Part shown: positions 1 to 64,000 of the stretch, one piece after another
Position numbering within the stretch: the first letter of the stretch is position 1
Layout: each line of letters begins with the position of its first letter
Assembly: GCF_000298215.1 (NCBI RefSeq)
Contig: NZ_BAHD01000005.1
Location: forward strand, 1-64,000
Source of the DNA: Kineosphaera limosa NBRC 100340
GTDB lineage: Bacteria; Actinomycetota; Actinomycetes; Actinomycetales; Dermatophilaceae
Direction: 5' to 3'
DNA: 64,000 bases
Made by a program: the position numbers and the translations under genes
Notes under the pieces: generated by a model
What the model saw: only the letters and a program-made list of their open reading frames with translations
Told to the model about the DNA's origin: nothing
Databases searched by the model: none

Positions 1-222
1 CCCAACGCCGGGCCGGTCGAGGCAAGCGCCGCCGGCGCCCTCGGCATCCGACTGGGCGGCGTCAACCGCTACGAGGGCCACGTCGAGGATCGTGGCGAAC
101 TCGGCGACGGACGCCCCGCCACCGTCTCCGACCTGCCCCGGGTCGCCCGGCTGTCCCGCATCGTCGGGGCCGCCGCGCTGGCCGCGAGCGTCGTGGTGGC
201 CCTGGGCGGCCGGCGTGGCTGA
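1..222 (+). CDS. cobD: Adenosylcobinamide-phosphate synthase CobD/CbiB, C-terminal part
   Basis: The window opens inside this gene; 73 C-terminal residues are visible, beginning PNAGPVEASAAGALGIRLGG and ending VVALGGRRG. The block PNAGPVEA-x-AGALG-x-RLGG, followed by a DGRPAT-x-SDLPRVARLSR segment and a final hydrophobic helix, is characteristic of CobD/CbiB, the membrane enzyme that joins adenosylcobyric acid to aminopropanol (phosphate) late in cobalamin synthesis. The stop overlaps the start of cobQ, so the two are translationally coupled in a cobalamin operon that continues to the left of the window. Confidence 0.85.
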   Translation, partial: PNAGPVEASAAGALGIRLGGVNRYEGHVEDRGELGDGRPATVSDLPRVARLSRIVGAAALAASVVVALGGRRG

Positions 223-1765
223 CCCCACCGTGCCTGTCAGGGAGGGGGCGCGCGGGCTGCTGATCGGCGGCACGACCTCCGACGCGGGCAAGTCGCTGCT
301 GACCGCGGGCGTCTGCCGGTGGCTGCGGCGGATGGGCATCGACGTCGCGCCGTTCAAGGCGCAGAACATGTCGAACAACTCGATGGTGTGCCCCGACGGC
401 ACCGAGATCGGGCGGGCCCAGTGGGTGCAGGCCCTCGCCTGCGGGCTGGTCCCCAGCGCCGAACTCAATCCGGTGCTGCTCAAGCCGGGCACGGACCGGC
501 GCAGCCACGTCATCCTCTCCGGGCGCCCCGCAGGGGAGCTGCGCGCCCGCGAATGGGCCACCGGCCGTAAAGAACTCGCCCGCGAGGCGTTCGCCGCGTT
601 CGAGCGCCTGGCGGCCAAGCACGAGGTTGTCGTCGCCGAGGGAGCCGGCAGCATCGCCGAGGTCAACCTGCGCGAGGGCGACTACACGAACCTCGGGCTG
701 GCGCGTGCCGTCGGCCTACCGGTCGTTGTCGTCGGTGACATCGACCGCGGGGGAGTGCTCGCCGCGATGTACGGCTCGTGGGCGCTCCTTGACGACGCCG
801 ACCGCGGGCACCTGAAGGGCTGGATCGTCAATAAGTTCCGCGGTGACGTCGATCTGCTGCGGCCTGGGCTGGAGGTCGTCGAATCCCGCACAGGTCTCCC
901 GGTGTTCGGCGTCATGCCGTACCTGCGCGACGTGTGGCTCGACGGCGAGGACGCCCTGACCCTCGGCGCGTGGCAGGCCCGCGGAGCCGGCGCTGCGAGC
1001 GCGACCGAGGGAGAGGCGAGCGGTCCCGGAGAGGGAGCGAGCGCCCTCCGGGTCGCGGTCGTCGCGTTCCCCCGGCTCAGTAATGCGACGGACATCGACG
1101 CCCTGGCCGCCGAGCCGGGCGTACCCGTCGACCTCGTGGACCGACCCGAACACCTCGCCGGAGCCGACCTCATCGTGCTCCCCGGCAGCCGCGCCACCCT
1201 CTCCGACCTGGGCTGGCTGCGCGAGCGCGGACTGGCCGAGGCCGTGACCGCGGCCGCCGGGAGGGGAGTGCCGGTATTGGGGGTGTGCGGCGGATACCAG
1301 ATGCTCGCCGAACGCATCGTCGACAAGGCCGCTGTCGAATCCCGAACCCCCACACAGGCACCCGGGCTCGGCCTTCTCCCGATCGAGGTTGTCTTCGAAG
1401 CCGACAAGCACACCCGAGTCGTCACCGGCGAGTGGCGCGGGCACCCGGTGGAGTCATACGAGATCCACCACGGCGTCGTCCATCGATCGCACACTGAAGT
1501 GGGCAATAGCGGGTCGGAGATCGTGCCGTTCCTCGACGGCTGGCAACGCGACACCGTCTTCGGCACCACCTGGCACGGCGCCTTCGAGAACGACGCCTTC
1601 CGCCGCGCCTACCTCACCGAGATCGCGAACCGCACCGGCCGTTCGTGGACCGCCACGAGCGCCCCCGGCTTCCGCGCCCAACGAGAGCAGATGCTCGAGC
1701 GTCTAGCCGACGCGGTCGCCGAACACCTCGACACCGACGCTCTGCTCCGCCTCCTGCGCCTCTGA
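215..1765 (+). CDS. cobQ: Cobyric acid synthase (glutamine-dependent amidase)
   Basis: CobQ amidates four carboxylates of adenosylcobyrinic a,c-diamide using ATP and glutamine. About 516 aa, near the usual 480-510. The N-terminal P-loop-like GGTTSDAGKS (around residues 18-27) and the QNMSNNS block are typical. A class I glutamine amidotransferase domain is C-terminal, with the catalytic Cys near residue 358 in LGVCGGYQM and the His in TTWHGAFEND. The start is set at GTG 215, which overlaps the cobD stop and has GGGCGG upstream; GTG 230 is a weaker alternative. A low-complexity linker rich in Gly, Ala, Ser and Glu lies near residues 260-280, between the two domains. Confidence 0.93.
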   Translation: MADPTVPVREGARGLLIGGTTSDAGKSLLTAGVCRWLRRMGIDVAPFKAQNMSNNSMVCPDGTEIGRAQWVQALACGLVPSAELNPVLLKPGTDRRSHVILSGRPAGELRAREWATGRKELAREAFAAFERLAAKHEVVVAEGAGSIAEVNLREGDYTNLGLARAVGLPVVVVGDIDRGGVLAAMYGSWALLDDADRGHLKGWIVNKFRGDVDLLRPGLEVVESRTGLPVFGVMPYLRDVWLDGEDALTLGAWQARGAGAASATEGEASGPGEGASALRVAVVAFPRLSNATDIDALAAEPGVPVDLVDRPEHLAGADLIVLPGSRATLSDLGWLRERGLAEAVTAAAGRGVPVLGVCGGYQMLAERIVDKAAVESRTPTQAPGLGLLPIEVVFEADKHTRVVTGEWRGHPVESYEIHHGVVHRSHTEVGNSGSEIVPFLDGWQRDTVFGTTWHGAFENDAFRRAYLTEIANRTGRSWTATSAPGFRAQREQMLERLADAVAEHLDTDALLRLLRL

Positions 1766-1802
1766 GGTCCGGCCGACCCTGTGCCCTCGCCGACAGGCAG
1801 AT

Positions 1803-2450
1803 TCAGACGCCGAAGGTGGCGTTGCGCAGGGCCTCGACCGCCTCGGCCTCGCCTTCAACGTCGACCTGGGCGACGGCTGCGCGGCCGAAGCCGTAGAGGA
1901 TCAACTCGCTGGGCTCGCCGCGCAGGACGACGGTGCCGAGCTTCGTCGGGCCCTTGACTGCGCGCCGGCCGTGCTCGGGCGTGACCAGAACGATGCCGAC
2001 GGGGGAGCGGCGGAAGAGCAGCTGACCCATCTGGCCCAACCGCGACCACAGGGCCTCCTGCTCGCTGTGGTCGAGGGCGCGGCGCTGCTCCGGCGTCCAG
2101 TCGGGGGCGGCGCGCAGCAGGTCCTCGTGGTGCACGTAGAACTCCAGCAGGTTCACCGCGTCGTCGACGCCCGGCAACCGGGAGGGGGACCAGCCGGGCG
2201 GGCCCTCGCGCACCATCTCCACGAGCCCCTCCCACGCGCCCTCGGCGTAGCCATCCTGCACGCGCTGAGTGTGCGCCGCCAGCGGCGGCACGAAGGCGCC
2301 GGCCACCGCATCGGGGCGGCGCTCGCGCAGCACGATGTGCGCTGCGAGGTCGCGGCTGCGCCAGCCCTCGCACAGCGTCGGCGCATCCGGCCCTAGGCGC
2401 GTCAGGGTCGAGCTGAGGGCTTGTCGTTCGAGCTGGGCAAGTCCGGTCAT
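1803..2450 (-). CDS. TIGR03085-type DinB-like metal-binding protein
   Basis: 215 aa. The N-terminal block with [20 protein letters not shown], then a conserved [16 protein letters not shown] segment, matches the actinobacterial TIGR03085 family, related to mycothiol-dependent maleylpyruvate isomerases and DinB four-helix metal-binding proteins. The His residues in AAHIV and VHHED are the expected metal ligands. Its substrate is unknown; a thiol-dependent role is inferred only from family context. The start is set at ATG 2450, giving [12 protein letters not shown] as in relatives; an in-frame ATG at 2459 would add three residues. It is convergent with cobQ and divergent from hisI. Confidence 0.8.
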
Positions 2451-2547
2451 GGGGCCCATCCTGTCAGCCGCCGCTCGACCTCGCCCGCAGCGGCAACGCC
2501 ACCCCGGCCTGCTGGGGCAGGCGGGTCGGTGTTGGCAGAATGGCCCG

Positions 2548-2949
2548 GTGACTACCTCATCCCCTCTGGAGCCGGACGTCGCGGCGCGCCTCAAGCGCGA
2601 CGGCGACGGGCTGGTGGCCGCCGTCGTGCAAGACGAGGCGACGCGCGATGTGCTGATGGTCGGCTGGATGGATGACGAGGCCCTGCACCGCACGCTGACC
2701 AGCGGTCGGGTCACGTTCTGGTCGCGCAGCCGGGGGGAGTACTGGCGCAAGGGCGACACCAGCGGCCACGCGCAGTACGTGCGCTCCGTGCGCCTGGACT
2801 GCGACGGCGACGCCCTGCTCGTGCGCGTCGACCAGATCGGCGCCGCCTGCCACACCGGGGCCTGGTCCTGCTTCGCCACCGAGCTGCCGGCGGTGCAGCT
2901 ACCCGCCGACCAGCGTTCCGCCCGCCAGGCCCCCGAGGCGAGGTCATGA
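2548..2949 (+). CDS. hisI: Phosphoribosyl-AMP cyclohydrolase
   Basis: 133 aa. HisI opens the adenine ring of phosphoribosyl-AMP in histidine biosynthesis. Visible family marks are [31 protein letters not shown] and the metal-binding [10 protein letters not shown]...[12 protein letters not shown] with its conserved Cys and His residues. This is the single-domain form without the HisE pyrophosphatase domain. The start GTG 2548 sits a few bases after a -10-like AGAAT within GGCAGAATGG, suggesting a leaderless or nearly leaderless transcript. The stop overlaps the trpE start by 4 nt, coupling histidine and tryptophan genes. Confidence 0.93.
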
Positions 2950-4478
2950 CCGGCCCCGACAGCCTGCGCTACGGCCAGACGTGGCCCGACCTCGACGGCT
3001 TCCGCGAGCTGGCGCAGGGGCGTCGCGTCATCCCGGTCATGCGCCGCCTGCTGGCCGACGCCGAGACCCCCGTCGGCGTCTACCGAAAGCTCGCCCGCAA
3101 CCTGCCCGGCACCTTCCTGCTGGAGTCGGCCGAGCACGGCGGGGTGTGGTCGCGCTACTCGATCATCGGCGCCGCCAGCCGCGCCGTGCTCACCGAACGC
3201 GACGGTGAGGCGGTCTGGTTCGGCGACCCGCCGGCCGGCATCCCCACGCGGGGCAACCCGGTCGAGGTGCTGCGCGATGCCATCGCGACCCTGGCCACCG
3301 AGCCGATCCCCGGGCTGCCGCCGCTGACCGGCGGCATGGTCGGCTTCATCGGCTACGACGCCGTGCGGCGCTGGGAGAAGGTACCGACGACCGCCCCCGA
3401 CGAGCTGCGGCTGCCGGAGCTGGCGATGATGCTGGCCACCGACGTCGCCGTGCTCGACCACGCCGACGGGTCGCTGCTGCTCGTGGCCAACGCCGTGAAC
3501 TTCGACGACACGGACGAGCGCGTAGACGACGCCTGGGCCGACGCCGTGGCCCGCCTCGACCGCATGACCGCCCAGCTCGCCGAGCCCGCCGACAGCACCG
3601 TCGCCGTGCTCGATCCCGTCGACATCCAGCCGCGCAGCAACGAGACCCGCGAGCACTACGAGCAGCTGGTCGAAGAGGGTAAGGAGGCGATCCGCGCCGG
3701 CGAGGTCTTCCAGGTCGTGCTGTCGCAGCGCTTCTCGATGCCGTGCACCGCCGACGCGCTCGATGTCTACCGGGCGTTGCGGACCGCCAACCCCAGCCCC
3801 TACATGTACCTGGTGCGGTTGACGACCCCGGACGGGCGGCCGTTCGAGATCGTCGGCTCCAGCCCGGAGGCGCTCGTCAAGGTCGAGGGCAGCAAGGTCA
3901 TCACCCACCCGATCGCCGGCTCGCGGCCGCGCGGGGCCACCCCCGAAGACGACGTGCTCTACGCCAAAGATCTCTTCGAGGACCCCAAGGAGCGCTCCGA
4001 GCACGTGATGCTCGTCGACCTGTCCCGCAACGACCTGCAGCGAGTCTGCGAGCCCGGGTCGGTGGAGGTCGTCGACCTCATGAGCGTGCACCGGTACAGC
4101 CATGTCATGCACCTGGAATCGACGGTCGTCGGGCGCCTCGCCCCCGGCCGCACCGCCTACGACGTGCTGGCCGCGACGTTCCCCGCCGGCACCCTCTCCG
4201 GGGCGCCCAAGCCGCGCGCCCTGCAGCTGATCGAGGAGATGGAGGCGAGTCGTCGCGGCGTCTACGGCGGAGTCATCGGCTATCTCGACGTGCACGGCGA
4301 CCTCGACATGGCCATCGCGATCCGCACGGCCGTGCTGCTCGACGGTGTCGCGCACGTGCAGGCCGGAGCCGGAATCGTCGCCGACTCGGTGCCCGCCACT
4401 GAGTACGAGGAGACGGTGAACAAGGCCGCCGCGGTCGTCCGCGCCGTCGCCGCGGCCTCGGGTCTGCGGGCGCCGTGA
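2946..4478 (+). CDS. trpE: Anthranilate synthase component I
   Basis: 510 aa, the usual length. TrpE converts chorismate to anthranilate with ammonia from TrpG, which is not encoded in this window. The N-terminal [18 protein letters not shown] contains the LLES element associated with tryptophan feedback inhibition. The C-terminal chorismate-binding domain is marked by [22 protein letters not shown] and [18 protein letters not shown] 2946 overlaps the hisI stop and the gene's own stop overlaps the next start, so it lies inside a tightly coupled operon. Confidence 0.95.
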
Positions 4479-5221
4479 CGCAGCCCCAGCCCTCCTCGCA
4501 GCCTGCCGCGCGACGGCGGACCGCACCCGGAACCGCCCGGAGCCGGGGTGTGGCGCTGGCCGCCGGCTTCGGCGGCGGGGCGCTGCTGGCCGTCGCCGCG
4601 TTGCCGACGTGGGTCGCCGGTGCCGTCGACGATCCGGTGCTCGGTCACCACGTCGCCTCGGGGACCGGCAGCACCCTCGCGCCGGCGGCGGTCGGACTCG
4701 GGCTGGTGTGTCTGGCGGCAGTGGTTGTCGCGGCGATTTCCGGGAGGATCGTGCGGCTCGTCGCGGGAGCGCTGATCGTCGCCGGAGCCGGGGCCGCCGC
4801 GATCGCGACCGCGCGGGTCCTTGCCGATCCCGCTTCCGCCCTGGCCGGCACCGTCGGCGGCACGCTGGGACGGTCCGGCGCCGCGCCCGTCACCGACGCC
4901 GCCCTCACGCCCTGGCCGGTGCTCGCCTTCGGGGGGGCGTTCGTGGCCGTGCTGGGCGGCCTGCTCATCCTCGTGCGGGGCGGCTCCTGGAACAACGGGG
5001 CCGGCTCCCGGTACGAGAATCCCGCGAGCGCCACCGGCGCGAGCTCGGGTGCGGCCCCCACCGCGGCGTCGAACACCGCACCCGATGGCCAGGGCGACCC
5101 TGGTAGCCAAGGCGACTCCGACGGCCGAGACACGCCGGCCGCGCCTGAGCGCCCGGTGTGCCCGGTGCCGCAACCCCGCCGCGCGCCCGCAGCAAGGCCG
5201 TCGACGACTGGGACCGCTTGA
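4475..5221 (+). CDS. Trp biosynthesis-associated membrane protein (TIGR02234 type)
   Basis: 248 aa, with about four hydrophobic segments: one near residues 25-45, one around GLGLVCLAAVVVAAISG, one around LVAGALIVAGAGAAAIATA and one around WPVLAFGGAFVAVLGGLLI. The C-terminal 70 residues are low-complexity Ala/Pro/Ser/Gly. Position directly after trpE and this membrane layout match the actinobacterial family TIGR02234, of unknown function, habitually found in trp operons. GTG 4475 overlaps the trpE stop by 4 nt. Confidence 0.8.
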   Translation: MTQPQPSSQPAARRRTAPGTARSRGVALAAGFGGGALLAVAALPTWVAGAVDDPVLGHHVASGTGSTLAPAAVGLGLVCLAAVVVAAISGRIVRLVAGALIVAGAGAAAIATARVLADPASALAGTVGGTLGRSGAAPVTDAALTPWPVLAFGGAFVAVLGGLLILVRGGSWNNGAGSRYENPASATGASSGAAPTAASNTAPDGQGDPGSQGDSDGRDTPAAPERPVCPVPQPRRAPAARPSTTGTA

Positions 5222-5389
5222 GCCGCGGCGACGACCCCACCGCCTGAGCGGCTACCGAAACGGCTCGCCGCCCGCTCGGGTGCAGCGGAGCTGCGGGTCG
5301 GGACCCTAAGCGGACACCCAACCTGGCAGAATGGGCGGCGATCACCGCCGCATTTCGCGCTCCGCCGCGCCGACGAGGAGTCCTCAGAC

Positions 5390-5659
5390 ATGGCCGAATC
5401 CGCCGAGAACACCCGTACGCCCGCCCACGCCGCGCCGGTCGACCCACACGCCGACTCGCACGGGCACAGCACCGCCGCCTGGACCGGCGTGCTCATCATG
5501 ATCGTCGCGTCCGCGCTGATCAGCCTGGGCATGGTCCTAGGCATCCACGTGCTGTGGATCGTCGGCACCCTGGCCTTCATCGGCGGCGTCGTGGCCTGGA
5601 TCGTCATGAACAAGGCCGGCTACGGCGACGGCGGCCCCAAGAACACGATGGGTCACTGA
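5390..5659 (+). CDS. HGxxPAAW-family small membrane protein
   Basis: 89 aa. After a hydrophilic His/Pro-rich N terminus it has the motif HGHSTAAW, a variant of HGxxPAAW with Thr in place of the usual Pro, then two hydrophobic helices (TGVLIMIVASALISLGMVLG and VLWIVGTLAFIGGVVAWIV). Small proteins of this kind are common beside actinobacterial trp genes; function unknown. A Shine-Dalgarno GAGGAG lies about 10 nt before the ATG. A strong terminator follows. Confidence 0.8.
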   Translation: MAESAENTRTPAHAAPVDPHADSHGHSTAAWTGVLIMIVASALISLGMVLGIHVLWIVGTLAFIGGVVAWIVMNKAGYGDGGPKNTMGH

Positions 5660-5687
5660 CCCGCAAAGGCAGAGGCCGCAAAGGCAG

Positions 5688-5728
5688 ACAGGTAAGGCCG
5701 GGGCGTCAGCCGCCCCGGCCTTACCTGT
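5688..5728. terminator. Strong hairpin terminator between convergent genes
   Basis: A perfect 18-bp inverted repeat (5688-5705 with 5711-5728) around a 5-nt loop TCAGC. It separates the rightward HGxxPAAW gene from the leftward DUF4190-type gene. There is no long T tract, as usual in high-GC actinobacteria. Symmetry lets it work in both directions. Confidence 0.85.
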
Positions 5729-5764
5729 GCCTGGGTGTCTCGAGGAGAGCGCACCCGGGGGCGC

Positions 5765-6763
5765 TCAGACGGTCCGCGGCAAGTCCGTAGGTGATGCGAG
5801 GCCGGCCGGCAGGCGGTGGCTGACGGTGCCGATGCCACTGCCGTCGCCGATCTGCACGGGCACGCCCTGCTCCTGCGCGATGCGGTCGAGAATCACGTTG
5901 ATGCACGCGTTCGTCAAGCGCTGGTCGGGCAGGTTGTAGCAGCGGGCGAACTCGTCGAGGTGTGGGCGCACGGCCTGGAACGCGATGAGGTAGCCGATGC
6001 CCAGGATCGTGCCGAGCACGACAGCCAGCCCGCCGCAGACGAGCCCGCCGACCGCGATCCCGCGCCCCGCCCGCTTGCCCCGGTTGCGCGCCGAGGCCGA
6101 CATCCGCTTCATCGCGATGATCGCCAACACGCAGGCGAACAGGCCGACGACCACGGGGATCAACGGCATCCAGAACGCGAACAGCGCGAGCATCCCGAAA
6201 ACGAGCGCTGTGATCGCGGTGCCTTTACCCGGGGTGCGAGGCGGCTCGGCGTAGGGGTCGTGACCGTAGCCGTAACCCGCCGGCGCGGGCGGCGGATACC
6301 CCTGCCCGTACCCGCCCTGACCGTACCCGCCCTGGCCGTACCCGCCCTGGCCGTAGGCCTCCTGTTGGTAGCCGCCCTGCCCCGGCGGATAGCCGTGACC
6401 TTGCTGGCCCTGACTTTGTTGCCCGTAGCCCTGCTGCTCGTAGCCCTGTTGCCCGTAGCCGGCCTGGCCGTAGGACTGCTGCGGATAGGCCTGCGTCTGT
6501 TGCCCGCGGCCCGAGTCGGAGTCGGAGCCCGAACTCGGTGGCCGCTGCTGCAGCCGGCGCCCGCCGCCCGAGCCGGGGTCGTCATCGACCCGCATGGGCT
6601 GGGTGGCGTCCCAGGGCACCTGCTGCGCACGGGTGGGGTCGGAGTCGTAGTCGCGCCCGTCGTAGGAGGGGTGCGACGTCGAGGCCCCACCGATCGCCTC
6701 GGTGGCGGCGGGGTCCGACTCCGCGCCGCGGGGTTTGTGCGAATCCTGCGAGCGCTCGCTCAT
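5765..6763 (-). CDS. DUF4190-type membrane protein with Tyr/Gln/Gly-rich N-terminal half
   Basis: 332 aa. Residues about 1-175 are hydrophilic and low complexity, with many copies of YGQQGY and GGYGQ units. The C-terminal half starts at GKGTAITALVFGMLALF, has two hydrophobic helices, an ARNRGKRAGRGIAVGGLVCGG block typical of DUF4190 proteins, a further helix, and an extracytoplasmic tail with two Cys (ARCYNLPDQR and TNACINV). Function unknown; a cell-envelope role is inferred. The start ATG 6763 has GGAGGG about 11 nt upstream. The gene interrupts the trp cluster on the opposite strand. Confidence 0.75.
   Translation of the reverse strand: MSERSQDSHKPRGAESDPAATEAIGGASTSHPSYDGRDYDSDPTRAQQVPWDATQPMRVDDDPGSGGGRRLQQRPPSSGSDSDSGRGQQTQAYPQQSYGQAGYGQQGYEQQGYGQQSQGQQGHGYPPGQGGYQQEAYGQGGYGQGGYGQGGYGQGYPPPAPAGYGYGHDPYAEPPRTPGKGTAITALVFGMLALFAFWMPLIPVVVGLFACVLAIIAMKRMSASARNRGKRAGRGIAVGGLVCGGLAVVLGTILGIGYLIAFQAVRPHLDEFARCYNLPDQRLTNACINVILDRIAQEQGVPVQIGDGSGIGTVSHRLPAGLASPTDLPRTV
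6306..6355. repeat. 15-bp tandem repeat inside the DUF4190-type gene
   Basis: Units of CCGTACCCGCCCTGG (last base A or G) at 6306-6320, 6321-6335 and 6336-6350, then a partial copy. They encode consecutive GGYGQ pentapeptides on the minus strand. The period is a multiple of three, so copy-number change keeps the frame. Confidence 0.85.
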
Positions 6764-6964
6764 GGCGCTGCGTCCCTCCGATGGCTGGGCTGCCCGGCCA
6801 TCGCCCTGCGGTCCGCGCGAAGGGCTGGCTGCTGCTCGTGTCGCCTGCCGCACGGGTCCGCCGGGCGTCGACCGCCGGTCACCGATCAGCCTAACCTCCG
6901 CGCGCGGGGTCGCTCGTGGACGAGCGGATTCGGCGCGGCGAGAGCAGCGGGCTAGCCTGAGGCG

Positions 6965-7789
6965 GTGGCAACCGTTCTCGACGACATCATCGCCGGGGTC
7001 CGAGAGGACCTGCAGGAGCGAGCGCGTCAGGTGAGCCTGGACGCCCTCAAGGAGCGCGCCGGCCGGCTGGACCCCGCCAAGGAGGTCCTTGCTGCCCTGC
7101 GCGGCCGGTCGGCCGGGGTGCGGGTCATCGCCGAGGTCAAGCGCTCGAGCCCCAGCAAGGGGGCGTTGGCGGCGATCGCCGATCCTGCGGCGCTGGCGGC
7201 CGACTACGAGGCCGGTGGTGCCACCGTCGTCTCGGTGCTCACCGAGCAGCGGCGCTTCGGCGGCAGCTTGCAGGATCTCGTCGCGGTGCGCGCCGCGGTC
7301 GACATCCCGATCCTGCGCAAGGACTTCGTCGTCACCCCCTATCAGATCTGGGAGGCCCGCGCCCACGGCGCCGACCTCGTGCTGCTCATCGTCGCGGCCC
7401 TCAACCAGGACGAGCTCGTCTCCTACATCGAGCGCACGCGTTCGTTGGGTATGACGCCGCTGGTCGAGGTGCACGACGAAGCGGAGGCGGAGCGCGCCCT
7501 GGCCGCCGGCGCCGACCTCATCGGGGTCAACAACCGCAACCTCAAGACCCTGGAGGTCGACCGGTCGACGTTCGCGCGGGTGGCCCAAGTGCTGCCCGAG
7601 CACGTCGTGCGGATCGCCGAGTCGGGGGTGCGGGGGCCGCACGACGTGTTGGAGTTCGCGCGCGCCCAGGCCGACGCCGTGCTGGTGGGCGAGTGTCTGG
7701 TGACCGGGGGAGACCCGCGCAGCGCCGTCGCCGACCTCATTGCGGCCGGGGCCCACCCGTCCTCCCGCGCGCAGAGTGCAAAATACTGA
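6965..7789 (+). CDS. trpC: Indole-3-glycerol phosphate synthase
   Basis: 274 aa TIM-barrel enzyme that closes the indole ring from carboxyphenylamino-deoxyribulose phosphate. Motifs: [13 protein letters not shown] (catalytic Lys), [47 protein letters not shown] and [11 protein letters not shown]. Start GTG 6965 follows a -10-like TAGCCT by only a few bases, suggesting a leaderless transcript from its own promoter after the opposite-strand DUF4190-type gene. trpB follows after 53 nt. Confidence 0.95.
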
Positions 7790-7842
7790 CCCAACACCCG
7801 CAGTACCGCGGTTCGCACGATGCAGGAGGCGATGACGCCCGC

Positions 7843-9153
7843 ATGACGTCACAAGCACACCCGCCCGAGACCGGCGTCGAACCCGCAGCGGACATCGGCG
7901 CAGACCACAGCGACCTGAGTCGCAGACTCGGCGAGGGGGCCAGCCCCGGCATCGGCCGGTTCGGCGCATATGGCGGCCGATACGTGCCGGAGGCGCTGGT
8001 CGCGGCCCTCGAGGAGCTCGACGAGGCCCGCCTCAAGGCGGAGGTCGACCCCGACTTCATCGCCGAGCTGACCCGCCTGCAACTGACCTACACCGGGCGC
8101 CCGAGCCTGCTGACCGAGGTGCCGCGGTTCGCCGAACACGCCGGCGGCGCCCGCATCTTCCTCAAACGCGAAGACCTCAACCACACCGGCTCGCACAAGA
8201 TCAACAACGTGCTCGGCCAGGCGCTGCTCACCAAGCGGATGGGCAAGACTAGGGTCATCGCCGAGACCGGCGCCGGTCAGCACGGCGTCGCGACCGCCAC
8301 CGCCGCGGCCCTCATGGGCCTGGAGTGCGTGGTCTACATGGGGGAGCGCGACACCCAGCGCCAGGCCCTCAACGTCGCGCGGATGCGGCTGTTGGGCGCG
8401 CAGGTCGTACCGGTCACGCACGGCTCGCGCACCCTCAAGGACGCGGTCAACGAGGCGATGCGCGACTGGGTCACCAACGTCTCCACCACGCACTACGTGC
8501 TGGGCACGGTGACCGGGCCGCATCCCTTCCCCGAGATGGTCCGCAACTTCCACAAGATCATCGGCGAGGAGGCCCGCGCGCAGCTGCTCGCCGAGGTCGG
8601 CCGGCTGCCCGACGCGGTGTGCGCGTGCGTCGGCGGCGGCTCCAACGCCATGGGCATCTTCCACGCGTTCGTGCCGGACGAGAGCGTGCGCCTGTTCGGT
8701 TTCGAGGCCGGCGGCGAGGGCATCGACTCGGGTAAGCACGCCGCGCGTTTCTCAACCGGCACCCCCGGCGTGCTGCACGGCGCGGCGACCTACCTGCTGC
8801 AGGACGACGACGGCCAGACGATCGAGTCGCACTCGATCTCCGCGGGGCTGGACTACCCCAGCGTGGGGCCCGAGCACGCCTACCTGCACGACACCGGCCG
8901 CGCGCAGTACCGGCCGATCGTCGATGACGAGGCGATGGAGGCCTTCGGGCTGCTGTGTCGCTCCGAGGGCATCATCCCGGCCATCGAGTCCAGCCACGCC
9001 CTAGCGGGCGCGCTGCAGGTCGGCCGCGAGCTGGGCGAGGGCGCAGTCGTTCTCGTCAGCCTCTCGGGGCGCGGCGACAAGGATGTCGACACGGCCGCCC
9101 GCTGGTTCGGGCTGCTGGACGAGGCGGACGCGCAGGCGGGGGACGGATCGTGA
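7843..9153 (+). CDS. trpB: Tryptophan synthase beta chain
   Basis: 436 aa PLP enzyme that condenses indole with L-serine. The PLP lysine lies in [66 protein letters not shown] and [11 protein letters not shown] are all intact. The N-terminal 30 residues are hydrophilic and variable. ATG 7843 is chosen because GGAGG lies upstream and [13 protein letters not shown] follows at the normal distance. A tiny ORF (MQEAMTPA, from 7820) overlaps the leader but has no Trp codons, so it is not an attenuator peptide. Confidence 0.95.
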
Positions 9154-10022
9154 GTGACGTGACAGTGCAGGCGACGCAGCGGTCGGCGGACCGGTCGACG
9201 CGGCTGGAGGACGTGCTGGCGGCGACACGCGGGGCGGATCGGGCGGCGCTCATCGCCTACCTGCCAGTCGGTTTTCCGACCGTCGAGCAGTCGCTGGAGG
9301 CGATGGCCGCGGTGGTCGAGGCCGGTGCGGATGTCGTCGAGATCGGCTTTCCCTACAGCGACCCGGTGATGGACGGCCCGGTCATCCAGGCCGCGGCGCA
9401 GCGGGCGCTGACCGAGGGCGTGCGGATCACCGACATCTTCGCCGCGGTGCGCACCGTCACGCAGGCCGGCGGCGCCGCGGTCGTCATGAGCTACTGGAAT
9501 CCGATCCTGCGCTACGGGGTCGACCGCTTCGCCGCCGACCTGGCGGCCGCGGGCGGCAGCGGGGTCATCACCCCCGACCTCATCCCCGACGAGGCCGGCG
9601 AATGGCTGGCGGCGGCCGACAAGCACGACCTGTGCCCGATCTTCCTCGTCGCCCCGAGCAGCACAACCGACCGCATCGCGATGACGACCGGCGCCTGCCG
9701 CGGGTTCGTCTACACGACGGCCCTCATGGGCGTCACGGGCGAGCGCACGAGCGTCGGTGACGAGGCCGCGACGCTCGTCGCGCGCGTCCGCGCGGCGACC
9801 ACGGAGTCGGACCTGCCCGTGTGCGTCGGCCTCGGGGTCTCCACCCGAGCGCAGGCCGCGCAGGTCGCCGCCTTCGCCGACGGCGTCATCGTCGGATCGG
9901 CGCTGGTGCGCGAGTTGGATCCGTCCAGGCCCTTCCCAGAGGCGCTGGCTAGCCTGCGCACGGCGGCGCAGGAACTGCGCGCCGGGGTGGGGCAAGGACG
10001 AGGCGCGGCGTCGCGCAGCTAA
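9150..10022 (+). CDS. trpA: Tryptophan synthase alpha chain
   Basis: 290 aa TIM barrel that cleaves indole-3-glycerol phosphate to indole and G3P. Catalytic Glu is in [18 protein letters not shown] and Asp in [12 protein letters not shown]. The phosphate-binding region [13 protein letters not shown] and [12 protein letters not shown] are intact. GTG 9150 overlaps the trpB stop by 4 nt, coupling the two subunits. Stop TAA at 10020-10022. Confidence 0.95.
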
Positions 10023-10052
10023 GGTCGTCTGCGACCCCCAACGATCGAAATC

Positions 10053-10067
10053 CCTTGACAGTCAAGG
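10053..10067. promoter_or_regulatory. Perfect palindrome overlapping the Shine-Dalgarno of the DsbA-like gene
   Basis: CCTTGAC-A-GTCAAGG has 7-bp arms around one base. The right arm includes the start of AAGGAG, the ribosome-binding site of the gene at 10075. A one-base spacer is too tight for a simple RNA hairpin, so if functional it is more likely a protein-binding site. No regulator can be named. Confidence 0.35.
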
Positions 10068-10074
10068 AGTCCCC

Positions 10075-10854
10075 ATGAGTACCGGCCCCCACGACCGGTC
10101 CGCACGCCAGGCCAAGATCGACGCGGCCGGCCCCAAGCCCAGCAAGGCCAAGCCGATCCTCGTGGCGGCCGTCGTGCTCGTCACCGTCGCGGCGCTGGCC
10201 GTGGCCGTGTGGCTCGGCAACCGCCCGGGCGACGAGCCCACTGCCCGACCGACCGGCACCGCCGCTGCGGGCGACTACCCCCAGGGGGCGACCGGCCCGT
10301 CCGGCGGCATCGTCGTCGAGGCTGCCAATGCCGGCGCGGACCTGCCGACGCTCGACATCTACGAGGATTTCCAGTGCCCCGGCTGCCAGAGCATGGAGCG
10401 CAGCCTGGGCCCGACGATCAAGGAGATGGCCGAGAGCGGGCAGATCCGGGTCGTTTACCACATGAAGACGTTCCTTGACCGAAACCTCAAGAACGACGCG
10501 TCGATGCGCGCGGGCAATGGTGCGGCCTGCGCGGCCGACGCCGGGCATTTCCAGGCCTTCCACGACCAGGTCTACGCCAACGCGCCGACCAGTGAGGGGC
10601 AGGGCTGGACCAACGAGCAACTCGCGCAGTTCGCGTCGTCCGCCGGTATGACCGGTGACACCTTGGCGACGTGGCAACAGTGCTTCGACAACGGCACCTA
10701 CAACGGCTACCTGCAGCAGGTTGAAGAGACCACGGCTCAGGACGGTGTCGAGAGCACCCCCACGCTGCGCCTCAACGGTGAGAACCTCGACCTGCGGCAG
10801 ATCGCCTCGATCGAGGACTTCCGCGCCAAGCTGCTGGCCGCCGGCGGCCAGTGA
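10075..10854 (+). CDS. DsbA-family thiol-disulfide protein, membrane-anchored
   Basis: 259 aa. One N-terminal transmembrane helix (PILVAAVVLVTVAALAVAVW, residues about 22-41) follows a positively charged N terminus. The extracytoplasmic domain has a thioredoxin-fold active site CPGC in YEDFQCPGCQSMERSLG and the cis-Pro region VESTPTLRLNG. This fits the DsbA/thioredoxin_4 family of envelope oxidoreductases in actinobacteria. The second Cys pair (CAADAG and QQCFDNG) may form a structural disulfide. AAGGAG precedes ATG 10075. The stop overlaps the lgt start by 4 nt. Confidence 0.88.
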   Translation: MSTGPHDRSARQAKIDAAGPKPSKAKPILVAAVVLVTVAALAVAVWLGNRPGDEPTARPTGTAAAGDYPQGATGPSGGIVVEAANAGADLPTLDIYEDFQCPGCQSMERSLGPTIKEMAESGQIRVVYHMKTFLDRNLKNDASMRAGNGAACAADAGHFQAFHDQVYANAPTSEGQGWTNEQLAQFASSAGMTGDTLATWQQCFDNGTYNGYLQQVEETTAQDGVESTPTLRLNGENLDLRQIASIEDFRAKLLAAGGQ

Positions 10855-11861
10855 GCATGATCGTGTCTTTCGGTGCGGCGGCTGGGGCGACCCTGGCCGC
10901 CGCACCGCTGACTGCCGGGGCCGCCCTCTCCGCGGCGCTGCCGATGGAGATCCCTAGCCCAACTCAGGGTGTCTGGTTCATCGGGCCACTGCCGCTGCGC
11001 GCGTACGCGCTGTGCATCCTGGCCGGCATCGTCGTGGCCGTTTGGTGGACCCAGAAGCGGCTCGAGGCCCGCGGCGGGCAGCCCGGCCAGGTGCTCGACG
11101 TCGCGATGTGGGCGGTGCCCTTCGGCATCGTCGGCGCGCGGCTCTACCACGTGATCAGTTCGTACCAGCCGTACTTCGGCCCCGAAGGCCGCCCGCTGGA
11201 CGCCCTGAAGATCTGGGAGGGGGGCCTGGGCATCTGGGGCGGAGTGGCCCTCGGCGCCGTCGGCATGTGGATCGGCTGCCGCCGCCACGCCGTGCGCTTC
11301 GCCGACCTGGCCGACGCCATCGCACCGCCCCTGCTCGTCGCCCAGGCCATCGGCCGGTTCGGCAACTACTTCAACAACGAGCTCTACGGCGCCCCCACCG
11401 ACCTGCCGTGGGGCCTGCAGATCCACGCCTGGAACCACGCCCTCGGGCGGGCCGTCGTCGACGCCGACGGCAACCCGGTGGTGCTCGGCACGTTCCACCC
11501 GACGTTCCTCTACGAGGCACTGTGGTGCGTGCTCGCCGCCGCCTTCCTCGTGTGGCTGGAGCGGCGCGTAAAGCTGCCCCGCGGCGGGCTTGCGGCCTGC
11601 TACCTCATGGCCTACACCCTCGGCCGCGTCGTCATCGAGAACGTGCGCATCGACGAGGCCAACCACATCCTCGGCCTGCGGGTCAACGTGTGGACCTCGA
11701 TAGCCGTCTTCGCCCTCGGGGCGCTGCTCCTGCTGCGGCTGCGGCGGACCCAGCGCAACGAGCAACGCAGTGAGGATCAGCGCGAGGATCAGCGCGGCGA
11801 CCAGCGCAGTGACGACCAGCGCGACGACCAGCGCGACGACGAGCCGCATTCGTTGGGTTGA
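10851..11861 (+). CDS. lgt: Prolipoprotein diacylglyceryl transferase
   Basis: 336 aa membrane enzyme that transfers diacylglyceryl to the lipobox Cys of prolipoproteins. The signature VAQAIGRFGNYFNNELYG is intact, as are GARLYHVI, GGLGIWGG and HPTFLYEALW. Several hydrophobic helices span the chain. The last 30 residues are an odd Asp/Gln/Arg-rich tail (RSEDQREDQRGDQ and further units) encoded by tandem repeats; it is outside the catalytic core. GTG 10851 overlaps the preceding stop. Confidence 0.94.
   Translation: MSMIVSFGAAAGATLAAAPLTAGAALSAALPMEIPSPTQGVWFIGPLPLRAYALCILAGIVVAVWWTQKRLEARGGQPGQVLDVAMWAVPFGIVGARLYHVISSYQPYFGPEGRPLDALKIWEGGLGIWGGVALGAVGMWIGCRRHAVRFADLADAIAPPLLVAQAIGRFGNYFNNELYGAPTDLPWGLQIHAWNHALGRAVVDADGNPVVLGTFHPTFLYEALWCVLAAAFLVWLERRVKLPRGGLAACYLMAYTLGRVVIENVRIDEANHILGLRVNVWTSIAVFALGALLLLRLRRTQRNEQRSEDQREDQRGDQRSDDQRDDQRDDEPHSLG
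11772..11841. repeat. Degenerate tandem repeat encoding the DQR-rich Lgt tail
   Basis: Repeats of GA(C/G)GA(C/T)CAGCGC with small spacers, about six units. They encode (E/D)DQR repeats at the Lgt C terminus, all in frame. Likely made by replication slippage. Confidence 0.7.
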
Positions 11862-12151
11862 CGCCTTCGCGGGGCTGACTCGAATCTTGTCGGTGGGCAC
11901 TGGCAGTATGGCGCCCGCTGATCCTCCGCCTTCGCACCGACCGTCGCAAGGGCACGTAGGTCGGTGCCCGACGCTGGAGAGCGACCCTCTCCAGAAAACG
12001 GTCGTATCACGATATGAAATCGTCCGTGTCGGATGACGGGACGCCACGGGTATCCTGAGCGGGACCTCGTGCGCAGGCCACCGTCGCCCTTCGCGCATTC
12101 GCCGGTTCATCCGGCACCTGGCCAGTAACTATCCAAGGACGGTGGTCGCCG
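11862..12151 (+). promoter_or_regulatory. gltB upstream region with palindrome and promoter-like elements
   Basis: 290 bp without a gene. An unusually AT-rich patch contains ACGAT-ATGAA-ATCGT (12009-12023), a 5-bp-arm inverted repeat. A TATCCT -10-like hexamer lies at 12051-12056, giving a leader of about 90 nt with AAGGACGG before the gltB ATG. The palindrome lies upstream of the -10, where a nitrogen regulator could bind, but it does not clearly match a GlnR or AmtR consensus. Confidence 0.4.
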
Positions 12152-16697
<4,546 letters not shown>

Positions 16698-16705
<8 letters not shown>

Positions 16706-18155
16706 CCCCCGAGGCTTTCTGAAGCACCGCGAGCGGGAGCTGCCGGCGCGCCGGCCCGTACCCGTGCGCATCCAGGACTGGCGCGAGGTCTACCAGGCCC
16801 AGCCCGTCGACGAGCTGCGCCAGCAGGCGGGGCGCTGCATGGACTGCGGCATCCCCTTCTGTCACTCCGGCTGCCCGCTGGGCAATCTCATCCCGGAGTG
16901 GAACAACTTCGCGTGGCAGGGCCGCTGGCCCGAGGCCATCGAGCGGCTGCACGCGACGAACAACTTTCCCGAGTTCACCGGCCGGCTCTGTCCGGCGCCG
17001 TGCGAGACCGCCTGCGTGCTCGGCATCAACCAGCCGGCGGTGACGATCAAGCAGGTCGAGGTCACCACGATCGACCGGGCCTTCGACGACGGCCGGGTCG
17101 TGCCGGTGCCCCCGGAGCGGCTCTCGGGGCGCACCGTCGCGGTCATCGGCTCCGGCCCCGCCGGCCTGGCCGTCGCCCAGCAACTCACGCGGGTCGGGCA
17201 CACCGTCGCGGTCTTCGAGCGGGCGGACAAGCCGGGCGGCCTGCTGCGCTACGGCATCCCCGAGTTCAAGATGGAAAAGCACGTGCTCGACCGGCGGCTC
17301 GCGCAGATGCGCGCCGAGGGCACTCGCTTCCGCAACGGCGTCGACGTGGGCGGCGACGTCACCGGCGCCCAGCTGCGCCGGCGCTACGACGCCGTGGTGC
17401 TCGCGGTCGGCTCGACCCTCCCGCGCGGGCTGCCGGTACCCGGGGCCGACCTCGAGGGCGTCGTGCAGGCCATGACCTACCTGCCGCAGGCCAATCGAGT
17501 GGCGCTCGGCCAGGAGGTTCCCGACCAGATTCTGGCCACCGGTAAAGACGTCGTGGTCATCGGCGGCGGCGACACCGGTGCCGACTGCATCGGCACGGCG
17601 CACCGCCAGGGCGCCCGATCGGTCACCTCGCTGGAGATCATGCCCCGGCCGGGGGAGGACCGGGCCGACGCGCACCCGTGGCCGACCTACCCCATGCTGT
17701 TCCGCGTGGCCAGCGCCCACGAGGAGGGCGGCGAGCGGGTGTACGCCGCGAGCACCAAGGAGATCATCGGCGACGACAAGGGCCGGGTCGGGGGCCTGCG
17801 GCTCGTCGAGGTGCGGATGGAGGACGGCCGTTTCGTCGAGGTCGAGGGCTCCGAGCGGGTCATCCCGGCCCAGTTGGTGCTGCTCGCGATGGGCTTCCTC
17901 GGGCCCGAGCGCGCGGGCATCGTCGAACAGCTGGCGGTCGAGTTGGACGACCGCGGCAACATCCGCCGCGACGACAGCTACATGACCAGCGTGCCCGGCG
18001 TGTTCGTCGCCGGCGACGCGGGCCGCGGTCAGTCGCTCATCGTGTGGGCGATCGCTGAGGGACGCAGCGCCGCCCACGGCGTCGACGCCTGGCTCACCGG
18101 CGGCTCCACGCTCCCGCGGCCGATCGCACCGACCGAGCGGCCGCTGACGGTCTAG
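16698..18155 (+). CDS. gltD: Glutamate synthase small subunit
   Basis: 485 aa flavoprotein that passes electrons from NADPH to GltB. N-terminal Fe-S cysteines are visible in [17 protein letters not shown] and [15 protein letters not shown]-binding [13 protein letters not shown] and NADPH-binding [13 protein letters not shown] follow, and the C-terminal [18 protein letters not shown] closes the FAD site. GTG 16698 gives [13 protein letters not shown], the conserved N terminus, and overlaps gltB. A 13-bp tandem repeat and a terminator follow. Confidence 0.96.
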
Positions 18156-18158
18156 CCC

Positions 18159-18217
18159 GACGCGGCACCCAGACGCGGCACCCAGGCGCACCACCTAGAC
18201 GCACCACCTAGACGCAC
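18159..18217. repeat. 13-bp tandem repeat after gltD
   Basis: Four adjacent units at 18159-18171, 18172-18184, 18185-18197 and 18198-18210, plus a partial one: the first two share GACGCGGCACCCA, the last two read (G)xCGCACCACCTA. It lies between the gltD stop and its terminator, outside any gene. Confidence 0.85.
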
Positions 18218-18255
18218 GAGACCCGGCGGCTCACCATCCGAGCCGCCGGGTCTCG
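18217..18255 (+). terminator. gltBD terminator hairpin
   Basis: A perfect 15-bp stem (18217-18231 with 18241-18255) and a 9-nt loop, 61 nt after the gltD stop. No T tract, typical for high-GC actinobacteria. Confidence 0.85.
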
Positions 18256-18436
18256 CGTGTCGGTGATCGCGCCCCGCGTGTCGCTGGTCGAGTGTGGCGG
18301 CCGGGTTCGCGCAACCGCTAGTTCACTTAGGCGCCGCCCAGCGTCCATCTGGCAGGCCTGAATCGAGACAGCCAGAAGGTGAACGTCTTGCGCTAACCGC
18401 CTCTCCTGTGCGGTGCAGGTCGAAAAGGGCCATACG

Positions 18437-19861
18437 ATGGAGGTCATGCGTCGCGCCAAGATCGTCAGCACCCTAGGTCCAGCAGTTTCCAGCCCCGACA
18501 AGATCCGTGCCCTCGTCGACGCCGGCATGGACGTCGCCCGAATCAACCGCTCGCACGGTAGTCACGAAGAGCACGCCCAGCAGATCCAGTGGGTCCGGGA
18601 CGCCAGCGAGGCCTCCGGCCGCGCGGTAGCCGTTCTCGTCGACCTGCAGGGCCCCAAGATCCGCACCACTCGTTTCTCCGGCGGCCCCGTCAACCTGGCC
18701 GTCGGTGACCCCTTCACCATCACGACCGTCGAATGCGACGGCACCAAAGACCGCGTCGGCACCACCTTCAAGGGCCTGTGCGGCGACGTCCGCCCGGGCG
18801 ACCTGCTGCTCATCGACGACGGCAAGATCACGCTCCGCGCGGTCGAGGTGACCGACACCGAAGTGCGCACCGAGGTCGTCGAGGGCGGCATCGTCTCCAA
18901 CAACAAGGGCATCAACCTGCCCGGCGTCGCCGTCAGCGTGCCCGCCCTCTCCGAGAAGGACGAGGACGACCTGCGCTGGGGTCTGCAGCAGGGCGCCGAC
19001 TTCATCGCCCTCTCGTTCGTGCGGGACGCCCGCGACATCGAGCGCTGCCACGAGATCATGGAGGAGGAGGGCATCCGCCGGCCGGTCATCGCCAAGATCG
19101 AGAAGCCGCAGGCGGTGGCCAACCTCGTCGAGATCGTGCGTGCCTTCGACGGCATCATGGTCGCCCGCGGTGACCTGGGCGTCGAGATGCCGCTGGAAGA
19201 GGTGCCGCTCGTGCAGAAGCGGGCTGTGGAGCTGGCTCGTCGACACGCCAAGCCCGTCATCGTCGCCACCCAGGTGCTGGAGTCGATGATCGAGAACTCC
19301 CGACCCACCCGCGCCGAGGCCTCCGACTGCGCCAATGCCGTGCTCGACGGTGCCGACGCCATCATGCTCTCGGGCGAGACCTCGGTCGGTGCCTGGCCGA
19401 TCGTGGCCGTCAAGACGATGGCTCGCATCATCGAGAACACCGAGGACCACGGCCTCTCCCGCATCCCCCCGCTGGGCACCCTGCCCTCGACGACCGGTGG
19501 CGCGGTCACCCGGGCCGCGGCGGAGATCGGCGAGTTCTTGCACGCCAAGTACCTCGTGGTGTTCACCACCTCGGGCGACTCAGCCCGCCGCATGTCCCGG
19601 GTGCGCCCCGAGTTGCCGATGCTCGCTTTCTCGCAGGACCCCCAGACTCGGCGTCGCCTGGCGCTGACGTGGGGCATCACGACGTACGACGTGCCCGATG
19701 TCGACGAGATCCAAGAGCTCGTGCACGACGTGGACCGCATCCTCATCGATGAGGCCCGCTGCGAGGAGGGCGACGTGCTCGTCGTCGTCGGTGGCACCGC
19801 TGCGGGTGTCACCGGATCTACGAACATGCTGCAGGTGCACCGCGTCGGCGCCGGCCGCTGA
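18437..19861 (+). CDS. pyk: Pyruvate kinase
   Basis: 474 aa. Converts phosphoenolpyruvate and ADP to pyruvate and ATP. RRAKIVSTLGPA at the N terminus, VDLQGPKIRTTRF, the active-site region PVIAKIEKPQAV, MVARGDLGVEMPLEEVP and SGETSVGAWP are intact. The start is set at ATG 18437 (MEVMRRAKIV), which has AAGGG 8 nt upstream. The alternative ATG 18446 would give MRRAKIV, the more common N terminus, but the nearby GGAGG lies only 2 nt from it. A terminator follows directly. Confidence 0.96.
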   Translation: MEVMRRAKIVSTLGPAVSSPDKIRALVDAGMDVARINRSHGSHEEHAQQIQWVRDASEASGRAVAVLVDLQGPKIRTTRFSGGPVNLAVGDPFTITTVECDGTKDRVGTTFKGLCGDVRPGDLLLIDDGKITLRAVEVTDTEVRTEVVEGGIVSNNKGINLPGVAVSVPALSEKDEDDLRWGLQQGADFIALSFVRDARDIERCHEIMEEEGIRRPVIAKIEKPQAVANLVEIVRAFDGIMVARGDLGVEMPLEEVPLVQKRAVELARRHAKPVIVATQVLESMIENSRPTRAEASDCANAVLDGADAIMLSGETSVGAWPIVAVKTMARIIENTEDHGLSRIPPLGTLPSTTGGAVTRAAAEIGEFLHAKYLVVFTTSGDSARRMSRVRPELPMLAFSQDPQTRRRLALTWGITTYDVPDVDEIQELVHDVDRILIDEARCEEGDVLVVVGGTAAGVTGSTNMLQVHRVGAGR

Positions 19862-19882
19862 CCGCCGAACGCGCTAACGGCG

Positions 19883-19933
19883 ACGCGCCGGTCTGAGCCG
19901 CCCCCGCTGTCGGGGTTGTTCAGACCGGCGCGT
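19883..19933 (+). terminator. pyk terminator
   Basis: A 14-bp stem (19883-19896 with 19920-19933) encloses a smaller CCCCG/CGGGG hairpin. It begins 21 nt after the pyk stop and ends 21 nt before the tRNA. Confidence 0.8.
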
Positions 19934-19954
19934 TATGCTCTGCGTGGTTCGCCC

Positions 19955-20040
19955 GCCGGGGTGGTGGAATGGCAGACACGGGGCACTCAAAATGCTCTGA
20001 CCTCACGGTCGTGCGGGTTCAAGTCCCGCTCCCGGCACCA
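19955..20040 (+). tRNA. tRNA-Leu (anticodon CAA)
   Basis: 86 nt including an encoded CCA end. The acceptor stem GCCGGGG pairs with TCCCGGC (one G-U). The anticodon stem GGGCA/TGCTC holds the loop CTCAAAA, so the anticodon is CAA, reading UUG. A long variable arm (CTGACCTCACGGTCGT region) and the T arm GCGGGTTCAAGTCCCGC fit a class II tRNA-Leu. Confidence 0.97.
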
Positions 20041-20149
20041 CAACAACGTTGCTGTACGCAGTGAATAAGTTGTCTTGCGAAAACTTGGACGTCCTAGTTT
20101 CGCTGCCCCCGCGGGATTCGGGTCGTCGGCGCAGCTTAGGCTAGCTGTC

Positions 20150-21064
20150 GTGACTTCAGCGCAGACCCCCGCAGCGGGCGACTCCGACACGCCCAAGGCA
20201 GCACCGACGCCCGAGTTCTCCGGCGGGCGGGAGGCAGCCGATGCGGCGAAGCCCGGCAAGGGCGCGGCGGCCAAGAAGGCGAGCACCAAGAGCGCGGTGG
20301 CCAAGAAGACCACGAAGGCCACTAAGGCCACGAAGGCCAAGGCCGCCGACTCCGATGCCCCCGCCAGCACCGACGAGACGCGGGCCGCGCCGAACGTCGA
20401 GACCGCCGAGACCGCCGCGTCCAGCGACACCGGCAGCAACGAGCCGACGGACGCCGTAGACGCCCGAGCAGCAGGCCGCGACGGAGGCGGGCTGCGGGTC
20501 GTGGTGGCCGAGGACGAGGCGCTCATCCGGCTCGACCTGGCGGAGATGCTGGAGGAGGCCGGGTACGAGGTCGTCGGCCAGGCCCCGGATGGGCAGCAGG
20601 CCGTTGAACTGGTGCGCGAACACAAGCCCGATCTGGTCGTCATGGACGTCAAGATGCCCGTGTTGGACGGCATCAGCGCCGCCGAGATCGTCGGCAGCGA
20701 GCACCTGGCGCCGGTCGTCATGCTCACCGCCTTCAGCGACAAGACGCTCGTCGAGCGGGCCCGCGACGCCGGCGTGATGGCGTATGTCGTCAAGCCGTTC
20801 ACCATCGACGATCTGCGCCCGGCGATCGACATCGCCCGCTCGCGCTGGGACGAGATCCGGGCCCTGGAGTCCGAGATCGCCGACCTCGGGGAGCGTCTGG
20901 AGACTCGCAAGGCCGTCGACCGCGCCAAGGGCGTGCTCATGACTCAGCTCAAGCTCAGCGAACCCGACGCTTTCCGGTGGATCCAGAAGACGGCCATGGA
21001 CCGGCGCCTGGGTATGCGTGAGGTCGCCGAAGCGGTCATCAACGGTCTGCCGGGCAAGCGCTGA
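20150..21064 (+). CDS. pdtaR: ANTAR-domain response regulator (PdtaR-like) with Ala/Lys-rich N-terminal extension
   Basis: 304 aa if started at GTG 20150. Residues about 115-230 are a receiver domain (VVVAEDEALIRLDLAEML; phosphoacceptor Asp166 in VVMDVKMPVLDG; Lys in AYVVKPF). The C-terminal ANTAR domain (DRAKGVLMTQLKLSEPDAFR, MDRRLGMREVAEAVI) binds RNA stem-loops and acts in antitermination, as in M. tuberculosis PdtaR. The first ~110 residues are unusual: Ala/Lys/Thr repeats (KKASTKSAVAKKTTKATKA) resembling histone H1 tails. Relatives start near the receiver. A -10-like TTAGGCT lies close to the GTG, so the mRNA may be leaderless. An internal start further downstream cannot be excluded. Confidence 0.88.
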   Translation: MTSAQTPAAGDSDTPKAAPTPEFSGGREAADAAKPGKGAAAKKASTKSAVAKKTTKATKATKAKAADSDAPASTDETRAAPNVETAETAASSDTGSNEPTDAVDARAAGRDGGGLRVVVAEDEALIRLDLAEMLEEAGYEVVGQAPDGQQAVELVREHKPDLVVMDVKMPVLDGISAAEIVGSEHLAPVVMLTAFSDKTLVERARDAGVMAYVVKPFTIDDLRPAIDIARSRWDEIRALESEIADLGERLETRKAVDRAKGVLMTQLKLSEPDAFRWIQKTAMDRRLGMREVAEAVINGLPGKR

Positions 21065-21390
21065 CCTGGCCCGACACTCACATCGCCGACGACCGGCCCG
21101 CGCACCCAGCCGCGCGGGCCGGTCGTCGACATTGCGGGCCGGGTTTGCGCAGGCGATCGTATGCGGTTACCTCACGACCTTCCACGGGGCGCTCGCCGGG
21201 CCCTATGCTCGGGTCCGTCGACCCCGGCCCAGCACCTGCCGACGGTCCGATCGGAGGGGTCCTCGTCCCCAGTTACGGCCCCCGACTCGGTATCCCGACC
21301 GCCGGCGCAGAGCCCCGCTCCACAGACCCGATGTGGTGTCGTACAGTCGGCGTCGCGGTGAACCCCTGCACCGTCGGATCGGAGCTAGTG
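21065..21390. other. Intergenic stretch with a terminator and a possible promoter
   Basis: 326 bp. The first part holds the ANTAR-regulator terminator (21087-21128). The rest reads open in the frame of the next gene, but the deduced residues are Pro/Gly-rich with no conserved motif, so I treat it as a leader or promoter region of the GNAT gene. Confidence 0.5.
21087..21128 (+). terminator. Terminator after the ANTAR regulator
   Basis: A perfect 16-bp stem (21087-21102 with 21113-21128) around a 10-nt loop, starting 22 nt after the stop codon. Confidence 0.85.
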
Positions 21391-21975
21391 ATGAACGCCC
21401 CTGCAGCGCAGGTCACGGTCGCGCCCCTGTCGGACGATCTCTTCGAGGTCTTCGGCCAGTTGTGGGTCGAGCGTCGGCACGACGCGGGACTGTCGCGAGA
21501 AGCGGCGCAGCGCGCCGTCGGCGAGGGTCGGCTGGCGCGGGCCGCCCAGCGCGAGGGCGTCGTGGTCTTCGTGGCGTTGTCGCAGGGCGAGGCCGTCGGC
21601 TACGCCTGGGTCTATGACCACCCCACGTCGATCCTGCTCGACACGCCGTCGCTGGCGATCGAGGAGTTGTACGTGCTGCCGAGTCACCGCCGTCGTGGCG
21701 TGGCGCGCAGTCTGCTGCTGGCGGTGGGCGCCAAGGCGCAGAAGACCGGCGCCGAGCACATCATGACGTCGGTGCCCACGCACGCCAAAGACGCGAATCG
21801 CACGTTCGCGCGCCTCGGCTTCGCCCCCGCGGTGACCCGCCGCATCGCCCCGACCAGCCTGGTCATGCGGCGGCTGCGCGGCGGTGAGGTGTCACCGATG
21901 GAGAACCTCATGCTCAACCGGCGCCGTTCCCTGCGCGCGCGAGTCCGACGCAGCGACCAGGCCTACACGGCCTGA
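21391..21975 (+). CDS. GNAT-family N-acetyltransferase
   Basis: 194 aa. The acetyl-CoA-binding motif is visible as IEELYVLPSHRRRGVARSLLLAVG (key Arg/Gly pattern RRRGVA), preceded by a strand VGYAWVYDHP and followed by a helix with NRTFARLGFAPAVTR, the usual GNAT C-terminal strand. The acceptor substrate cannot be told. GGAG lies 6 nt before ATG 21391. The C terminus is strongly basic (RRRSLRARVRRSDQ). Confidence 0.82.
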   Translation: MNAPAAQVTVAPLSDDLFEVFGQLWVERRHDAGLSREAAQRAVGEGRLARAAQREGVVVFVALSQGEAVGYAWVYDHPTSILLDTPSLAIEELYVLPSHRRRGVARSLLLAVGAKAQKTGAEHIMTSVPTHAKDANRTFARLGFAPAVTRRIAPTSLVMRRLRGGEVSPMENLMLNRRRSLRARVRRSDQAYTA

Positions 21976-22005
21976 AAGACTGGTCGCCGCCCGGCCCGAG
22001 CTCCA

Positions 22006-22413
22006 TCAGGAGGCCGGTGGACGCTCCCGCAGCAGGCAGGTGAGTCGGCAGGTGCACACGAGTGCGCCGGAGTCGTCGGTGATGGTGATGGCGTAGGTGG
22101 CCAACGTGCCGCCCAGGTGCACCGGCGTGGCGACGGCGTGCACGAGTCCCTCGCGCGCCGCGCGGTGATGCGTGCAGTTCAACTCGATGCCGACGGCGAT
22201 GCGGTCCTTGCCGGCGTGCAGGGCGGAGGCGACCGAACCGACGGTCTCGGCCAGCACGGCAGACGCGCCGCCGTGCAAGAGGCCGTAGGGCTGGGTGTTG
22301 CCCGCGACGGGCATGTGCGCGGTGACGCGCCCCGGCGACATCTCCTCCAACACGATGCCCATGCGTTCGAGCAGCGTGCCCGTGGTGTCCAGGATCGGGT
22401 TGGCGTCGGTCAT
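22006..22413 (-). CDS. PaaI-type hotdog-fold thioesterase
   Basis: 135 aa. The active-site segment PYGLLHGGASAVLAETVGSVAS is typical of PaaI/YbgC-like acyl-CoA thioesterases with a single hotdog domain; the following strand ELNCTHHRAAREG and the C-terminal strand ALVCTCRLTCLL complete it. Likely hydrolyses an aryl- or acyl-CoA. It is divergent from polA, separated by 104 bp. Confidence 0.85.
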   Translation of the reverse strand: MTDANPILDTTGTLLERMGIVLEEMSPGRVTAHMPVAGNTQPYGLLHGGASAVLAETVGSVASALHAGKDRIAVGIELNCTHHRAAREGLVHAVATPVHLGGTLATYAITITDDSGALVCTCRLTCLLRERPPAS

Positions 22414-22517
22414 GGGGGCTCCCCTCGTCGGGCGATGGCTGCGGGCGGTCCGCTGCGTCTGGATCGTCCGTTCGGCCGTCGCGGCGCTTGTCGGTGCTGC
22501 CCCCTAGGCTGCCACCT

Positions 22518-25196
22518 GTGAGTCGACTGCTGCTGTTGGACGGACATTCGATGGCCTACCGGGCCTTCTTCGCCTTGCCCGCGGAGAACTTCTCGACGAG
22601 TTCGGGGCAGACCACGAACGCCGTCTACGGGTTCACCTCGATGCTCATCAACATGCTGCGCGACGAGGAGCCGACCCACGTCGGAGTCGCGTTCGACCTG
22701 TCCCGCAAGACGTTCCGCACCGAGGCCTATGCCGACTACAAGGCGACCCGATCGGCCACGCCCGACGCCTTCTCCGGGCAGGTGCCCCTCGTGCAGGAGG
22801 TGCTCGACGCGCTGCGCATCCCCCACGTGGCCGTCCCTGGCTTCGAGGCCGACGACATCATCGCGACGCTGACCACGCAGGCCGTCGAGGCGGGCATGGA
22901 GGTGCTCATCGTCTCGGGTGACCGCGACGCCTTCCAACTCGTCAGCCCGCAGACCACGCTGCTGTACCCGGTCCGGGGTGTCTCGGAGGTGGCGCGGATG
23001 ACGCCGGAGGCGGTCGAGGCCAAATACGGGGTGCCGCCGCAGCGGTACAGCGACCTCGCGGCGCTCGTGGGGGAGACCTCGGACAACCTGCCCGGGGTCC
23101 CCGGTGTCGGCCCTAAGACGGCCGCCAAGTGGATCACCCAGTTCGGCGATCTCACCGGCATCATCGCCGGCGCCGACACGATCAAGGGCAAGGCGGGGGA
23201 GTCGCTGCGTACCCACCTCGGGCAGGTGATGACCAACCGGCAGCTCAACGAGTTGGTCCGCGACGTGCAGGTGCCCCTGAGCGTCGACGATCTCGCCCGC
23301 CGCACGTGGGACCGCGACGAGGTGCACACGGTTTTCGACGGCCTGCAGTTCGGCGTGCAGATGCGGGATCGGCTGTTCGCGCTGCAGACCGCGGAGCCAG
23401 AGGCTCAAGAGGGCTTCGACGTCGACTCCCAGGTGCTGGCCCCCGGCGAGCTGGGCGGGTGGCTGGCCGATCAGGCCGGGCCGGGCCGGCGGGCCGGGCT
23501 GGAGGTCACCGGGCAGTGGGCGCGGGGCACCGGTGACGCGCAGGCCATCGCGTTCGCCGGGGCCGGAGGTCCGGCGGCCTATGCGACCCTCGCCGACCTT
23601 ACGCCGGCCGACGAGGCGGCCTTGGCGGCCTGGCTGGCCGATCCGTCGCGCCCGAAGGTGCTGCACGAGGCCAAGCCACAGGTGCACATGTTGGGAGAGC
23701 GCGGACTGCCGATCGCCGGAGTGGTCGCCGACACCGCACTTGCGGCCTACATCGTGCGACCCGACCAGCGCAGCTACGACCTGGCCGACCTGAGCTTGCG
23801 GCACCTGCACCGAGAGCTGCGCACCGAGTCCGGTGCCGACACAGGTGCCCAGCCGACCTTGGGCTTCGACCTCGAAGACGACGAGACAGCGACCACGTCG
23901 ATGGTGCGGGCTCGGGCGGTGCTCGAGCTGTCCGAGGCCCTCGACGAGGTGCTGGCACAGACGGGCCAGTCCGAGCTGCTCGCCGACGTCGAGTTGCCGT
24001 TGGTCGGGGTGCTGGCGCAGATGGAGCGCCTGGGCATCGCCGTCGACGCCGATCATCTGCGCGGGCTCGAGGCAGACTTCGCGATGAAGGTGGCGACCGC
24101 GCAGAGCGACGCGTGGGAGGCGATCGGTGGCGAGCAGGTCAATCTCGGGTCGCCCAAGCAGCTGCAGACCGTGCTGTTCGACACCCTCCAGCTGCCCAAG
24201 ACCCGCCGCACCAAGACTGGCTACACGACCGACGCCGAGGCGCTGGCCGACCTGTACGCCAAGACCGAGCACCCCTTCCTCGAGGCGCTGCTGCGGCACC
24301 GCGACTCCACCCGGCTGCGGGTCACCGTCGAGGGCCTGTTGAAGTCCATCGCCGACGACGGCCGCATCCACACCACCTACGGGCAGACGGTGGCGGCCAC
24401 CGGCCGGCTCTCATCGGTCGACCCCAACCTGCAGAACATCCCGATCCGCACGGAGGAGGGGCGCCGCATCCGTGACGTCTTCGTCGTCGGAGAGGGCTAC
24501 GAGAGCCTCATGTCGGCGGACTACAGCCAGATCGAGATGCGGATCATGGCTCACCTGTCCGGCGACCCGGGACTCATCGAGGCGTTCCGCTCCGGCGAGG
24601 ACCTGCACCGCTTCGTCGGCTCCCGCGTGTTCGGCGTCGAGCCGGCGGAGGTCGACAACGAGCAGCGGGCCAAGATCAAGGCCATGTCTTACGGCCTGGC
24701 CTACGGGCTGTCGGCCTTCGGGCTCTCCCGGCAGCTCGGCATCCCCACCGGCGAGGCCTCGGCGCTCATGGAGGGCTATTTCGAACGCTTCGGCGGGGTG
24801 CGCGATTACCTGCGCGAGATCGTGGCGATCGCCCGTCAGACCGGCTACACCGAGACGATGCTCGGCCGGCGGCGCTACCTGCCCGACCTGACGGCCGACA
24901 ACCGGCAACGCCGCGAGATGGCCGAGCGGATGGCGCTCAACGCACCGATCCAGGGCTCGGCCGCCGACATCATGAAGGTCGCCATGCTGCGGGTCGACGC
25001 CGCCCTGCTGGAGGCGCAGGCCTCGTCGCGGGTGCTGCTGCAGGTGCACGACGAGTTGGTGCTCGAAGTGGCCCCGGGCGAGGCCGACGACGTCGAGGCC
25101 CTCGTGCGCGAGCAGATGGGCGACGCCGTGACGATGGACGTGCCGCTGGAGGTGCACGTCGGGCGCGGCCGCAGCTGGCACGACGCCGAGCACTAG
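22518..25196 (+). CDS. polA: DNA polymerase I
   Basis: 892 aa. The N-terminal 5'-3' exonuclease (SRLLLLDGHSMAYRAFFALP, FEADDIIATLT, VSGDRDAFQLV, DNLPGVPGVGPKTA) is intact. The middle 3'-5' exonuclease-like domain (residues about 300-500) lacks the usual DxE exo motif, so proofreading is probably absent. The polymerase domain has motif A (MSADYSQIEMRIMAHLSGD), motif B (RAKIKAMSYGLAYG) and motif C (LQVHDELVLE). Start GTG 22518 gives the conserved SRLLLLDGHS. Used in repair and Okazaki fragment maturation. Confidence 0.97.
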   Translation: MSRLLLLDGHSMAYRAFFALPAENFSTSSGQTTNAVYGFTSMLINMLRDEEPTHVGVAFDLSRKTFRTEAYADYKATRSATPDAFSGQVPLVQEVLDALRIPHVAVPGFEADDIIATLTTQAVEAGMEVLIVSGDRDAFQLVSPQTTLLYPVRGVSEVARMTPEAVEAKYGVPPQRYSDLAALVGETSDNLPGVPGVGPKTAAKWITQFGDLTGIIAGADTIKGKAGESLRTHLGQVMTNRQLNELVRDVQVPLSVDDLARRTWDRDEVHTVFDGLQFGVQMRDRLFALQTAEPEAQEGFDVDSQVLAPGELGGWLADQAGPGRRAGLEVTGQWARGTGDAQAIAFAGAGGPAAYATLADLTPADEAALAAWLADPSRPKVLHEAKPQVHMLGERGLPIAGVVADTALAAYIVRPDQRSYDLADLSLRHLHRELRTESGADTGAQPTLGFDLEDDETATTSMVRARAVLELSEALDEVLAQTGQSELLADVELPLVGVLAQMERLGIAVDADHLRGLEADFAMKVATAQSDAWEAIGGEQVNLGSPKQLQTVLFDTLQLPKTRRTKTGYTTDAEALADLYAKTEHPFLEALLRHRDSTRLRVTVEGLLKSIADDGRIHTTYGQTVAATGRLSSVDPNLQNIPIRTEEGRRIRDVFVVGEGYESLMSADYSQIEMRIMAHLSGDPGLIEAFRSGEDLHRFVGSRVFGVEPAEVDNEQRAKIKAMSYGLAYGLSAFGLSRQLGIPTGEASALMEGYFERFGGVRDYLREIVAIARQTGYTETMLGRRRYLPDLTADNRQRREMAERMALNAPIQGSAADIMKVAMLRVDAALLEAQASSRVLLQVHDELVLEVAPGEADDVEALVREQMGDAVTMDVPLEVHVGRGRSWHDAEH

Positions 25197-25241
25197 GGTC
25201 GTCGAGCACTAGGGGCCGTCGAACACCAGGCGCCTCGACCC

Positions 25242-26120
25242 CTAGGCCGAGCGGGCCACCCAGATGACGGTGCCGGGCAGGTACTCGCCGCGCAGGGGGC
25301 TCCAGCCGCCCCACGTGTGCGGATTGTGCTCGGGCCACTGCGGCTCGTGCGCGGCCTCCAGGCTCAGCCCGGCCGCGACGATCTCGGCGATCCGCGAAGC
25401 CATCGTGGGGTGCGTCTCGGCGTACTCCAGCCGGCCGGAGGCCGCCCGCTCGGTGTAGGCCCGCCGGTCCCAGTAGGGGGTGCTCACCGTGAGCCCCGTG
25501 TGCCCGGGGACGTCGGGAAAGCACCAGCGGATGGGGTGCGGCTCGGCGGCCACCAGCAGCCCGCCCGGCCGTAGCACCCGCGCCGCCTCGGCGAACACCG
25601 CCGATCCGTCGGCCACGAAGGGCAGCACCCCGTAGGCGGTGAACACGATGTCGAAGCTCGCGTCGGCGAACGGCAGCCGGCGTCCGTCGCACTGGACGAG
25701 CGGGACCGCCCCGAACTCGGGCGCACCGCCCTGCGGCCGGGAGCCCAGCTGCTGGTCGATGGTGGCGGCGGTGGCGAGCATCCCGCCCGACAGGTCGGAG
25801 GCGACCGCGCGCGCCCCGCGGCGCCGCAGCGAGCGCGCGCCCTGGGCGGCCCCCGCGCCGATCTCCAACACGTCGCGCCCGGCGACCTCGCCCAACAGGC
25901 CCAGCTCCTCCTCGCTCCACCCCTCTGGCCCCCAGATGAGCCGCGCGTCGCCGAGAAAGTCACCGTGCTCGGCGTAGTAGCCGGCCGCGTTCGCGTCCCA
26001 CCAACCGCGATTGGCGGCCACCGCCTCCGCGGGGTCGACGGTCGCCCGCGCCACCTGCGGCTCGGGTGTGTCGGATAGATCAGGCACGTCGGGCAGGTCC
26101 GGCAGCTCCGGGGTCTCCAT
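25242..26120 (-). CDS. Class I SAM-dependent methyltransferase
   Basis: 292 aa. A Pro/Asp/Leu-rich N-terminal stretch (PELPDLPDVPDLSDTPEP) precedes WWDANAAGYYAEHGDFLG. Motif I is VLEIGAGAAQGARSL, and the SAM-binding acidic residue follows in AVASDLSGGML; FDIVFTAYGVLPFV and EAARVLRPGGLLVAAEPHPI are the post-I and later motifs of the Methyltransf_11 type. Substrate unknown. This type of gene is commonly found next to polA/rpsA in actinobacteria. Convergent with polA. Confidence 0.85.
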   Translation of the reverse strand: METPELPDLPDVPDLSDTPEPQVARATVDPAEAVAANRGWWDANAAGYYAEHGDFLGDARLIWGPEGWSEEELGLLGEVAGRDVLEIGAGAAQGARSLRRRGARAVASDLSGGMLATAATIDQQLGSRPQGGAPEFGAVPLVQCDGRRLPFADASFDIVFTAYGVLPFVADGSAVFAEAARVLRPGGLLVAAEPHPIRWCFPDVPGHTGLTVSTPYWDRRAYTERAASGRLEYAETHPTMASRIAEIVAAGLSLEAAHEPQWPEHNPHTWGGWSPLRGEYLPGTVIWVARSA

Positions 26121-26433
26121 GCCCCCAGTGTGGCCTCGCGCGCGCTGCGACCGGCCCGCATGCCGGGCACCCCTTTGTACCTGCGGCCACCGGAGCGGTA
26201 GTGTTAGCAAGAGCACTCGTCTGTCCGCCGCCGACGGCGTCACCCGCACCGAAACAGTCCGGTGATCGAGCGTCCGGCGGTTTCGTGTGTCCACCGTCGG
26301 TTCCGGATCGGTTGTGTCGGCCCAGCCAGCTCCGCCGAACCAGGCCCGACGACATCCTGTCCACCAGGGTGCCGTACGCCCGGCCGGGCCGCGGCGCCCC
26401 TCGAACACAACCGTCCATCGGAGCCCCCACTAC
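26121..26433 (+). promoter_or_regulatory. rpsA leader and divergent promoter region
   Basis: 313 bp between the divergent methyltransferase gene and rpsA. The rpsA frame is open through part of it, but the residues (many Arg/Pro/Ser) are unlike S1 and the conserved S1 N terminus begins at 26434. Probably the promoter and a long 5' leader; GGAG lies 11 nt before the ATG. I see no known riboswitch or r-protein binding structure. Confidence 0.45.
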
Positions 26434-27903
26434 ATGACTGCCACCACGGCTACAGCTCAGATCGCGATCAACGACATCGGGTCGGAAGAAGACCTGCTTG
26501 CGGCGATCGACTCGACGATCAAGCACTTCAACGACGGCGACATCGTCGAAGGTGTCATCGTCAAGGTCGACCGGGACGAGGTTCTCCTCGACATCGGTTA
26601 CAAGACCGAGGGTGTCATTCCCTCTCGCGAACTCTCCATCAAGCACGACGTCGACCCCGGTGAGGTTGTCACCGTCGGCGACGAGGTCGAGGCCCTGGTT
26701 CTCCAGAAGGAGGACAAGGAGGGTCGGCTGATCCTGTCCAAGAAGCGCGCCCAGTACGAGCGCGCCTGGGGCACGATCGAGAAGGTCAAGGAGGAGGACG
26801 GCGTCGTCACCGGCACCGTCATCGAGGTCGTCAAGGGTGGCCTCATCCTCGACATCGGCCTGCGTGGCTTCCTGCCCGCCTCCCTCGTCGAGATGCGTCG
26901 CGTCCGCGACCTCCAGCCGTATGTCGGCAAGGAGATCGAGGCCAAGATCATCGAGCTCGACAAGAACCGCAACAACGTGGTGCTCTCGCGTCGCGCGTGG
27001 CTCGAGCAGACCCAGTCCGAGGTGCGCACCACCTTCCTGCGGGAACTGCAGAAGGGTCAGGTCCGCTCCGGCGTCGTCTCCTCGATCGTCAACTTCGGCG
27101 CGTTCGTCGACCTCGGTGGGGTCGACGGCCTGGTGCACGTCTCCGAGCTCTCTTGGAAGCACATCGACCACCCCTCCGAGGTCGTCGAGGTCGGCCAGGA
27201 GGTCACGGTCGAGGTGCTCGACGTCGACATGGACCGCGAGCGCGTCTCCCTGTCGCTCAAGGCGACGCAGGAAGACCCGTGGCAGCACTTCGCCCGCACC
27301 CACGCGATCGGCCAGGTCGTGCCGGGCAAGGTCACCAAGCTCGTTCCGTTCGGTGCGTTCGTGCGCGTCGACGACGGCATCGAGGGCCTGGTCCACATCT
27401 CCGAGCTGGCCGAGCGCCACGTGGAGCTGCCGGAGCAGGTCGTCACCGTCGGCGGCGAGATCTTCGTCAAGGTCATCGACATCGACCTGGAGCGTCGTCG
27501 CATCAGCCTGAGCCTCAAGCAGGCGAACGACGCCGCGCTGGGCAACGCCGAGTTCGACCCGACGCTGTACGGCATGGCCGCCGAGTACGACGAGCAGGGC
27601 AACTACAAGTACCCCGAGGGCTTCGACCCGGAGGCGAACGAGTGGCTGCCCGGTCACGACGAGGCCCGCGAGCGCTGGGAGAAGCAGTACGCTGACGCGC
27701 ACGCCCGTTGGGAGGCGCACCGCGCCCAGGTCGAAGAGGCCCAGAAGGCCGACGCCGAGGCTGCCGCCTCCGGCGAGACCGCCCCGACGTCGTACTCCTC
27801 GGGTTCGCAGCAGGACACCGGCAGTCAGGTCTCGGCTGCGGAGGGCACGCTGGCCTCCGACGCCGCCCTCGCCGCCCTGCGCGAGAAGCTCACCGGTCAC
27901 TGA
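26434..27903 (+). CDS. rpsA: 30S ribosomal protein S1
   Basis: 489 aa. Four S1 (OB-fold) RNA-binding repeats: GDIVEGVIVKVDRDEVLLDIGYKTEG, VVTGTVIEVVKGGLILDIGLRGFLP, GQVRSGVVSSIVNFGAFVDLGGVDGL and GQVVPGKVTKLVPFGAFVRVDDG (each given in part). The C-terminal 100 residues are charged and Ala/Glu-rich, as in actinobacterial S1. Binds mRNA at the ribosome. Codon choice is more uniform than in neighbours (GTC, CTC, AAG), consistent with high expression. A terminator follows. Confidence 0.97.
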   Translation: MTATTATAQIAINDIGSEEDLLAAIDSTIKHFNDGDIVEGVIVKVDRDEVLLDIGYKTEGVIPSRELSIKHDVDPGEVVTVGDEVEALVLQKEDKEGRLILSKKRAQYERAWGTIEKVKEEDGVVTGTVIEVVKGGLILDIGLRGFLPASLVEMRRVRDLQPYVGKEIEAKIIELDKNRNNVVLSRRAWLEQTQSEVRTTFLRELQKGQVRSGVVSSIVNFGAFVDLGGVDGLVHVSELSWKHIDHPSEVVEVGQEVTVEVLDVDMDRERVSLSLKATQEDPWQHFARTHAIGQVVPGKVTKLVPFGAFVRVDDGIEGLVHISELAERHVELPEQVVTVGGEIFVKVIDIDLERRRISLSLKQANDAALGNAEFDPTLYGMAAEYDEQGNYKYPEGFDPEANEWLPGHDEARERWEKQYADAHARWEAHRAQVEEAQKADAEAAASGETAPTSYSSGSQQDTGSQVSAAEGTLASDAALAALREKLTGH

Positions 27904-27937
27904 TCGGTCGTTGAGCCGCGCGGCCTAGCGCCGCTGC

Positions 27938-27974
27938 CGACGGGCCCCGACTCATCTGGAGTCGGGGCCCGTCG
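27938..27974 (+). terminator. rpsA terminator
   Basis: A perfect 15-bp stem (27938-27952 with 27960-27974) with loop CATCTGG, 35 nt after the rpsA stop. Confidence 0.85.
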
Positions 27975-28020
27975 TCGCGTCCGGCTGCCCGCGTGTCGCC
28001 CCGGTTGCTACAACGGTGGG

Positions 28021-28923
28021 GTGACGACGTACTCAGCTCGCCGCGCACGACCGGGGCCATGGCGCTCCGGCTTCGACATCCAGGGTCATCGGGGCGCCAA
28101 GGGGCACGTCGCCGAGAGCACGTGGCCCTCGTTCGCACGGGCCGTCGCGCTGGGTGCCACGACCGTGGAGTTCGACGTGCGCCTCACCGCCGACGCGCAG
28201 GTGGTGGTCTGGCACGACGCCACGCTGGCTCGGGCCCAGCCATCGGTCGCCGCGGAGGTGCGTGGCGCCTGGATCGCGCAGCTACCTGCGGAGGTCGTCG
28301 TCGCCACGCCGATCAGCCCCACCGGTGATCGCGTGCTGCGGCTGGTCGACCTGCTCACCCGGATGCGCGCCCAGCTGCCGGGCACGTGGGCGAACATCGA
28401 GATCAAGGTCGATCACAACGTGCCGGGCGCCCCGATCCTGCGCGAGCCGCTCGTGACGGCCGTGCTGGAAGCGATCGCGTCGACCGGGATGGCCGACCGC
28501 GCGATCGTGCACTCCTTCGACTGGGCCGTGCTCGTGCAGGCCGCGCACGAGGCACCGCACCTGCCGCGGTCGGCGCTGCTGGAGTCCCTGACACTGGCGC
28601 CGGGTAGTCCCTGGCTCGCCGGCCTCGATCCGACCTCGTGGTCGACCCCGCAGGAGGTCGTCGCCGCGGCGACCCAGATCGGCGCCGACGCGATCTGCCC
28701 CAACTGGGAGTGGCCGTGCGACGGCAACCCTGTCGCGCCGCGGGGCCGACTCGAGGAGCCCTTCGTGGCGGCCGCCCACACCGCCGGCCTGCCGGTCGTC
28801 GCCTGGACGGTCAACGAGACTGCCCAGCTCGAGCGGCTCGTGGGATTGGGGGTCGACGGGCTGGTCAGCGACTATCCCGACCGGGTGGTCGCCGCGCTGG
28901 CGGGCCGCGCGAAACCGCCGTGA
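28021..28923 (+). CDS. Glycerophosphodiester phosphodiesterase family protein
   Basis: 300 aa. The HRGAKGHVAESTWPSF motif (His and Glu), the metal ligands in TTVEFDVRLT, the second His in VVVWHDATLAR, NIEIKV and the C-terminal VVAWTVNETAQLERLVGLGVDGLVSDYP are the full GDPD signature. There is no signal peptide, so it likely acts in the cytoplasm, releasing sn-glycerol-3-phosphate from glycerophosphodiesters. Start GTG 28021. Confidence 0.92.
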   Translation: MTTYSARRARPGPWRSGFDIQGHRGAKGHVAESTWPSFARAVALGATTVEFDVRLTADAQVVVWHDATLARAQPSVAAEVRGAWIAQLPAEVVVATPISPTGDRVLRLVDLLTRMRAQLPGTWANIEIKVDHNVPGAPILREPLVTAVLEAIASTGMADRAIVHSFDWAVLVQAAHEAPHLPRSALLESLTLAPGSPWLAGLDPTSWSTPQEVVAAATQIGADAICPNWEWPCDGNPVAPRGRLEEPFVAAAHTAGLPVVAWTVNETAQLERLVGLGVDGLVSDYPDRVVAALAGRAKPP

Positions 28924-28983
28924 TCTGCCTCGCCAGCGGCACGAAACCGCCCGTGACCAGCGTGTTGGGGATAGGGTCAGGTC

Positions 28984-30177
28984 ATGTTGCGCATCGGTCT
29001 GACGGGTGGCATCGGTTCCGGCAAGTCAACGGCAACAGGCGCCTTGGCCGAGTTGGGCGCGCTGGTGGTCGACGCAGACGCCCTCTCGCGTGAGGTCGTG
29101 GCGCCCGGCACCGACGGTTTGTCGGCGGTCGTGGAGCGCTTCGGCGAGGGCGTGCTGGACAGCGACGGGGCGTTGAATCGCTCGGCGCTGGCCACCGCAG
29201 TCTTCGACGACGAGGATGCGCGCCGCGAGCTGGAGGCGATCATCCACCCGCGGATCGCGACCCGCACGAGCGAACTCATGGCGTCGGCCGCCCCCGACCA
29301 GATCGTCGTGCACGACGTGCCGCTGCTCGTCGAGAAGCGGATGGGCCCGAACTACCACCTCGTAGTGGTCATCGACGCGCACCAGGGCACCCGACTCGAG
29401 CGTCTCGTGCAGCAACGCGGCATGTCGGAGGCGCAGGCCCGCGCCCGCATGGATCACCAGGCCAGCGACGATCAGCGGCTCGCGGCCGCCGACGTCGTGC
29501 TCTCCAACGACGGGCCGGTGCACGAACTGCAGCAGGCGACGCGGGCGTTGTGGGAGCAGCGGCTCGTGCCCTTCGACGAGAATCTGCGCGCCGACCGGGT
29601 GGCGCGCCCCGCGCAGCAGGCGGTGCTCGCGGACTACGACCCGTCGTGGGCGTCCACCGCGCAACGGCTCACCGAGCGGATCAGCGCGGCGCTGGGGGAG
29701 CGCGCCCCCGAGATCGAACACGTGGGCTCCACGGCCGTGGCCGGCATGCCCGGCAAAGACGCGATCGACCTGCAGATCGGGGTGCGTTCGCTCTCCGACG
29801 CCGACGACCCGCAGTTCGTGCAGGCGTTGAGCCGCCTGGGCTTTCCCCGGATCGACGACTACCGGATGGACCACCCGACCGATGCGCTGCCCGACCCCTC
29901 GTTGTGGGTCAAGCGGTTCCACGGCTCGGCCGACCCGGGCCGGGTGGTGCATCTGCACGTGCGTGAGCTGGGCAGCGCTGGCTGGCAGTACGCGCTGCTC
30001 TTTCGCGACTGGCTGCGGGCCGAGCCCGACGCCGCCGTCGAGTACGTCGACGTCAAGGCCCGTCTCTCCCAGGAGCACGGCCTGAACAACGGCTACGCCG
30101 AGGCCAAGGCGCCCTGGTTCAGCTCGATCTGGCCCCGCATGCAGGCCTTCGCCCAGCGCACCGGCTGGACCGACTGA
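28984..30177 (+). CDS. coaE: Dephospho-CoA kinase fused to a UPF0157 (GrpB-like) domain
   Basis: 397 aa. Residues 1-200 are CoaE, the last step of coenzyme A synthesis: P-loop GLTGGIGSGKST, VDADALSREVV, VHDVPLLVE and the lid region QQRGMSEAQARARM. Residues about 205-395 form a UPF0157 domain, related to nucleotidyltransferases: VLADYDPSWASTAQ, IEHVGSTAVAGMPGKDAIDL, RVVHLHVRELGS and RDWLRAEPDAAVEY. The same fusion is known in mycobacteria; the role of the second domain is unsettled. The usual neighbour uvrB is displaced by the GH31/TRAP cassette. Confidence 0.95.
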   Translation: MLRIGLTGGIGSGKSTATGALAELGALVVDADALSREVVAPGTDGLSAVVERFGEGVLDSDGALNRSALATAVFDDEDARRELEAIIHPRIATRTSELMASAAPDQIVVHDVPLLVEKRMGPNYHLVVVIDAHQGTRLERLVQQRGMSEAQARARMDHQASDDQRLAAADVVLSNDGPVHELQQATRALWEQRLVPFDENLRADRVARPAQQAVLADYDPSWASTAQRLTERISAALGERAPEIEHVGSTAVAGMPGKDAIDLQIGVRSLSDADDPQFVQALSRLGFPRIDDYRMDHPTDALPDPSLWVKRFHGSADPGRVVHLHVRELGSAGWQYALLFRDWLRAEPDAAVEYVDVKARLSQEHGLNNGYAEAKAPWFSSIWPRMQAFAQRTGWTD

Positions 30178-30192
30178 GCGTAGGCCCTCCAA

Positions 30193-32697
30193 ATGCGCAT
30201 CGCCCGCCGGCTGAAGGACGTGGCGGTGCGCGACGGCTACGCGACCCTGCGGACCGACGCCGTCGACATCCGGCTGTGGTTCCTCACCGACGACATCCTG
30301 CGCGTCCGGGCGGGGTTTGGCGGCACCTTCGCAGAAGCCTCGTACAGCCTCGTCACGACCGCCTGGCCCGACCGGCTCGACGACGTGCACGGCGCGGCGC
30401 GCATGCGCCTGACCCCCGCTCGTTTCGACCTCCAGGAGGAGGAGACGCGGGTCGTCGTGGCCGGTGCGCGCCTGCGGGTGGAAGTGGAGCGCGACCCGCT
30501 GCGCCTGATCGTGCGCGATGCCGATGGCACCGTGCTGCACGAGGACATCGCAGGTCTGGCCTACCGGCAGGACCCCAACGGCCGACGGCTGCACACCAGC
30601 CGCATCGAACCCGACGACCGCTTCTACGGTTTCGGGGAGAAGACCGGTCGGCTCGACAAGGCCCGGCAGCGGCTTGTCATGAGCCCGCGGGACTGCATGG
30701 GCTACGACCCCAAGGAGACGGATTCGCTGTACAAGCACATCCCGTTCTATGTGCGGCTCGGGCGGCGCTCCCGGGTGGCGGTCGGGTACTTCTACCACAA
30801 CACGTACGAGTGCGAATTCGACCTCGGGCGGTCCCGCAGCAACTATTGGCCGCCGTCGTCGACCTATCGCACCGACGGCGGCGACATCGACCTCTTCCTC
30901 ATCGCCGGCCCGGCCATTCGCGACGTCGTGCGGCGGTACACGCAGTTGACCGGCACGTCGGCGATGCTGCCCAAGAGCGCGCTGGGCTATCTCGGCTCAT
31001 CCATGTACTACCCGGAACTGCCGCGGGGCTGTGACCAGGCGATTCTCAACTTCGTCGAGACGAGTCGTGCGTACGAGATGCCGATCGACGGCTTTCAACT
31101 CTCCTCCGGATACACCCAGCAGGAGACGGCCGACGGACTGAAACGCTGCGTCTTCACGTGGAACGACGATCGCTTCGGCGACCCCGCGGCGTTCTTCGCG
31201 GCCATGGCCGCACGCGGGCTGACCACCTCGCCGAACGTCAAACCGGGCGTGCTGCTCGTGCACCCCGAACGCGACGCGATGGCCGCGGCGGATCTGTTCG
31301 TGCGGGACAGCGCGGGCGACGAGCCCGCCGTCGGCATGTGGTGGGGCGGCCCGGGGAACTTTGTCGACTTCACCAAACCGGCGGCGCGCGCACAGTGGGC
31401 GCGGCTGCTCACGGAGCACGTGTTGGCGAAGGGCACCGCGTCGGTGTGGAACGACAACTGCGAGTACGACAGCCTGGTCGACCTCGACGCGCGGTGCGAC
31501 TTCGACGGTGCGGGCGGCACGATCGGTCAGCTCAAGGCGGTCATGGCCAACCTCATGTGCCAGGTGACCGTCGAGGCGATCGAGCGGCACGACCCCGACG
31601 CCCGCCCGTTCGTCGTCTGCCGCTCGGGCCACGCCGGCATCCAACGCTTCGCGCAGACCTGGTCGGGCGACAACGAGACGTCGTGGGATTCGCTGGAATA
31701 CAACATCGCCACCGTTCTGGGCATGAGCCTGTCCGGCGTCGCCAATCAGGGGAGCGACATCGGTGGCTTCTACGGTCCCGCCCCGGATGCCGAACTGTTC
31801 GTCCGCTGGATCCAGCACGGCATCTTCCAGCCGCGCTTCTCGATCCACTCCGTGAACACCGACAACACGGTGACCGAGCCGTGGATGTACTCCGCGCACA
31901 CCGACACGATCCGGGAGGCCTTCGACCTGCGGTACCGACTGTTCCCGTACCTGTATTCGCTGATGGCGCGCGCGCACGAGACCGGCCTGCCCATCGTGGA
32001 GCCGCTGTGCAGCGCCTTCCAGCACGACCCGGCGTGCGACCAGGAGTCCGTCGACTTCATGCTCGGCGACGCCCTGCTGGTCGCGAATGTCGTGCGACCC
32101 GGCGCCACCGTTCGCAGCGTCTACCTACCGGCGGACCACGAGTTCTTCGACGTCTGGACGCGGCAGTGCTATGCGGGCGGGCAACGGATCGACGTGCCGG
32201 TCGACCTGCGCAGCATCCCGCTGTTCCTGCGCGCCGGGGGCATCATGGCCCTCGCCGAGAACCCGCTGCAGAATCTGGCGACCGAGCAGGTCACCCGCCT
32301 GCGGTTGCTCTGCGCGCCGCAACGCGACGGGCGATTCACGCTGTACGAGGACGACGGCGTCAGCACGGCCTACCGGCGCGGCGAGTCCCTGACGACGCAG
32401 GTGGCCATGACGACGAGCGGACCGCGCACCGTGCTGGCGTTCGAGCACCGCGGCGCCTACCGCAGCGCCGTGCGCACCGTGCACCTCGACCTCGTCCATC
32501 CGGACAAGGCGCCGTTCTGGGTGCGCCTCGACGATGCCGAGCTGCCGCACCTGCTGGACCGTCGCGCCTTCGAGCAAGCGGAGGCGGGCTGGTACTACTC
32601 CCAGACCCTGCGATCAGTGCAGATCACCTACCCCAACCCGCACCGCGACCACACGGTCACGGTCTCCTTCGAACATTTCGACATGATCGGCATCTGA
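30193..32697 (+). CDS. Glycoside hydrolase family 31 enzyme
   Basis: 834 aa. The N-terminal beta-sandwich has FYGFGEKTGRLDK. In the catalytic barrel the nucleophile Asp is in SVWNDNCEYD (variant of WxDxNE) and the acid/base Asp in WSGDNETSWDSLEYN; DIGGFYGP and RWIQHGIFQPRFSIHS fit GH31 substrate loops. C-terminal beta domains include YEDDGVSTAYRRGE. No signal peptide, so it acts in the cytoplasm, presumably on an imported alpha-glycoside. Substrate cannot be assigned from these motifs. It begins 15 nt after coaE and leads a cassette with TRAP transporter genes, suggesting that its substrate enters through that transporter. Confidence 0.92.
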   Translation: MRIARRLKDVAVRDGYATLRTDAVDIRLWFLTDDILRVRAGFGGTFAEASYSLVTTAWPDRLDDVHGAARMRLTPARFDLQEEETRVVVAGARLRVEVERDPLRLIVRDADGTVLHEDIAGLAYRQDPNGRRLHTSRIEPDDRFYGFGEKTGRLDKARQRLVMSPRDCMGYDPKETDSLYKHIPFYVRLGRRSRVAVGYFYHNTYECEFDLGRSRSNYWPPSSTYRTDGGDIDLFLIAGPAIRDVVRRYTQLTGTSAMLPKSALGYLGSSMYYPELPRGCDQAILNFVETSRAYEMPIDGFQLSSGYTQQETADGLKRCVFTWNDDRFGDPAAFFAAMAARGLTTSPNVKPGVLLVHPERDAMAAADLFVRDSAGDEPAVGMWWGGPGNFVDFTKPAARAQWARLLTEHVLAKGTASVWNDNCEYDSLVDLDARCDFDGAGGTIGQLKAVMANLMCQVTVEAIERHDPDARPFVVCRSGHAGIQRFAQTWSGDNETSWDSLEYNIATVLGMSLSGVANQGSDIGGFYGPAPDAELFVRWIQHGIFQPRFSIHSVNTDNTVTEPWMYSAHTDTIREAFDLRYRLFPYLYSLMARAHETGLPIVEPLCSAFQHDPACDQESVDFMLGDALLVANVVRPGATVRSVYLPADHEFFDVWTRQCYAGGQRIDVPVDLRSIPLFLRAGGIMALAENPLQNLATEQVTRLRLLCAPQRDGRFTLYEDDGVSTAYRRGESLTTQVAMTTSGPRTVLAFEHRGAYRSAVRTVHLDLVHPDKAPFWVRLDDAELPHLLDRRAFEQAEAGWYYSQTLRSVQITYPNPHRDHTVTVSFEHFDMIGI

Positions 32698-32768
32698 ACG
32701 ACCGGACGACCACAGGCACGACCACGAGCACGACCTCAGCGCACGACCGGAGGAAAGGCAATGACGCC

Positions 32769-33789
32769 ATGAGAACCGGACGCACCCTCGTCGGCGCCGC
32801 CCTGGCGGCGCTCCTGCTGGCAGCCTGCGCCCCAGCACCCATCGAGGACAGCACCGCCGCCACCGCCGAACACCCGATGGTCCTGTCCCTGGCGCACAGC
32901 CTGGGGGATACCCACCCGACCTCCAAGGCGATCAAGGAGTTCGCCGAACAGGTGCAGGAGGACAGCGGCGGCCGCCTGACCGTCGAGATCTTCGGCAGCG
33001 GCGTGCTCGGTTCGGAGACGGAGGTCATCGAACAGGTGATGGCCGGGGTGCTCGACATGACGCGGGTCGCCTCGCCGGGACTGGGTTCCTACGAAGAGGG
33101 CTTCCTCACGTTCGGCCTGCCGTACGTCTTCGAGGACGAGGAGCACTTCTACGCGGCGATGGACTCGCCGCAGATGCGCGAGTTCTTCGGCTCCACGCAG
33201 AAGGCGGGCTTTGTGGGTCTGACGTACTACACCTCCGGTGCCCGCTCGTTCTACACGCGCGGCACTCCCGTAAGGCAGCCGCAGGACCTGAACGGCCTGA
33301 AGATCCGGGTGCAGGACTTCCGCAGTCAGATCGAACTCATGGAGGCCCTCGGCGGAACGCCGGTCGTCATGGCCTTCGGCGACGTGTACACGGCGTTGCA
33401 GACCGGCATCATCGACGGCGCCGAATCGAACGAGACCGCGCTGACGAATTCGAACCACGGCGAGGTGGCCAAGGAGTTCTCCTACACCCGGCACACGATG
33501 ATCCCGGACATGCTCGTGATCAGCACCGATACGTGGCAGCGGCTGACTGATGCAGATCGAGAAGTTGCTGACGAAGGCGGCGCTCGCCTCGACGCAGGCC
33601 CACAAGGAGGCCTGGCGCACCGCCATCGAGGAGTCGATAGCCGATGGCAAGGAGATGGGCGTCACCTATGTCGAGGATGTCGACCGCGACGCCTTCCGCA
33701 GCGCAACCCAGCCGCTGGTGGACCAGTACTCGCACGAGCATCCGCGGGTGGCGCAGATCCTGCGCACCATCGATTCGGCCCGGGGATAG
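32769..33789 (+). pseudogene. dctP: TRAP transporter substrate-binding lipoprotein (DctP), frameshifted
   Basis: A lipoprotein signal with lipobox LLLAAC is followed by a typical DctP fold: HPMVLSLAHSLGDTHPTSKA, GLKIRVQDFRSQIELMEALG, VVMAFGDVYTALQTGIIDGAE. The frame breaks near 33573. Before it the product reads TDADREVAD; after it, one base out of phase, KAALASTQAHKEAWRTAIEE continues to the stop at 33789. Removing one base restores a 340-codon gene with a normal C terminus. The residual product lacks the last ~70 residues. GGAGG precedes ATG 32769. Either a recent mutation or a sequencing error; the flanking transporter genes are intact. Confidence 0.85.
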
Positions 33790-33798
33790 GGGGTTGTC

Positions 33799-34326
33799 GT
33801 GGAGACGGTATTGACCCGCGTCAAGACGGTGATGACGACGGTGCTCGGCTGGTTGGCGGCCTTCCTGCTGATCGTCATGGCGTTTCTCGTGCTGTTTCAG
33901 GTGTTCACGCGGTACGTGCTCGATGATCCCGCGTCGTTCACCGAGGAATTGGTGCGCTACTTCCTCATCTGGACGGGGTTCATCGGCGGCGCGTACGCCT
34001 TCGTCACTCGGCAGCACATGGCGCTGGTCTTCGTGCGCGACCGCTTCGGCGAGGGTCCGCGGCGCTGGTTGATGGCGTTCGCTGACGGCCTGGTGCTGGT
34101 CTTCGCGCTCGTCGTCATCGTGATCGGTGGGACGCAGCTCGCTATCGGGGCGTGGGGTCACCCGTCGCCGCTGCTCGGGGTGCCCCGCGGCCTGGTCTAC
34201 GCGGTGGCGCCCGTCGCGGGCCTGTTCATCGTTCTGGCCCAGGTCATCAACGTCTGGGAGGACGTGACCGGCAAACGGATCCCGAATCCCCACGATGAGA
34301 CCGCCGACGAGGGGGCCCCGCTATGA
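33799..34326 (+). CDS. dctQ: TRAP transporter small membrane subunit (DctQ)
   Basis: 175 aa with four predicted transmembrane helices: VLGWLAAFLLIVMAFLVLFQ, YFLIWTGFIGGAYAFV, GLVLVFALVVIVIGGTQLAI and GLVYAVAPVAGLFIVLAQVI. VFTRYVLDDPASFTEELVRY after the first helix is the DctQ signature. It forms the membrane complex with DctM. Start GTG 33799, 9 nt after the dctP stop; its own stop overlaps dctM by 4 nt. Confidence 0.92.
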   Translation: METVLTRVKTVMTTVLGWLAAFLLIVMAFLVLFQVFTRYVLDDPASFTEELVRYFLIWTGFIGGAYAFVTRQHMALVFVRDRFGEGPRRWLMAFADGLVLVFALVVIVIGGTQLAIGAWGHPSPLLGVPRGLVYAVAPVAGLFIVLAQVINVWEDVTGKRIPNPHDETADEGAPL

Positions 34327-35624
34327 GCGTCCTCGTCGCGACCCTTGTGCTGTTCGGCGCGTTCCTGCTGCTGCTCTTCCTCGGGGTGCCGATCGCGATC
34401 TCCATCGCCGTCTCCGCGCTGGCCACGATGCTGCTGGTGCTTCCCTACGACCAGGCGTCCTTCGTCGTCATGCAGAAGATGAACAGCGGCATCGAGAGCT
34501 TCACGCTGCTGGCCGTCCCCCTGTTCATCCTCGCCGGCAACATCATGAACAACGGCGGCATCGCCGGGCGGCTCATTCGGTTCGCCCAGCTGCTGACCGG
34601 CCGGCTGCCCGGCTCACTGGCGCAGACCAACGTCATGGGCAACATGCTGTTCGGCGCGCTGTCGGGCTCGGCCGTGGCCGCGGCGGCCGCGATCGGCGGC
34701 ACGATGAACAAGGCCCAGGAGGAGCAGAAATACCCCAAGGGTTTCGCCGCGGCCGTCAACATCGCCTCCGCCCCGACCGGGCTGCTCATCCCGCCGACCG
34801 CGGCGTTCATCGTCTACTCGATGATCGCCGGGGGAGTGTCGATCTCGGCGCTGTTCATGGCCGGCGTTGTGCCCGGGATTCTCATGGGCCTGGTCGTCAT
34901 GGTTGTCGCGTTCGTGCATGCGCGCCGCTACGACCTGCCGCGTTCCTCCAGCCCATCGCGCGGCGAGGTCGCCAGGATCACGCTGGACGCTCTGCCGAGC
35001 CTGCTGCTCATCCTCCTCGTCGTCGGCGGCATCGTCGTCGGCGTCTTCACCGCGACGGAGGGCGCGGGTATCGCGGTGCTCTACTGCCTCGTGCTCTCGC
35101 TGCTCTACCGGGGACTGACCTGGGCGAGCCTGCAGCGGGTGCTCATCTCGTCGGTCGCCACGAGCGGGATCATCCTGTTCCTCATCGCGGCGTCCTCGGC
35201 GATGTCCTGGGTGATGGCGTACACCGGCATCCCGCAGGCGATCAGCGAGGCGCTGCTGAGCGTCTCGGGCAGCGTCATCGTCGTCTTCCTGCTGATGAAC
35301 CTCATCCTGCTGGTCATCGGCACGTTCATGGACATCACTCCGGCGATCCTCATCTTCACGCCGATCTTTCTGCCGATCGTCACCGACCTGGGGATGGACC
35401 CGGTGCACTTCGGCGTCGTGCTCATCTTCAACATGTGCATCGGCACGATGACCCCGCCCGTTGGCTCGGTGCTCTTCGTCGGTGTCTCGGTGGCGCGGAC
35501 CACGATCGAGAAGGTCGCCCCGGCCCTCGTGCCGTACCTGCTGGCGCTCGTCGTGCTGCTGCTCATCGTGACGTTCGTGCCCGTGTTGTCGTTGGGACTA
35601 CCGGGCCTGCTGGGGCTGCTCTAG
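34323..35624 (+). CDS. dctM: TRAP transporter large permease (DctM)
   Basis: 433 aa, very hydrophobic, about 12 membrane segments. TRAP signature regions: [73 protein letters not shown] and [19 protein letters not shown]. DctM is the Na+-driven permease. TRAP systems classically take up carboxylates such as dicarboxylates, sialate and uronates; pairing with a GH31 enzyme suggests a carboxylated glycoside, which is inference. Confidence 0.94.
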
Positions 35625-35694
35625 GAGGTCGGGCACCGGGCCGCCGGGCGGTCGTGGAACAAGGTTGTCGGTGCTCGGCGTTAGCGTCGTCGTT

Positions 35695-37791
<2,097 letters not shown>

Positions 37792-37890
37792 CCGGTTCTC
37801 GGGCCTTGGTAACGATCCCGGGCCAACCGCAAAACCCTCCGTGGACATTCGTGGACGCGAGGTCGTCCATCTGCCAAGATGTGGCAGTCC

Positions 37891-38005
37891 ACGGAGGGGA
37901 GTATCCCGACACGGCTGCCTCGTCATCACGGACCGAGTCACTGTTCAACGAGCAGCGTCCCGGCCCCGGGGAGCCGACCCGCACGCGGGTGGGAGAGACC
38001 TCTGG
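37891..38005 (+). ncRNA. yybP-ykoY-type (manganese) riboswitch
   Basis: The leader of the TerC-family gene contains both conserved parts of the yybP-ykoY aptamer: GGGGAGTATCCCG at its 5' side with CTCGTCATCAC shortly after, and GGGAGAGACCTCTGG at its 3' side. The ends can pair as P1 (CGGAGG at 37892-37897 with CCTCTG at 37999-38004, one G-U). This class senses Mn2+ and often controls TerC-type membrane proteins. The start codon follows 30 nt later with GGAAGG as the ribosome-binding site. Confidence 0.82.
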
Positions 38006-38035
38006 CCACATCGTGTCCGGAAGGCCCACACCCGC

Positions 38036-39034
38036 ATGAACGTTCCCCTTTGGGTATGGATCGTCACTTTGACGGTGACCATGTCCGTCCTCGCGTTCGA
38101 CGTCTACATGGTCGCCCGGCGACCGCACGTGCCGTCGATGCGGGAGTGCGCGCAGTACCTAGCGTTCATCGTGGGTGGCGCGATCCTCTTCGGTATCGGT
38201 ATCGGGGTCCTCTCCGGCTGGACCTACGGCGGGCAGTTCTTCGCCGGCTGGCTCACCGAGTACTCGTTGTCGATCGACAATCTCTTCGTCTTCATCATCA
38301 TCATGGCGAAGTTCGGGGTGCCCGAGAAGTACCAGCAGACGGCGCTGCTCATCGGCATCATCATCGCGCTGGTCTTGCGCGCGATCTTCATCGCCGTCGG
38401 CGCCGTGCTCATCAACCAGTTCGCCTGGGTGTTCTACCTGTTCGGCGCGTTCCTCATCTACACCGCCGTCAAGCTCGCCAAGGAAGGCATGGGCGATGAT
38501 CATGACGACGAGTTCGAGGAGAACCGCCTGCTGAAGTTCGTCGAGTCACGCTTCCCCGCCACCCAGTCGTGGGAGTACGGCACCAAACTGTTCGCCAAGG
38601 TCGACGGCAAGAAGCTCATCACGCCGATGTTCGTCGTCATCCTGGCGCTGGGCTCGACCGACCTCATGTTCGCCCTCGACTCGATCCCGGCCATCTACGG
38701 CCTGACCCGCGAACCGTTCATTGTGCTGACCGCCAACATCTTCGCGCTCATGGGCCTGCGTCAGCTTTACTTCCTCATCGGTGGACTGCTCAAGAAGCTC
38801 GTGTACCTGAGCCTCGGCCTCTCCGTGCTGCTGGCGTTCATCGGCGTCAAGCTGATCCTGCACGCCCTGCACGAAAACAACCTGCCGTTCATCAACGGTG
38901 GTCAGCCGATCCACGGCATCCCCGAGATCCCGATCTGGATGTCGCTGACCGCGATCATCCTCATCCTGGGCGTCACGACCGTCGCCAGCCTGCTCAAGAG
39001 CCGCCACGACCAGCAGAAGGCGCACCACTCCTGA
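38036..39034 (+). CDS. TerC-family integral membrane protein
   Basis: 332 aa with about nine membrane helices. The TerC marks are WLTEYSLSIDNLFVFIIIMAKFGVP (Asp in a helix) and ALGSTDLMFALDSIPAIYGLTREPFIVLTANIFALMGLRQLYF, here given in parts, where paired acidic residues in helices suggest metal transport. A hydrophilic loop GDDHDDEFEENR lies mid-chain. TerC homologues export Mn2+ in other bacteria, and the yybP-ykoY element upstream supports that reading. ATG 38036 is preferred over upstream in-frame starts, which lie inside the riboswitch. Confidence 0.9.
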   Translation: MNVPLWVWIVTLTVTMSVLAFDVYMVARRPHVPSMRECAQYLAFIVGGAILFGIGIGVLSGWTYGGQFFAGWLTEYSLSIDNLFVFIIIMAKFGVPEKYQQTALLIGIIIALVLRAIFIAVGAVLINQFAWVFYLFGAFLIYTAVKLAKEGMGDDHDDEFEENRLLKFVESRFPATQSWEYGTKLFAKVDGKKLITPMFVVILALGSTDLMFALDSIPAIYGLTREPFIVLTANIFALMGLRQLYFLIGGLLKKLVYLSLGLSVLLAFIGVKLILHALHENNLPFINGGQPIHGIPEIPIWMSLTAIILILGVTTVASLLKSRHDQQKAHHS

Positions 39035-39052
39035 TCCCACCGCAGTACGGCC

Positions 39053-39104
39053 CGGCCGCTCTCGGATAAACCCGGCGTCAACAGCGCCAGCCCGGGAGCG
39101 GCCG
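39053..39104. terminator. Bidirectional terminator between terC-type gene and EamA gene
   Basis: CGGCCGCTC at 39053-39061 pairs with GAGCGGCCG at 39096-39104 (9 bp), with a further hairpin-forming GC-rich loop between. It lies between convergent stops. Confidence 0.6.
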
Positions 39105-39115
39105 AGGTGCGTTGG

Positions 39116-40033
39116 TCAGCCGACTTCGGCTGCGCCCTCGTGGCGGCTGGGCGGTGGGCCGGTGCGGGTCACCGCCACCGAGGCGAGGACCACACAGGCG
39201 ATCCCGACGAGCTGAACGGGGGAGAGCAGCTGCCCCAGCACGACGAACCCGGCGAGCGCGGCGACGGCCGGTTCGAGGCTGAGCAGGATGCCGAAGATGC
39301 GGGCGGCGAGCCGGCGCAGGGCCAGCAACTCGAGCGAGTAGGGCAGCACCGACGACAGCAGCGCGATCCCCAGTCCCTTGAGTAGCGCCTCGGGGGAGAC
39401 GAGGGCGGCGCCGGCGGTCGCGACCCCGAACGGCGCCACGAGCACGGCGGCGACGATCATGGCCAGGGTCAGCCCGTCGAGCCGGGGAAAGCGTTGCCCG
39501 GCGCGCGCCGACAGCAGGATGTACGCGGCCCAGGCGGCTCCCGCGGTCAGCGCCAGCAGCACACCGATGGGGTCGACCGTGTCGGCCGAGGAATTGAGCA
39601 CCTCGCTGATGAGGAGCACCCCCACGGCGGCAACGAGGACGGCGAGAAAGTCGCGCAGGCGGCGCGACAGGGTGGCGGCCAGCAGCAGCGGCCCGACGAA
39701 CTCGATGGTCACCGCCACCCCGATCGGCAGGCGGGTCAGGGAGGCGTAGAACGCCGTGTTCATCGCGGCCAGGGAGACGCCGAACGAGATGACCGTGATC
39801 CAGTCGGAGCGGGTGTAGCCGCGCACCCGAGGGCGCGCGAACAGCAGCAGCAGCGCGACCGCCAACACCAATCGCAGCGTGACCGACCCGGTGACCCCGA
39901 TGAGGGGGAGCAGGGTGGCCGCCATGGCCCCGCCGAACTGCACCGACAGGATCGCCAGGAGGACCAGCAGCACCGGCGAGGGTGCCGCGCCCTTGGCGCG
40001 GGAGGGGAGCGTTACCAACCCCGTTCGCGCCAT
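39116..40033 (-). CDS. EamA/RhtA-family transporter
   Basis: 305 aa with ten predicted membrane helices in two EamA repeats. MNTAFYASLTRLPIGVAVTIEFVGPLLLA and SSVLPYSLELLALRRL (given in parts) resemble RhtA, the threonine/homoserine exporter. The exported compound is not certain. Its start overlaps the end of the upstream metallo-hydrolase gene by 22 nt on the same strand, so the two are co-transcribed. Confidence 0.85.
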   Translation of the reverse strand: MARTGLVTLPSRAKGAAPSPVLLVLLAILSVQFGGAMAATLLPLIGVTGSVTLRLVLAVALLLLFARPRVRGYTRSDWITVISFGVSLAAMNTAFYASLTRLPIGVAVTIEFVGPLLLAATLSRRLRDFLAVLVAAVGVLLISEVLNSSADTVDPIGVLLALTAGAAWAAYILLSARAGQRFPRLDGLTLAMIVAAVLVAPFGVATAGAALVSPEALLKGLGIALLSSVLPYSLELLALRRLAARIFGILLSLEPAVAALAGFVVLGQLLSPVQLVGIACVVLASVAVTRTGPPPSRHEGAAEVG

Positions 40034-40671
40034 TCCGTGAGCTGGGGACGCTCGGCGCCGAGCGTGGTGTCGTTGCCGTGCCCCGGGTACACCCAGGTGT
40101 CGTCGCCGTAGACCTCGAAGACGCGGTCGGTCAGGTCGCCCAGCAGGCGCTCGAAGTCCTCCGGCGAATTCGTCTTGCCCGGGCCACCGGGAAACAGGCT
40201 GTCGCCGGTGAACAGATGCACGCGCCCGCCGGGCTCGGTGTAGGCCAGCGCGATCGAGCCGGGGGTGTGACCGGTGAGCCGGACGATGTCCAGGTCGACG
40301 GCGCCGAAGGAGATGACGTCGCCCTGCTCCACCGTCTCATCGACCGCCACCGGCAGCTCGGGCGCGTCCGGCGCACCCGCGTACGTCGTGGCGTGCGTCG
40401 CCTCCACCACCGCGCGCAGCGCCCGATGGTGGTCCCAGTGCTGGTGGGTGGTGGCCACGGCGTGCAACCGCCCCGACCCCTCCGCGATCAGCTCGCGCAG
40501 CCGCTCGGCGTCGTCGGCGGCGTCGATCAGCAGTTGCTCGTCGGTGGCCGTGCAGGTCAGCAAGTAGGCGTTGTTGTCCATCTCGCCGACGCTGCACTTG
40601 CGGATCGTCAACCCGTCGAGCTCCCGCACGTCGCTGCGTCCACCCACGGACACCTCGCCGGTGTAACCCAT
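40012..40671 (-). CDS. MBL-fold metallo-hydrolase
   Basis: 219 aa. The zinc motif is [11 protein letters not shown] (HxHxDH), followed by [27 protein letters not shown] and YPGHGNDTT, i.e. all glyoxalase II-like ligands. DNNAYLL near the N terminus is also typical. Likely hydrolyses a thioester or similar small molecule. Start ATG 40671 ([11 protein letters not shown]); 164 bp separate it from divergent uvrA. Confidence 0.9.
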
Positions 40672-40835
40672 GTCGATGCTCCTACCTCGATACCGATGTC
40701 GTTCTGCTCGCGCGCCCACCAGTCTTTCGCATCCCCTCGAGGGTCCGCGCGGTGGGATGCGGTACGACCCAGCGTCGCGTGCGATCGGCGCAGGCCGCGC
40801 CCGAGTGGCGAACCTTGTCGGTGCTGCGACATAGC

Positions 40836-43910
<3,075 letters not shown>

Positions 43911-43966
43911 TCGCGACGCGCCGGGGCCGACTCCGGGGTCGAGGAGGATCGGAACAGGATTGAACG

Positions 43967-44155
43967 CTAGGCGGGTGCTGGGCCGACCGCCTCGAGCAGC
44001 GGCTCGTGGTGTGGACGACCGCGATGCGCAGCGCCGCCTCCGGCTCGCCCGGGACGATCTGTCCGGCCGGCGTGACCTCGAGTTGGCCGGTGTCGAGGCG
44101 GACCCGCACGTGTGAGGTTCGGCACCACGCCGTTCAACAGCCAGGGCGCGCTCAT
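43967..44155 (-). pseudogene. Decayed gene remnant between uvrA and IS256
   Basis: Three fragments in different frames on the minus strand read as a plausible short protein: MSAPWLLNGVVPNL, then [19 protein letters not shown] with [12 protein letters not shown], then [13 protein letters not shown] and a stop. Two frame changes would be needed to join them. I do not recognise the family. It could be a small actinobacterial gene inactivated by indels or truncated by the nearby IS. Confidence 0.3.
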
Positions 44156-44244
44156 CAGCAGGGCGACAGGAGTAGTCGGTCCGGTGCTTCCGAGGGGGCA
44201 AGGTGGGGTATGCGCGAGGCGATTACGTCTGCCCTGCGAGTGGA

Positions 44245-45647
44245 GTCCCGCAGAGTGGTGTACGACGGACCTGAGTGAGCGCGCCTACGACGTGGGCGCG
44301 GTCACCGGGTGGATCCTTCGAGTGATCTCTCACAACCGACTCGAAGAAGGACACACCGATGACCGCTGTACCCAGTATCGACCCCGAGCACTTCCTGCGC
44401 GAGCAGCTGGACCAGGCCAGTCCCGACCTGATGCGGGATTTGCTGAACACGTTCGTCAACGCCCTGTTGGGCGCTCAGGCCGACGCGGTGTGCGGCGCCG
44501 GCTACGGCGAACGCAGTCCCGAGCGGGTCAACTCCCTCAACGGCTACCGCCACCGGGACCTGGACACCCGCATGGGCACCCTGGACGTGGCCGTACCCAA
44601 GCTGCGCACCGGTTCGCTGTACCCGGACTGGCTGCTGGAACGCCGAAAGCGAACCGAGCGGGCGCTGACCAGCGTGGTAGCGACCTGCTACCTGCTCGGG
44701 GTCTCCACCCGCAGGATGGACAAACTGGTGCAAGCCCTGGGGATCACCGGATTGTCGAAGTCCCAGGTCTCGGTGATGGCCAAGGACCTCGACGAGCACG
44801 TGCAGCAGTTCCGCACCCGGCGCCTGGCCGCGGCCGGGCCGTTCACCTTCGTGGCCGCTGACGCCCTGGTGCTCAAGGTCCGCGAAGGCGGCCGAGTCGT
44901 TCCGGTGCACGTGCTGGTCGCCACCGGCGTCAACGCCGACGGACACCGCGAGATCCTCGGTGTGCAGGTCACCTCAAGTGAGGACGGCGCCGGCTGGCTC
45001 GCGTTCTTCCGCGACCTGAGCGCCCGCGGGTTGAGCGGGGTCAAGCTCGTCACCTCCGATGCCCACGCCGGCCTGGTCACCGCGATCGGGGCCACGTTGC
45101 CCGGGGCGGCCTGGCAGCGCTGTCGCACCCACTACGCCGCCAACCTCATGGCGGCCACCCCGAAGTCCTCCTGGGGGTGGGTCAAGGCGCTGCTGCACTC
45201 GATCTACGACCAACCCGACGCCCAGGCGGTACACGCCCAGTTCGACCGCGTCATCGAGGCCCTGGCCACCAAGCTGCCCACCGTGGCCGATCACCTCCAG
45301 GACGCCCGCGCAGACATCCTGGCCTTCACCGCCTTCCCTAAGGAGATCTGGCGCCAGATCTGGTCGAACAACCCCAACGAGCGTCTCAACCGCGAGATCC
45401 GCCGCCGCACCGACGTGGTCGGCATCTTCCCCGACCGCGCCAGCATCATCCGCCTCGTCGGCGCCGTCCTTGCCGAACAGCACGACGAATGGGCCGAAGG
45501 CCGCCGCTACCTCGGCCTGGATATCCTCACCCGAGCCCAGGCCCTGGACACCGTCATGGAGGAGGTGAACGAACCCGAAATCCAGGCCCTCACAGCCTGA
45601 CCAACACCCCAACCGAGGGATCAACCTCGTACACCACCCAAGCGGAC
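44245..45647 (+). mobile_element. IS256-family insertion sequence
   Basis: One complete transposase gene flanked by imperfect inverted ends. GTGGTGTACGA at 44255-44265 is matched by its exact complement TCGTACACCAC at 45627-45637, and both are preceded on the outside by GTCC (44245-44248 and, inverted, 45644-45647). The outer boundaries are approximate. I could not find an 8-9 bp target duplication at these ends. Confidence 0.7.
44359..45600 (+). CDS. IS256-family transposase
   Basis: 413 aa, full length for the family. NGYRHRDLDTRMGTLDVAVPKLR and YPDWLLERRKRTERAL (given in parts), the first catalytic Asp in FTFVAADALVLKVRE, the second Asp in GVKLVTSDAHAGLVTAI with WQRCRTHYAANL, and Glu in IWSNNPNERLNREIRRRTDVVG are the Mutator/IS256 DDE marks. 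It appears intact and so could be active. The preceding 450 bp hold a decayed gene and the left IS end. Confidence 0.95.
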   Translation: MTAVPSIDPEHFLREQLDQASPDLMRDLLNTFVNALLGAQADAVCGAGYGERSPERVNSLNGYRHRDLDTRMGTLDVAVPKLRTGSLYPDWLLERRKRTERALTSVVATCYLLGVSTRRMDKLVQALGITGLSKSQVSVMAKDLDEHVQQFRTRRLAAAGPFTFVAADALVLKVREGGRVVPVHVLVATGVNADGHREILGVQVTSSEDGAGWLAFFRDLSARGLSGVKLVTSDAHAGLVTAIGATLPGAAWQRCRTHYAANLMAATPKSSWGWVKALLHSIYDQPDAQAVHAQFDRVIEALATKLPTVADHLQDARADILAFTAFPKEIWRQIWSNNPNERLNREIRRRTDVVGIFPDRASIIRLVGAVLAEQHDEWAEGRRYLGLDILTRAQALDTVMEEVNEPEIQALTA

Positions 45648-45760
45648 TTGACCGCCCTGCGTCACGGCTCGGTACTCCTGACGCTGTCCCGAGCCGGAAC
45701 GTGTGCCACCACCGGCAAGCGGGCTACTGTGGACGATGCGGCCGAATTCGGGCTGTCCGC

Positions 45761-46330
45761 TCAGCGGGTGCTCGGCCCCGTTGCTGGGGGCCTCAAGTAG
45801 GTGTAGACGGTCTCGCGGCTGATGCCGAACTCCTTGGCCAGCGCCGACTTCTGCTCACCCGCGGCGGCGCGTTCACGCAGGTCCGCGGCCTGTTCGGCGT
45901 TCAGGGCGGGCTTTCGGCCGGTGTAGACGCCGCGCTGCTTGGCTGCGGCGATGCCCTCGCGCTGGCGCTCCAGGATCAGCGCGCGTTCGAACTCGGCGAA
46001 CGCGCCCATCACTGACAGCAACAGCGTGGCCATCGGCGAGTCCTCACCGGTGAAGGTGAGGCTCTCCTTGACGAACTCGACGCGCACGCCCCGGGCGGTC
46101 AGGGCTCGCACGATCCGGCGAAGGTCGTCGAGGTTGCGCGCGAGCCGGTCCATCGAGTGCACGACCACGGTGTCGCCGTCGCGGACGAAGGCCAGCATCT
46201 CGGCCAGCTTCGGACGGTCGGCGTCCTTGCCCGAGACCTTGTCCTCGAAGATGCGCTCGACCTCGATGCCGTCGAGCTGGCGAACGGTGTTCTGATCGGT
46301 GCTGCTGGCCCTGAGGTACCCAACTCGCAT
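45761..46330 (-). CDS. Serine resolvase (Tn3/Tn402 TnpR/TniR type)
   Basis: 189 aa. Catalytic Ser is in GYLRASSTDQN; VVHSMDRLARNLDDLR and MGAFAEFERALILERQREG are the resolvase core and E helix. The C-terminal HTH (KSALAKEFGISRETVYTYLR) binds DNA. It resolves cointegrates at a res site; a candidate lies just upstream at 46357-46427. It is one of two full serine recombinases here, plus a third as a remnant. Confidence 0.92.
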   Translation of the reverse strand: MRVGYLRASSTDQNTVRQLDGIEVERIFEDKVSGKDADRPKLAEMLAFVRDGDTVVVHSMDRLARNLDDLRRIVRALTARGVRVEFVKESLTFTGEDSPMATLLLSVMGAFAEFERALILERQREGIAAAKQRGVYTGRKPALNAEQAADLRERAAAGEQKSALAKEFGISRETVYTYLRPPATGPSTR

Positions 46331-46356
46331 CGCCGCCCGCCCTTCCCGACCCTATG

Positions 46357-46427
46357 TGTCAGGTTGGACTCTATGAACCCACCCGACTAGCGTCAAGGAA
46401 CCGGCGAACGGACTCTATCTTGACGCT
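46357..46427. repeat. Candidate res site of the upstream-facing resolvase
   Basis: Directly before the resolvase gene: TGTCAGGTTGG at 46357, two direct copies of GGACTCTAT (46366-46374 and 46410-46418) 44 bp apart, and a perfect 9-bp inverted repeat AGCGTCAAG/CTTGACGCT (46389-46397 and 46419-46427). This arrangement of repeated subsites next to tnpR is typical of a resolution site. Confidence 0.5.
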
Positions 46428-46515
46428 GCTTGGTGGCCGGCTGCTCTGTGGCGTTGGGGTGTACTGTGACTTCGTCTGCTGAATGGCGGGGTTCTTCGGT
46501 CGCTTCGTGGCGGGG

Positions 46516-47384
46516 TCAGGTGACACCGATGACCAGGGTGCTCTGTGCGGCTTCGATGACGTCGTTGGTGATGGTGTCGAGTTCGTTGATCTTCAGGACC
46601 CGCTGGATCTGGGGGAAGAGGCGTTCGAGGAGCCGGAAGTTGCCGCGGGTGATCCGTGCGATGGCTGCGATGGCTTGGGCGTCGGTGAAGTCGTCGGGGT
46701 CGAGGGTCTTGCCGAGGGATCGCCAGTGTCGCTCGAGGACGAACAGCAGTTCGTCTTGTCCCAGGGGCCGGTACTGGTGGGCGAAGCCGACTCGGCTGTA
46801 GAACTGGGGGTAGTGGCTGAACTGCTTCTCCAGGCCGGGCATGCCGATCAGGATCAGGGCGATGCCGTCGCGGTCGTAGCGATCGCGCAGCAGTTCCAGC
46901 GCGGCGGGACGCAGTCGTTCGGCCTCGTCGACGATGATCAGCTCCACGTAGTTCCTGCCGTGTCGCCATCCCCAGGCCTCGGGAGTGGCCGTGCCGGGAG
47001 GTACGAGGTGCTGCTCGATGCACATGTTTGGTGCGGGTGATGGCTTGGGTCAGCTCGTCCTTCAGGGTCCGCGGGGTGGTCAGCACGCTGGGGGTGTAGA
47101 GCACGGTGCGGCTCCGGTTCAAGGCGGCGTAGATCTTGGCGTCGTTGTCGGAGCGCGGCCCCCAGTAGGTCAGCAGGTCATGAGCCTTCTCGTAGTGTGC
47201 GTAGCGGCGTGCGGAGAGTGTCTTTCCTACGCCGGCTGATCCGAAGCACAAACCGATGGTGTGCCCGCGGCGCACGGCGTCGGCGAACTCGGTGAAGCGG
47301 CGGTGCTCCTTGGTGACGATGAAGCGCTGGGGCGAACTCGGTGAAGCGGCGGTGCTCCTTGGTGACGATGAAGCGCTGGCTCAC
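46516..47384 (-). pseudogene. tniB: TniB-like AAA+ transposition ATPase, disrupted
   Basis: The intact gene would start at GTG 47384, overlapping the tniA stop by 4 nt (SQRFIVTKEHRRFTEFA), then TIGLCFGSAGVGKTLSARRY (Walker A), ELIIVDEAERLRPAALELL (Walker B) and IALILIGMPGLEKQFSHYP. Two lesions break it. A perfect 49-bp tandem duplication (47282-47379) shifts the frame right after the N terminus. A further one-base shift lies near 47026 (KHVHRA versus KMCIEQHL). Removing 49 + 1 bases restores exactly 273 codons. TniB/TnsC-type ATPases choose targets and activate TniA, so this module is probably immobile unless complemented. Confidence 0.85.
47282..47379. repeat. Perfect 49-bp tandem duplication in tniB
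   Basis: 47282-47330 and 47331-47379 are identical, beginning GGCGAACTCGG and ending GAAGCGCTGG. Its length is not a multiple of three, so it frameshifts the gene. Perfect identity points to a recent event or an assembly artefact. Confidence 0.95.
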
Positions 47385-48778
47385 CTGAGGTCCTCCTTGT
47401 AGATCTTCAACGCCGACCTCGGCGCCGGAGCCGGTGCTTCGGTGATCCGTGGCGTCTCGGTAGGTGCGGCCACGAGGGCGATGCGTTCGTTGATGCCGGC
47501 TCGCAGCGCCCGGCGGCGGGCGTTGCGCGCGGCCTGGATCTCCTTGAGGCTGACCTTCTGGTCGTGGTGCTCTTGGTTGACGGCCTTGCAGACGAATTCG
47601 TCGTGATCGAAGACGCGGATCTCGGTGATGTCGCGGGGGTCGTAGCGGATCACGACCGAGCGTCCGACGTAGCCGGCCAGAGTTGGCGAGACGTAGCGCA
47701 GGCCCTGGAAGCGGATGCCATCGCGGCGCACGACGCGGGTCTTGGCGACGGTTAACAGCAGTCTGTCGAGGTCTTCCAGGCTCTCGGGCATTCGGGGCAG
47801 CCAGCCATCGGCGATCCACGCGCTGCGCGGGGAGGTTCCGAGCTCGCTGTGCGTGCGGTCGTTGTAGGTGGCCACGAACGCCTCCAGGGCGCTATCGAGG
47901 GCGGCCAGGGACAGTTTCGGTGTCGGCCAGGGGTGCCCTTCGGTGATGAGTCCGGGCAGGGTGGCGAGTAGCTCGGTGTTGATGGTGCCGAAGAACCGCT
48001 CGATCTTGCCCCGTCCCTGGGGTCGGGCGACGGTGGAGTGGATCAGTCGGATGTGGAGGTCGACGGCGGTGTGGGCGAGCTGGTCACTGGTGAAGTCGCT
48101 GCCGTGGTCGACGTAGAGCACGTCGGGCAGGCCGCACATCGGCCAGGCCGGGTCGGTCTTGTGCCAGATCGCTTGGCGCAGCGCCAGGGCGGTGTTCATC
48201 GCCGACGGTGCGCCCAGGAAGACTGTGTAGCCGCAGACCGCCCGGGAGCAGTCGTCGAGGATCGTTGTTAGCCATGGCCGTGCGGGCTTGCCGTCGGTGC
48301 CCACCACCAGGATGTCGAGCATGGTGTGATCGGATTGCCACATCGCGTTGGGCAGCTCTGCTTGCCGGCGTAGCACCAGCTCGTGCTTGTCGCGGTAGGA
48401 CGCTGCGCCCTCCAGGGCGAGGGTGACCATGCCGGGATCCAGGGTCCGCACGATGTCCCACACCACCGAGTAGGAGGGGACCGGCCACCTCCGGGCGGCG
48501 CAGATGCCCGTGACTTTGCGATGGATCGTGGCGATGGCCGGCCGCGGCTTGCTCAGTGCCAGGCCCTCGATCAGGTCGACGAGGTCGGGCGGAAGGCGGC
48601 GGGAGCCGGCGTCCGCCCGTGAGGCTGTCTCCAGTCCGGCGTAGCCGTCGGCGCGGTAGCGGGCGTGCCAGCGCTCCAGGGTCCACAGCCCTACATCGGT
48701 CTCGCGAGCTAAGCGCGCGAGGGGCACCTGGTCCTCGACGTGGAGCCTGAGGATTCGCCACCGCGCTCGAGCGTCCAC
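47381..48778 (-). CDS. tniA: TniA-like DDE transposase/integrase
   Basis: 465 aa from GTG 48778, 7 nt after the recombinase stop. An N-terminal helix-turn-helix region (LARLARETDVGLWTLERWHA) precedes an rve integrase core: Asp in MWQSDHTMLDILVV, Asp in VLYVDHGSDFTSDQ, Glu in PQGRGKIERFFGTIN. The Mu-type C-terminal beta domain includes YVGRSVVIRYDPRDITEIRV. The C terminus (APRSALKIYKEDLR) is intact and its stop overlaps the tniB start. Open upstream in-frame sequence lacks family residues. Confidence 0.9.
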   Translation of the reverse strand: MDARARWRILRLHVEDQVPLARLARETDVGLWTLERWHARYRADGYAGLETASRADAGSRRLPPDLVDLIEGLALSKPRPAIATIHRKVTGICAARRWPVPSYSVVWDIVRTLDPGMVTLALEGAASYRDKHELVLRRQAELPNAMWQSDHTMLDILVVGTDGKPARPWLTTILDDCSRAVCGYTVFLGAPSAMNTALALRQAIWHKTDPAWPMCGLPDVLYVDHGSDFTSDQLAHTAVDLHIRLIHSTVARPQGRGKIERFFGTINTELLATLPGLITEGHPWPTPKLSLAALDSALEAFVATYNDRTHSELGTSPRSAWIADGWLPRMPESLEDLDRLLLTVAKTRVVRRDGIRFQGLRYVSPTLAGYVGRSVVIRYDPRDITEIRVFDHDEFVCKAVNQEHHDQKVSLKEIQAARNARRRALRAGINERIALVAAPTETPRITEAPAPAPRSALKIYKEDLR

Positions 48779-48785
48779 GACGCAC

Positions 48786-49382
48786 CTACTGCACGACGTT
48801 CTCGCGCCCGCGCTCGGCGCGCTGAAGGGCGCGGTAGACCGTGGAGCGGCCCACGCTGAACAGCTCGGCCAGCTCGCCCACGGTGTGCTCGTCGGCAGCA
48901 TGTAGCTGGACGAGGTGAGCTTCTTGCCGGGGGGTGAGTTTCGGTGACTTCCCGCGCAGCCGGCCCTTGGCCTTGGCGACCTTCATCCCCTCGCGGGTGC
49001 GGGCACGGATGAGGTCGGCTTCGAACTCGGCGACCATCGCCAGCACGTTGAACAACAGTTTCCCCATCGGGTCGGTCGGGTCGTACACCGATCCGGCGAT
49101 GCTCAGCTTCACTTCCCGCGCCGCGAGGTCGTCGGCGATCTGGTGGGCATCACGGACTGAACGCGCCAGCCGATCGAGCTTGGTGACCACGAACGTATCG
49201 CCGTCCCGACAGGCAGCCAGCGCCTGCCGCAGGCCCTCACGGTCGGCGTTGCGGCCCGTGAGCCCGTGATCGACGTAGATGCGCTTGGGATCGACGCCGA
49301 ACGCCGCGAGTCCGTCACGCTGCGCGGTCAGGTCCTGCTCGTCGGTGGAGACTCGGGCATAGCCGACCTTCAAGGGGGACAT
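48786..49382 (-). CDS. Serine recombinase (resolvase/invertase family)
   Basis: 198 aa. VGYARVSTDEQDLTAQRDGL carries the catalytic Ser; FVVTKLDRLARSVRDAHQI and LAMVAEFEADLIRARTREG are core motifs, and the C-terminal HTH is TVGELAELFSVGRSTVYRAL. First gene of the recombinase-tniA-tniB unit. Candidate recombination subsites lie upstream at 49410-49447. It differs clearly from the resolvase at 45761. Confidence 0.92.
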   Translation of the reverse strand: MSPLKVGYARVSTDEQDLTAQRDGLAAFGVDPKRIYVDHGLTGRNADREGLRQALAACRDGDTFVVTKLDRLARSVRDAHQIADDLAAREVKLSIAGSVYDPTDPMGKLLFNVLAMVAEFEADLIRARTREGMKVAKAKGRLRGKSPKLTPRQEAHLVQLHAADEHTVGELAELFSVGRSTVYRALQRAERGRENVVQ

Positions 49383-49409
49383 GCTCCCCAGTGTGTCATA
49401 TAGCCTCCC

Positions 49410-49447
49410 TTCACCGGACAGTTCACCGGACGGGTCTTACGGGACAG
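49410..49447. repeat. Direct repeats upstream of the serine recombinase (candidate res)
   Basis: TTCACCGGAC occurs at 49410-49419 and again at 49422-49431, a 12-bp period, followed by a related TTACGGGACAG at 49437-49447. They sit 30-65 bp before the recombinase start, the normal place for resolution subsites. Confidence 0.45.
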
Positions 49448-49472
49448 CCCGCCAGGCGTGCCGCCGTTCCTC

Positions 49473-49519
49473 TGTCAGTTTTCGAAGTCCACTGCACGAG
49501 TGTCCGAAGTCGACTGCAC
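49473..49519 (+). repeat. Left terminal inverted repeat with internal 19-bp repeat
   Basis: Outer repeat 49473-49497 (TGTCAGTTTT, then CGAAGTCCACTGCAC) and inner repeat 49501-49519 (TGTCCGAAGTCGACTGCAC). The inner copy matches the right terminal repeat at 18 of 19 positions. Multiple 19-bp repeats at the ends are TniA-binding sites in Tn402-type elements. Confidence 0.85.
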
Positions 49520-49703
49520 ATTTTAAGGTTGCGCAGCCGTTGTCTGGTGAGGCGCCATGGTGAGGGCTGCGGCGGCCAAGGAACGCCGTAGCGCAGCCGG
49601 GCACTGGTGACAGCACGCCCGGACGGTCCGAGGCGCGACCCTTTTGCGATCGCTGAAGCGAGGGCACGGTGCTGGGAACGGTGCGGATGTTAAGCTGGTG
49701 AAT

Positions 49704-49781
49704 GACGCGGGGTGCCGTGCTGGTACGGCTGAGATCACACCCGTTGAACCTGATCTAGTTCGTACTAGCGAAGGGAACGTC
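49704..49781 (+). ncRNA. TPP riboswitch (THI element)
   Basis: All conserved parts are present: GGGGTGCC, GGCTGAGATCACACCCGTTG, AACCTGATCTAGTTCGTACT and AGCGAAGGGAACG, closed by a GACG/CGTC P1 stem. It binds thiamin pyrophosphate. The 3' part GAAGGGA is also the only plausible Shine-Dalgarno for thiM, 10 nt from its ATG, so ligand binding should block translation initiation directly. It lies 185 bp inside the left transposon end, so the regulator travels with the cargo. Confidence 0.96.
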
Positions 49782-49785
49782 GCCG

Positions 49786-50633
49786 ATGTCGGCACCTTCT
49801 TCCGTCCCTACTGTCCCACTCGATGCTGCCGCTGTGGGCGAGGCCTTGGCTGCGATGCGCGGGCATGCCCCGCTGGTGCAGTGCCTGACCAACGTCGTCG
49901 TCGCTCAGTGGACAGCGAACGTCCTGCTCGCGGTCGGCGCCAGTCCGTCGATGGTGGACAACCCGGAGGAAGCCGGGCCGTTCGCCGCCGTCGCCGACGG
50001 GGTCCTGGTCAACCTCGGCACGCCCCAAGAGGCGACGGTGGCTGCGATGCACGGCGCGGTCAGTGCCGCCGCGGCGGCCGGCACCCCGTGGGTGCTCGAC
50101 CCGGTCGGGGTGGGTGGGCTCGCCTGGCGCAGCCGGGTTGTCGTCGACCTGCTCGCCCACGCCTCCCCGGCACTCGCCCACGCCTCCCCGGCACTCGTCC
50201 GTGGCAACCCCTCAGAGATTCTCGCTTCGCCGGTGGGGGCAGCGGTGGGCGGGGTCCGGAGAGCGTCGACGCCGCCGAGGATGCCCTCGACGCCGGCCGG
50301 GCGCTGGCCCGGGAGCACGGCACCATCGTCGCGGTCTCCGGGGAGGTCGACCACCTCACCGACGGCACCCGGCTGGTGCGGGTGGCCAACGGCCATCGAT
50401 GGTTGACCCAGGTCACTGGCGGTGGGTGCGCGCTGGGCGCGCTCATGGCTGCCTTCGCCGCCACCACCGACGACCCGCTCCTGGCCGCCACGGCCGCGAC
50501 CGCGACGTACACCGTGGCCGCCGAGGTCGCGGCCGAGCGTGCCGCCGGGCCGGGGAGCTTCGCCGTTGCGCTGCTGGACTCTCTCGCCACCCTCAACCCG
50601 CAGGAGCTGACCGAGAAGGTGGTGCTCCGGTGA
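49786..50633 (+). pseudogene. thiM: Hydroxyethylthiazole kinase, frameshifted
   Basis: ThiM phosphorylates 4-methyl-5-hydroxyethylthiazole for salvage. [56 protein letters not shown] and [11 protein letters not shown] are intact, then the frame breaks in a G run near 50253. One added G gives [20 protein letters not shown] and continues through [16 protein letters not shown] (catalytic Cys) to TGA 50633. The gene also holds a 21-bp in-frame duplication (LAHASPA twice). A homopolymer deletion could be a sequencing error or a true null. The stop overlaps thiE by 4 nt. Confidence 0.85.
50152..50193. repeat. 21-bp perfect tandem duplication in thiM
   Basis: CTCGCCCACGCC-TCCCCGGCA occurs at 50152-50172 and 50173-50193. 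It inserts a second LAHASPA before the LVRGNPSE motif, where ThiM proteins have one such helix. Confidence 0.9.
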
Positions 50634-51277
50634 CCCGCCGACCGGTGAACCTCAGCCTCTACCTGGTCACCGACACCGGTTTGTGCGGCCCACGGGGGGT
50701 GCCCGCGACCGTGCAGGCTGCGGTCGCGGGCGGAGTCACCGTGGTGCAGTTGCGTGACCCGGGCGCCACCGACGCCCACTTCGTCGCCCTCGGCGTGGCG
50801 GTCCGCGAGGTGCTGGCGGGGACCGGGGTGCCGCTGATTATCGATGACCGGGTCCACCTCGTTCAGGACATCGGCGCCGACGGCGTCCACGTCGGTCAGC
50901 GCGACATGCCGCCTGCTCAGGCCCGGCAGTTGCTCGGGCCGGACGCCATGGTCGGGCTGTCGGTCAGCACGATCGAGCAGGTTCGCACAGCACGCGGGCT
51001 CGGTGACGGCGTCTTGGACTACCTCGGCGTTGGACCGGTGTGGCCGACGGCGACCAAGCCTGACCACGGCACTCCGATCGGCCCGGGCGGGGTGGCTGCG
51101 GTGGCCGCCGCGAGCCCGTGGCCGGTCGTCGCCATCGGCGGCATCACCACGAAACGCACCGGCATGCTGCGCCACAGCGGCGCCGCCGGCGTGGCGGTCG
51201 TCTCGACGGTGTGCGCCGCGGAGGAACCAGCCGTGGCGGCCGCGAGCCTGCGGGCCGCGTGGGACGGGCAACCGTGA
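50630..51277 (+). CDS. thiE: Thiamine-phosphate synthase
   Basis: 215 aa TIM barrel that joins HMP-PP with thiazole phosphate to thiamin phosphate. [51 protein letters not shown] (in parts), [32 protein letters not shown] and [11 protein letters not shown] are the complete signature, and the frame is clean. GTG 50630 overlaps the thiM stop, so its translation depends on the damaged thiM reading frame being traversed. Confidence 0.96.
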
Positions 51278-52119
51278 ACCCCCGCCCACCGATCGCGCTG
51301 ACGATCGCCGGCTCCGATCCCTCCGGCGGGGCCGGTATTCAAGGCGACCTCAAGACCTTCTCCGCACTGGGTGCCTACGGCACCGCGGTGCTCACCTCAC
51401 TGACCGCCCAGTCCACCCAGGGAGTCACCGGTGTCCACGTCGTCCCCGCGGACTTCGTCCGCGCCCAGTTGGACACCCTCGTAGACGACGTGGCGGTTGA
51501 CGCCGCCAAGATCGGGATGCTCGCCTCCGCGGCCACCATCGAGACCGTCCTCGCCTTCCTCGACAAGCGCTCCGACGCGGTGCCGGTTGTGGTCCTCGAC
51601 CCCGTCATGGTGTCCACCGCCGGTTCCCGGCTGCTGGCCGAGGACGCCGTCGAGCCGATGCGCCAACTCCTGCCGTACGTCTCCCTCATCACGCCGAACG
51701 TCCCCGAGGCCGCCGTGCTGCTCGACGCCGACCCCGCCGAAGACCTCGACACCATGCGCGCCCAGGCCATCGCGCTCCGGGAGCTGGGCGCCGCGCGGGT
51801 GCTGGTCAAGGGGGGCCACCTCGGCGGCGACGCACACGCCACCGACCTGTGGCTCGACGACGCGGGCGAGCAGCTGCTGACCGGCCCGCGGGTAGCCACG
51901 GTCAACACCCACGGCACCGGGTGCGCCCTGTCCTCCGCGATCGCCGCACTCGCCCCGCGCACCGGGTCCCTGCTAGAGGCCACCCGCCAGGCCAAGACTT
52001 GGCTCACCGGCACCCTGCGGGCCGCCGACGCGCTCCACATCGGCCACGGACCCGGCCCCGTGCACCACTGCCACGACATCTGGAAAGACGAGAACGACTG
52101 GAAGGACAGCGACCGATGA
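51274..52119 (+). CDS. thiD: Hydroxymethylpyrimidine (phosphate) kinase
   Basis: 281 aa ribokinase-fold enzyme that makes HMP-P and HMP-PP. ALTIAGSDPSGGAGIQGDLKTF, GMLASAATIE, VVLDPVMVSTAGSRLL, ITPNVPEAAVLL, VLVKGGHLGGDA and VNTHGTGCALSSAIAA (anion hole and catalytic Cys) are intact. GTG 51274 overlaps the thiE stop by 4 nt and the stop overlaps tenA, so thiM-E-D-tenA is one coupled operon under the TPP riboswitch. Confidence 0.96.
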   Translation: MNPRPPIALTIAGSDPSGGAGIQGDLKTFSALGAYGTAVLTSLTAQSTQGVTGVHVVPADFVRAQLDTLVDDVAVDAAKIGMLASAATIETVLAFLDKRSDAVPVVVLDPVMVSTAGSRLLAEDAVEPMRQLLPYVSLITPNVPEAAVLLDADPAEDLDTMRAQAIALRELGAARVLVKGGHLGGDAHATDLWLDDAGEQLLTGPRVATVNTHGTGCALSSAIAALAPRTGSLLEATRQAKTWLTGTLRAADALHIGHGPGPVHHCHDIWKDENDWKDSDR

Positions 52120-52815
52120 CCAGCCCACACACCTCCATGCCCGAGACGATTCGCGACCACGACGACACTGGCGTGTTCAGCACCGTGGCGTGGCATCGCA
52201 CGGCCAGGGTCCGCGAGGCGATCGACGCGCTGCCCTTGTTGCACCAGCTGAGCGACGCGACCCTGGCGGAAGAGACGTTCCGGCACTACCTCGCCCAGGA
52301 CGCGCTCTACCTGGCCGATACGGCCGGGTCCTGGCCGCGGCCGCCGCTCAGGCCCAGGCGTCGGAGGAAATGGCATTCTGGGCGCAGGCCGCGCGGGAGG
52401 TGGTCGAGGTCGAGCGGCAGCTGCACGCCACCCACGTCACCGACCTCACCGCCGCCGAGCCCTCACCGACCACGGTTGCCTACACCTCCTACCTGCTGAG
52501 CCTCGCGACAGCGGGAAACTACCCGGTCCTCGCGGCCGGCATCCTGCCGTGCTTCTGGGTCTACGACGACGTCGGCACCCGTTTGAAGGCCGCCGTCGGT
52601 GACCTGAGCACGCACCCGTACGGGGACTGGATCGCCACCTACGGCGATCCAGACTTCACCGCCGCCACCGACACCGCCCGGGACATCGTGGACCACCTCG
52701 CCGACCAGGCCAGCCCGGCACACTGGCGCGCATGCACACCGCGTTCCACCGCGCCACCCAGTACGAGTGGATGTTCTGGGACGCCGCCCACCGGCAGGAG
52801 ACCTGGCCCATCTGA
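52116..52815 (+). pseudogene. tenA: TenA-family aminopyrimidine aminohydrolase, two frameshifts
   Basis: TenA salvages HMP from degraded thiamin. ETFRHYLAQDALYLAD is normal, then the frame breaks near 52320; one added T gives YGRVLAAAAAQAQASEEMAFW. The middle part (YTSYLLSLATAGNYPVLAAG with catalytic-type Tyr residues, ILPCFWVYDDVG, YGDWIATYGDPDF) is good. A second one-base deletion near 52729 separates HW from RRMHTAFHRATQYEWMFWD, which ends at TGA 52815. With two bases restored it has 234 codons, the usual TenA length. Two separate lesions make it very likely nonfunctional if the sequence is right. Confidence 0.85.
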
Positions 52816-52886
52816 GGTCATTGGTCGGTGCGCCCTTGGGCGCGCGCTCATCATGATCTTTCGAGAGCTGGTCGCCGCCCTGGAGA

Positions 52887-52923
52887 CTCCTACCGTCCGG
52901 TGGTGTTGCTCGGACGGTGGGAG
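52887..52923. terminator. Terminator between the thi operon and the HAD-Nudix gene
   Basis: A 13-bp stem (52887-52899 with 52911-52923, one G-T pair) and an 11-nt loop, between the convergent ends of tenA and the HAD-Nudix gene. Confidence 0.75.
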
Positions 52924-53028
52924 ACCGGACCCGGGGTTGATCAAGGTAAACGGCGCGCTCAGGCCGGTGCTCCGCACGAGAAGCGCCAGCGCTTTTGACA
53001 CCATGCGCCCCGAAGGGGATGCGTCCTA

Positions 53029-54267
53029 TCAGTCGATGAGTCCTGTGTCGCCTGAGAGGGCGTCGGTGAGCCACCGCGGGTGCATGGGGAGCAACGGTGC
53101 CGGAAGCTCATCCGGGGAGAAGAAACCCGCCTGTGAGGTCTCCACACCATCAGGGTGCATCTGACCGCCGCGCGGGAGGCAGGCGAAGGTGGTGGTGACG
53201 AACTGGGTCACTCTCCCGTCGGGATAGGCGAAAACCTGCGAGGCGGGGTCCGAGTACACCCCCACCAGCCGCTGCACTTGCACCTGCAAGCCGGTCTCTT
53301 CGGCGACCTCCCGCACCGCCGCCTGGGCGGCAGTCTCGCCCACCTCGACGTGTCCCGAAGGCAGTCCCCACAGCCCGTTGTCCAGCCTGCGCCCCAGTAG
53401 CACGCGCCCGGCCTCGTCGAAGACCACCGCGGCCACACCCGCCCGCACCTCGTCCGGCCACGGGTACGGCGACGGGCGCATCGGGCCGATGTCAAGGGCC
53501 GGATCAAACAGCCCGGCCAGGCCCGTGACCGTGGCCTCCGCAACGGTGGGATCACACTGCCGACGGCCGCTGCTCGGCGTCGCGGGAGCGACGAGGATCG
53601 CCGGCAGGCCCGCGCAGTGCGCCCCGACGACGTCCGTAGCCGGGGTGTCCCCCACGACCACCACTCTCGTCGTAGCAGGGAGCCCGCGCTGGGCCAGGCG
53701 GAACATCTCCGGTCCCGGCTTGCCCACCACGACCGGTCGGCGCCCACTGGCGGTCTGGATCGCTGCGACGACCGCGCCGGTGGCCGGCCACGGGCCGCTC
53801 GCTGTGGGGAACGTGGCGTCCACGTTCGTGGCCACGAACGGCACGCCGGTACGCAGGAGGGCGGTGGCCTGGGCGAGGTCCCGGTAGGTCACCGTCTCGT
53901 CGCAACCGACCACCACCGCCTCGGCCCCAGACCCCTCCACGGATTCCACGCCTTGGGCCGCGAGTTCGCCGCGGAGGCCATCACTGCCCACCACATAGGC
54001 GCGGGTAATGCCCTGCTGGCGCAGCCAGCACGCCGTAGCCCACCCGGAAGATACGATCTCCTCGACGGTGGCCCTCACGCCCAGGCGGCCCAGACGGTGG
54101 ACGACGTCTTTGCGGGACGGGCGGGGATCGTTGGTCACGAACCGGACCACCCGGCCCCGACTCCGCAGGCTGGCCAAGGCTTCGGTCACGCCGGAAAGCA
54201 AGGTGTCTCCGACGTAAACCACGCCGTCAAGATCAAGCAGAAAAACATCGAACTGGTCAACGAGCAC
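53029..54267 (-). CDS. HAD-IIA phosphatase fused to a Nudix hydrolase
   Basis: 412 aa. The N-terminal NagD-like HAD domain has FDVFLLDLDGVVYVG (motif I), VRFVTNDPRPSRKDV (motif II), VVVGKPGPEMF and VVVVGDTPATDVVGAHCAG (motif IV). The C-terminal Nudix domain has a perfect box GHVEVGETAAQAAVREVAEE plus TGL, and VLLGRRLDNGLWGLP before it. Start GTG 54267 has GGAGG 5 nt upstream. Its place beside thi genes suggests dephosphorylation of a thiamin-related phosphate (thiamin phosphates or HMP-PP), but this is inference; other nucleotide substrates are possible. It is intact, unlike thiM and tenA. Confidence 0.88.
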   Translation of the reverse strand: MLVDQFDVFLLDLDGVVYVGDTLLSGVTEALASLRSRGRVVRFVTNDPRPSRKDVVHRLGRLGVRATVEEIVSSGWATACWLRQQGITRAYVVGSDGLRGELAAQGVESVEGSGAEAVVVGCDETVTYRDLAQATALLRTGVPFVATNVDATFPTASGPWPATGAVVAAIQTASGRRPVVVGKPGPEMFRLAQRGLPATTRVVVVGDTPATDVVGAHCAGLPAILVAPATPSSGRRQCDPTVAEATVTGLAGLFDPALDIGPMRPSPYPWPDEVRAGVAAVVFDEAGRVLLGRRLDNGLWGLPSGHVEVGETAAQAAVREVAEETGLQVQVQRLVGVYSDPASQVFAYPDGRVTQFVTTTFACLPRGGQMHPDGVETSQAGFFSPDELPAPLLPMHPRWLTDALSGDTGLID

Positions 54268-54384
54268 AACAACCTCCGAGGTCAAGGGACAGTCAGCGCG
54301 CATGCTGGCGCTGAGCCATCCCCCTCGGGCATTTTGTGCCAATAGGTGCCCTCCCGCCTGTTCGGCGGAAGCTGCAGCGCTCGG

Positions 54385-56310
54385 TCACAGACCCCCAGCC
54401 GGCTGGGGCGGAACCCTAGCTGCCTTCTCCCGGCTCGCCCACAATCCTAACCGACCCGACACGAAGTAGCTGAGCGGTGGAAGTCCCCCCGCGGGCGTGC
54501 GAGAGTCGCGGGAACGTACCCCGCTCATTGACGTTCGTAGGTTCCGGACAACAGAGGTTACCTGGCTACCTTGCTGCGGTCCTTGGCCAGGAGCTTGCGT
54601 CCGTCCTCGCGGAGTTCGCCGGTGGGTGAGACGTGGCGGTAGAGGGTCTGGCGGGTGATGCCGAGTTCCTTGCAGAGGGCACCGACGTTGGTACCGGGCT
54701 TTCGCGGCGGCGGGTTTCGCCCGTGAGGCCGCAGCGCCCGCGTTGCTGCGACGTTCGGCATCGCGGCGGGCCTTGCGCGTGATGGACCCCGCGGTGTCGG
54801 TGATGGTACGCATCTGCTCAACCATCCGAAACAGCGCCTCCTCGTCGACCTGCGCCCGCCCCTCGGCCCGGAGCCGCTCCACTGCGGCGCGATGCTCCCA
54901 CACGCTCACCGCCGGATGCGACAGCGTCCGGTACGGCACCGACAGATAGGACGCACCCTCGGGATCCAGGACCCAGATGCGGCTGAAGTCGCGGGGGTCG
55001 CGCCGGATGACGAACCGGTCCAGTCGGTTGCGGCGGGCAATCCACGGCTTGAGCGCGTCGCTGAAGTAGTGCACGTGGTCGATGACGAACCCGGTGCGGG
55101 TCAGCGTCCTGCGGAACACCGGAAGGAAATCCACCAGGAACGCCGTCTCATTGGCCACCGTCACCACCGGCGTCTTGGCAGTACCGGCGGCCCAGCGAGC
55201 CTGCGGGGTCTGCCCGATGGTGCTGTGGACCTGCCCGTGATAGCTCGCCACCGCCAGCGCCAGCCACTTCTCCAGCTCCGCGACCGTCAGGACGGCCTTG
55301 GCCTCGGAGTCGTAGTCGCCGCGCTGTGCCGGGTTGGAGAACGTCGTACCGGGCAGCTCATGGATCATCTCCATCAGTGTGCCGATCACCCGCTCGACGA
55401 TGCCGCCGTAGTGCGGGCGACCCGGGGGCCGGTAGCGCAACGTGATCCCGTGCTCCTGGCAGCCTCGCCGCAGGGCCTCGCTCTTGAACTCCGCGGCGTT
55501 GTCCATAAACAGCTCGCCCGGCTTGCCGGCCATCGGCCAGTCCACCTCGATGCCGAGGCGCTCGACCCAGGCCCGCTTGTCGGTGACCATGTGCGCCAGA
55601 CACAGCCCGACCGACAATGCCGAGGGCGCCTCCAGAGTGATCACCAGACCCACGATGGACCGGGAGAAGACGTCGATCGCGACCGTCACGTACGGCCGCC
55701 CGATCGGCAGACGGTGCCGCTCATCGACCACGATCAGGTCCACCACGGTGTGATCGATCTGGACCTGCTCCAGCACGCCGGACACCGGTGGCACCCGCCC
55801 ACCTGCTGACTCCAGTGGCCGAGCCGCGTCTCGCCCCTCGCGGGCCACTGTCCCGGCGCGTGGGTCCAGGGCGGCGATGCGACGCATGATCACTCCGCGT
55901 GAGGGAACGGGCAGGCCCCGAGTCCGGCACGTCCGCATGATCTCCCGGTGGACTGCCGCGGTCTTTTTCCGCTGCCGGGTCAGGTAATGCTTGCCCAGCA
56001 CCTCCCGGATCACCGCCTCAACCGCGGCCGACAGCCGCTGGCCGCCGCGGCCGCCGCTGGAACGACCCGGGATCAGGTCCGAGACCACGCCCTGGCCCTC
56101 GCGCCACCGATGCAGCAAGACATAGACCTGCCGCCGGGAGATGCCCAGCTGGTTGGCTGCGGCCTCCACCGCATCTCCGCCCACCGTTCCGGCGTCGGCC
56201 AGCGGGCCGATCACCTCGGCCCGATGGACCGCCAGCGCCCACACCTCATCGGAGACGGTCAACAGACCACGCTCAGGAACCACGTCATCATCGACTGCGT
56301 CGTCGTGCAT
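54385..56310 (-). CDS. tniA: Tn5053-type TniA transposase with chimeric C terminus
   Basis: 641 aa from ATG 56310. An N-terminal HTH (AANQLGISRRQVYVLLHRWR), then the integrase core: Asp in EQVQIDHTVVDLIVVDE, Asp in GELFMDNAAEFKSEAL, Glu in YGGIVERVIGTLMEMIHELP. The Mu C-terminal beta domain includes RFVIRRDPRDFSRIWVLDPEG. After about residue 530 the frame runs into unrelated DNA: the overlapping frame there encodes a resolvase C terminus, so the last ~110 residues are junk translation. The downstream tniB and tniQ are deleted. It lies next to the right terminal repeat and points inward, as tniA does in Tn5053. Confidence 0.85.
   Translation of the reverse strand: MHDDAVDDDVVPERGLLTVSDEVWALAVHRAEVIGPLADAGTVGGDAVEAAANQLGISRRQVYVLLHRWREGQGVVSDLIPGRSSGGRGGQRLSAAVEAVIREVLGKHYLTRQRKKTAAVHREIMRTCRTRGLPVPSRGVIMRRIAALDPRAGTVAREGRDAARPLESAGGRVPPVSGVLEQVQIDHTVVDLIVVDERHRLPIGRPYVTVAIDVFSRSIVGLVITLEAPSALSVGLCLAHMVTDKRAWVERLGIEVDWPMAGKPGELFMDNAAEFKSEALRRGCQEHGITLRYRPPGRPHYGGIVERVIGTLMEMIHELPGTTFSNPAQRGDYDSEAKAVLTVAELEKWLALAVASYHGQVHSTIGQTPQARWAAGTAKTPVVTVANETAFLVDFLPVFRRTLTRTGFVIDHVHYFSDALKPWIARRNRLDRFVIRRDPRDFSRIWVLDPEGASYLSVPYRTLSHPAVSVWEHRAAVERLRAEGRAQVDEEALFRMVEQMRTITDTAGSITRKARRDAERRSNAGAAASRAKPAAAKARYQRRCPLQGTRHHPPDPLPPRLTHRRTPRGRTQAPGQGPQQGSQVTSVVRNLRTSMSGVRSRDSRTPAGGLPPLSYFVSGRLGLWASREKAARVPPQPAGGL
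54558..54710 (-). pseudogene. Resolvase C-terminal remnant fused behind tniA
   Basis: In a different frame from tniA: RKPGTNVGALCKELGITRQT followed by LYRHVSPTGELREDGRKLLA and a stop at 54558. This is the DNA-binding HTH end of a DNA-invertase/resolvase; the catalytic part is missing. The join within AAAKARYQ/RKPGTNV marks an internal deletion that removed tniB, tniQ and most of tniR. Confidence 0.75.
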
Positions 56311-56405
56311 AGGACTATGGAACAACGAGCCGACCGTGCACACGGGTACGGACACGCCGAACGGCCACACCCCTGTTCACCCGACCCCAAACACGCAGGT
56401 CACTT

Positions 56406-56430
56406 GTGCAGACGACTTCGGACATTGACA
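56406..56430 (-). repeat. Right terminal inverted repeat of the thi transposon
   Basis: Read on the minus strand: TGTCAATGTC then CGAAGTCGTCTGCAC, 25 bp. It matches the left outer repeat at 20 of 25 positions and the left inner repeat at 18 of 19. A weaker second copy (TGTCCGTACCCGTGTGCAC) lies further inside near 56345. Confidence 0.85.
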
Positions 56431-56554
56431 GACCCCCTCGGCTAGCCGCGCGACCTTGGTACGAAAGCGATCGTTCTGCGGCGAGTCGAACAAGATCCCC
56501 GCCCGTTTCGGCACTTCGCCTCGCCGTCGCGCCTGAATAGGCCACACTCGAACA

Positions 56555-57982
56555 GTGAGCGAACTCGTTCCCAGCGGCCCTCATGGAGAGGTCGTCGGCG
56601 TACACGACGACCTGCTCCGCTTCGAGAGGATGCTCCTCGACCAGTTGGCGGGCGCTGGCCTTCCCACCGCCAACGTGCTTGTCCCCGTCGACGAGCGCGA
56701 GCAGGCACTACGAACCATCGGCATGGCGTTGTCCAGCCTTCCGGTGACCGAGCGGGGCCGGTCCGCGTACATCAGCAAGATGATTGCGGCCGCTAGCGCT
56801 GGCCTGTTCGACGCCGCCCTCAACTACCTGTGGAACGAGACGGTCGGAGAACTCCGGCGTCGCGTCATCAGTTACGACCTTGCCTACTTCTACGACGTCG
56901 CCGTGCCGTCGCCGGATCGCCGCAAGCACCTGTCGACTGAAGAAGACCTTACGAAGGTCGACGACTTCGACCTGCTCAAAGGGGCACTGCAGATCGGCCT
57001 CCTGTCAGCGACCGGGTACGCGCGTCTCGACCACATCCGGTACATGCGGAACTTCGCGTCGGCAGCGCACCCTAACCAGGTCGAGCTCACTGGGCTTGAC
57101 CTTGCCAACTGGCTTGAGGTCTGTGTCCGGCAGGTCATCCTGCTCCCCTATGACAACATCACCGCAGAGACGAAGCGCCTGCTGGCGAACGTCCGAGCGC
57201 AGCCGATCACAGGTGAGGATGCCGCGAAGGCCGCCGCGTTCTTTGACAACATGCCAGCCGAGCGGGCTGACCTGCTCGCCACCGGATTGTTCGGCCTGTA
57301 CGTCGATCAGTCACAGGCGCCGCTCGTGGCGGACAACGTCCGACGCCTCTGGCCGCTGTTGTGGACGTTCGTGTCCGCGCAGGCGCGCGGCAACTTCGGG
57401 ATCAAGATTGGTCGCTTTACCGCGAGTCTGGACACGGCGAAGGCCGCCGCTGGTCGCGAACTTCTCGCTTTGGTCGGCGGCACGGCCTACCTCCCCGAGT
57501 CAGAGCGTGCGGTCGAGATCGATGCCGCCATCGACGCACTCACGGCGGCACATCGAGGGTGGAGCAACTTCAACACCGAGCCGGCTCCTGCCAAGGCCCT
57601 TTCGGATCTCATCGGTCCACGCGGGGACGTACCGACCGCCCTCGAGAACAAGTATCTCGAGGCGGTCGTGGAGGCCTTCCTGGGTAACCAGTACGGCGTC
57701 AGCTGGGCAGCGGTCGAGCACTACGAGGCGATGCTGCGGCGACTCGACTCGCGGCAAGCGGGTATGGCGCTGCGGACCTTCACCCTCCCCACCGTCTCCG
57801 CCCAGCTGTGGTCGACAGTCGGTCAGTCTCGGTGGGCGGCGCTGCTGGACATCCTCGCCCCGAAGCTCACAGCGCCGGTCGACCGGGCCCTGATGCAGGC
57901 TATCCGCGCGTTCACCTCGACCCCCGACAAGTTGGCCAGCGACACCAAGATCAAGAAGCTGGTCGCCGCGGCTCGGGCGTGA
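56555..57982 (+). CDS. Unrecognised 475-aa protein with a HEPN-like motif
   Basis: I do not recognise the family. It is soluble and mostly helical by composition. A segment ARLDHIRYMRNFASAAHPNQ carries R165-N-x5-H172, the spacing and Asn of the HEPN RNase motif (Rx4-6H), preceded by long helices (SKMIAAASAGLFDAALNYLW, NETVGELRRRVISYDLAYFY). The C-terminal half has repeated amphipathic helices with no other clear motif. GTG 56555 follows GAATAG, a -10-like patch. It starts 124 bp outside the transposon end and is convergent with the restriction endonuclease-like gene, stops one base apart. A defence or toxin role is a hypothesis only. Confidence 0.6.
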   Translation: MSELVPSGPHGEVVGVHDDLLRFERMLLDQLAGAGLPTANVLVPVDEREQALRTIGMALSSLPVTERGRSAYISKMIAAASAGLFDAALNYLWNETVGELRRRVISYDLAYFYDVAVPSPDRRKHLSTEEDLTKVDDFDLLKGALQIGLLSATGYARLDHIRYMRNFASAAHPNQVELTGLDLANWLEVCVRQVILLPYDNITAETKRLLANVRAQPITGEDAAKAAAFFDNMPAERADLLATGLFGLYVDQSQAPLVADNVRRLWPLLWTFVSAQARGNFGIKIGRFTASLDTAKAAAGRELLALVGGTAYLPESERAVEIDAAIDALTAAHRGWSNFNTEPAPAKALSDLIGPRGDVPTALENKYLEAVVEAFLGNQYGVSWAAVEHYEAMLRRLDSRQAGMALRTFTLPTVSAQLWSTVGQSRWAALLDILAPKLTAPVDRALMQAIRAFTSTPDKLASDTKIKKLVAAARA

Positions 57983-57983
57983 A

Positions 57984-58913
57984 CTAGCGCAGCGTGCCGG
58001 TCTCCTCGGTGTCGTCGGTGGTGCCCTGCGGCTCCGGTACGGCCAGGTCGCGCCGCTCGCGAAGCTCTCGAACTCGTGGGTGGTGCACGACGGGGGTGAC
58101 GTCGAGCACCTGGTGGATCATGGCGTCGAGGAACTGGTCAGGGCGCAGCGCCGGGGGCACGTCGTCGACGTTGACGGTGACGACACGCTCCTCGGCCGGC
58201 AGGGCGTCGTCCCAGTGGGCCAGCGCAAGCCCGGTGGCTGTGTAGCCGCCGCGGCCGTCGGTGTCGCGCAGCTTGCTCATCATGTCCTTGGTGCGTTCCC
58301 ACGCTTCCCTTTCCGTGGTGAGGATCGTGTCGCGTTGGAGGAAGAAGAACCCGGTCGCGGCGAGCGGGTAGCGGCCGCGGAGGTTGGCCGCGTCGCCGTA
58401 GGCCTCCTCGAACCTGTTGGGCAGGTTCTTGCCGAAGGACGAGACCTGCGCCTTGGTGCTCAGCAACAGCTCAGGACCGCGGTCCCAGCGCGCGATGCAG
58501 ACGTCGATCTGCTTGTAGTACGCCCGGCCCAGGACCCGGGCGTCGGACGGCGCGACGGTGGTGATGCGCTCGAGGTGGGGTCGCACCTGCTCGCTCAGAC
58601 CCTTGGGGAGCTTGTCGACGAAGAGCACGAGGTCGCGGGGCAGTACTCGCGGCCGGGTGGCCCGCGGCCACACCTCGTCGACGAGGAAGCCGGCCCGTCG
58701 CAGCTCGTGTGCGAGCCAGGCGTCGATGCCCTTGGCGAACCGGCCCGACTCGGACACGCTGCCGCTTCGGATCGGGTAGGTCAGCAGTCTGCCGAGCAGG
58801 TCGTAGTCGGGCCCGTACCGGGGGACCTCGTCTTCGGCATGGAGCCACGGGTCACTGGTGGGCGTCGTCGCCAGTGCGGCGTCGAACGCGCTGAACGCGT
58901 CTTCCTTGCTCAC
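57984..58913 (-). CDS. Putative type II restriction endonuclease
   Basis: 309 aa. Overlaps the methyltransferase stop by 4 nt (GTG 58913) and is co-oriented with it, the usual restriction-modification pairing. A PD-(D/E)xK-like core is suggested by YKQIDVCIARWDRGPELLLS followed by TKAQVSSFGKNLPNRFEEAY, with Asp, a hydrophobic strand and Lys. GDAANLRGRYPLAATGFFFL is a well-conserved-looking strand-helix. Sizes (309 and 575 aa) resemble those of the SalI/XamI systems (GTCGAC), which I raise only as a possibility. No other activity is evident. Confidence 0.65.
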   Translation of the reverse strand: MSKEDAFSAFDAALATTPTSDPWLHAEDEVPRYGPDYDLLGRLLTYPIRSGSVSESGRFAKGIDAWLAHELRRAGFLVDEVWPRATRPRVLPRDLVLFVDKLPKGLSEQVRPHLERITTVAPSDARVLGRAYYKQIDVCIARWDRGPELLLSTKAQVSSFGKNLPNRFEEAYGDAANLRGRYPLAATGFFFLQRDTILTTEREAWERTKDMMSKLRDTDGRGGYTATGLALAHWDDALPAEERVVTVNVDDVPPALRPDQFLDAMIHQVLDVTPVVHHPRVRELRERRDLAVPEPQGTTDDTEETGTLR

Positions 58914-60637
58914 GCCTGGTCCTGCGCACGCCGTGACAGCGCCATTGCGTGCGGTGAGACACGGTCCTTAGCTTTCGTGCCGCGTGCCCGTCGGCGAGCG
59001 GCGAGCATGGCGTACGCCTGCTCGAGGTCGCTGATGCCGGCCGCGTCAAGAGCCGAGCTGTCATGGAGGATCACCTGGTCGACGAGCCGCACGGCATCCA
59101 GGAGCCGGCCGGCGCGCAGGTGGTCGCGTACGCGCGGGCGCACGGCGCGCAGCGCGTCGGCACACTCCAGCACACCCGCCGGTGACGGCACCGGCAGGTC
59201 GTCGGCTTCGCGGGGCTCCAGCTTGAGCATCCCGCCCCCGTACGCGCGGCCAACGATCTCTGCGCCGACAAGCGTGACGGAGTTCAAGGACGTCAGCGGC
59301 AGCAGCTCGCGGCCGAGCACCCGATGCTCGTCAGTCAGGTAGACGCCGTGCACGCTGTTGAGGTGGTGCGCGCCGGCCGTGTTCGTCGTCAGGCGCGGGG
59401 TGTCAGCGTTCATGTAGGTCAGGAGCAGGTCGGCGGGCACGACCAGCGGGACGCGCCACCACGGGCTGCGCACGCGGCACTTGTAGGCAGCGTCGACGCC
59501 CTCTTCCTCGCCCTGCTGGATGTAGGCCTGGGCCGCAGGGCTGGGATCAGCGGGCGGGCGAAACAGGAGGGTGGCGGACCCCTCGCGGCCGAGTTCCGCG
59601 CGCATGTGCGCAGTGAATGACAGACCGCGCAGGTGGCGACTCCCGGGCGGGCTGAGGGGAAGCAGCTCGTCGTCAGCCAGGCCGAGCCTCGCAGCCTGTG
59701 CCGGCGTCAGGGTGAAGAACTTGTTCGCACCGGTCACCATCCCCAGGGTCGTCTCACCCCAGGTGTGCAACGTCGAGAAGCCCGCACCGGTGGTCGCGGC
59801 CGCATACGCCGCAGCGCTGGCGGTCGGCAGGAGAGCCGAGGTCCATTTGCCGCTCGTGCTCGTGGGCGTCCAGACCGCGGCTGTTTCGGGGTCAAGTTCG
59901 GCCAGTGCGTCAGCGTCCTGCACTTGGAGCAGTTCGCAATGATCGGTTCCTCCGCTGCCCTCTGCGAGCAGGAGTACCACGTCCTCGAGCACACCGGGGA
60001 ACACGCGCTCGGTGAACAGCACGAGCCGGACACGGGCGAAGCGGCGCATCAGGAACTCGCGGACCTGTGCGGCGTAGTTCACTGACAGCAGCTCGGCGGG
60101 CAGAACGAGGCCGAGTCGGCCACCCGGCTTCAGGAACAGCGCGGAGTGCACGGTGAACGCCGCCCACGACGAGGCCAAGCCGGTGAGGGCAACGCCGGCG
60201 CGTAGCGCCGCGCGACGTGATGCCGCGCGGTCGGCACCAGCGAAGTCCTGGTAGCGCATGTACGGGGGGTTTCCGATCACAGCGTCGTACGAGGGCTCCG
60301 GCTCGACGGCGAAGAAGTCACTCACGCGAACCCGGGCGGACGCGCCAGCAGCACGCAACACGGCGCGCGCCACATGGGCTGATGCCGCATGCAGCTCGAC
60401 CCCATCAAGCCGTGTAGGCCCGACCGACGGGAAGGTCTGGACCCGCTCGTGCGCGGCGAGCAGGAACGCGGCCTCACCACAGGACGGCTCGAGCACGCAA
60501 TCTGCTGCGCTCCGCACAGCCCAACGGGCCACGTAGGCGGCGACCTCCGGTGGGGTGAAGAACGCCCCCCTCGCCTTCCTCAGGGCGTCTGTGTCGACGT
60601 GCTCGACGGTACTCACCGTCGCAGTCTCCCCCACCAC
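58910..60637 (-). CDS. N6-adenine DNA methyltransferase (Eco57I/TaqI-like)
   Basis: 575 aa. Motif X KARGAFFTPPEVAAYVARWA, motif I CVLEPSCGEAAFLLAA, motif II-like DGVELHAASAHVAR, and motif IV YDAVIGNPPYMRYQDFAG (NPPY near residue 120) define a class gamma N6A methyltransferase. The C-terminal half is the target-recognition region (LGMVTGANKFFTLTPAQ and following), as in TaqI-like enzymes. It protects host DNA from the partner nuclease. Start GTG 60637; GTG 60616 is an alternative. Confidence 0.88.
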   Translation of the reverse strand: MVGETATVSTVEHVDTDALRKARGAFFTPPEVAAYVARWAVRSAADCVLEPSCGEAAFLLAAHERVQTFPSVGPTRLDGVELHAASAHVARAVLRAAGASARVRVSDFFAVEPEPSYDAVIGNPPYMRYQDFAGADRAASRRAALRAGVALTGLASSWAAFTVHSALFLKPGGRLGLVLPAELLSVNYAAQVREFLMRRFARVRLVLFTERVFPGVLEDVVLLLAEGSGGTDHCELLQVQDADALAELDPETAAVWTPTSTSGKWTSALLPTASAAAYAAATTGAGFSTLHTWGETTLGMVTGANKFFTLTPAQAARLGLADDELLPLSPPGSRHLRGLSFTAHMRAELGREGSATLLFRPPADPSPAAQAYIQQGEEEGVDAAYKCRVRSPWWRVPLVVPADLLLTYMNADTPRLTTNTAGAHHLNSVHGVYLTDEHRVLGRELLPLTSLNSVTLVGAEIVGRAYGGGMLKLEPREADDLPVPSPAGVLECADALRAVRPRVRDHLRAGRLLDAVRLVDQVILHDSSALDAAGISDLEQAYAMLAARRRARGTKAKDRVSPHAMALSRRAQDQA

Positions 60638-61077
60638 GGCTGCCGCCCGGGCCGCACGGCGTGATTACGGACGATCGTGTCGCTGAGGGCTCGTCTCTGA
60701 GAAGCTCGCGGCCGTCGCGCTCGGCTACCAGAACCAGCACTCGACCTCCACAACATGGACCGCCTCAGGGCGCCCTACCTGCCCGCGACCGACCTACGCC
60801 GCAATTTCTGAGGTGTTTCTCTGGGGTGTACCCCACTGCAACACCTCGGCTCGCGCTCACGACACCGTCGCGTGTGACTGGCAGCGGTAGGTGGCGGTGT
60901 TCTCACTGCGCTATCTGGCGGTGCACTGGCCAGGCGGGCGGAGGCGTTTCGTAAGCCGATCCCCTTGCGGTGATCTGACACTCAGGGTCGCGTTCACCGC
61001 GGTTGACGGCACAGGGGAAGTGCTGTCCGGACCGAGGTCCCGACGCAACGACCGCGTCCGGGCTCACACCCGGCGCC
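60638..61077. other. 440-bp gap with no recognisable gene
   Basis: Short ORFs on both strands have no family features. It should hold the methyltransferase promoter and the end of the NTF2-like transcription unit. A small palindrome GGGGT-GT-ACCCC lies at about 60825-60836. I see no tRNA, attachment site or IS end. Confidence 0.4.
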
Positions 61078-61449
61078 TCAGCGAGGGGCGTACGTCGCGG
61101 CGATGACACGCCACCGGCTGTCTTGGTGGACCCACAGCCGGGTGTAGCGCAGCCGCGCGACCGTCTCCGTGCCGTCGTGGATCGCCTCCACGGTGGCGAT
61201 GAGGTCGGTCACACCCGTCTTGCCCTCGTCTCGGACGGTGACCGCCTCCTCCTCGAGCCGGAGGATCCGGAGCGACCCGGACCGGTAGGTGTCGAGATCG
61301 TCCGCCTTGGTGAAGAGCGCGCCGTCGGGGCCGGCTCCGACGACCCGCGGGTGCAGGAGGGCATCCAGTGCGTCGAGGTCTCCGCAGCGCTGTGCTGCAT
61401 GGAGGTGGCGCTCGGCGTCCACGAGGTCCATGGCGTCCTTCCCTGTCAT
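61078..61449 (-). CDS. NTF2-like (DUF4440/SnoaL-type) protein
   Basis: 123 aa. DLVDAERHLHAAQRCGDLDALDALLHP is the N-terminal helix of DUF4440-like proteins, and RYTRLWVHQDSRWRVIAATY the C-terminal strands; together they form a small cone-shaped alpha+beta barrel. No enzyme activity can be assigned. ATG 61449 overlaps the response-regulator stop by 4 nt, so it is the last gene of the two-component operon and may be a target or accessory of it. Confidence 0.78.
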   Translation of the reverse strand: MTGKDAMDLVDAERHLHAAQRCGDLDALDALLHPRVVGAGPDGALFTKADDLDTYRSGSLRILRLEEEAVTVRDEGKTGVTDLIATVEAIHDGTETVARLRYTRLWVHQDSRWRVIAATYAPR

Positions 61450-62096
61450 CGAGTCTCGAACACGTGGTGGTGGTAGGCCAGGACGATCGCTTGGGCGCGA
61501 TCCCTGACCTGGAGCTTGCGCAGGAGTCGGGTGACGTGCGTCTTGACGGTGGTGTCGCTGATGAAGAGCTCGCGCCCGATCTCGGCATTGGAAAGACCGG
61601 CGGCGATGAGCCGGAAGACCTCGAGCTCCCGGGAGGTAAGGGTGTCGAGCGCGGGTGGTCGTGGCTCTCGACGGTCCTTGGTGAAGTGAGCGATGAGGCT
61701 GCGGGTCACCGAGGGGGACAGCAAGGCGTCTCCGGCCGCGATCGTGCGCACCGCGGCGATGAGCTGCTCGGGAGGCTCGTCCTTGAGGACGAAACCGCTG
61801 GCACCGGCACGCAGGGCCTCGTACACAAGGTCATCGTGGTTGAACGTGGTCAGGATGAGGACTCTCGCGTCATCGTCGGCGGCGAAGATTCGGCGAGTCG
61901 CCTCGAGGCCGTCCATCTCGGGCATCCGGATGTCCATGAGGACGACGTCCGGTCGGTAGCGGGCAGCGCGTACGACGGCGTCGATGCCGTTGCTCGCCTC
62001 GGCGACCACCTCGATGTCCGGCTCCACGTCGAGCAGCATGCGCAAACCCGCGCGGACCATCCCCTGGTCGTCGACGATCAACGCCTTGATGCTCAC
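61446..62096 (-). CDS. NarL/FixJ-family response regulator
   Basis: 216 aa. Receiver domain with ALIVDDQGMVRAGLRMLL, phosphoacceptor Asp55 in DVVLMDIRMPEMDG, and Lys in GFVLKDEPPEQLI. The C-terminal LuxR-type HTH is LTSRELEVFRLIAAGLSNAE then FISDTTVKTHVTRLLRKL. Start GTG 62096, 4 nt after the kinase stop. A candidate binding palindrome lies in the divergent promoter at 63289. Confidence 0.93.
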   Translation of the reverse strand: MSIKALIVDDQGMVRAGLRMLLDVEPDIEVVAEASNGIDAVVRAARYRPDVVLMDIRMPEMDGLEATRRIFAADDDARVLILTTFNHDDLVYEALRAGASGFVLKDEPPEQLIAAVRTIAAGDALLSPSVTRSLIAHFTKDRREPRPPALDTLTSRELEVFRLIAAGLSNAEIGRELFISDTTVKTHVTRLLRKLQVRDRAQAIVLAYHHHVFETR

Positions 62097-62100
62097 GCCG

Positions 62101-63255
62101 TCAGCCCGGGCCCAGCGGGAGTCGTGCGCGCAAGGCGAAGCCACCGGTCTCCCTGGCGCCCGCAGTCATGCTCCCCCCGTAGAGCGCGACCCGTTCGCGG
62201 ATCCCGACCAAGCCGTGACCGAGGCCGTCCGTCGCGGCCGGTCCGTCGCCGTTGTCCCGTACCTCCAGCTCGAGGCCATCGGTGCTGTAGCGCAGGTGGA
62301 CCTCGGCATAGTGGGTGTGGGCGTGCTTGATGACGTTGGTGAGGCCTTCCTGGGTGATGCGGTAGGCCGAGACCGCCAGTCCGGGCGGGAGATCGACGGC
62401 CTCGCCATGGACGTGCAGATCGGTGTCCAGCCCGGCAGCGCGCACCGAGGCCAGTAGCGCGACAATCTCTCCGAGGCCGGGTTGGGGGGCGAGGTCGAGA
62501 GGCTCGCCCTCGTGGCGCATGGCGTCCAGCAGCCTGCGCATCTCGGTCAGCGCCTCCCGGCCGGCCTCCTCGACATTGCGCAGGGCCTCCCGGCTCGTGC
62601 TGTCCTCGAGGGGCAGCCGGTGCCTCAGTGCCCCCACCTGCAGGACCATCACGCTCACAGCGTGGGCGACCACGTCGTGCAGCTCGCGAGCGATTCGGGC
62701 TCGCTCCTCAGCCACTGCCACCCGCGCCTCGTTGCGACGCTGCAACTCCGCTCTGTCCGCGCGCTCCTCCGCGGCCTGGGTCTGCTCGGTGCGGGCGTGC
62801 AGTGCGAACCCCACCAGCCACCCCGCGGCGAAGAGTCCGGGGATGAAGAACAGATCGCCCGGAGTGTGGGTCGGGTCCTGGTAGGCCACGGTCGCCGCTG
62901 AGGCCACCACGACGGCGAGCCCCGCACGGGCCTGGCTCCGGTCTCGCAGGTCACCCAGGAGCACGGCGGAGATCATGCCCACGATGGAGAGAGAGGCTTG
63001 GCCGACGATCAACGAGCCGTCGACCAGAGAGAGGACGGCGCTCGACAACCACGCACCTGCCGGGATTACGAAGGGCGCTCGACGGCGAAGCGTAAGCGCC
63101 AGGATCATGACGATGACCGCGACAGCGTGCAGCACGCCCGCGACGTCGTCAGTGCTGGTCGGGCGCGTCGTGAGAGTCAGGGCGGCCCCGGTCGCCAAGC
63201 ACACGAGGACCGCGTCCAAGCCATGGTCGAGGAGGAACGCCCGCAGTCGCCGCAC
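62101..63255 (-). CDS. Sensor histidine kinase (HisKA_3 type)
   Basis: 384 aa. About five N-terminal membrane helices (residues 10-150) with very short loops suggest membrane-state sensing rather than ligand binding outside. A coiled segment (EERADRAELQRRNEARVAVA) leads to the dimerisation box ARELHDVVAHAVSVMVLQ, with His as phosphorylation site. The ATPase domain has ITQEGLTNVIKHAH (N box), VRDNGDGPAA and GLGHGLVGIRERVALYGG (G boxes). Start GTG 63255. First gene of kinase-regulator-NTF2-like operon. Confidence 0.92.
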   Translation of the reverse strand: MRRLRAFLLDHGLDAVLVCLATGAALTLTTRPTSTDDVAGVLHAVAVIVMILALTLRRRAPFVIPAGAWLSSAVLSLVDGSLIVGQASLSIVGMISAVLLGDLRDRSQARAGLAVVVASAATVAYQDPTHTPGDLFFIPGLFAAGWLVGFALHARTEQTQAAEERADRAELQRRNEARVAVAEERARIARELHDVVAHAVSVMVLQVGALRHRLPLEDSTSREALRNVEEAGREALTEMRRLLDAMRHEGEPLDLAPQPGLGEIVALLASVRAAGLDTDLHVHGEAVDLPPGLAVSAYRITQEGLTNVIKHAHTHYAEVHLRYSTDGLELEVRDNGDGPAATDGLGHGLVGIRERVALYGGSMTAGARETGGFALRARLPLGPG

Positions 63256-63288
63256 CCGGCCAAACTATCGCCGTCGCCGGCGCCCCAG

Positions 63289-63308
63289 CGTCCTACGTTG
63301 GTAGGACG
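63289..63308. promoter_or_regulatory. Perfect palindrome in the kinase/CPBP divergent promoter
   Basis: CGTCCTAC-GTTG-GTAGGACG: 8-bp arms, 4-nt spacer, 34 bp before the kinase start and 81 bp before the divergent gene. Size, symmetry and place fit a binding site of the NarL-type regulator encoded next door, giving autoregulation and control of the CPBP gene. Inference from position. Confidence 0.55.
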
Positions 63309-63388
63309 CCGTCTCCTCGGGTGGTCGTATCCAGGCGACGGCGTTCGGAGGACGCGCCGGACCCTGTTCACTTCCTAGCGTCGTCGGC

Positions 63389-64000
63389 ATGGACCTGCCT
63401 CAGGAGCCGATGACCCGCGACGACGGGACAGGGCTCATAGCCGCTGCCCCCGGACAGATGAGACTAGGACCTGGTGCCACCGTCACGCCGGGTCCTGCTC
63501 ACGCACGTGACCTGCCATCGATCCCGCAGTACTCGCTCCGCCGCGTCCTCGGCACGTGGGCTGCGGCAGCCCTGCCGATGGCGGCGCTGGCCTGGGTGGG
63601 GGCTCCCCTCCTGGCCGACGCGTTCGAGGGACCGAGCGCCTGGCCCCGCGCGATCCTGGTCTGTCTCACCTCGGGCCTGGTGTGGCAGTTCGCCCTCGTG
63701 CTGGGCGCCCTGCGCCATGAGCAGGGGACGCTAAGTTGGTCGGTAGCCAAGGAGACGTTGTGGCTGCGGCCGCCGCGTAACCCCCGCAACGGACGCCGCG
63801 GCGGTCGACTCTGGTGGCTCCTCGTCCCGCTGGTCGTGCTCGTGGCCGCCACCGAGGAACTGCCGAGCCTCCCATCACCGGACGACCGCGACCTCGGGGC
63901 GTTCCTTCAATCCAGCGCAGGCCAAGACTTCCTGCTGGGCAACTGGCCTTGGTTCGCGTTGATCCTCACCATGATGATCTTCAACACCGTCCTGGGGGAG
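63389..64000 (+). CDS. CPBP-family intramembrane protease-like protein, 5' part
   Basis: 204 residues are visible and the window ends in frame at FNTVLGE. That phrase normally precedes the EExxxR active-site motif of CPBP (CAAX-like) membrane proteases, so the catalytic residues should lie just outside the window. Membrane helices are visible at VLGTWAAAALPMAALAWVGA, AILVCLTSGLVWQFALVLGA, LWWLLVPLVVLVAA and PWFALILTMMIFNTV. The first 45 residues are hydrophilic. ATG 63389 is the first start after the promoter. Divergent from the two-component genes and probably their target. Confidence 0.75.
   Translation, partial: MDLPQEPMTRDDGTGLIAAAPGQMRLGPGATVTPGPAHARDLPSIPQYSLRRVLGTWAAAALPMAALAWVGAPLLADAFEGPSAWPRAILVCLTSGLVWQFALVLGALRHEQGTLSWSVAKETLWLRPPRNPRNGRRGGRLWWLLVPLVVLVAATEELPSLPSPDDRDLGAFLQSSAGQDFLLGNWPWFALILTMMIFNTVLGE

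Follow-up and report, generated by a model that had tools for sequence, protein, structure and literature searches.

The window, a stretch of 64,000 nucleotides from a contig of Kineosphaera limosa NBRC 100340, carries a four-gene cassette on the plus strand in which a gene for a GH31 alpha-glycosidase (30193..32697, 834 aa) is followed by genes for a TRAP transporter: dctP, encoding a substrate-binding protein of the hexuronate-binder group (32769..33789), dctQ, encoding the small membrane subunit (33799..34326), and dctM, encoding the large membrane subunit (34323..35624). Open reading frames and Pfam and NCBIfam profile matches confirmed the arrangement described by the sequence-only reading, with these genes separating coaE from uvrB. 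On the same strand, coaE, fused to a GrpB domain (28984..30177; PF01121, PF04229 and NF002879 over cut-off), ends 15 bp before the GH31 gene, and 40 bp lie between the end of dctM and the longest uvrB ORF (35665..37791; NF003673 and TIGR00631 over cut-off), in which an ATG at 35695 agrees with the start of the protein from congener G002. The GH31 assignment was made with Pfam, NCBIfam, a clade alignment and an alignment with E. coli YihQ and YicI; four GH31 Pfam domains (PF01055, PF13802, PF21365 and PF17137) scored over cut-off. All three TRAP-T subunits are present, each over its Pfam cut-off: DctQ matched PF04290 (109 bits), DctM matched PF06808 (400 bits) as well as TIGR00786 over cut-off, and DctP, which is not in a single open frame, matched PF03480 (223 bits) over profile positions 2-226 of 286, up to a frame change at about 33553-33577. 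The GH31 N-terminus is not hydrophobic, with a top 12-residue hydropathy mean of 0.59 in the first 40 residues versus 2.65 for DctP; these means fit the cytoplasmic location proposed earlier. A promoter and terminator scan of the region gave nothing exceeding shuffled sequences.

The coaE-uvrB regions of 20 relatives were compared, and matches to the cassette proteins were sought at E 1e-10. CoaE and UvrB were both matched in 16 of the 20 regions, with 27 to 8254 bp separating the matched ends, and no region contained a GH31, DctP, DctQ or DctM match at this threshold. Among these relatives the insertion is particular to the K. limosa genome, at what is a variable spot: in congener G002 about 120 bp lie between coaE and uvrB, while congener G001 has two ORFs there that do not resemble the cassette. 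The premise that coaE and uvrB are near neighbours held for part of the relatives, G002 being an example. The position of the cassette is incidental: neither coaE nor uvrB was matched at E 1e-20 in the fetched flanks of 80 related GH31 loci.

These 80 loci, a sample of the GH31 clade at 57-68% identity for which WNDNCEYD was among the search patterns, were surveyed for TRAP genes. Complete sets of dctP, dctQ and dctM lie closely 3′ of the GH31 gene on the same strand in 45 of the 80, and at least one of the three in 47. An earlier suggestion to look for GH31 genes adjoining TRAP genes was thereby borne out at a frequency beyond chance, and the GH31-TRAP pair is a recurrent unit that is also found in distant bacteria. 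TRAP genes are missing from the other 33 loci, although in five the 3′ flank is shorter than 1.2 kb, and this counts against the hexuronide reading developed below. Correlated distances between GH31 and TRAP proteins were considered as evidence of partnership and set aside, as common descent would give the same result.

In seven of ten actinobacterial loci the cassette stands beside genes for a glucuronate isomerase and a fructuronate-reductase-like protein, and six have a mannonate dehydratase gene directly upstream. The order in Isoptericola (L060) is UxaC-UxuA-GH31-DctPQM, with divergent UxuB-like and LacI genes; L061, L069, L077, L079, L080 and G413 have ManD-GH31-DctPQM with UxaC and UxuB-like genes, and L003 (Mobilicoccus) has UxaC and UxuB-like genes within the locus. 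At the genome level, UxaC was present in 49 of 50 clade genomes but was less common in two background sets, the window's class (53 of 394) and the family to which the L012 genome belongs (99 of 200); Fisher tests on the split groups gave p 2.5e-8 and 3.5e-10, in statistics that ignore kinship. Counting in the opposite direction, UxaC, UxuA, ManD and UxuB were all missing from the fetched flank in 70 of the 80 loci, mostly Firmicutes. By sequence comparison, then, the identities of the genes, their recurring adjacency and their membership in the glucuronate-catabolic clusters of relatives are shown. The recurrence of the pair in distant bacteria, sometimes within operons for glucuronic acid breakdown, makes import and cleavage of an acidic sugar conjugate its probable function.

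The nearest solved relative of the window DctP is Apre_1383 (4n91; 193 bits, 39% identity over 212 positions), which PMC7660916 describes as specific for D-glucuronate. The same paper reports that in other genomes homologues of a second binding protein, STM3169, are neighbours of UxuAB and UxaC, and states the role of the carboxylate-binding arginine equivalent to R170. Six residues of the published glucuronate site were compared, Glu74 being excluded as its alignment column is ambiguous. Like Apre_1383 and STM3169, the GH31-linked DctPs keep R150, R170 and D237 (47/47), whereas Q36 is replaced by Leu or Met in all 47 and N210 by Ser in all ten actinobacterial proteins. The window DctP has S, L, R, R, S and D at N35, Q36, R150, R170, N210 and D237, and thus belongs to the group of D-glucuronate TRAP binders without carrying the full residue set for free glucuronate. 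A further difference from these two proteins is the GH31 partner gene, of which the available part of PMC7660916 makes no mention.

An alternative explanation, which we consider unlikely, is that the transporter takes up D-glucuronate, or some other hexuronate, in free form, that the GH31 enzyme is a neutral-sugar alpha-glucosidase or alpha-xylosidase, and that their genes stay clustered because one plant material supplies both substrates. The free-glucuronate ligand of Apre_1383 given in PMC7660916 favours this explanation, as does a GH31 fold closest to neutral-sugar enzymes, and it counts against a hexuronide. The variation of N35 and N210 across the GH31-linked set also counts against a hexuronide. 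The free-hexuronate explanation is opposed by the absence of Q36 from all 47 proteins and by the Mobilicoccus locus, whose second TRAP binding protein has the complete six-residue set. Our suggestion that the GH31-linked DctPs bind a glycoside draws on these few residues and on this one internal control.

In the GH31 protein, D421 (in WNDNCEYD) and D493 (in WSGDN) align with YihQ D405 and D472 and are conserved in 81 of 81 clade members, although for D421 this conservation arises partly by selection, since the motif served as a search pattern. From their positions we take them to be the nucleophile and the acid/base, respectively. The clade has S304 where 16 of 17 other GH31 proteins compared have an Asp, and S550 where all 17 have an Arg; both motifs presumably lie where the minus-1 sugar is read in GH31 structures. 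This clade-specific loss counts against a neutral-sugar enzyme. The fold, on the other hand, is closest to such enzymes: the match extends over the full length (Z 41.4 to Agd31B, rmsd 2.5, 765 residues), and the best structural matches comprise neutral alpha-glucosidases together with a dextranase and a transglucosidase, which counts against the hexuronide reading. Sulfoquinovosidases stand further down the same list, and the ranking is compatible with more than one specificity. The alpha-glucosidases and transglucosidases FjDex31A (6jr6), CjAgd31B (4ba0) and MalA (2g3m) have the same four Pfam domains, whole-length fold and catalytic Asp pair, but the window protein is only 20-25% identical to them in fold alignments, and its clade differs by S304 and S550 and by its place in glucuronate clusters. 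It scored below the cut-offs of the NCBIfam equivalogs for the alpha-glucosidase MalA (291 bits versus 800) and the alpha-xylosidase YicI (221 versus 606). The clade is uncharacterised, and on our best reading its members are candidate alpha-glucuronosidases. The altered serines also bear on an explanation that we regard as slightly less probable than import of free glucuronate, namely that the substrate is an acidic disaccharide with the uronate as aglycone, from which the enzyme removes a neutral alpha-sugar so that both products are used. The glucuronate gene clusters and a carboxylate-binding importer also fit it, but S304 and S550, at the presumed minus-1 site, favour an unusual glycone.

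YihQ, annotated as a sulfoquinovosidase, resembles the window protein as a GH31 enzyme for an alpha-glycoside with an acidic C6 group (putative for the window substrate) and in having a Lys-Arg pair and a longer loop at the same place. K317-R318 align with YihQ K300-R301, the family includes sulfoquinovosidases, and an isethionate-binding TRAP protein is among the DctP matches. Import of a sulfonated glycoside and its cleavage by a sulfoquinovosidase-like enzyme is nevertheless very improbable, given that the YihQ model PRK10426 scored 132 bits, far short of its cut-off (553), that F321 replaces YihQ W304, and that the recurring neighbours are glucuronate enzymes. The Lys-Arg pair is no longer taken to prove that the minus-1 site is acidic, as maltase-glucoamylase has it in the alignment too.

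We give about an even chance to the proposal that the cassette takes up an alpha-linked hexuronide through TRAP and hydrolyses it in the cytoplasm, with the GH31 protein as an uncharacterised alpha-glucuronosidase. The cassette would be a horizontally spread unit: the binding protein would capture the acidic compound through its family's carboxylate-binding arginine, DctQM would import it, and GH31 would split it in the cytoplasm through its family's retaining, double-displacement mechanism. The glucuronate set free would then be degraded by UxaC, fructuronate reductase, and UxuA or ManD. The identity of the ligand, its glycosidic nature and the uronate as the minus-1 sugar are all three what we infer from these comparisons. 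More tentatively, and with somewhat less than even confidence, the clade may be a lineage of alpha-glucuronosidases separate from the alpha-glucuronidase families known so far, with an active site remodelled to accept an acidic sugar and a partner TRAP that carries the intact hexuronide instead of a small free acid. It would share with the GH67 and GH115 alpha-glucuronidases the removal of alpha-glucuronate ahead of glucuronate catabolism, although the families are unrelated; GH4 also holds alpha-glucuronidases, and the window protein matches only GH31 domains in Pfam. Among the matches listed from open-licence literature, considered as titles and abstract starts, there was no GH31 alpha-glucuronidase or GH31-TRAP pair, and an earlier report is possible. 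If correct, the proposal would extend GH31 to an acidic substrate class, alpha-glucuronosidase activity being new for the family, and TRAP transporters to a glycoside ligand, and would give gut Lachnospiraceae and soil actinobacteria an alpha-glucuronide route hidden by the standard annotation of alpha-glucosidase plus dicarboxylate transporter.

The K. limosa copy itself looks orphaned. Five intact DctP homologues each match one frame to 33563-33587 and, from 33553-33577 to 33777-33783, the following frame. Searches of the genome yielded no UxaC, UxuA or ManD, the match to the ManD model scoring 52 bits where 550 is the cut-off; the missing enzymes count against the hexuronide reading. Such a copy implies decay, a draft error or another use of the product. 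Whether the cassette is, in K. limosa only, a non-functional relic of a transferred operon is evenly balanced: alongside the frame change and the missing enzymes, the cassette is absent from the two congeners searched and no AraC or LacI gene adjoins it in the window, but GH31, dctQ and dctM are intact, and the homology of dctP on both sides of the break means that this may be recent or a draft error. The uronate-containing acidic glycoside envisaged by the sequence-only reading is therefore upheld in part, by the kinship of DctP to a D-glucuronate binder and the glucuronate clusters of relatives; it is weakened for K. limosa by the broken dctP and the missing catabolic enzymes, and a glycoside in place of free glucuronate as ligand, like acceptance of a uronate by GH31, stays putative.

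Neighbours occurring at single loci (acyltransferase, glycosyltransferase, holin, CotH, GH1, PTS and others) gave no recurring clue to an aglycone. Gene calls were GC3-guided for the ten actinobacterial loci and the window; the AraC, esterase and symporter tallies rest on longest-ORF calls, which are partly wrong in high-GC loci. By these calls, esterases near GH31 were found in 4 of 47 TRAP-carrying versus 16 of 33 TRAP-less loci for PF00756, and in 4 of 47 versus 9 of 33 for BD-FAE, each cluster being named from one representative. GPH symporters, a further point in favour of the hexuronide proposal, lie near GH31 in 6 of the 33 TRAP-less loci versus none of the 47 others, and the function model nearest to the one scanned was that of the glucuronide transporter PRK09848, below the curated cut-off (235 versus 528 bits).

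The four genes said by the sequence-only reading to separate coaE from uvrB were found at that site: GH31, dctP, dctQ and dctM (30193-35624, +) lie on one strand, each scores above its Pfam cut-off, and gaps of 15 bp and 40 bp divide them from coaE (a coaE-GrpB fusion, 28984-30177, same strand) and from uvrB, respectively. The regions upstream of uvrB in 20 relatives contained no match to GH31, DctP, DctQ or DctM, and CoaE-UvrB spacing ranged from 27 to 8254 bp in the 16 of these with both proteins matched. One congener (G002) has a coaE-uvrB gap of ~120 bp, the other (G001) carries two ORFs unlike the cassette there, and neither has a GH31 match at E 1e-30. At that threshold matches occurred in 20 of 58 genomes, including the window's own, outside which identities were just 25-42% among the matches listed. 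The clade comprising the window GH31 and its uncharacterised relatives is present in 2 of 394 genomes sampled from the class, the window's own and G413. Since the relatives' regions lack cassette genes and differ in spacing, the cassette is an acquisition particular to this lineage, at a site that varies. Where inspected, the contents of this interval (30177-35665) are unlike among relatives, as if it were a frequent recipient of genes. The setting plays no part in cassette function, as neither coaE nor uvrB was found at E 1e-20 in the fetched flanks of 80 related loci.

The window's genome is a draft (4.85 Mb, 166 contigs, 98.78% complete), probably actinobacterial to judge by the coaE-GrpB fusion and the closest relatives. 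Its sole detected DctP switches frame at ~33553-33577, with the next frame running to 33783. Because intact homologues match both portions, either dctP is broken here or the draft contains an error. UxaC (glucuronate isomerase) and the mannonate dehydratase UxuA were not found in this genome, and a second type of mannonate dehydratase, ManD, had no match above cut-off. Taken with the broken dctP, these results leave the copy orphaned, its use uncertain. The genome also encodes a second GH31 (contig C113, 18162-19082), distant from this one and from a different subgroup. The interest lies in the clade more than in this copy.

The 80 loci are the best of 269 relatives among 278 pattern matches in a genome-collection scan, and their hosts are actinobacteria, Lachnospiraceae, other Firmicutes and Spirochaetales. 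When GH31 genes adjoining TRAP genes were surveyed, as had been proposed, with the window TRAP proteins as phmmer queries (E 1e-10), the pairing proved recurrent: in 45 of 80 loci, dctP, dctQ and dctM all lay 3′ of GH31, in the same orientation and within ~3.3 kb of it. At least one TRAP gene was present in 47 loci and none in 33, 5 of which have <1.2 kb of 3′ sequence. An AraC-type regulator (type named from one representative) lies near GH31 in 34/47 TRAP loci and 17/33 TRAP-less loci. Pairwise identities of GH31 correlate with those of DctP (0.83) and DctM (0.86) across 44 cassettes including the window's, which is compatible with joint inheritance and also with common descent. At three loci (L067, L070 and L073), a single TRAP set sits between two GH31-clade genes, one per side.

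Three lines of evidence, namely the solved match of DctP, gene clusters and UxaC co-occurrence, point at glucuronate as the target, so that the earlier guess of a uronate is well supported at the pathway level. The best solved match of DctP (first 266 residues as query) is 4n91, at 193 bits, compared with 111 bits for an isethionate binder and at most 91 bits for named sialic-acid binders; several further top solved matches presumably also bind hexuronates. 4N91 (Apre_1383) is described as D-glucuronate specific and 4MHF as a hexuronate binder (PMC7660916).

At least one of UxaC, UxuA, ManD or a UxuB-like (fructuronate-reductase-like) protein is encoded in 10 of the 80 loci. The Isoptericola locus (L060) combines UxaC, UxuA, GH31 and DctPQM with a divergent UxuB-like gene and LacI regulator. 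In five loci from Saccharopolyspora, Prauserella and Saccharomonospora (L061, L069, L077, L079, L080), ManD lies directly 5′ of GH31, and the opposite strand carries UxaC and a UxuB-like gene; G413 shows the ManD-type arrangement again, and the Mobilicoccus locus (L003) contains UxaC and a UxuB-like gene. All four are absent from the other 3 of 10 actinobacterial loci (L022, L046, L059), and Firmicutes loci yielded only UxuA in L020 and L044, plus a weak match in L038. NCBIfam cut-offs were exceeded by UxaC in L003, L060 and L079, UxuA in L060, and ManD in L061, L079 and L080; remaining copies of these three were assigned by tblastn with the NCBIfam-named ones as queries, and the UxuB-like protein falls under the cut-off of its own model (309 vs. 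603 bits). Directly 5′ of GH31 on the same strand, L020 encodes a 330-aa protein (8841-9830) and L004 a 376-aa protein (8852-9979), neither matching a Pfam or NCBIfam family at 0.001.

Across whole genomes, 50 of the 80 clade genomes were searched for UxaC, which turned up in all except that of L029 (49/50; 45/46 with TRAP genes, 4/4 without), the call for the L075 genome being from fragments. Actinobacterial clade genomes had UxaC in 9/9 cases vs. 53/394 in the class (Fisher p 2.5e-8, kinship ignored). For the others the figures were 40/41 vs. 99/200 in the family to which the L012 genome belongs (p 3.5e-10, kinship ignored), a background that is one family among those involved and contains some clade genomes.

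Six placeable residues of the published glucuronate site were compared in 47 GH31-linked DctPs. All 47 keep R150, R170 and D237 and all have Leu or Met at position 36; position 35 is variable, and N210 is replaced by Ser in 10/10 actinobacterial proteins and 2/37 others. The Mobilicoccus locus has a second TRAP set (6763-9845, -), divergent from GH31, whose binding protein has all six residues at 28% identity to the GH31-linked DctP; the second DctP of L051 also retains Q36. Because site residues differ in GH31-linked DctPs and are kept in the second Mobilicoccus DctP, this comparison, of few residues with one clear internal control, suggests a ligand that is not simply free glucuronate, and DctP may take up a glycoside. 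GPH-family symporters lie near GH31 in 6/33 TRAP-less and 0/47 TRAP loci; the one scanned matched a general GPH model best and then a glucuronide transporter model, under the latter's cut-off.

The predicted GH31 model (mean pLDDT 87.6, pTM 0.91) has a whole-length GH31 fold, nearest to dextranase, transglucosidase and alpha-glucosidases. The clade has S550 in place of the RxH-motif Arg that all 17 other GH31s compared (YihQ, YicI, the second GH31 of the window's genome and 14 enzymes of relatives) keep, and S304 where 16 of the 17 keep an Asp, the YihQ column there being gap-shifted. Both serines, at positions outside the search patterns, occur in 81/81 clade members. This Asp touches both O4 and O6 of the sugar in the minus-1 site of alpha-glucosidases, so its loss would be consistent with a C6-altered sugar such as a uronic acid. 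On these residues and the gene context, the clade GH31 is a putative alpha-glucuronosidase; we give an alpha-hexuronide reading of the cassette roughly even chances. Esterases of the PF00756 and BD-FAE types are repeatedly found next to GH31, chiefly in TRAP-less loci (for example L012, 8907-9704, -; L008, 13620-14636, -), and the substrate may carry an ester group.
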